Shown here in pieces: positions 1 to 33,052 of a DNA stretch of 33,052 nt. The stretch lies in NCBI GenBank assembly GCA_024699045.1, contig JAILQK010000027.1, positions 1-33,052 of the forward strand, given 5' to 3'. The stretch is from Lachnospiraceae bacterium (GTDB lineage: Bacteria; Bacillota; Clostridia; Lachnospirales; Lachnospiraceae). Both the position numbers and the translations under genes were made by a program. Positions within the stretch are counted from its first letter, which is position 1. Each line of letters begins with the position of its first letter. The notes below the pieces were generated by a model that saw only the letters and a program-made list of their open reading frames with translations, made no database searches and was not told where the DNA came from.

Positions 1-177
1 CGTTATCTGAGACCCGCGGGAATCCTTATGTTTTCTGTGTGTACCATAACCCGTGAGGAGACAGTCGATCAGGCCGGATATATTGAGAAGTTAGGGTTAC
101 ATAAAATAGAAGAGCGACAGCTGCTGCAGGGGATCTCTCCCTGTGACGGTTTTTATTATTCTATATGGCGAAAATGA
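1..177 (+). CDS. rsmB: C-terminal end of 16S rRNA (cytosine-5) methyltransferase RsmB (5' truncated by window)
   Basis: Frame 1 is open from base 1 and reads ...RYLRPAGILMFSVCTITREETVDQ...CDGFYYSIWRK* with TGA at 175-177. The DGFxYxxW/R-type C-terminus and position just upstream of rlmN fit RsmB. Confidence 0.75.
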   Translation, partial: RYLRPAGILMFSVCTITREETVDQAGYIEKLGLHKIEERQLLQGISPCDGFYYSIWRK

Positions 178-1265
178 TGGCGAAAATGATGGTGAAGGAT
201 ATATATGATCTCACTAAAACCGAATTAAGACAGGAGCTTGAGGAGCTGGGCGAAAAACCGTACAGGGCAGGGCAGATCTTTTCCTGGCTCCATGCAAGGG
301 GAGCGGTTTCCTTCGATGATATGAGTGACATCTCGAAGTCATTGAGGATGAAGCTTAAGGAAAGGTATTCGATGAACCGGCTTCAGGTCATGGAGGCGCA
401 GCGTTCTTCTACGGACGGGACCGTAAAATATCTGTTCGGACTTCATGACGGAAGCGCGATAGAGGGTGTCTTCATGGAATACAGGAGCTGGAATACGGCC
501 TGCATCTCATCGCAGGTGGGCTGTGCCATGGGATGCAGATTCTGTGCTTCGGGTATAGACGGGTGTGAAAGGAACATGACCGCGGGTGAGATGGCCGCGG
601 AGGTATACGGGATGGAACGGGACACCGGAAAGAAGATCTCCAACGTCGTTATAATGGGCTCCGGAGAACCGCTGTTAAACTATGACAGTCTTATCCGGTT
701 TATAGTCATGATCACCGATCCGGACGGAAAGGGGATCTCTCAAAGAAACATCACCGTTTCCACCTGCGGGATCGTTCCGGGGATAGACCGTCTTGCCGGA
801 GAAAAGCTCGGAAGGGAACATTCCCAGGTGAATCTGGCAATATCCCTTCATGCCGCAACCGACATAAAAAGGAAGAAGATCATGCCTATAGCGGAAAAAT
901 ACAGCGTATCGGAGGTGGTTGCCGCGGCGCAGAGATATTACGAAGCAACTCACAGAAAGGTCACCTTTGAATATGCGCTCATCGCCGGGCAGAATGACAC
1001 GGATGAGGATGCGGCAGAGCTTGCGGCGCTGCTGGGAGGGAAAGATATCCATATGCCGGTCCTTGTGAACCTGATACCGGTGAACCCCGTAGAAGGTAAC
1101 GGATACAGGCGTCCTTCAAGGCAGGCTTGCGTCAATTTCAAAAATAAACTTGAAAACTTTGGAATAAATGGTAGTATAAGGAGGGAACTTGGCTCCGATA
1201 TCGACGGTGCCTGCGGTCAGCTGAGAAGGCGTAAACGTGCCGATTACAGTGATACGGGGCCGTGA
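165..1265 (+). CDS. rlmN: 23S rRNA (adenine2503-C2)-methyltransferase RlmN (radical SAM)
   Basis: 366 aa ORF with radical-SAM cluster CAMGCRFCASG, GSGEPLLNYD, ISLHAAT and FEYALIAGQND motifs. Start ambiguous: ATGs at 165, 174, 177, 186, 189. Confidence 0.96.
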   Translation: MAKMMAKMMVKDIYDLTKTELRQELEELGEKPYRAGQIFSWLHARGAVSFDDMSDISKSLRMKLKERYSMNRLQVMEAQRSSTDGTVKYLFGLHDGSAIEGVFMEYRSWNTACISSQVGCAMGCRFCASGIDGCERNMTAGEMAAEVYGMERDTGKKISNVVIMGSGEPLLNYDSLIRFIVMITDPDGKGISQRNITVSTCGIVPGIDRLAGEKLGREHSQVNLAISLHAATDIKRKKIMPIAEKYSVSEVVAAAQRYYEATHRKVTFEYALIAGQNDTDEDAAELAALLGGKDIHMPVLVNLIPVNPVEGNGYRRPSRQACVNFKNKLENFGINGSIRRELGSDIDGACGQLRRRKRADYSDTGP

Positions 1266-1293
1266 GGGGCTTTCTTATTGTGTGGAGGTAAAA

Positions 1294-2028
1294 ATGATAA
1301 AGACCTTTTCGATGACTGATATGGGTCAGAAAAGGAAAGTTAATCAGGACTACGTGTTTACTTCGGAAAATCCGGTCGGCAATCTTCCGAATCTCTTTAT
1401 CGTAGCTGACGGTATGGGGGGACATGCCGCCGGGGATTATGCTTCGAGGTTTGCAACGGAGACAGTGGTGTCCGATATCAAGGATTCACATGAGCAAAAT
1501 CCGATAAGGCTTATCCGTCATGCTTATGAGACGGCCAATGCCGCTATCATCGAGGAAGCAAAAAGGCTTCCCGATCATGAGGGCATGGGTACGACCCTTG
1601 TGGTGGCGACGATCATCGATGATCTGCTGTATGTAGCGAACGTCGGAGATTCGAGACTCTATGTGATAGGGAACAGGATAAGCCAGATAACAAGGGATCA
1701 CAGCCTTGTGGAGGAAATGGTAAGGGCCGGCGAGATCGATGAATCCATGGCAAGGGTTCATCCCATGAAGAATAAGATCACGAGAGCCATCGGAGGAGAC
1801 TACGACATACGCGTTGATTTCTTCGATATCAAGCTTAATTATGAAGATAAGATCCTGATGTGCACCGATGGTCTTACCAATATGGTAGAGGATGAGGATA
1901 TCAGGATGATAGTGGAAAGCTCGCCGGATGTGGTGAGTTCGGTACAAAGACTTGTGGAGAGGGCAAATTCCAACGGGGGGTTTGACAATATAGGAATAGT
2001 GCTCGTAGAGCCATTTGAAGCAGGTTAA
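1294..2028 (+). CDS. prpC: PP2C-family Ser/Thr protein phosphatase (PrpC/Stp type)
   Basis: DMGQKRKVNQDYVF, VADGMGGHAAGDYAS, VGDSRLY, CTDGLTNMVED and GGFDNIGIVLV motifs. ATG 1294 follows GGAGGT; the ORF track start at 1237 is probably too early. Confidence 0.94.
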   Translation: MIKTFSMTDMGQKRKVNQDYVFTSENPVGNLPNLFIVADGMGGHAAGDYASRFATETVVSDIKDSHEQNPIRLIRHAYETANAAIIEEAKRLPDHEGMGTTLVVATIIDDLLYVANVGDSRLYVIGNRISQITRDHSLVEEMVRAGEIDESMARVHPMKNKITRAIGGDYDIRVDFFDIKLNYEDKILMCTDGLTNMVEDEDIRMIVESSPDVVSSVQRLVERANSNGGFDNIGIVLVEPFEAG

Positions 2029-2079
2029 GGATCGACCGGGATTTCCCGGATCATCATTTTGCAGAGGAAGATTTAAGTA

Positions 2080-4473
2080 ATGATCAGTGAAGGAATAATA
2101 CTGGCAGACAGATATGAGATATTGAGCCGGATCGGAACCGGGGGAATGTCTGATGTGTACAGGGCGCAGGATCTAAAGCTTTCACGTTTCGTGGCGATAA
2201 AGGTTCTGAAGCAGGAATATGCGGAGAACCAGAATTTTGTTACCAAATTCCACGCGGAAGCACAGGCTGCGGCCGGCCTTATTCATTCAAATATAGTAGG
2301 CGTATATGACGTAGGTGAGGACAACGGGCTTCAGTACATTGTCATGGAGCTTGTCGAAGGGATCACCTTAAAGCATTATATAGAAAAGAAGCTCAGGCTG
2401 TCGGTCAAGGAATCCATCAGTATCGCGATACAGATGGCTCAGGGTCTGGAATGCGCTCACAAGGCCGGGATCATCCACAGAGATGTAAAACCTCAGAACG
2501 TTATCATCTCCAAGGACGGAAAGGTCAAGGTCACGGATTTCGGTATCGCCAAAGCCGCGACAAGTGAGACTATCACATCCAACGTAATGGGATCCGTGCA
2601 TTACACTTCTCCCGAGCAGGCAAGAGGAGGTTATTCCGATGAAAAGAGTGATATCTATTCTCTGGGTATCGTTCTTTTTGAAATGCTCACGGGGCGGGTT
2701 CCCTTTGACGGAGACACGACCGTTACCATAGCCATCCAGCATATTCAGGATGCGATGCCAAGTCCCAGGGAGTTCGTGAACGATATCCCTGTAAGCATAG
2801 AGCAGATAATCTTCAAGTGCACGGAGAAGAATTCGGACAGAAGATACTCCTCAATGTCCGAGGTCATAGCCGATCTCAAGCAGTCATTGCTGACTCCCGA
2901 TGAAAACTTCATAAAGCGCATTCCTTCCGGTGGGATCGGGGGCGCTACCAAGATGGTTTCCGACGATGAGATCATGTCCGTGAAACAAAGATCCGGAAAT
3001 ATCGACGTGGATGAGTCTTTGATATCTGCCTACAACCGGAATAAGGATAAATCTAAAAATGCGGAAGCCGAGAGGGGAGAAAGTCCCCGAAGGAAAAAAA
3101 GACCGGATGATGCGTCTTCCGAAAACGATCCGGAAAGAAGAAGGAGAAGACCGAGAGATCCGGAGGATAAAGAGAGCTTCGAAGAGGAAGAGCTGAGACG
3201 GAAGAGAAAAGAGGCGGCGGCAAGGAAGAGAAGAGAGAAGGAAAGAGAAGCCGATCCGCGCAGGGGAGGAAACCGCAGGACTTCCGGCGGCAACAGCCGC
3301 ACCAGGAGCCGCAACGATGACAGACAGCGCGTCAGAAAGACTCCCGATCAGAACGCACGCAGGAACGACAGATATCGTGACGAGGATGATATGGATGAAA
3401 GGATGACTATGATAATGAGGATCATAGCCGTCATAGTCGGTATCATCATTCTGATACTGATAGTATTCATCGCAAGACGGGTGATCGCGGTCAAGGAAAA
3501 TTCGGCTTCGGAGAATTCAATAGTATCTGAAAACAAAGTGCTTAAGGATTTTACGGGTCAAAATGTAGAGACGGCTAAGGCTGCGCTGGAGGCAGAAGGA
3601 TTTGTGGTCCAGTCGAGTTATGAGGCCTCCGAAAATGTGGAGTCGGGATCCGTTATCTCACAGAACCCTGCGGGTGGCAGCCAGATCCCCGAGGGATACA
3701 CGGTGACTCTTGTAGTAAGCTCAGGATCTGGAAATATAGCTGTTCCCAGCCTTGTCAATTCCACTGCGGCCGAAGCAAAAGTCGCGCTGCAGAATATAGG
3801 GCTTTCAATGACTCTTACCGAAGGAACATCGGATACGGTACCTTCAGGGTCCGTGATCTCCCAGAGTCCCGAGGCAGGATCCATGGTCGCTCCGGGATCC
3901 ACGGTATCGGTGGTGATCAGTACGGGAGCCGGCGCGGACACGGGAGAGGAGATGCCCGAGGGCAGCGTTGCGGTACCCAATATCATAGGGATGACAGAGA
4001 CTCAGGCCAAGACCGCGCTTACGGCATCGGGATTGTCATGGACTTCGATCACCGAAACGGCATCTGACAGTGTGGTCAAGGGAATGGTAGTTTCGCAGAG
4101 TGTCGAGCCGGATACACTTGTCTCGAGCGGATCAAGCATAGATTTTGTTCTCAGCAGCGGACCCGAGAATGCAGAACCTCAGTTGTTCTCGCAGTCGGTT
4201 CAGGCGCCTTCAGGCTATGCAGCGGGGACGCCGGCAAGCATAACCCTTACCGGTAATAATTCCGGAAAGATATACGGACAGAAAGATGTTGCGGAGTTCC
4301 CTGTCACGATACAGATATCCTCGGCGGAAGTGGACAGCGCCGATACCGCCGGTGTCTTTTCCATAGTCTATACACAGCGGGTTGAAGGAGTAAATGAGGA
4401 CGGAAGCGCTTTTACCACCGATCAGCAGGCAACGGATGCTTCACAGAGCATATCTTTCTCAACCGGACAGTAA
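2080..4473 (+). CDS. prkC: Transmembrane Ser/Thr protein kinase with three PASTA repeats (PrkC/Stk type)
   Basis: Kinase motifs GTGGMSDVY, VAIKVLK, HRDVKPQN, DFGIAKA; TM segment IIAVIVGIIILILIVFIA; three PASTA-like repeats ending in VSSG/ISTG/LSSGP. Confidence 0.96.
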   Translation: MISEGIILADRYEILSRIGTGGMSDVYRAQDLKLSRFVAIKVLKQEYAENQNFVTKFHAEAQAAAGLIHSNIVGVYDVGEDNGLQYIVMELVEGITLKHYIEKKLRLSVKESISIAIQMAQGLECAHKAGIIHRDVKPQNVIISKDGKVKVTDFGIAKAATSETITSNVMGSVHYTSPEQARGGYSDEKSDIYSLGIVLFEMLTGRVPFDGDTTVTIAIQHIQDAMPSPREFVNDIPVSIEQIIFKCTEKNSDRRYSSMSEVIADLKQSLLTPDENFIKRIPSGGIGGATKMVSDDEIMSVKQRSGNIDVDESLISAYNRNKDKSKNAEAERGESPRRKKRPDDASSENDPERRRRRPRDPEDKESFEEEELRRKRKEAAARKRREKEREADPRRGGNRRTSGGNSRTRSRNDDRQRVRKTPDQNARRNDRYRDEDDMDERMTMIMRIIAVIVGIIILILIVFIARRVIAVKENSASENSIVSENKVLKDFTGQNVETAKAALEAEGFVVQSSYEASENVESGSVISQNPAGGSQIPEGYTVTLVVSSGSGNIAVPSLVNSTAAEAKVALQNIGLSMTLTEGTSDTVPSGSVISQSPEAGSMVAPGSTVSVVISTGAGADTGEEMPEGSVAVPNIIGMTETQAKTALTASGLSWTSITETASDSVVKGMVVSQSVEPDTLVSSGSSIDFVLSSGPENAEPQLFSQSVQAPSGYAAGTPASITLTGNNSGKIYGQKDVAEFPVTIQISSAEVDSADTAGVFSIVYTQRVEGVNEDGSAFTTDQQATDASQSISFSTGQ

Positions 4474-4481
4474 GGGATCGG

Positions 4482-5360
4482 ATGCTTGAAGGCAGGATAC
4501 TCAAAGGGGTAGGCGGTTTTTATTATGTTCATACCGATGAGGGGATCTATCAGTGCCGTGCCAAGGGGTTGTTCAGGAAAAAGTCTCTGAAACCTCTGGC
4601 AGGAGACATATGCCGTATAGAGCTTACGCATACGGATGATGTCGAGGGTAATGTGGTGGAGATCCTTCCCAGAAAGAATCATCTGGTGAGACCTCCCGTA
4701 GCGAATATAGATCAGGCGCTTGTGATCTTTGCCATGCACAGCCCCGAGCCGGTCTGGGGGCTTTTGGACCGCTATCTCATAATGATGGAGAGCGCAGGTA
4801 TCCCCTCGGTTATATGCATAAATAAGGATGATCTTGCCTTAAGCGATGAGGCGGCAGAGATAGAAAGGATCTACGGATCCGGAGGTTACAGGATCGTTTT
4901 TACATCCGCAAAGGAGCAGACCGGTCTGGATGAACTTAAGGAGCTCCTTAACGACAGGGTCACTTCGGTAGCGGGACCGTCCGGGGCCGGAAAATCATCT
5001 ATAATCAATGCTCTTACAGGGAATAACACCATGGAGACCGGAGATCTGAGCCCCAAGCTGGGAAGGGGCAGACAGACCACGAGACACACCGAACTTGTTT
5101 TTCTGTGGGAGAGGACATTTATTTTCGATTCGCCGGGGTTTTCCGCGATCGAGCTGCCCGATATCGATGAGGGGGAACTGGCCGGATGTTTTCCCGAAAT
5201 GAGAAAACACATAGGACAATGCTTCTACGGAGACTGTACACATATTCATGAACCCGAATGCGCAGTGAAAGAAGCCGTTGCTTCGGGAGACATCACATCG
5301 GAGAGGTATGATTCGTATACCGGGATTTATAAGGAGATGCAGGAACGGAGGAAATACTGA
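4482..5360 (+). CDS. rsgA: Ribosome small-subunit-dependent GTPase A
   Basis: Circularly permuted GTPase: NKDD (G4), GPSGAGKSS (G1), DSPGF (G3), Zn-knuckle region CFYGDCTHIHEPECAVKEAV. Confidence 0.95.
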   Translation: MLEGRILKGVGGFYYVHTDEGIYQCRAKGLFRKKSLKPLAGDICRIELTHTDDVEGNVVEILPRKNHLVRPPVANIDQALVIFAMHSPEPVWGLLDRYLIMMESAGIPSVICINKDDLALSDEAAEIERIYGSGGYRIVFTSAKEQTGLDELKELLNDRVTSVAGPSGAGKSSIINALTGNNTMETGDLSPKLGRGRQTTRHTELVFLWERTFIFDSPGFSAIELPDIDEGELAGCFPEMRKHIGQCFYGDCTHIHEPECAVKEAVASGDITSERYDSYTGIYKEMQERRKY

Positions 5361-6025
5361 TGGAATATAAGCTTCATCCTTCAATATTGGCGGCGGATTT
5401 CAAGAATCTGGGCGCGGATATAGAGAGTGTGGTGGCGGCAGGGGCCGACGGGATACATATAGACGTGATGGACGGGGATTTTGTCCCTCAGATCTCATTT
5501 GGGATGCCCCTTATCAAATCGATAAGAAGCGCTACCGACGTCACCTTTGACGTGCATCTCATGGTCACCAATCCGGAGCGTTATATTGAAACTTTCGTGG
5601 AGTGCGGGGCCGACATCGTGACGATACATGCTGAAGCCACGAGAGACGTGGAGAACGCGCTCAAACAGATAAGACGGGCCGGAGTCAAGGTCGGACTGGC
5701 GCTGAATCCGGGCACATCACTTTCAACTCTTGATTATATAATCGATGACGTGGATATGGTCCTTCTTATGACGGTGAATCCGGGATTCGGGGGACAGAAG
5801 TATATCGAGAAGGCTACCAGAAAAATAAAAGCGCTCAGAGCGATGGCGCAAAATGAGGGCAGAGAGCTTGATATAGAGGTGGACGGCGGAGTCATCGCCG
5901 AAAACCTTAATACGGTGCTTGAAGCCGGAGCCAACATCATCGTTATGGGTTCCGCGATATTTAACGGAAAAGCGGCCGATAATACAAAACTATACAAGGA
6001 AGAGATAAGAAGATTTTTAGGATAA
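5360..6025 (+). CDS. rpe: Ribulose-phosphate 3-epimerase
   Basis: HPSILAADF, IHIDVMDGDFVPQISFG, FDVHLMVTNPERY, MTVNPGFGGQKY, VDGGV motifs. Confidence 0.96.
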   Translation: MEYKLHPSILAADFKNLGADIESVVAAGADGIHIDVMDGDFVPQISFGMPLIKSIRSATDVTFDVHLMVTNPERYIETFVECGADIVTIHAEATRDVENALKQIRRAGVKVGLALNPGTSLSTLDYIIDDVDMVLLMTVNPGFGGQKYIEKATRKIKALRAMAQNEGRELDIEVDGGVIAENLNTVLEAGANIIVMGSAIFNGKAADNTKLYKEEIRRFLG

Positions 6026-6054
6026 GAGATTTTTTCGAAGATCACATCCGGCTG

Positions 6055-7599
6055 GTGATAGCAGCGGCGTCGATCCTTGCTGTCATCGTTTTGGGAGCCG
6101 TATGGTCTTATCTGGCACCCCGTCTTAAAGGGGAGCAGCTATGGGAAGAAAAGACCATAGAGCTGGGTGACACTCTCACCGAAGATCCCTCGTATTACAT
6201 GTCAGGAAGTGACTGGGTCATCGATCATACGGTCATAGATGTTTCCAGAGTAAAGACCGATACCGTAGGAGATTACAAGATAAGGGCGATCAGTCCTTTC
6301 AGCATAAGCACGTTCAGTGTTCATGTCGATGACACTGTCCCTCCGGAGATAACGATCGGATCCGGCTGGAAGACTGTGCTTGAAACCGGTAAAATGTATG
6401 ATCCCGAGATTCTTGGGATCGAAGTTTCGGACCTTAGCGGGCTTACCTTCGTAAAGTATTATTACAACGGGCAGAGTATCGATAAGCTTATGTTCACAAA
6501 GCCCGGCAACCCCGAGATAACGATAAAGGCCAGCGACGGAAATGCCAACATCTCGGAGCAGAAGGTGAAGCTTTTCGTGGATTCCCCGCCTAAATTCTAC
6601 GGGGTACACGATCAGTATCTCCTTATAGGGAGCACGGAGGCAGATCTGGATCCGGTTTTCGCAAAGGACGAGGTGGACGGCGGTCTTACTTCCGAGATAA
6701 AGACCGATCTAACAAATGTTGATTTTAATCATCTGGGAGATTACCGTGTCACTTACAGTGTATCTGACGGATACGGGCTGTTCAGCAGTGTATCCAGCAC
6801 GATCCATATCGTGTCTTCCAAAAAGACCGTGGAGCAGCAGAGAGACAAGTGCGTGATCCTTAAAGAAGACCTTCAGTACGCGGTGGATGAAGGCTTTTTC
6901 ACATATGAACCTAATAATGACAACAAACGAAAATGGGTGATAGATAACTGCGACAAAACACTCATCAATCTTTTTGTCGCCAATGATGACGGGAGCACGA
7001 GCAGCGGATCGGCATTCATCTATGAGATCACGCCCGAGTATGTTTACATGGTATCTGTCTATCATGTGACCAGCGCCCTTGAGAGCGAGCCTATATACAT
7101 AACGTTTTACGATGGTACAAAGATCAGGACCACGATAAGATCCATAAGACTCAGCGCCGGAAACGAGGCCTCTCTTTTCAGGATAGCCGTCTCGAGCATA
7201 CCCTATCATACTTTCATAAGATTAAAGGAAGTTACTACCGAAAAAGACATATACGATCATGTCACTGCCGGAACTCCGCTCATCGAATACAGCAAAAACT
7301 GGCGTGGAGGTGAGATACCGACACTTATCAGGGATACAAGTGTCATATCGTTTTCATTGTCCGATATACAAAGGAAGTTTGTGGATAATGATTCATATTT
7401 CACGGTGGTGCGAAAATCCGTGAGCGGAATGAGTGGAACGGCAGTTTTTGATTACAGAGGAGTGCTGGCCGGTATATGCAGCAAGACCATGTATCCTTTG
7501 GAATCCGAGGAGCCGCAGTACAGAGACGGATGTGATTTCGTGCTGATGGTGGATGATCTGGATGATCTCATGGACAGGGCAAAGGAGCTTGCAAGATAG
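6055..7599 (+). CDS. Membrane-anchored/secreted protein with Ig-like (DUF5011/Big_3-like) segments and a C-terminal trypsin-like domain
   Basis: N-terminal hydrophobic anchor; repeated DxxxPxI...VSD.SG/VTYSVSDGYG patterns of bacterial Ig-like modules; C-terminal VYHVTS...SGMSGTAVFDYRGVLAGICS resembles the trypsin-like GxSG region. GTG start at 6055 uncertain. Confidence 0.6.
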   Translation: MIAAASILAVIVLGAVWSYLAPRLKGEQLWEEKTIELGDTLTEDPSYYMSGSDWVIDHTVIDVSRVKTDTVGDYKIRAISPFSISTFSVHVDDTVPPEITIGSGWKTVLETGKMYDPEILGIEVSDLSGLTFVKYYYNGQSIDKLMFTKPGNPEITIKASDGNANISEQKVKLFVDSPPKFYGVHDQYLLIGSTEADLDPVFAKDEVDGGLTSEIKTDLTNVDFNHLGDYRVTYSVSDGYGLFSSVSSTIHIVSSKKTVEQQRDKCVILKEDLQYAVDEGFFTYEPNNDNKRKWVIDNCDKTLINLFVANDDGSTSSGSAFIYEITPEYVYMVSVYHVTSALESEPIYITFYDGTKIRTTIRSIRLSAGNEASLFRIAVSSIPYHTFIRLKEVTTEKDIYDHVTAGTPLIEYSKNWRGGEIPTLIRDTSVISFSLSDIQRKFVDNDSYFTVVRKSVSGMSGTAVFDYRGVLAGICSKTMYPLESEEPQYRDGCDFVLMVDDLDDLMDRAKELAR

Positions 7600-7657
7600 C
7601 ATGCAGGCTCCTTTATCATCTCAAACCCTTATCCTGCCTGACAGGATTACTTACATC

Positions 7658-7888
7658 CTAAAGTCCTGTCTGCAGGGATTGTTCTGATGCATCGGTAATG
7701 GGCGGGATCAAGTACTCTTCATTAGTCTCAAGAGAGCAGCATGCGAAAAAGGGTCGGCCTCCTCCATAAGTGGCTATACGTCCGCCGCTGACTGCATCTA
7801 ACTGCTCGTCGTCAAGCTTAAGGACAGATTTGCTTTCGGTGGTATTGCCTGAACTTAGGTTTTCTGCAGGGGTTTTTTTCATCTTCAT
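7658..7888 (-). CDS. Small peptide with double-glycine-type leader (putative bacteriocin/RiPP-like or signalling precursor)
   Basis: 76 aa: MKMKKTPAENLSSGNTTESKSVLKLDDEQLDAVSGG-RIATYGGGRPFFACCSLETNEEYLIPPITDASEQSLQTGL. LDDEQLDAVSGG matches the classic GG-leader consensus. AAAGGGAGA SD-like sequence precedes the ATG on the minus strand. Confidence 0.72.
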   Translation of the reverse strand: MKMKKTPAENLSSGNTTESKSVLKLDDEQLDAVSGGRIATYGGGRPFFACCSLETNEEYLIPPITDASEQSLQTGL

Positions 7889-7937
7889 GGTATAGTCTCC
7901 CTTTAATGGATTTATGGCGTTATTCTTTCTGTAATTG

Positions 7938-7953
7938 AGGAATAAATATTCCT
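7938..7953. promoter_or_regulatory. Palindrome AGGAATA-AA-TATTCCT in the divergent intergenic region (candidate operator)
   Basis: Perfect 7-bp arms separated by 2 nt, lying between the minus-strand peptide ORF and the plus-strand ABC operon. Confidence 0.4.
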
Positions 7954-8128
7954 TTATATGTTATTTATACGATAAAAACAGAAATGTGGCAATAAAGAAA
8001 AAATCAATGATCGTTTATTATCCTGCCCCTGAAGCGGAGGAGAAGCGGTTGATGCTTGTAAAAACAGATTATGTCGACTATTATATACTGGTATTTACTC
8101 TTGAATAATCAGCCGGGGTTTCTGACCG

Positions 8129-8917
8129 GTGACCGGACGTATAAAAATGCAGAAAAAAACCACAGATAAAGAGAAGAAAGAGCCTGAAAAGGCTGATGAA
8201 GAAAAAGACGGGCAGAGACCTCTGATCCTGTTTGAGGGTGCAGGCAAGATCTACAGGACGGGCCAGATCGTCTATGAGGCGCTTCATGATGTGAATCTTG
8301 AGATCATGGAAGGGGAGCTGGTGGTGATCCTTGGACCCAGTGGAGCCGGTAAGAGTACATTGCTGAACCTTCTCGGCGGACTGGACGGAGCGACCAGCGG
8401 TAAGATATTCTTCGGCGGAGAAGAGATCACGGCTTTCGATGATGTCCGTCTAGGAAAGTTCAGGGCCCATGATGTAGGTATTATTTTCCAGTTCTATAAT
8501 CTCGTCCCGACACTTACGGCATATGAAAATGTTGATCTGATGCAGGATCTCGGAGTAGAGATCATGGATCCTCTTGAAGCGCTGCGCATGGTGGGACTTG
8601 AGGACAGGAAGGATAATTTCCCTTCACAGATGTCCGGAGGTCAGCAGCAGCGTGTTTCCATAGCCCGCGCCATAGCAAAGAAGCCCAGACTGCTGCTATG
8701 CGACGAGCCTACGGGAGCGCTGGATACAAATACCGGACGGGAAGTGCTGAAACTCCTTCAGGATCAGAGCAGAGTGCATGGGCAGACTGTTGTCATGGTA
8801 ACGCACAACAGTCTGTTTGCAGAGATAGCCGACAAGGTGGTCATGGTTAAGAACGGTACCGTGGTCGATGTGAAGATAAACGAAAGTCCCAAGGATGCTG
8901 AGGAAATAAACTGGTAG
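8129..8917 (+). CDS. ABC transporter ATP-binding protein (MacB/LolD/FtsE-like)
   Basis: Walker [10 protein letters not shown], signature SGGQQQR, Walker [13 protein letters not shown]-loop VTHN. GTG 8129 or ATG 8147 start. Confidence 0.95.
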
Positions 8918-8923
8918 ATCCCG

Positions 8924-11254
8924 ATGACAGGAAATTTAAGAAAAAAATTATTTAGAGATCTGCGACAGAATTTTGTACAGTTTCTTGCTATATTCGTGAT
9001 GTGTTTTTTTGCCATGCTGGTGCTGGAGGGTTTTGATTCCGATGAGACGGGAGATTCAAGGTCCGTAGATGAATACTACAGGGATACTGATTTTCTTGAT
9101 CTGTATGCGGAGTCGGAGAGCTTTAACCGGCAGGATCTCCTGAATCTTAAGGGTCTTCCGGATGTGGCCGATGCAGAGCTGAGGTCAACGGTAAACGGCA
9201 AGGTCAGGCTCAGCGAAGAAAAGAAGGTTGAGTTCAACTTCATCCAGACCAACAATATCTCAAAGATGCTGCTAAGTGCCGGTGAAAACTATGAGGAAGG
9301 GATGAGCGGGATCTGGATAGACCGGAGTTTTGCCGAAAGACAGGGGATAGAGATCGGTGACGCTCTGCAATGTGTATGCAATGATAACCGATTTACGGAA
9401 GTCGTTCGCGGTATCATTGATAATCCCGAGCATATGTATTTTGTCATCGATGACACCTATACGGAGCCTGATCTGGGTGATTACGGATATGCGTTTCTGG
9501 ATGCCGGTGAGTATCCCGGTGCCGATATCTCATATAACCGTATATATGTCGATCTGAAAACCGTAGAGAATCAGTTCAACCTTGATGATCACGATATAGC
9601 CATGCTTGACAATGCGAAGATGGAGATCATGAGGGCACTGGATAAAACAGGCCTTACAGTCGTAACAAAACAGTGGGAAGCAGGTTTTCGGGCATATCAG
9701 GGGGATATGGAATACAACGATACGATGGGGATCGTATTCCCCGCGCTTTTCATAATGATCGCCATGCTTGGTATCATGACAACCATGACGAGACTGGTGA
9801 CGAGACAGAGAACGATCATTGGCACTCTGAAGGCTCTCGGCTTTTCAAGGCAGGCGATCCTGATACATTACATATCCTATTCCTTTTTCATAGCGCTTAC
9901 GGGAAGCATAGCGGGTTCCATTGCAGGCTGGTGGACCCTGGGGAAGACCTTGAACAGCAGCATGAACAGGTTTTACACCAACCCTTATGCGCGCATGGAA
10001 TTTTCGATGAAACCGGTCATCGTGACGATAGTGATAGTAATGATGGCGGTAATGGTTAATTATTTCTCCTGCAGAAAGCTTCTGGTGCAGAGGGCATCGG
10101 ATATACTCCGTCCCGAGCCGCCCGCAGTTGTCGGAGCAGGATTTCTGGAAAAGACGTTTTTGTGGAAGTTATTTGATTTTGCCACAAAATGGAACATGAG
10201 GGATATAAACCGAAACAGAGTGCGTACCCTGATGGGGATGATAGGTGTCACGCTTACTACCGCCCTGATGCTGTCGGCTTTCGGAACGGATGAGATCAAC
10301 CACACCACGGAAGGGTGGCAGTATGATGAGCTGACTCCTGCCGACTATACGGTAACCTTTGATCCCGAGGCCGGGTACGGAGTCGTATATGATTATGCGA
10401 AGCAGTATGACGGGCAGATGATCCAGAGTACTCAGGCAGAGACATTTCATTCCGGTCAGACAAGGCTTTATAATATCTCGATAGTTGATGAAGGCAATCT
10501 TTTACGCTTTCAGAACAAGAACAAAGAGTATGTACATCTTTCGGATCATGAGATAGCTATAAGCTCAAGAGTTGCGGAGAATTATGATATAAAAGAGGGG
10601 GATTTCATCAGCTTCAAATTTCCCCAGTCCAAAGAAAGATACAGCGGCCGGGTAGGAATGATCTACAAGGCGCCGAGTAATCAGGGCCTTGCGATAACGA
10701 GAAAATATGCGGAAAGCCTTGGAATAACCTTTGCTCCGAATATGATATACACGAATAAGACGGTGCCGGGATCGCTGGAAAAAGACAGGCAGGAGGTATC
10801 CAGCGTGACGAGTAAGAAGGCATTTATCCAGTCACTCCGGGCTAAATCGGCCGGAACTGATGAAACAGTCACATACACCATGACACTGGCAGTGATCATA
10901 GGTGTCGTGGTGATGTATAATCTTGGGATATTGTCATTTACGGAGAAGACAAGAGAGATCGCCACTCTTAAGGTGCTTGGTTTCTCCACGAACAAGATAC
11001 GGTGGATACTTCAGCAACAGAATATCATAGTCACCGGGGCAGGCACCGCTGCGGGTCTTTGCCTGGGGATAAAAGTGCTTGAGCTCATAGTGGGAAGTCT
11101 GGACGAAGAACTTGATTATATATTCATATTGAGTCCGCGTCCGTATATATATGCATTTTTACTGTCGTTCGTACTGTCATTGGCGGTGAACGGTATTATT
11201 TCAAGAAAAGTAATAGACATCGACATGGTCGAGGCGCTTAAAGGGGTGGAGTGA
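8924..11254 (+). CDS. FtsX/MacB-like ABC transporter permease
   Basis: 776 aa with N-terminal TM, two FtsX-like blocks (TMTRLVTRQRTIIGTLKALGFSR and LSFTEKTREIATLKVLGFSTNKI) and a large extracytoplasmic region. Confidence 0.92.
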   Translation: MTGNLRKKLFRDLRQNFVQFLAIFVMCFFAMLVLEGFDSDETGDSRSVDEYYRDTDFLDLYAESESFNRQDLLNLKGLPDVADAELRSTVNGKVRLSEEKKVEFNFIQTNNISKMLLSAGENYEEGMSGIWIDRSFAERQGIEIGDALQCVCNDNRFTEVVRGIIDNPEHMYFVIDDTYTEPDLGDYGYAFLDAGEYPGADISYNRIYVDLKTVENQFNLDDHDIAMLDNAKMEIMRALDKTGLTVVTKQWEAGFRAYQGDMEYNDTMGIVFPALFIMIAMLGIMTTMTRLVTRQRTIIGTLKALGFSRQAILIHYISYSFFIALTGSIAGSIAGWWTLGKTLNSSMNRFYTNPYARMEFSMKPVIVTIVIVMMAVMVNYFSCRKLLVQRASDILRPEPPAVVGAGFLEKTFLWKLFDFATKWNMRDINRNRVRTLMGMIGVTLTTALMLSAFGTDEINHTTEGWQYDELTPADYTVTFDPEAGYGVVYDYAKQYDGQMIQSTQAETFHSGQTRLYNISIVDEGNLLRFQNKNKEYVHLSDHEIAISSRVAENYDIKEGDFISFKFPQSKERYSGRVGMIYKAPSNQGLAITRKYAESLGITFAPNMIYTNKTVPGSLEKDRQEVSSVTSKKAFIQSLRAKSAGTDETVTYTMTLAVIIGVVVMYNLGILSFTEKTREIATLKVLGFSTNKIRWILQQQNIIVTGAGTAAGLCLGIKVLELIVGSLDEELDYIFILSPRPYIYAFLLSFVLSLAVNGIISRKVIDIDMVEALKGVE

Positions 11255-12781
11255 ATGAAAAAGATCATAATCAGGATAGTGGCAGCAGTCATATGTCTGG
11301 GAGCGATCGCCGCAGGACTGGTATATTATCTGAGTCCTGACACGCTGAAGGTGACAGCGGTGGAAAGGGGAACGATCTCTCCGAGACTTGCCGGTACCGG
11401 GATCGTGGAGGGTGACCGGAAGCTTACCGTCTACTCCGATGTGAGCGGTGTCATAGATGACAGGTTCGTTGATCCCGGAGACAGGGTAAAGAAGGGCGAC
11501 CCGCTGATCGGATATTCGGGTGAAAGCCAGCAGGATCAGGTGGATCTGGCGGCCACAGATGTGGAGTACAGCGAAAAGATTCTCGGAGCGGCAACGGACA
11601 GCAGGGAAAGCTATCAGAGCAAGCTGGATACGGCAAAGAAGAAGATATCAGAATGCGAACAGGTTTATGCGCTTCTTGAACAGCAGATAATGTCGCTGAA
11701 TTCCGGAGTATACCTTAGCGACTATGAGCTGAAGGAGAGAAAGAAGAGCTGTGAAGCAGAGGTAGCAAATATACAGGGTGAGATAGCCAAGGACCAGGCG
11801 AGGCTCTCAAAGGTAGAATCCGATCTGAAGAGTATGGAGCTGAAGGGAGTCAATACAGACGAACAAAAGAAAGAAGTAGATGAATATGTCCAGAAGGCAA
11901 AAAAATACCAGGAAGAAATAGGTGACATGAACAAGTCCATCTCAGGGCTTCAGAGGGATGTGATCTGTCTGCCGCAGGAAGGCATGGATCCCAAGACTCA
12001 TGACAGGTATCTGGTACTGCAGAACAACCTCGATACGGTGATGAGGATATGGACTGAGGCTAAGACCGACAGAGATACGTCACAGTCGATGCTCACGGCC
12101 TATCAGGAGATATATTCGGATGAGCAGCAGGTGGAGCGCAACAAGCTCACGCTCACACAGGCCGAGAAGGAGCTGGCTAAGGCGGCAGGCGGCAGTACGG
12201 CGCCGGCTGACGGTGTCATAACAGCCTGTCTCGTAGATGAGGGCGCATATGTGGATAAGGGGCATCCGGTGATCGAGATGCAGACCTCAGGCGGCTACAA
12301 GGTTAAGATGATGGTGTCGAAATACGATATTCCGAGCGTGCACGAGGGACAGAAAGCGGATATAGCTTTAGGCAACGTGCAGTATACAGGAACAGTCTCC
12401 AAGATAAATCAGGCGGCGGAGAATGACTCATCCGGTAAGGCAAAGGCGAGCGTGGAGATAACAGTGGATACCGGGGATGATCTTATCGTAGGCCTTGAAG
12501 CCGATGTCACGGTGCTGCTTGAGGATACGATCAATATCCTGAAGGTTCCCGTAGAATGCGTATATTCGGACGATGACGGATCCTTTGTCTATGTCGTGGA
12601 TGACGAGCAGAAGGTTATGAAAAAATATGTGACCACGGGGCTTAAGGACAGTCTCTATATTGAGATAGAGGGACTTGACGAGGGAGCGCACGTGATCAGC
12701 GATCCGGATGCGGGCACTCATGTGGGTGAGAAGATAAAAGAAGAAATGCAGGAAGCAGATGCGGAGAATGCTCCCGCCTGA
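11255..12781 (+). CDS. HlyD/MacA-like membrane-fusion (adaptor) protein
   Basis: N-terminal TM; VERGTISPRLAGTGIVEGDRKLTVYSDVSGVIDDRFVDPGDRVKKGDPLI lipoyl-like half; long coiled coil; GVITACLVDEGAYVDKGHPVIEM second half. Confidence 0.88.
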   Translation: MKKIIIRIVAAVICLGAIAAGLVYYLSPDTLKVTAVERGTISPRLAGTGIVEGDRKLTVYSDVSGVIDDRFVDPGDRVKKGDPLIGYSGESQQDQVDLAATDVEYSEKILGAATDSRESYQSKLDTAKKKISECEQVYALLEQQIMSLNSGVYLSDYELKERKKSCEAEVANIQGEIAKDQARLSKVESDLKSMELKGVNTDEQKKEVDEYVQKAKKYQEEIGDMNKSISGLQRDVICLPQEGMDPKTHDRYLVLQNNLDTVMRIWTEAKTDRDTSQSMLTAYQEIYSDEQQVERNKLTLTQAEKELAKAAGGSTAPADGVITACLVDEGAYVDKGHPVIEMQTSGGYKVKMMVSKYDIPSVHEGQKADIALGNVQYTGTVSKINQAAENDSSGKAKASVEITVDTGDDLIVGLEADVTVLLEDTINILKVPVECVYSDDDGSFVYVVDDEQKVMKKYVTTGLKDSLYIEIEGLDEGAHVISDPDAGTHVGEKIKEEMQEADAENAPA

Positions 12782-12825
12782 CCGGAGTATGACCATGATC
12801 CTCCGGAGATTTGTTAAAAACCGAC

Positions 12826-12854
12826 TTGCCAAAGGATCATATATGATGTAGAAT
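12826..12854 (+). promoter_or_regulatory. Putative sigma-70/A-type promoter for secG
   Basis: TTGCCA (12826-12831), 17-bp spacer, TAGAAT (12849-12854), about 30 nt before the secG ATG. Confidence 0.5.
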
Positions 12855-12885
12855 TGTCTATTGTTTGAAAGGGGATAGTATCGTT

Positions 12886-13125
12886 ATGTCAGGTATACGT
12901 ATTTTTTTATATATTGTTTTTATGATAATCTGTGTCGCGCTGACCTTCATTGTTCTCGCGCAGGAAGGAAAGAGCGCAGGACTCGGAGCGATAAGCGGTA
13001 TGGCAGACAGCTACTGGGGCAAGAACAAAGGCCGTTCCATGGAGGGAAAGCTCCAGAAGATCACTATCGCACTATGTGTACTCTTTATGGTGCTGGGACT
13101 GGTGCTCAATATAAAGGCTTTCTGA
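12886..13125 (+). CDS. secG: Preprotein translocase subunit SecG
   Basis: Short two-TM protein with VLAQEGKSAGLGAISG...YWGKNKGRSMEGKLQKIT; first gene of a secG-rnr-smpB cluster. ATG 12886 favoured over TTG 12865 (AAGGGG upstream). Confidence 0.92.
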   Translation: MSGIRIFLYIVFMIICVALTFIVLAQEGKSAGLGAISGMADSYWGKNKGRSMEGKLQKITIALCVLFMVLGLVLNIKAF

Positions 13126-13153
13126 TCCCGCTACATTGAAAAGGATAGGACGC

Positions 13154-13184
13154 AACGCTCCTGAGGATCTCGGGGGCGTTTTTC
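13154..13184 (+). terminator. Putative Rho-independent terminator after secG
   Basis: AACGCTCC - TGAGGATCTCG - GGGGCGTT hairpin (one G-T pair) followed by a T run. Confidence 0.55.
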
Positions 13185-13195
13185 TATACTTTGGA

Positions 13196-13283
13196 CCACA
13201 GGTGGACCATGGGGACGGAGTCGGGGGGTCACCGGAGAACCGTCGGAGAACCATAGGTGGACCATGGGGACGGAGTCGGGGGG
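13196..13283. repeat. Two near-identical 33-bp direct repeats (CCAYAGGTGGACCATGGGGACGGAGTCGGGGGG)
   Basis: Copies at 13196-13228 and 13251-13283, one mismatch; the spacer also contains CGGAGAACC twice. Confidence 0.85.
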
Positions 13284-13293
13284 CCATTTTGGT

Positions 13294-15330
13294 ATGAAAA
13301 AGGACAGAATGAAAAAAAACGGAATAAAAAAGGACAGGATAAAAAAGAACAAGTCTCATGTGAAGAAGAAAACAGGACCTCTTAAATACAAGGGTACCTT
13401 TTCGGCTTCTCCGTCGGGATTTGGCTTTGTAAGGGCTGAGGAAGCCGGAGAGGACGTTTTTATTCCCGTGGACAGCGTCCATTCGGCGATGCACGGGGAT
13501 ATGGTCGAGATACGTGTGACAAAGAAGGCTCACGGCGGAAAGAGCGCTGAGGGTGAGATACAGCGTGTGATCGAGCGCGCGACGGATACTGTGGTCGGGA
13601 CATTTGAAGCCGGAAGTCCCAGCCGCCGGACCGGGGATATCGCTTATGGTTTTGTCATCCCCGACAATAAGCATTATACGGACGATATATTTGTAAGCCG
13701 TGAGAGGAGCAAAGGCGCCCGGGACGGCGATAAGGTCGTCGTCAGGATCACGGAATACGGGAATAAGAGCCGGAAACGAAAGAGCGAGGGGATAATCACA
13801 GAGATACTGGGAGATATAGATACCCCCGGGGTCGATATCACATCACTCGTAAGGAGCTACGGATTGCCGGAAGCCTTTTCTAAGGAGGCAAAGGCCGAAG
13901 CTTCGGCAGCGGCAGCAGCAGGAGTAACAGAGGAAACTTTGGCCGGGCGCAAGGATCTGAGAGATCTTCTTACCATGACGATCGACGGGGATGATTCAAA
14001 GGATTTTGACGATGCGGTAAGCCTTAAAAGAAAGAACGGAGGCTGGGAGCTCGGGGTGCATATCGCTGATGTTTCCGAGTATGTCAAAGAGGGCTCGGAG
14101 CTGGACCGGGAGGCTCTTAAGAGGGGGACATCGGTGTACCTCCCGGACAGGGTGATCCCCATGCTTCCCGAGATCCTCTCGAACGGGATATGCTCTTTGA
14201 ATCCGGACGAAGACAGACTTACGCTGTCCTGCATTATGAGTCTCGATGAAAAGGGAAGGGTCAAGTCGTCAAGGATAACGGAGAGTGTGATCAGAAGCCG
14301 TTACAGGATGACCTACCGGAATGTGCAGAAGATACTGGACGGGGATGAAGAACTGAGAGAAAAATATGCCCGGATCGTTCCCGTGCTTACGGATATGAAA
14401 GAGCTGTCGGAGCTCATAAGACACAGGAGAGTGAAGCACGGAGCTATCGATTTCGATCTTCCCGAGGCGGAGATCCTTCTGGACGAAAACGGAAGGACAA
14501 AGGATGTGAGGGTACATGAGAGGAATGAAGCGACAAAGCTCATCGAGGACTTCATGCTCCTTGCGAACGAGACCGTTGCCGGAACCTTTGCCGATATGGG
14601 GATCCCTTTTATATACAGGACGCATGACAAACCTGATGAAGAAGGGATCAGGGAGCTTGCACTTTTTGTGACTAGGTTCGGGTATCACATCAAACAGAAA
14701 AAGGACGGGGTTACCGGCTCGAAGGAGCTTCAGAAACTCTTAACGGATACCTGCGACACCGATGCCGAGAGGATAATAAGGACACTGGCGTTAAGGTCGA
14801 TGGCACAGGCCAGATACTCGACCGAATGCAGCGGACATTTCGGGCTCGCGATGGAGTACTATACTCACTTCACGTCTCCGATAAGGCGGTATCCGGATCT
14901 TCAGATCCATCGTATCATCAAAGAATACCTGAGGCTGTCGCTTTCTGACAAGCGGATCTCTCATTATAAGGAGATACTTTCCGGAGTAGCCGAAAGGTCG
15001 TGCATCACGGAAAGACGGGCCGATGATGTGGAGAGGGAAGCAGATAAGCTGAAGATGGTAGAATATATGCAGTCCCGGATAGGGAACGAATACGACGGAG
15101 TCATCTCCGGAGTCACTGACTGGGGAATATATGTGGAGCTTCCGAATTGTATTGAAGGCATGGTCCCTTTGAGAAGCCTGACGGACGACTACTATGAGCT
15201 GAACGAGACGGAACATAAGGTCGTGGGCAGGGCTTCCGGTATAAGTTACGGTCTGGGAGAGAAGCTTAAGGTCAAAGTGACACGGGCAGATAAGCTTGCG
15301 TGTGAGATAGATTTTGAGATAGTGGGGTAA
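13294..15330 (+). CDS. rnr: Ribonuclease R (RNB family)
   Basis: GTFSASPSGFGFV cold-shock-like N-terminus, TIDGDDSKDFDDAVSL catalytic Asp cluster, HYTHFTSPIRRYPDL, C-terminal S1 domain. Annotated from ATG 13294; the track start (13264) lies inside a repeat copy. Confidence 0.95.
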   Translation: MKKDRMKKNGIKKDRIKKNKSHVKKKTGPLKYKGTFSASPSGFGFVRAEEAGEDVFIPVDSVHSAMHGDMVEIRVTKKAHGGKSAEGEIQRVIERATDTVVGTFEAGSPSRRTGDIAYGFVIPDNKHYTDDIFVSRERSKGARDGDKVVVRITEYGNKSRKRKSEGIITEILGDIDTPGVDITSLVRSYGLPEAFSKEAKAEASAAAAAGVTEETLAGRKDLRDLLTMTIDGDDSKDFDDAVSLKRKNGGWELGVHIADVSEYVKEGSELDREALKRGTSVYLPDRVIPMLPEILSNGICSLNPDEDRLTLSCIMSLDEKGRVKSSRITESVIRSRYRMTYRNVQKILDGDEELREKYARIVPVLTDMKELSELIRHRRVKHGAIDFDLPEAEILLDENGRTKDVRVHERNEATKLIEDFMLLANETVAGTFADMGIPFIYRTHDKPDEEGIRELALFVTRFGYHIKQKKDGVTGSKELQKLLTDTCDTDAERIIRTLALRSMAQARYSTECSGHFGLAMEYYTHFTSPIRRYPDLQIHRIIKEYLRLSLSDKRISHYKEILSGVAERSCITERRADDVEREADKLKMVEYMQSRIGNEYDGVISGVTDWGIYVELPNCIEGMVPLRSLTDDYYELNETEHKVVGRASGISYGLGEKLKVKVTRADKLACEIDFEIVG

Positions 15331-15334
15331 AAAC

Positions 15335-15802
15335 ATGGGAGACAACAGCGGGAAAAAAGTTCTTGTGAATAATAAAAAAGCATTTCACGACTACTTTATA
15401 GAAGAGCAGCTTGAGGTAGGCATTGAGCTTTTCGGGACTGAGGTTAAATCGGTCAGGGCAGGCAAATGCTCCATCAAGGAGGCTTATATCGATGCGAGGA
15501 GCGGAGAGCTTATAATCTACGGAATGAACATCACTCCCTATGAGAAAGGAAATATATTCAATAAGGATCCTCTTCGCGATAAAAAGCTGCTGGCTCATAA
15601 AAAAGAGATAATGAAGCTTCAGGGGCAGCTTACACAGAAGGGCTATACGATACTTCCGCTCGAAGTATATCTTGTACGGGGAAGGGTGAAGCTGCTTATC
15701 GGTCTGGGCCGCGGCAAAAAGCTTTATGATAAAAGAGAAAGCATCGCAAAGAAGGATATGCGCCGTGAGACAGAAAGAGAGTTTAAGGTTAAAAATCTCT
15801 GA
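15335..15802 (+). CDS. smpB: SsrA-binding protein SmpB
   Basis: NKKAFHDYFIEEQLEVGIELFGTEVKSVRAGKCSIKEAY, MNITPY, KKLYDKRESIAKKD motifs. Confidence 0.96.
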   Translation: MGDNSGKKVLVNNKKAFHDYFIEEQLEVGIELFGTEVKSVRAGKCSIKEAYIDARSGELIIYGMNITPYEKGNIFNKDPLRDKKLLAHKKEIMKLQGQLTQKGYTILPLEVYLVRGRVKLLIGLGRGKKLYDKRESIAKKDMRRETEREFKVKNL

Positions 15803-15821
15803 TCTGTGCAGGTCCGTAGGA

Positions 15822-17759
15822 TCACTCCGTTACGATCACTTTTACCTTGAAGCGTAATCCCTGCTTGCAGGCCACCGTTATCACGGTCTTGCCGGGACTT
15901 ATCGGGGTCATCACGCCGTCTGCTCTTATCTCGCATATGTCGGGGTCAGCGGATTCAAACCCGATCCCGTATCTAGCGATGGCTTCAAGCTCCGCTTCTT
16001 TAAGCGTATAATTTTCTGTTCTTATCAGAGGCCTTATCGCGTTGATATATGGTTTTGAAAGTGACAGACGATATTCTCTGGCCGGGGAGTAGAATTCCCT
16101 GAGTCCTCCCGAAACGGAGCTTCCTGAGGATACACTTTGGGGATCCGTTACACCAAGGGTTATCTCACGGCTGACATTCTTATAGGTTATGGTCAGATTC
16201 GTCAGGCCTTCGGAAACGGGAGATACGACGCCGTCTTCTATACTTATGATCGCATCATTGTATTCACTGAAGGTTATCTCGTCCGCTCCTACGCTGTGAT
16301 AGGATTTATTGCTGTCAGGCCAGCTGTAGTAGATCGCAAAGCTGCCGCTTTGAACGCTTTTTACCTTTGAGACGCTGTCTGTGGTTATGAGTATCGGCCA
16401 GGGATCGCTCACTCTGTCAGCGTAGGCTTTGGTTATCTTGAGATTTTCGAGACCGTCTTCGCTGCGGTCGGGCTCATCGGTGATCTCAATATCTATAGGA
16501 GCAAAGCGCGTTGCCCATGATCCCCAGTTCTCGCTTCCCGATCCGGAGTATGCATATCCCAGGAGCATCTGATCGTTTTCCTTGATATGGCCGTTAGCGT
16601 CAGACATGATCCCGCAGTTGTGGCAGCCGCAGCAAACGTTTGTATTCAGTTCCGAAACTCTTTCAAAATAGATGCCGTCATTTGATTCGTAATAGATAAG
16701 GCAGCTGTCATCCGACATTCGCCTGTTGGTACTGAGGGCAAGGAATTTTTCATATTCCTCGACATAGACCACATCCCAGGAATCACTGTCATCGTAAATA
16801 TAAGCTTCAAGTTCCTTATCGACGCTCTCGGAAGTATCGGCGCTCTCGGAAGTATCGGCGGTGTCGGATCCTTCAGAGGTGCCGGCGCTCCCGGCGGTGT
16901 CGGCGCCCGCTGAGACTCCGGCTTCGTCACCCGTATCGGTACGGATCACGGCATATCCTATGAAATTAAGAGATAAAGGCCAGTCGTCTTTGGTAATGTC
17001 GGCAGTGTACACTTCCGTGGATCTGATCCGGACGTTTTCGGCATCTACAGAATCTCTTGTCGAATAGACATAGATCGTGTCATCTACTATAACAAAGCTT
17101 GGCTCGCCGACGCCCCAGCCGTTCCAGGGTCCGTCGTAGTAGATCAATGGCTCGGGAGCGCCGCCCCAGCCCGAGCCGTTCCATTTTTTGAACGGACCTC
17201 CGGGGGAAGCGGAACGTGCCAGAAATACGCTGTTTGCCAGTCCCTGTTTCGTCCCGTCTATCGTTGAGGTATATCCAAGATAGTAATAACCGTCGTAGTA
17301 GAATACATCAGGGTCGCATACCGAAAGAGAATCTCTTGACAGGGGCGTGGGACTTAAGACGACTTTTTCGTCAGACCAGGTCTTTCCTCCGTCATCGGAA
17401 TGTCTGTAGGTGATCCAGTCGAGCTCGCTCACTCCGTTAGCAGGGGTCGAAAAATAAGCCTCTATGCTGCCGTCATCCTGAAGCAGCATGGAGGGACCGT
17501 ATCTGTAATCAAATCCGACACCTTTAACAGGATTAAAAACATCATAGCCGCTGTCGGTGATACTGACCTTGAGATGTTTATCCAGGAATTCACTTACATG
17601 TTCCTCTTCGCTTTCTTCGTTTTCAGTAGCTTCTTCCTGATCTTTTGCATCGGTTTTATGAAATTTGCGATGAAGATGCTGTATTTTCTCGCTCTGACAG
17701 CCCCAGATGATGAGACTGACAAGAAGAAACAGTACAGCTGTCAGTGTTTTTTTGAGCAT
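15822..17759 (-). CDS. Lipoprotein with GH43/sialidase-like beta-propeller domain and C-terminal Ig-like (Big_2-like) segments
   Basis: Lipobox-like LIIWGC; ...YRHSDDGGKTWSDEKVVLSPT, DPDVFYYDGYYYLGYTS, GVGEPSFVIVDDTIYVYST motifs; C-terminal ...GVMTPISPGKTVITVACKQ typical of Big_2. Confidence 0.7.
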   Translation of the reverse strand: MLKKTLTAVLFLLVSLIIWGCQSEKIQHLHRKFHKTDAKDQEEATENEESEEEHVSEFLDKHLKVSITDSGYDVFNPVKGVGFDYRYGPSMLLQDDGSIEAYFSTPANGVSELDWITYRHSDDGGKTWSDEKVVLSPTPLSRDSLSVCDPDVFYYDGYYYLGYTSTIDGTKQGLANSVFLARSASPGGPFKKWNGSGWGGAPEPLIYYDGPWNGWGVGEPSFVIVDDTIYVYSTRDSVDAENVRIRSTEVYTADITKDDWPLSLNFIGYAVIRTDTGDEAGVSAGADTAGSAGTSEGSDTADTSESADTSESVDKELEAYIYDDSDSWDVVYVEEYEKFLALSTNRRMSDDSCLIYYESNDGIYFERVSELNTNVCCGCHNCGIMSDANGHIKENDQMLLGYAYSGSGSENWGSWATRFAPIDIEITDEPDRSEDGLENLKITKAYADRVSDPWPILITTDSVSKVKSVQSGSFAIYYSWPDSNKSYHSVGADEITFSEYNDAIISIEDGVVSPVSEGLTNLTITYKNVSREITLGVTDPQSVSSGSSVSGGLREFYSPAREYRLSLSKPYINAIRPLIRTENYTLKEAELEAIARYGIGFESADPDICEIRADGVMTPISPGKTVITVACKQGLRFKVKVIVTE

Positions 17760-17948
17760 GGTATCTTTTAGTTTATCATTGGTAAGGGATAAATACTATG
17801 GATTTTACATTATTTCATTGAAAATTCACGAAAGATCCGGTGGGAACTGTTACACAATACTATTTTTCTTCAATAAAACCTGTTACTATGATATTATATT
17901 GTCAATCAAGGTACTGTATATCTACACGGCATTCCAGGGAGGCATGAA

Positions 17949-19619
17949 ATGGGAATGGTAAGTACTTTAAACATCGATCCGGGAGATATTTCCAGGGCAG
18001 TTTCCTTTATTCATGATTTCCTTGAATCCAATAAGCTGTCAGATAAAGCCAGGTCAAAGGCAATGCTCCTCACTGAAGAAACTCTGATAAAGCTCAGCGC
18101 ACATGCCGATTCCGACAGCAAGATCAAGCTTACGGCCAGGAAGCTCTTTGGGAATATCTATATTGACATTACCTCACGCGGAGATGACTTTGAACTGATA
18201 AGTGACTCCCTTATAAATAATGCTTTTGGCCTTGATTACAAAGGGGATGACATTCCTGATGACCTCGAGGATACTATAAGGACCAATCTGATCAAGGGGT
18301 TATCCGATCAGTTGACATTCCGCCATAATAAGGGAAAAAGTCGTGTGCGGATCACCGCTTTAAGCTCGAAATATTCATTTCTGTACATGACATTGACAGG
18401 ACTTATTCTGGGCCTGATCACCGGCCTTCTCTTAAGGGTACTCTCCGACAACGCCATTGAACTGCTTAATAATGCTTTCCAAACTGTCACAGATGTATTT
18501 ATGAACGGGCTTCAGACTGTAGTCACACCTGTGGTATTCTTCTCAATAGCCACATCTGTAGCGGGATTCGGTAAAGCGTCGGATATCGGAAAGATTGGAG
18601 GCAAGATCGTCCTGAGTTATATAGTTACTTCAGTCCTGGCAATCCTCATCGGAATAGGCTTATTCTTTATATTCAAGCCGGGAGATCCAAGTGCTGCCGG
18701 TCTGGTTACAAGCGCGCCGCCTGTGGATACATCAACTGTTTCCGAAATGGGTGATATGTCGCTGAAAAGCTTTATAACCGGACTTATACCCTCGAATATC
18801 GTTAAGCCCTTCGCAGAAGCCAATATGATCCAGATCATAGTCATCGCAGTATTCTGCGGACTTGCCACCGGGCTTATAGGACAGTTCTCGACTACGGTGA
18901 AGGACTTCTTCCTTTCAATGAACGAATTGTTTCTGAAGATCACGGTAATACTTGTCCGGCTGATACCGATTGTCACTTTTTGTTCCATGGCTTCCATGAT
19001 GCTTACGATAGGTACAGACTCTCTGATTTCCGCACTTAGCATATCCGGAGTGACTCTGCTCGGCTTTTTGGCCCTGGTCATCTTTTACAGTGTGCTTGTC
19101 CTTGTTTTCACCGGGATGAACCCCGTTCATTTTTACAGAAAATATGCTCCGACCATGCTGCAGGTTTTCAGCCTTTCGTCCAGTAATGCCGCCATACCCT
19201 TGAACATGAAAGCCTGTACGGAACAACTCGGTATATCTCCCAAGATAGCCTCCTTTTCAATTCCTTTGGGCGCCACGATCAACATGAACGGTGCATGTGT
19301 ACAGCTTGCGATCTCTGCTTTGGCCATCGCCAGAATATACAATGTTTCCATATCGGGGAGACTTCTCGTTATAATGTGCCTGACTATTATCGTCCTGTCG
19401 ATGGGAGCCCCCGGAATTCCCGGCATGGGAATAATACTTCTCACGGTCATCCTGACACAGTTCAATGTACCCGTTGAGGGCGTAAGCCTTATCATAGGCA
19501 TCTATCCGATCCTTGATATGTTCATTACGGTAGTTAACTGTTTGGGAGATGTGGTAACATCATTTATTGTTGCCAAAAGCGAGAAACTGCTTGACCGGGA
19601 GATATTTGAGGCAAAGTAA
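17949..19619 (+). CDS. SDF-family (dicarboxylate/amino acid:cation) symporter with extra ~135-aa N-terminal cytosolic domain
   Basis: SDF motifs SSSNAAIPLNMKACTEQLG, SIPLGATINMNGA, LDMFITVVNCLGD. N-terminal region precedes the first TM (FLYMTLTGLILGLITGLLL). GGGAGG SD before ATG 17949. Confidence 0.9.
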   Translation: MGMVSTLNIDPGDISRAVSFIHDFLESNKLSDKARSKAMLLTEETLIKLSAHADSDSKIKLTARKLFGNIYIDITSRGDDFELISDSLINNAFGLDYKGDDIPDDLEDTIRTNLIKGLSDQLTFRHNKGKSRVRITALSSKYSFLYMTLTGLILGLITGLLLRVLSDNAIELLNNAFQTVTDVFMNGLQTVVTPVVFFSIATSVAGFGKASDIGKIGGKIVLSYIVTSVLAILIGIGLFFIFKPGDPSAAGLVTSAPPVDTSTVSEMGDMSLKSFITGLIPSNIVKPFAEANMIQIIVIAVFCGLATGLIGQFSTTVKDFFLSMNELFLKITVILVRLIPIVTFCSMASMMLTIGTDSLISALSISGVTLLGFLALVIFYSVLVLVFTGMNPVHFYRKYAPTMLQVFSLSSSNAAIPLNMKACTEQLGISPKIASFSIPLGATINMNGACVQLAISALAIARIYNVSISGRLLVIMCLTIIVLSMGAPGIPGMGIILLTVILTQFNVPVEGVSLIIGIYPILDMFITVVNCLGDVVTSFIVAKSEKLLDREIFEAK

Positions 19620-19693
19620 CAGCTGCAGTCAACAGAGGATAAAGCGCAGGCAGGGGTATAATTGCGAATACTCGCGAAAAACCCGTAACCTTT

Positions 19694-19723
19694 TTGACTG
19701 TTGATATTACGATATGCTATCAT
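19694..19723 (+). promoter_or_regulatory. Putative sigma-70/A-type promoter upstream of the Ser/Thr kinase gene
   Basis: TTGACT (19694-19699), 18-bp spacer, TATCAT (19718-19723). Confidence 0.4.
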
Positions 19724-19801
19724 ATCGAAAATCTTTTTTATATCAAAACAGAGCAGATCTGTTGTCTTGTTTTCTCTTTTGTTCATATCTTTGGAGGTTC
19801 T

Positions 19802-21523
19802 ATGTTTCTTGGGAAAAACAGATACGAGGTGATAGGGCGGCTCGGAGAGGGCGGCTTCGGAAGAGTATATCTTGTAAAGGATACCGGGCTTGGAAAGACC
19901 TGGGCGGTAAAAGACATTGGAACCTGCGACGATGTTGCATTTGCCATGCTGAAGGCTGAAGTCAGCGTGCTCATAAAGGCCTCACATCCCGGCATTGTCA
20001 GGATCACCGATGTTTTCTTTGAGGAAGGACATGCATACATAGTCATGGATCATGTCAGCGGCATGGATCTGAAAAAGCTCCTGAGTACCGGAAGGCGGAT
20101 CACGGAAAGATCGATCTTCAGATGGAGCATAGAGATCTGCGAGGCGGTCGCTTATCTTCATAACATGTCCCCTCCGGTGATCCTTAGGGACATAAAGCCT
20201 CAGAATATAATGATCAGGCCTGACGGTCATGTGGTACTTATAGATTTCGGGGCTGCATATTCCTCACATTGCAGGGAGAATATTTCATTCGGAAGCAAGG
20301 CATATGCCGCTCCCGAACAGCTGGAAAGCGGAAAATGCGATATAAGGAGCGATGTATATTCTCTTGGCAGGGTTCTGGATGCGCTTTCCGGAAAAAACAA
20401 ACCTTTCGGGATGTCTGCGGTCATAAGACGATGTACCATGAAACATCCGGCATTCAGATACAGGAGCATAAAGGCCGTTCGCCGGGATCTGTTATTTGTC
20501 AGGAATCTGGGAAAACCGATGATCATCGCGGCTTTGATCCTGATAGCAGGCTGTCTCTTCCTGACAGGAGCCAGAGAGAGCGCAGAGGATGTGAATGAGA
20601 AAGCCAGAACGGAGCAGGCATTCAGCAAGGCGCTCATGTGCTTTTACGAGCTCGGGGATTACGATGCCGCCATAAGGTATCTCGGGGAAGTTCCAAAGGA
20701 GAGTTTTCCCGAAAAGGAATTTTATATTGAAATGTCCGAAAGCCTCGGCGGGATCAGCGGACCGGGGCAAATGGAGAGTACTCTCAGAAAATTCGAGGAA
20801 TACAATGAAAGCGTTGTGCGCACGGAGAGTGAGGACAGATATATCAAAAATCTTTTTTGCATCGTAAAAGCATATCTCTCATCCGATGGCGGAAAGGAGG
20901 ATTATGATAAGGCGTACTTACTTGCCGAAAAACTTGCGAAGCTTTGCGAAACGGCAGGTGGCGGGGACAGCGTTATGGGGGATGCCGATGTCATCGGAAC
21001 AGCAGCTGCCGGAGCCGGCGGGGCGGCCGGTGAGGCTCCCGGGACATCCGGTAAGCCTTACGAGAAGGATTCACTTTGCCTTCTGATCAACACCCAGATC
21101 CTGGGGGGAAGAGCGGATGAGTCTGTTAAGCAGGAGAGGTATCATGCGGCGATAGAAGATATCGACAGGCTCATAACGCTGCCGGAGATTTCGGATGATG
21201 ATGCCTTTGTTGTGAGCAGGCTTATGGATAAAGCATCGTTATATACCGAGCTTGGAGAATACGCCGAAGCGATAGTTGTATATGAAAGGGCGGAAGAGAG
21301 GTATCCGGAGAATACAGGGATAAAGTATCTGACGCATATGTCTCTATTGCTTCAGACCAGTGCTCCGTCCTCAGAGATATCCTCATTATGGTCTGATATA
21401 AACCGGATCGAAGGGATCGAAAACGATATTGCTTACAATAAGATGAAAGAACGCGTGGAAAATGTTATAATAACGGACGATGGAGGAAACAACAAGATCC
21501 ATGGAGAAGGAAATACTATATAA
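19802..21523 (+). CDS. Ser/Thr protein kinase with TM segment and TPR-like C-terminal region
   Basis: RLGEGGFGRVYLVKD, WAVKDIG, ILRDIKPQNIM, LIDFGAA, APEQ; TM IIAALILIAGCLFLTG; TPR-like helices downstream. ATG 19802 after TTGGAGG; the track start 19694 is too early. Confidence 0.9.
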   Translation: MFLGKNRYEVIGRLGEGGFGRVYLVKDTGLGKTWAVKDIGTCDDVAFAMLKAEVSVLIKASHPGIVRITDVFFEEGHAYIVMDHVSGMDLKKLLSTGRRITERSIFRWSIEICEAVAYLHNMSPPVILRDIKPQNIMIRPDGHVVLIDFGAAYSSHCRENISFGSKAYAAPEQLESGKCDIRSDVYSLGRVLDALSGKNKPFGMSAVIRRCTMKHPAFRYRSIKAVRRDLLFVRNLGKPMIIAALILIAGCLFLTGARESAEDVNEKARTEQAFSKALMCFYELGDYDAAIRYLGEVPKESFPEKEFYIEMSESLGGISGPGQMESTLRKFEEYNESVVRTESEDRYIKNLFCIVKAYLSSDGGKEDYDKAYLLAEKLAKLCETAGGGDSVMGDADVIGTAAAGAGGAAGEAPGTSGKPYEKDSLCLLINTQILGGRADESVKQERYHAAIEDIDRLITLPEISDDDAFVVSRLMDKASLYTELGEYAEAIVVYERAEERYPENTGIKYLTHMSLLLQTSAPSSEISSLWSDINRIEGIENDIAYNKMKERVENVIITDDGGNNKIHGEGNTI

Positions 21524-22382
21524 ACAGCAAAAGATCGCACTTGTCTTTATCCTTTGGCGATTTCCGTCTGTCCTTTCTTCGTTGCTTGCAGCGTGTGCCA
21601 GTGGGTCAATGGTCGTATGGACAGAACTCATCGAGAGTATGAGCGAGTTTTTCCCTGTGCTCATAATCGGGATCCTTTCCTACAAAATGAGAAATGATCT
21701 GAGGTTCAAGTTCAATTACGGTACGGGGAAGATCGAGGCGATAACCGCGCTGAGCTGTGAGATGTTTGAAATAGCAGGTCTTATCTGTGTACTCTTTTTT
21801 TCGGTGCGAAGGATCATATATCCTAGTTTTAAGGACAAATATATGGAATTTGCTCTCATAGTAAGCGTGATCGGTCTGATCATTGATATCTTCGGTATGA
21901 TGAACGAAAAAAAACTCCTGGAAAATGCCAGCAGCAAGCTTATCCATACGGCATATTTCGGGGCCAGTAAAGAGTTTATATTTGATATTATGGCGATAAT
22001 CTCGCTGATCGTCAGCATAGTCTGCGATGACAGGAGCTGGATCAAATATTTTTCACCCGTAATGAGTATCATTCTTGTCATACCCTTCTTGTTTATTCTG
22101 CTAAGACATGTCAGAGAATCGGTATCAGAGCTTATTGACCATACTCTTGATGAGGAGACTCAGATGGAGATATTAAAGGTCATGACGGATCACTACGGAA
22201 AATATGAAAAGCTCGGGGAGATCCGGAGCAGGGTCAACGGAACGTTGAAGGAAATAGAGATAGAGCTCGGGTTTGATGAAAACATGAGCTTTCATGAGAT
22301 AAAAGAAGTCTCTGAACTGATATGCTCGGATATACAGAGCAGATTGGAGGGAAGCAGGGTAAGGATCACACTCAGCCTGTAA
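21480..22382 (+). CDS. Cation diffusion facilitator (CDF)-like membrane protein
   Basis: SGSMVVWTELIESMSEFFPVLIIG and FNYGTGKIEAITAL match the TM1-TM2/loop pattern of CDF proteins. Overlaps the kinase 3' end. Confidence 0.65.
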   Translation: MEETTRSMEKEILYKQQKIALVFILWRFPSVLSSLLAACASGSMVVWTELIESMSEFFPVLIIGILSYKMRNDLRFKFNYGTGKIEAITALSCEMFEIAGLICVLFFSVRRIIYPSFKDKYMEFALIVSVIGLIIDIFGMMNEKKLLENASSKLIHTAYFGASKEFIFDIMAIISLIVSIVCDDRSWIKYFSPVMSIILVIPFLFILLRHVRESVSELIDHTLDEETQMEILKVMTDHYGKYEKLGEIRSRVNGTLKEIEIELGFDENMSFHEIKEVSELICSDIQSRLEGSRVRITLSL

Positions 22383-22440
22383 AGGGCCTGTAAAGGGGTT
22401 CCGATATTATTATACTCCTATACGAATGTGATATGATTTT

Positions 22441-24126
22441 GTGATTATGAAAAAGAAGGTTTCAATAACAAGAACAGCGGTGTATATGGTAGTGATCCAG
22501 GCAGTGATCGTGGTACTGGCCGGTCTTATCGTATCGATGGTCTTTTTTGCCCGTATAGGATCCGAGATATATGATGACATGAATGCCTCAATAACCGGGG
22601 CAGTGATCGGCAGCGTCGATCAGGGAGAAATGGAGGAGCTTGCCAGAGAAGTTGCTGACGTGATCTCGTCAAAGGGATCGTTCCCGGAGGATTATGAGTC
22701 CGCAAAAGAAGAGTGGCTGAAAGACTTTGAAAGCATCCAGGAGTCGGACAGATACAAGACACTTTGGGATGAGATCAATACAATGCGCAAGAGGACGCAT
22801 GCGACAGCCCTTGATTATGTACTGATCTACCCTGAGGAGGGGATCGAGGTTTTCATATTGGATGCCTGCGATGTAAACGTCCTTCCCTGCGGGGAGTTTC
22901 ACCGGATAGATACAGACTATTATCTGGATCAGCCCGTCGAAGACTTTGACGGCTTTGTCACAAGATCATCCACCTACGGGAGATTAAGGACCGATGGTCA
23001 GGCGGTCTTTCTTGATACGGAAAAAGGGATCTATGCTTATCTGCTGTCCGATATCCCGGTCAGGCACCTTTATACGAGAGGGGCTGCTTTCTTATTGCAG
23101 ACCGCGTTGGTCGCGCTGATCCTTATCGTATTTATCTGTATGGGAGTTGTCATCCTTCTTAAAAAGAAAGTTGTGCGTCCTATAAGAGACTTGTCAGACA
23201 GCGCTGAAAGATTTGTGGGCAATTATGAGCTGCGGTATGGTTCCCGGGAAACCGGTACTGTTTTTGAAGGGCTTAAAGACTGCAATATAATGGAATTATG
23301 CAATATGGAAGATTCCCTTCAGAGCATGGAGCTTGAGATAGACAGCTATCTCAAGGATCTGGATCATATGTCGGCAGAGAGGGCACGCATCGATACAGAG
23401 CTTGATCTTGCAAGGAGGATACAGGCGGGGGTTCTTTCGACAGAGTTTGATACCATAAAAGAGCGGGGAAATATAGATATATTTGCGACCATGGCTCCAG
23501 CAAAGGAAGTCGGAGGAGACTTCTACGACTTTTTCCTTACCGATGACGGAAGCCTGTGCCTTATCATAGCGGATGTAGCCGGGAAGGGTATACCGGCAGC
23601 TCTTTTCATGATGATAGCAAAAGCCCTGATAAAGAACCGGCTTAAAAGCGGAGACTCACCGGCAGAAGCATTATCAAATGTCAATGAGCAGATCTGCGAG
23701 TATAATATAGGAAATATGTTCGTTACGACCTGGCTTGCGAAGATAGACCTTTCCACCGGAAGGGGTACGGAGGTCAATGCGGGACATGAGCATCCCGTGA
23801 TCAGGCGTAAGGGAGAGCGTTTCGAACTGAACAAGTATCGGCACGGGCTGGCGATCGGCGTCATGAGCGGAACGAAATTTACAGAGAGACCGATCGAGCT
23901 TAATGACGGGGACATGCTCTTTGTTTATACCGACGGACTTCCGGAAGCGACCGATAAAGATGATGAAATGTTCGGGGTAAAACGTATGATGGATACGGTC
24001 AACGAAAGGAAGGAAACGAACCCTCATGATCTGCTCATCTATGTACGGGATACTGTCGGGGAATTTGTGGGAGAGCGTGAGCCCTTTGACGATCTTACCA
24101 TGCTTTCGATCAAATGGGGAGAATGA
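22441..24126 (+). CDS. Membrane PP2C-like (SpoIIE-type) phosphatase with sensor and HAMP-like region
   Basis: Two TMs flanking an extracytoplasmic region, LKKKVVRPIRDLSDSAERF HAMP-like, ELDLARRIQAGVLS, KEVGGDFYDFF, IADVAGKGIPAALFM, NAGHEHPVI, YTDGLPEA, FDDLTMLSIKW. GTG 22441 or ATG 22447 start. Confidence 0.93.
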   Translation: MIMKKKVSITRTAVYMVVIQAVIVVLAGLIVSMVFFARIGSEIYDDMNASITGAVIGSVDQGEMEELAREVADVISSKGSFPEDYESAKEEWLKDFESIQESDRYKTLWDEINTMRKRTHATALDYVLIYPEEGIEVFILDACDVNVLPCGEFHRIDTDYYLDQPVEDFDGFVTRSSTYGRLRTDGQAVFLDTEKGIYAYLLSDIPVRHLYTRGAAFLLQTALVALILIVFICMGVVILLKKKVVRPIRDLSDSAERFVGNYELRYGSRETGTVFEGLKDCNIMELCNMEDSLQSMELEIDSYLKDLDHMSAERARIDTELDLARRIQAGVLSTEFDTIKERGNIDIFATMAPAKEVGGDFYDFFLTDDGSLCLIIADVAGKGIPAALFMMIAKALIKNRLKSGDSPAEALSNVNEQICEYNIGNMFVTTWLAKIDLSTGRGTEVNAGHEHPVIRRKGERFELNKYRHGLAIGVMSGTKFTERPIELNDGDMLFVYTDGLPEATDKDDEMFGVKRMMDTVNERKETNPHDLLIYVRDTVGEFVGEREPFDDLTMLSIKWGE

Positions 24127-24194
24127 CGTTCTGACGCTTACCTATAGCTTTTTGATATCAGAGAGATCACGAAAACATCCGGAGGTGTGTGGTT

Positions 24195-24704
24195 TTGCAT
24201 GAGCTATGCGAAACTGAGATAGATACAGCGGCCAAAAAGAGGAAACACTTGCGGCATATCTCATTGAGCGGCACGGGGATAATCCTGTATGCTCTTTGGG
24301 ATATTCTTAAGATGGTCACATCAATGATGACAGGCGGTGTGGAAGAAGTAGACCTGGATCTGCTGGACGAGAATGAGGCTATGATTGCGATCTTGTATTC
24401 TTTTCTCTTCTGGATCATACTGGCAGTGCTTACCGTGATCCATCTGATTATCGGATATAAGGCGATAAAGTTTGGGAAAGGCTTAAGCCATAAATCCGGA
24501 TTTCTTATACCGGCGACGATCCTCGGGATAATCACCCTGGGAGGAATGCCTTTATATTTCCTTCATCATACGGGCAATGAGTTCATAGATTATTCAGTCG
24601 CTGCTTTTATCATGGATCTGATCATGCTCGTGATAGTCTTTGATATGACCGTATCGACGATCAGAGTATTGAAGATCGATAAAATGAGTAAGGAACAGGG
24701 ATAA
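24195..24704 (+). CDS. Uncharacterised multi-TM membrane protein
   Basis: About 4 hydrophobic segments; GGAGGT at 24181 better positioned for TTG 24195 than GTG 24189 (start uncertain). Confidence 0.6.
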   Translation: MHELCETEIDTAAKKRKHLRHISLSGTGIILYALWDILKMVTSMMTGGVEEVDLDLLDENEAMIAILYSFLFWIILAVLTVIHLIIGYKAIKFGKGLSHKSGFLIPATILGIITLGGMPLYFLHHTGNEFIDYSVAAFIMDLIMLVIVFDMTVSTIRVLKIDKMSKEQG

Positions 24705-25816
24705 TGCAGGAGGATTTTCATTATTACGCAACATATTGTGCGTCTTATCTCGCAGGGTTTTCGCATGAGGAAAGCCTGGATATCTGTTACAGCGCCCAGT
24801 TTGTGGACATGTGTTCAAGGACGTTCCTGTCCAGGATCAAAGCCCCCGGTCTTGCGGCTACCACTCAGCTTCAGATGGAGATGATGGATACGGTGACGGA
24901 TATTTTGGGCATACAGAATATAACCAGGATATGGGCTTCATTTCATTTCCTTCCTTATGATCTTTATGCGACAAAGCCGGGGACGACTAAACGATTTCTT
25001 AATAAATACCGGCTGATCTGCGCTCCTAACGGAAGCCTTGTGGCAGATACGGTAAAGCTTTCAAAGAACAAAACGCTTCAGCATGCGGGGATCGCCATGC
25101 ATGTGCTCGCCGATACATGGGCGCACAGTTATTTTGCAGGCACTCCGTCTTTAGCGATGAATAATACCGACAGTGACTTCTATGAGGTTATCGGGACCGG
25201 CGATGAAAAATCCGACCGACTGATAAAATTCCGGCATAACCCGTCGGTTCCTGACGATCCGGAAAAAGGACTGTATACCAATACCATTTATCAGAGCGAT
25301 GAGAATTCAATCATGAATCTCGGGCACGGGAGAGCGGGACATCTTCCCGATTATTCTTTCATAAGATACAGATATCTCCCGTCATGGGCTGATTACAGGG
25401 AGATCCTGAAGGATAACCCGCATGATTACCGAATGGCTTTTGACCAGATGGTATATGCTCTGAGATATCTAAGAGGTGAACTTGATGATTTTGTTACGGA
25501 TACATATGATACGGAAAAAACGGGACCGTATCGCGAAAGGATAGGGGCTATAATCGATAAACGGCAGCTCCTTGCTTCAAATGACTGGAAGAGCTTCGGG
25601 GAGGAGCTCTCGGGCAAAGAGATAGTTGATTTTGACCTGTTCAGATATCAGGATGAATATGTATCCGCCGATAAGGATAAGAAAGGTGAAACTTTTCTGG
25701 GGAAATTCATAAACGGCGCATTGGAGCAGAAGGGGATGGTCTCTAAAGCTATATTTGATTCGGGCAATATCCTGGCGGGATTTTTTGCTCCTGTTGTGAT
25801 GAGGGAGGCTAAGTGA
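24704..25816 (+). CDS. Unknown-function protein, probably DUF6765-like
   Basis: 370 aa; MQEDFHYYATYCASYLAGFSHEESLDICYSAQFVDMCS and HAGIAMHVLADTWAHSYFAGTPS recall the DUF6765 family. Overlaps the upstream gene (coupled start). Confidence 0.6.
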   Translation: MQEDFHYYATYCASYLAGFSHEESLDICYSAQFVDMCSRTFLSRIKAPGLAATTQLQMEMMDTVTDILGIQNITRIWASFHFLPYDLYATKPGTTKRFLNKYRLICAPNGSLVADTVKLSKNKTLQHAGIAMHVLADTWAHSYFAGTPSLAMNNTDSDFYEVIGTGDEKSDRLIKFRHNPSVPDDPEKGLYTNTIYQSDENSIMNLGHGRAGHLPDYSFIRYRYLPSWADYREILKDNPHDYRMAFDQMVYALRYLRGELDDFVTDTYDTEKTGPYRERIGAIIDKRQLLASNDWKSFGEELSGKEIVDFDLFRYQDEYVSADKDKKGETFLGKFINGALEQKGMVSKAIFDSGNILAGFFAPVVMREAK

Positions 25817-26346
25817 CACTACTGCAGAGGATAAAAAGCATCATAATAGGGGCGATAATGATAGCTACGGCGATCATGATCAATGTAAACCTTGAGCAGG
25901 GATATATCATTTTGCTTTTCATACTGGCAGCGGGTCTTATCGTAGCGGGTATCGGATCGTTGTATTATTATCTTAGCATGGGCCGGTTCATAGTCGGGGG
26001 TCGCATGTTTCTTTACAGAGGACTGATACTCATAGATATCGGCAGTTTTGCGCTGACGCTTTCCGATGTCCCCCGTATATATGTTTTACTGTATCTTATG
26101 TTCATTCATACTTTCTCCGGAATCGTGGAGATCCTGCGGGCGTTAGAGTCGAGACAATACGGGGCAAGATCCTGGAAATTAAAGATGTCGCATGGCATAG
26201 TAAATCTACTGGTGGTCGTTGCGTGTTTTATCTTCAGAAAATATCCGGAGACACTGGTGATCGTGTACAGTCTGGGGATCGCCTATTCCGGTGTCATGAA
26301 CATCATTTCTGCTTTAAGGAAGAGGAGTTTTATCTATATCCAGTGA
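25813..26346 (+). CDS. HdeD/DUF308-like membrane protein
   Basis: Six hydrophobic segments in paired arrangement; GTGA overlap with upstream stop codon. Confidence 0.55.
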   Translation: MTLLQRIKSIIIGAIMIATAIMINVNLEQGYIILLFILAAGLIVAGIGSLYYYLSMGRFIVGGRMFLYRGLILIDIGSFALTLSDVPRIYVLLYLMFIHTFSGIVEILRALESRQYGARSWKLKMSHGIVNLLVVVACFIFRKYPETLVIVYSLGIAYSGVMNIISALRKRSFIYIQ

Positions 26347-26370
26347 CGGTGGGCCGGCTCTTTTTGAGAC

Positions 26371-26572
26371 GGGCTATGGCTCTCGGGATGAGATATGTTT
26401 TGCTCGGTCAGAGCCAACGCTCATCCAAGCTAAGTACCGCGCATTACTATGTTTCGTGAGAAAATGTCGATAAATCTCCATTTTCTCCTCAACAAGTAAT
26501 TGCGGGTACCGGATCTTGTCTGAGCTAAGGGCGGCTCATATATTCCCTCGCAAAGCATATCTCACCCTCGAG
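26371..26572. repeat. 202-bp element copy 1 (long imperfect inverted repeat; MITE-like or structured RNA)
   Basis: 201/202 identity to 26620-26821. Internal arms pair: GATGAGATATGTTTTGC vs GCAAAGCATATCTCACC; centre GAGAAAATG(26458-26466)-N12-CATTTTCTC(26479-26487). Confidence 0.9.
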
Positions 26573-26619
26573 GCGAAAGCGTCGAAAAGCATGCCACTAG
26601 GAGACGGGCTTTGGTTTCC

Positions 26620-26821
26620 GGGCTATGGCTCTCGGGATGAGATATGTTTTGCTCGGTCAGAGCCAACGCTCATCCAAGCTAAGTACCGCGCATTACTATG
26701 TTTCGTGAGAAAATGTCGATAAATCTCCATTTTCTCCTCAACAAGTAATTACGGGTACCGGATCTTGTCTGAGCTAAGGGCGGCTCATATATTCCCTCGC
26801 AAAGCATATCTCACCCTCGAG
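26620..26821. repeat. 202-bp element copy 2 (long imperfect inverted repeat)
   Basis: Same as copy 1 with a single substitution (g26502 to a26751), offset 249 bp. Confidence 0.9.
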
Positions 26822-27018
26822 CCATGAGCGTAGAAAGATGTGATCACCCTTGAGCGATATGCGCCGAGAGCTTAGCGCACGTTCGAGCCCGGGATAACGC
26901 TGGAAATAAAGGATATGATCTCAAAGAAGGCGATAGAATGGGCGTTTCTGACAAGCTTTTTTTTCATTTGGATTTAATATATAATCATTGGACACACAGT
27001 TTTTAGAGGAGAGGTTAC

Positions 27019-30000
27019 ATGAAAAATTCAGCAGAGGGGAAGTACAGGAAAAAGGTCGCGGTAGCTGTTATCACAGCTCTTATATTGTCTCTGGCCGGGA
27101 ATATCGTCTGTCTTGCGGCGCCCGGAAGAAGGAAAACGGAACCGGAAACGTCCGGGGAAGTATCGGAGGATACCACGGAGACGGTCAGCGACACGAAGAA
27201 GGAGGCAGCTTCCGAGGAGGTATCTGAGGAGGCATCAGAGGACGTAGCTGTAGAGAAGAGCAGCGACAGGAAGAGGAAAGAGGCAGCTTCTGAGGAGGTA
27301 TCTGAGGACGCATCAGAGGACGTAGCAGAGAAGAGCAGCAACAGGAAGAAGAAGGAGACTGCTTCTGAGGACGTATCTGAGGAGGCATCAGAGGACGTGT
27401 CGGAGAAGAGCAGTGACAGGAAGAGGAAGGAGGCTGCTTCCGAGGAGGTATCTGAGGAGGCATCAGAGGACGTAGCAGAGAAGAGCAGCGACAGGAAGAG
27501 GAAAGAGGCTGCTTCTGAGGATACATCGGAGGAAGCATCAGAGGCAGATACTGATGATAAGGCCGATAAAGAGAAGGCTGAGTGGACCGTTCTTTTTTAC
27601 CTTTGCGGCACCGATCTTGAATCAAACAAGGGAGGTGCAACCGTAAATCTGGAGGAAGTGTCGGAGACCGTTCCCGATGACGAGGTGAATTTTATCATTC
27701 AGACCGGGGGAACCAAAAAATGGAGGTCCAACGATCTGGGAATAGAGATCGACACAACGAAGAATCAGAGGTATATGTATGATGCCGACGGGTTTACTCT
27801 TGTTGATGAAAAGCCGCTCGGCAACATGGCTTCAAAAGAAACGCTCAGCGATTTCATAAGCTGGGGAGCGAAGGAATATCCGGCAGATAAATATATGCTC
27901 GTCATATGGGATCACGGCGGAGGCTCGGAAGGAGGTCTTATAGTTGATGAGATCTTTAACAGGGCGGTACTTTCAGTTGAAGATTTCGGAAAAGCGCTTG
28001 ATACCGCAGATGTTGAATTTGAAACAGTTATGTTTGACTGCTGTGAGATGGCTACACTCGAAATGGGGGCGCAGATCCGGGATAATGCGAAATATATGGT
28101 GGCTTCGGAAGAGATATTGCCTGATTTCGGAACGGATTACAAGGAATGGCTCCAATACCTTTATGATGTGCCCGAATGTAACGGTGAGGAGCTCGGTATC
28201 CAGATATGTGATACCCTTCAGCAGAAGTATGTGAATCTCGGTGATGAGGAATCAACAGCCGTATTGACATTCTCTGTAGTGGATCTTAGCGGGATGGACG
28301 AGATCATCAAAGCTTTTGATGACTTTTTTACAAAAGTCGGAGACCTGCTGGAAGACCCGGAAGCTTTTACCGAATACGCGATCAGAACTTCGTTTGCCGA
28401 GGCATATGTAGGAAAAGAAAGCGGAATGGTTGATCTTGCGGATCTGGCCGATAAGGCGAAGGAACTTGATCAGCTTAAGGATGAGTCCATAGCACTACGC
28501 AGGGCGGTCAGTGATGCTGTCCCGTATTGTATAAAAGGGACCGGAAGAGTTTATTCTCACGGATTATCCTATTTTGACGGGACATCCTTTAGTACCAGAG
28601 AGTTGGATCATTATACACGAAGTGCCTGCAGTGACGTTTATCTGGCTTATCTGGATGCGATCCATCCGGAATGGACGGCTCCTGACAGCGTTTATGAAGA
28701 TATGGATCCTATTGAAGAGATCGATTTTGATAAATATATAGTAGATCCGGAGATCAGCATAGAGGATGACAGGCTTAAGCTCTCCTTCCTGGCAGGGTAT
28801 CAGGCCATAATGAAAGTGGATCATATTCTTTACCGTATGGATGAAGAAACCGGAGAATATGTAATGCTCGGCGAGGGAACAGAAGAGACCGAGGATGAAG
28901 AGAATGAATGCTATTATGCGGGCTTTGACGGAACGTGGCCTGCCATAGGGGACGAATTCTGTTCTATGAAGACAGAGAGTGAAAATTACAGTTATACTAA
29001 TTTTTCGATCCCGGTGAACATCGAGAAAATGGCTGAAGACGCAGTGATCCCGGAAAAATATGATATAGGTTATTATGAAGGCCGAACGATGGAGCTTATC
29101 GGTTCGTATGTGTACTCGAAGGAGGACAGAGAATCGGAAGGAGAAACCAGGGGTAAATATAAATTATATGGGATAAGGGAAAAAGATAATCCGGACGGAG
29201 ATGTCAGTTATTCCGGAAAAGGATTGCTCTCCCTGTCCATGATCTCCGGATCTTCAGTGAGGTTATTGTATCCGGCTATTGAAAAGTATTCTAATAATTA
29301 TATTTATAATCCGGGAGAAACAATAGAAGTAACAAGGGATCTATCCATAGATCCGAAAAAGCTTCCGGCAGGAGAGTACGGGTACAGCTTTGTGGTAACC
29401 GATGTCTTCGGCAACGATCATATAACGGACATGGCTTACCTTAGCTGGACCGGGAAAAAAGCTGTATTCAGTCTTCCGGAGGATGAAAGTGCTCCCGCAG
29501 AGATGGAAGAGGAAGAATACGGCGAGACTGAGGAAGAAACGGAATCCGCCATCACTGAAGATGAGCAGATCGAGGATGACAAGGAGTCCGAGGCTGACAG
29601 AAAGACAAGGGATGACAAGGAGTCCGAGGCTGACAGTAAGTCAAAGAATGACAGAAAGTCAGCAACTCTTTCAAATGATGCGGACTATCAGGAAAAGAAT
29701 ATCCCGGTATTTAATGACGGACCTACCGATGAGGAGGTGGTCGTCCGCTATTATGATGATATGCCGAATGTCGCCTACATCGGGATCAAGGAGTATTACG
29801 ATATTCTGATGGAGGGGAGTCTTGATAAGAAAAAGGTCACCCTTTCCGTTGAAAACAACGGAGACGGCAGCTATGAACTGGAAAATCCTTACGGATCTGC
29901 GGAAGTTGATACCGAAAAAGACACGTTTTCTTCCGAGGATATCATGGGCTTTACGAATCTGATGAGCATGGTCCAGGAGGGAATGAAAAACGGATATTAC

Positions 30001-31536
30001 AACGGGCTTAAATATGCAAGGGTTGAAGAGGTAAAGTCCAAAGGAAAAGGGACTGTTACCTTTGACCTTGGAGAATATGATATCGATATAAGGGAAGGGG
30101 AGGAGGATGTATTTTTCCCTGTAGCGACTCTGGAGGATATCTTTTCGGACGTTAATGATCACAGTACCGAATTTAACGGGGAGAAACTGTATCTGTCGTG
30201 TGACAGTTTCTTTGCCTGGGAGGAGTATGATGACGAGTACGAAGATCCTATCGTTGAGATGATGGAAGAAGGTCAAAGACCCGAAGATCTGGCGGAGTTC
30301 TCATATAACGAAATGTGCTTTGCGATCGATCATTTTTACTGCAATACCGGCAATGCGCTGCTGGACGACCTTATAGAGGAGTACGGCTTTGACACTGCCT
30401 TACAGGAATACGGTGAGATAGGAGAGACGACATCCGAGTATCTCAGATCCACTGATTTCGCGGAATATTATACCGGTTTTGATCTGCTGTGCCCGATGCT
30501 CTATGACGGACAGACCTTTGCATGTATCATAGCCGGCGAAGAGGTGCCGGAGATCGAGGAAAAGAAAGCTGAGCTTGAAGAAGAACTGGAACCATACTTT
30601 GAAGAGCTTTGGGACGAAGCGGATAAGAACAGTGTTTCCCTTGATGAGGGAATGGTTCGCGCAATTCAGCGGGAGGAAGCATTCGATGATGAAGAATACA
30701 TCAAGCAGGGAGATACTGCGGTTTTTGTTCTTGACAGCTTCTACGACTATGCTGCCGATGTCTGGGAGGAATATTATGACGAAGACGGCGATAAGAACTC
30801 ATTGATGAATCACGGATCTGACAATGTCCTGAATCTGATAGAGGCATTGGAAGATGCCTCGGCGGATGACGAGATAGATAATTTCGTGATAGATGTCAGC
30901 TTAAACAGCGGTGGGTCGATCGACAACATGGCGATGGTATACGGTCTTATTTCCGGTAAAAGGGAAGTGACCGTAAAGATGATGAATATGCTTACGGGTC
31001 AGGAGGTAGAGCAGACTTATGAGCTTGACAGGAACCTTGATAAGGTCTTTGATAAGCTTGATGAAAAAGGGGTCTATGATCTTAATTTCGGTGTGATCAC
31101 AAGTGAACAGACCATGTATTCCGCCAACTGCTTTGCGGGTCTTATGAAAGAGGACGGCTGTCCGGTGATGGGACAGAAAAGCGGCGGAGGAGTCTCGCTT
31201 ACACAGGCGCTCTCTACCGGTGAGGGGTACAGCTATTATGTTTCCTCAAAGAAAGGCTGTTTCGTGAATCAAGACGGAACGGTGGCGACAGACGGGATCG
31301 ATGTGGATGTGGACCTGATCCCCAAAGATAAGAACGGGGAGAATAAGACCGTAACCGTAAAGGATAAGTATATCGGGGATCATACCGAGTATACGGGGAC
31401 TGATTATTCTGCGCTGTATGACATAGACCGCATCAGTGAGGAGATGGATGATCAATTCGGCGAGTATAATGCAAACGATGGGAATGATGACAGGAGTGCA
31501 GGTTCAAAGACCGATGAAAGTAAGAACGGCAGGTGA
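27019..31536 (+). CDS. Secreted 1505-aa protein: signal peptide, acidic/basic tandem repeats, clostripain-like (C11) protease domain, linker, S41-like protease domain
   Basis: Signal AVAVITALILSLAGNIVCLAAP; C11: WTVLFYLCGTDLES, LVIWDHGGGSEGG, VMFDCCEMATLE; S41-like: FVIDVSLNSGGSIDNM, TSEQTMYSANCFAGLM, GQKSGGGVS. AGAGGAGAGG SD before the ATG. Confidence 0.82.
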   Translation: MKNSAEGKYRKKVAVAVITALILSLAGNIVCLAAPGRRKTEPETSGEVSEDTTETVSDTKKEAASEEVSEEASEDVAVEKSSDRKRKEAASEEVSEDASEDVAEKSSNRKKKETASEDVSEEASEDVSEKSSDRKRKEAASEEVSEEASEDVAEKSSDRKRKEAASEDTSEEASEADTDDKADKEKAEWTVLFYLCGTDLESNKGGATVNLEEVSETVPDDEVNFIIQTGGTKKWRSNDLGIEIDTTKNQRYMYDADGFTLVDEKPLGNMASKETLSDFISWGAKEYPADKYMLVIWDHGGGSEGGLIVDEIFNRAVLSVEDFGKALDTADVEFETVMFDCCEMATLEMGAQIRDNAKYMVASEEILPDFGTDYKEWLQYLYDVPECNGEELGIQICDTLQQKYVNLGDEESTAVLTFSVVDLSGMDEIIKAFDDFFTKVGDLLEDPEAFTEYAIRTSFAEAYVGKESGMVDLADLADKAKELDQLKDESIALRRAVSDAVPYCIKGTGRVYSHGLSYFDGTSFSTRELDHYTRSACSDVYLAYLDAIHPEWTAPDSVYEDMDPIEEIDFDKYIVDPEISIEDDRLKLSFLAGYQAIMKVDHILYRMDEETGEYVMLGEGTEETEDEENECYYAGFDGTWPAIGDEFCSMKTESENYSYTNFSIPVNIEKMAEDAVIPEKYDIGYYEGRTMELIGSYVYSKEDRESEGETRGKYKLYGIREKDNPDGDVSYSGKGLLSLSMISGSSVRLLYPAIEKYSNNYIYNPGETIEVTRDLSIDPKKLPAGEYGYSFVVTDVFGNDHITDMAYLSWTGKKAVFSLPEDESAPAEMEEEEYGETEEETESAITEDEQIEDDKESEADRKTRDDKESEADSKSKNDRKSATLSNDADYQEKNIPVFNDGPTDEEVVVRYYDDMPNVAYIGIKEYYDILMEGSLDKKKVTLSVENNGDGSYELENPYGSAEVDTEKDTFSSEDIMGFTNLMSMVQEGMKNGYYNGLKYARVEEVKSKGKGTVTFDLGEYDIDIREGEEDVFFPVATLEDIFSDVNDHSTEFNGEKLYLSCDSFFAWEEYDDEYEDPIVEMMEEGQRPEDLAEFSYNEMCFAIDHFYCNTGNALLDDLIEEYGFDTALQEYGEIGETTSEYLRSTDFAEYYTGFDLLCPMLYDGQTFACIIAGEEVPEIEEKKAELEEELEPYFEELWDEADKNSVSLDEGMVRAIQREEAFDDEEYIKQGDTAVFVLDSFYDYAADVWEEYYDEDGDKNSLMNHGSDNVLNLIEALEDASADDEIDNFVIDVSLNSGGSIDNMAMVYGLISGKREVTVKMMNMLTGQEVEQTYELDRNLDKVFDKLDEKGVYDLNFGVITSEQTMYSANCFAGLMKEDGCPVMGQKSGGGVSLTQALSTGEGYSYYVSSKKGCFVNQDGTVATDGIDVDVDLIPKDKNGENKTVTVKDKYIGDHTEYTGTDYSALYDIDRISEEMDDQFGEYNANDGNDDRSAGSKTDESKNGR
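27202..27579 (+). repeat. Five in-frame tandem repeats (75-78 nt) encoding KEAASEEVSEEASEDVAEKSSDRKR-type units
   Basis: Unit starts at 27202, 27280, 27355, 27430 and 27505. Confidence 0.92.
29575..29636 (+). repeat. Exact 26-bp repeat with 36-nt period (DDKESEAD units) in the interdomain linker
   Basis: gatgacaaggagtccgaggctgacag at 29575-29600 and 29611-29636. Confidence 0.9.
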
Positions 31537-31575
31537 CGGGATAAACGAAAGTCTATCATACCGGGAGGCAAAACG

Positions 31576-32286
31576 ATGGCATTACTGACCATAAAAGATC
31601 TTGCTCTCGGATATGATTCACATACTATCCTGAAAGGGATCAGTTTCACGGTCAACAGCGGGGACTATCTATGCATCGTTGGCGAAAACGGATCCGGGAA
31701 AACAACGCTTATGAAGACCCTTCTTAATCTTCAGGAACCTATAAGCGGAAGCGTAGATATCGGGGACGGATTAAAGAAAAACGAGATCGGGTACCTCCCT
31801 CAGCAGACTATTCTGCAAAGAGATTTTCCTGCGTCCGTTAGGGAGGTCGTGCTTTCGGGGTTTCAGGGAAGCTGCGGCCTGCGCCCTTTTTACAATAAAG
31901 AGGAAAAGCGGCTTGCCGTTGAGAACATGGAGAAGATGGGGATACGTGAGCTTGAGGGTCAATGCTACAGGGAACTTTCAGGGGGGCAGCAGCAGAGGGT
32001 GCTGCTTGCAAGAGCTTTATGCGCTACACGAAAACTGCTTCTGCTCGATGAGCCCGTATCGGGGCTTGACCCCATGGTAACGGCGGAGATGTACAGCCTT
32101 ATAAAAAAACTTAATGCGGAGGGGATCACGATCATAATGATATCTCACGATATCGGAGTTGCGATACGCTATGCAAGCCATATACTTCATATCGGAAATT
32201 CTGTTTTTTACGGGACGAGGGATGAATATATCGAAAGCGATGTCGGGAAATTTTTCCTGACTCAGCAGAAAGGTTCGGACGAATAA
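31576..32286 (+). CDS. znuC: Metal (zinc/manganese) ABC transporter ATP-binding protein
   Basis: [46 protein letters not shown]; followed by a ZnuB-like permease. Confidence 0.88.
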   Translation: MALLTIKDLALGYDSHTILKGISFTVNSGDYLCIVGENGSGKTTLMKTLLNLQEPISGSVDIGDGLKKNEIGYLPQQTILQRDFPASVREVVLSGFQGSCGLRPFYNKEEKRLAVENMEKMGIRELEGQCYRELSGGQQQRVLLARALCATRKLLLLDEPVSGLDPMVTAEMYSLIKKLNAEGITIIMISHDIGVAIRYASHILHIGNSVFYGTRDEYIESDVGKFFLTQQKGSDE

Positions 32287-33052
32287 TGCTGGACAAACTT
32301 GCCATGTATATGCAGTATCCGTTTGTACGGTACGCTATAATCGTAGGAGTCCTGATCTCCCTTTGCTCGTCGCTCATCGGAGTGACTCTTGTATTAAAAC
32401 GTTTTTCGTTCATCGGAGACGGTCTGTCACATGTGGCTTTTGGGGGGATAGCAATAGCCTCCGTCCTTAATGTATCCAACGATATGCTCATCGTGCTTCC
32501 GGTGACCGTGATAAGCGCCATTTTGCTCCTTAAGGGGGGGCAGAACGCAAAGATCAAAGGAGACGCGGCCATTGCGATGATATCAGTGGGCGCATTGGCC
32601 TTCGGTTATCTTATAATGAATGTATTCTCGACCAATGCGAATCTGAGCGGGGATGTCTGTACGACACTCTTTGGCTCGACATCCATACTGACGCTGAGTG
32701 AAAGTGAGGTAATGCTCTGTATAATTCTGTCGATAATCGTTGTGATCATCTTTATTGTTTTTTACAATAAGATCTTCGCGGTGACTTTTGATGAGAATTT
32801 TTCAAAGGCGAACGGGACGAATGTGGAGGGATACAATCTGCTGATAGCTATAATAATCGCGGTGATCATCGTCCTTGCCATGAATCTCGTAGGCTCTCTG
32901 CTCATATCCGCGCTTGTGATATTTCCGGCGCTCTCATCTATGCGGATATTCAAGAGTTTCAGGATGGTCACGGTCTTTTCAGCCATATTATCGGTAATAT
33001 GTGCCTTTTCTGGTATCGTGATCTCCATACTGGCAGGGACTCCCGTAGGCTC
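32286..33052 (+). CDS. znuB: Metal ABC transporter permease (ZnuB-like), 3' truncated by window end
   Basis: TAATG overlap with znuC; MLDKLAMYMQYPFVRYAIIVGVLISLCSSLIGVTLVLKRFSFIGDGLSHVAFGGIAIA is typical of ABC-3 permeases. No stop before the window end, so absent from the ORF track. Confidence 0.88.
   Translation, partial: MLDKLAMYMQYPFVRYAIIVGVLISLCSSLIGVTLVLKRFSFIGDGLSHVAFGGIAIASVLNVSNDMLIVLPVTVISAILLLKGGQNAKIKGDAAIAMISVGALAFGYLIMNVFSTNANLSGDVCTTLFGSTSILTLSESEVMLCIILSIIVVIIFIVFYNKIFAVTFDENFSKANGTNVEGYNLLIAIIIAVIIVLAMNLVGSLLISALVIFPALSSMRIFKSFRMVTVFSAILSVICAFSGIVISILAGTPVG

Follow-up and report, generated by a model that had tools for sequence, protein, structure and literature searches.

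The window, that is, the whole stretch of 33,052 nucleotides that was analysed, carries two copies of a 202-nt unit in the gap between a gene for a DUF308 protein and a gene for a protein with clostripain (C11) and S41 protease domains (Table 1). The downstream gene is one ORF of 1505 aa, and its N-terminal region is acidic and rich in repeats. According to both the direct reading of the sequence and the repeat search, the two copies start 249 nt apart. Their sole mismatch, G26502 in copy 1 and A26751 in copy 2, preserves pairing on the minus strand, where a C-G pair becomes U.G. Both copies were assigned to the minus strand because it is the better-folding, G.U-bearing strand. In the spacer between the copies, part of the left flank is repeated (GAGACGGGCTTTGG).

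Table 1. Features of the locus, with one pair of related copies from overlapping contigs elsewhere in the same genome.
Feature	Position	Strand	Basis or remark
Upstream gene, DUF308 protein	25813..26346	+	copy 1 begins about 25 nt past its stop codon
Element copy 1 (202-nt unit)	26371..26572	-	direct sequence reading, repeat search and covariance-model match (model span 26391-26563)
Copy 1 outer arm, left	26386..26403		pairs with 26550-26567; repeat search
Copy 1 middle arm, left, GTACCGCGCATTACT	26434..26448		pairs with 26495-26509; model helix 4
Copy 1 apical hairpin	26458..26487	-	sequence reading, alignments
Copy 1 middle arm, right	26495..26509		partner of 26434-26448; sequence reading, covariation alignment
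Copy 1 outer arm, right	26550..26567		partner of 26386-26403; repeat search
Spacer between copies, 47 nt	26573..26619		sequence reading and repeat search
Element copy 2 (one base different)	26620..26821	-	direct sequence reading, repeat search and covariance-model match (model span 26640-26812)
Copy 2 apical hairpin	26707..26736	-	identical to that of copy 1
Downstream gene, clostripain (C11) and S41 protease domains	27019..31536	+	
L115, L116	G000:C153 11439-11634 and C136 17517-17716		opposite orientations

The outer arms of copy 1 are 89% paired, as are those of copy 2, and they form helix 1 of the covariance model, in which 10 of 10 pairs have undergone double changes. The apical stem, GAGAAAATG-N12-CATTTTCTC, is a perfect 9 bp, and the minus-strand loop motif GAGATTTATCGA, which comprises a tandem G.A, 2 bp and a UUUA loop, is conserved. 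In this hairpin (helix 6), 98.5% of the alignment cells are paired. The unit folds at -103.8 kcal/mol on the minus strand (z = -9.6) and at -88.7 kcal/mol on the plus strand (z = -6.4), and none of 200 shuffles folded as well on either strand. The element is not overlapped by any ORF of at least 80 aa, and the short ORFs within it are unconvincing. The earlier note, made from the letters of the stretch, had described two copies one base apart, pairing outer and middle arms, a perfect central stem around 12 nt, a right flank of copy 2 that lengthens the pairing and no real-looking ORF, and all of these descriptions hold.

The unit is dispersed well beyond this locus. The genome of the window contains seven copies that are 90-100% identical, and a sequence search of this genome and 60 relatives was positive in 10 of the 61, all belonging to the same genus. 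A covariance model trained on 23 copies matched 13 of 48 genomes of the genus, with up to at least nine copies each; these copy numbers are lower bounds because only part of the search candidates were scored, and the E-values of the model are rough. Among 250 genomes of the family, the model found distant relatives in five other genera. Furthermore, when 84,980 species were scanned with a two-part pattern, 23 stretches matched; every one came from a Lachnospiraceae metagenome bin, and those titles that name a source refer to the rumen or abomasum. No copy was present in the viral contigs searched, and phages and plasmids yielded no match to the relative L296. The covariance models of Rfam 15 detected nothing above chance in the window region and only sub-gathering-score matches to unrelated families in the relatives from other genera. 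The element is outside every Rfam 15 family (riboswitch, HEARO/omegaRNA, group I/II intron, 6S, SRP, etc.). Most carriers are fragmented metagenome bins, and their contigs tend to end at the element. Such contig ends could be expected if the element were part of a longer transposon, an explanation that we rejected on inspecting a copy in G020, which adjoins a housekeeping-type gene that we take to resemble polyphosphate kinase. Because of this neighbour, we think that contigs simply break at repeats.

The fold of the element is real. In the model alignment of 37 copies, 92.7% of the cells pair and 41 of 49 pairs have two-sided changes. The covariation score is 0.468, compared with 0.166 after shuffling and at most 0.133 when the structure is slid by one to three columns, although the score gains from an alignment that was itself fitted to the structure. 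In the alignment based on sequence only (A1), the same compensations are visible by eye. The invariant or nearly invariant unpaired motifs are the tip noted above, two tandem G.A sites and an AUCC/UUAG internal loop. Several copies carry chains of small hairpins (e.g., AAAATGAGCCAGTGGCTCATTTTG and CAAAACGTCCACTGGACGTT) inserted on either side of the conserved internal loop as nested palindromes (L099, L100, L104, L105, L106, L112, L134 and L135). Other variants (L103 and L133; L107 and L108) have a different central module or are missing most of the core, and the core-poor variants retain the outer internal loop (GAGGGAA/TGACCGA).

The element also has a strand polarity. One common strand folds better in 49 of 52 copies, and single positions within otherwise common helices of this folding strand hold 64 cases of G.T and 17 of A.C. 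A mutation bias linked to transcription or replication was considered as the source of the G.T excess. However, the ratio of G.T to A.C is 10:3 in copies that are sense with respect to the neighbouring gene and 24:7 in antisense copies, and we rejected such a bias because the ratio fails to reverse with orientation. Therefore, some folded form of the G.T-rich strand, either RNA or ssDNA, is probably selected.

Comparisons between species demonstrate that the element has been inserted at sites that were once empty. An element-bearing block of 221 bp is present in G033, whereas its flanking segments are contiguous in G017; the flanks are 88-89% identical and otherwise collinear, and this site has no clear target-site duplication. 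The parE-parC and gltB-gltD sites are occupied in G021 and the ptb-buk site is occupied in G023, whereas the element is missing at all three in the other species compared. At leuB-ilvD, the copies of G021 and G023 represent different subfamilies in opposite orientations. The names of these four gene pairs are our own reading of translated C-termini, and flanking genes were called by a simple longest-ORF rule. The parE-parC site of G061 holds a different palindrome, L145, which belongs to a second, unrelated-looking family of long hairpins that is also intergenic and has four copies in G061 and pieces in G033, G017, G006, G027 and G025 of the same genus. For the window locus itself, the three relatives inspected had no matching downstream gene after the DUF308 homologue.

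Copies usually begin directly after a stop codon. Genes border 42 copies on both sides; in these, the folding strand is antisense to both genes in 23, sense with both in 11 and mixed in eight. In most antisense copies, the upstream stop codon and the model end are 19-45 nt apart, which puts the start of the arm almost at the stop. No consistent target-site duplication was found across copies; by eye, TA is present on both sides of L103, L102, L138 and L116 and is lacking in many others. In the genus of the window, the ends are asymmetric on the folding strand, with a GTGTAA-like sequence before the 5' arm and a GGACGGGA-like sequence after the 3' arm. The ends have no conserved terminal inverted repeats, and the arms vary by copy and subfamily. 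A search of the window's own genome with the arm pattern returned element loci only and one weak match. RAYT was rejected as a mobiliser since the presence of Y1/RAYT transposase genes does not track the element among carriers: Y1 genes occur in G000, G020, G023 and G061 and were not found in G021, G022, G024, G005, G018, G033, G035 and G068, of which G021 and G022 are well covered. The Y1-bearing contigs of G000 (C29, C157 and C193) had no covariance-model match.

The history of the arms differs among branches. In copies that are at least 95% identical, approximately five single changes at paired sites keep the pair and nine break it. This small count lies close to what we would roughly expect under neutrality and does not demonstrate local selection on the individual resident copies. 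Between L115 and L116 (95% identical), two adjacent pairs have changed together as double compensations. The seven copies in the window's own genome have related arms. In G172, a distant genome of another genus, the arms have been replaced: the cores of L289-L292 are 92-96% identical, whereas their arms are 17-42% identical (ungapped; random expectation of approximately 25%), and the outer arms pair with themselves at 96-100% and with one another at approximately 50%. Slow compensatory evolution cannot readily give this pattern, and joint replacement of both arms can. The opposite case is represented by L291 and L294, which have 75% of the arm in common and only 64% of the core; thus, arms and cores may be exchanged. 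Within 790 kb (22%) of G172, we counted 15 shells, most of which are bounded by CCAA..CAG and CGTCC, in a scan that also matched three sequences resembling chance matches in coding DNA. Among these shells, a bare palindrome that lacks the core and has the same ends, CCAACACACAG-CGAGAGGGATC-CCC-GATCCCTCTCG-CGTCC, lies at G172:C1 3057529. Copying of the arms from another locus was also considered and rejected: 12 arms gave two 16-nt matches in 22% of G172, which is not significant because 6% of random 28-mers also match once. Template switching at hairpins is a published route to making and keeping such stems (PMC8794818) and represents the closest published process for the arm replacement, yet it copies pre-existing sequence.

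Several copies have unusual surroundings. In the overlapping contigs C153 and C136 of G000, the window's own genome, the flanks are 96-100% identical and the element (L115 and L116) is inverted. This is a possible inversion polymorphism that can be read equally well as a strain variant or as an assembly effect. The 45 nt beside these two copies differ strongly, and in C136, they resemble an inverted copy of the other flank. In L117 (G018:C244), the left flank (1-45) repeats, in imperfect inverted form, the final 35 nt or so of the gene on the far side, so the hairpin runs into coding sequence, with wobble pairs. In L113 (G000:C178) and L114 (G000:C179), the 3' arm is in tandem, with units of approximately 29 bp (e.g., GCAAAGGATATTGCATCCCGAGAGTCAGA).

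We consider the unit to be a non-autonomous mobile element, about 180-220 bp in length, that acts as a folded single strand, either RNA or ssDNA, and always with the same polarity, and we assign this reading a probability of roughly 0.6. The element lies between genes, usually straight after a stop codon, and carries a core that is conserved in structure, including the tandem G.A loops, the UUAG/AUCC internal loop and the GAGAUUUAUCGA tip. Its outer arms are either retained or renewed together as complementary pairs. The likeliest route is templated inverted copying, whether by template switching at the hairpin or by fold-back synthesis, and selection for a foldable active strand would act alongside this copying. 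The scheme would require a single-stranded intermediate, a mechanism of arm renewal and a mobilising enzyme supplied in trans. A bolder version, which we regard as doubtful, is that the outer stem is a writable cassette that receives, at or after each insertion, a fresh, arbitrary sequence of approximately 20-30 nt on one side and its reverse complement on the other. The ends (in G172, CCAA..CAG and CGTCC) and the core that border these sequences would stay constant. If this were true, then a programmed or mechanism-inherent maker of unique perfect stems would exist, and the stems could possibly serve as individual identity or guide sequences.

The earlier note had suggested a MITE-like element or a large structured RNA, and each suggestion is partly true of the same object. 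The element is multicopy, dispersed and missing at orthologous sites of sister species, as a MITE-like element should be, whereas a MITE in the strict sense finds no support, in that the element has no conserved terminal inverted repeats and no clear target-site duplication, and no transposase was identified. For the structured RNA, strong covariation and strand-specific wobble pairing are present, and they suit RNA and ssDNA alike. A classical MITE, that is, a deletion derivative of a DDE insertion sequence that moves by way of its terminal inverted repeats and duplicates a TA target, would account for the dispersed non-coding copies, the empty sites in relatives and the four TA-flanked copies. 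Given the many copies without TA, the asymmetric ends and the absence of a clear duplication at the G033/G017 site, we hold this explanation to be very unlikely. The note had allowed that a unit unique to the locus in all related genomes, with neither covariation nor transcription, would represent a mere local duplication, and the short distance between two nearly identical copies might suggest a duplication of no wider meaning. The unit is neither unique nor free of covariation: five more copies are scattered through the same genome and related genomes hold many, so this explanation is refuted and its probability is negligible.

An alternative that deserves more weight, improbable as we judge it, is that the unit is inert palindromic DNA in which paired changes arise solely from replication template switching (quasipalindrome correction), with no selected RNA or ssDNA form. 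This mechanism has been published (PMC8794818), and it is favoured by the multi-base compensatory jumps between L115 and L116 and by the opposite orientations of the element both in contigs C153 and C136 and at leuB-ilvD in two species. However, it predicts neither a G.T excess that is independent of gene orientation nor the survival of internal loops that are not palindromic and of tip bases that hardly vary. A cis-acting RNA with a role in the stability, termination or processing of the upstream gene's mRNA, spread by chance insertions, would suit the positions of the copies directly after stop codons, often between co-oriented genes (parE-parC, ptb-buk and gltB-gltD), and ERIC and bcr elements do act on mRNA (PMC2229807, PMC3446304). 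Nevertheless, in approximately two thirds of the same-direction gene pairs (23 versus 11 copies), the folding strand is antisense to both genes, and the sites are not conserved among species; therefore, we regard this role as quite unlikely. A mobile element that acts through one folded strand is the reading that we retain.

Covariation usually counts as proof that an RNA is conserved. In the present case, a mobile element has real covariation, yet one branch swaps its paired arms wholesale around cores that are 92-96% identical. Whether template switching helps to build RNA stems, which is a matter of debate, thereby becomes directly testable in gut and rumen bacteria. In addition, a structured mobile family that is not in Rfam 15 sits inside essential operons of apparent butyrate producers.

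Several known systems share features with this element. The REP doublets of the REPIN/RAYT system are likewise dispersed hairpins with frequent compensatory changes, and they are sometimes in tandem with their flanks included (PMC3116915); unlike them, the present element has no GTAG-tagged REP pair that we noticed, and its carriers do not follow RAYT. CGTC-tagged palindromic repeats carry CCA tails, and no transposase is known for them (PMC3733652); the G172 relatives are bounded by CGTCC at one end and by CCAA..CAG at the opposite end. However, the CGTC repeats are short, with stems of 8-9 bp, and are not reported from Firmicutes (PMC3733652), and the genus of the window is without CGTC-type ends in the G172 orientation. 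The likeness may be a coincidence. The families bcr1-bcr18 of the Bacillus cereus group are, as here, group-restricted intergenic repeats of a Gram-positive host, and some are MITE-like whereas some have a conserved RNA structure (PMC3446304). In the present case, mobility and a conserved strand-specific structure occur in one family across several genera. ERIC (IRU, RU-1; 127 bp) is also an intergenic, MITE-like imperfect palindrome whose orientation matters for its effect on mRNA, but it has a 7-bp terminal inverted repeat, TA ends and a target duplication (PMC2229807), none of which characterises this element. The Yersinia palindromic element YPAL (RU-2), of approximately 168 bp, is similar in its size, internal imperfect palindrome, intergenic position, empty and filled sites and ends without a fixed TA, and its targets lie at or beside dyad symmetry, according to the YPAL passages drawn on here (PMC2229807). 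Its host belongs to another phylum, and the likeness drawn here is one of description. The same passages report target duplications of 3-26 bp, whereas none is clear at the clean G033/G017 site, and they describe neither wholesale arm replacement nor a strand-specific wobble bias, both of which occur here (PMC2229807). The element behaves as small palindromic mobile elements do, YPAL and ERIC among them (PMC2229807). We consider it to be a previously uncatalogued family of long hairpins, intergenic in rumen Lachnospiraceae, and what distinguishes it from YPAL and ERIC is a strand-specific fold conserved across genera together with the replacement of its arms.
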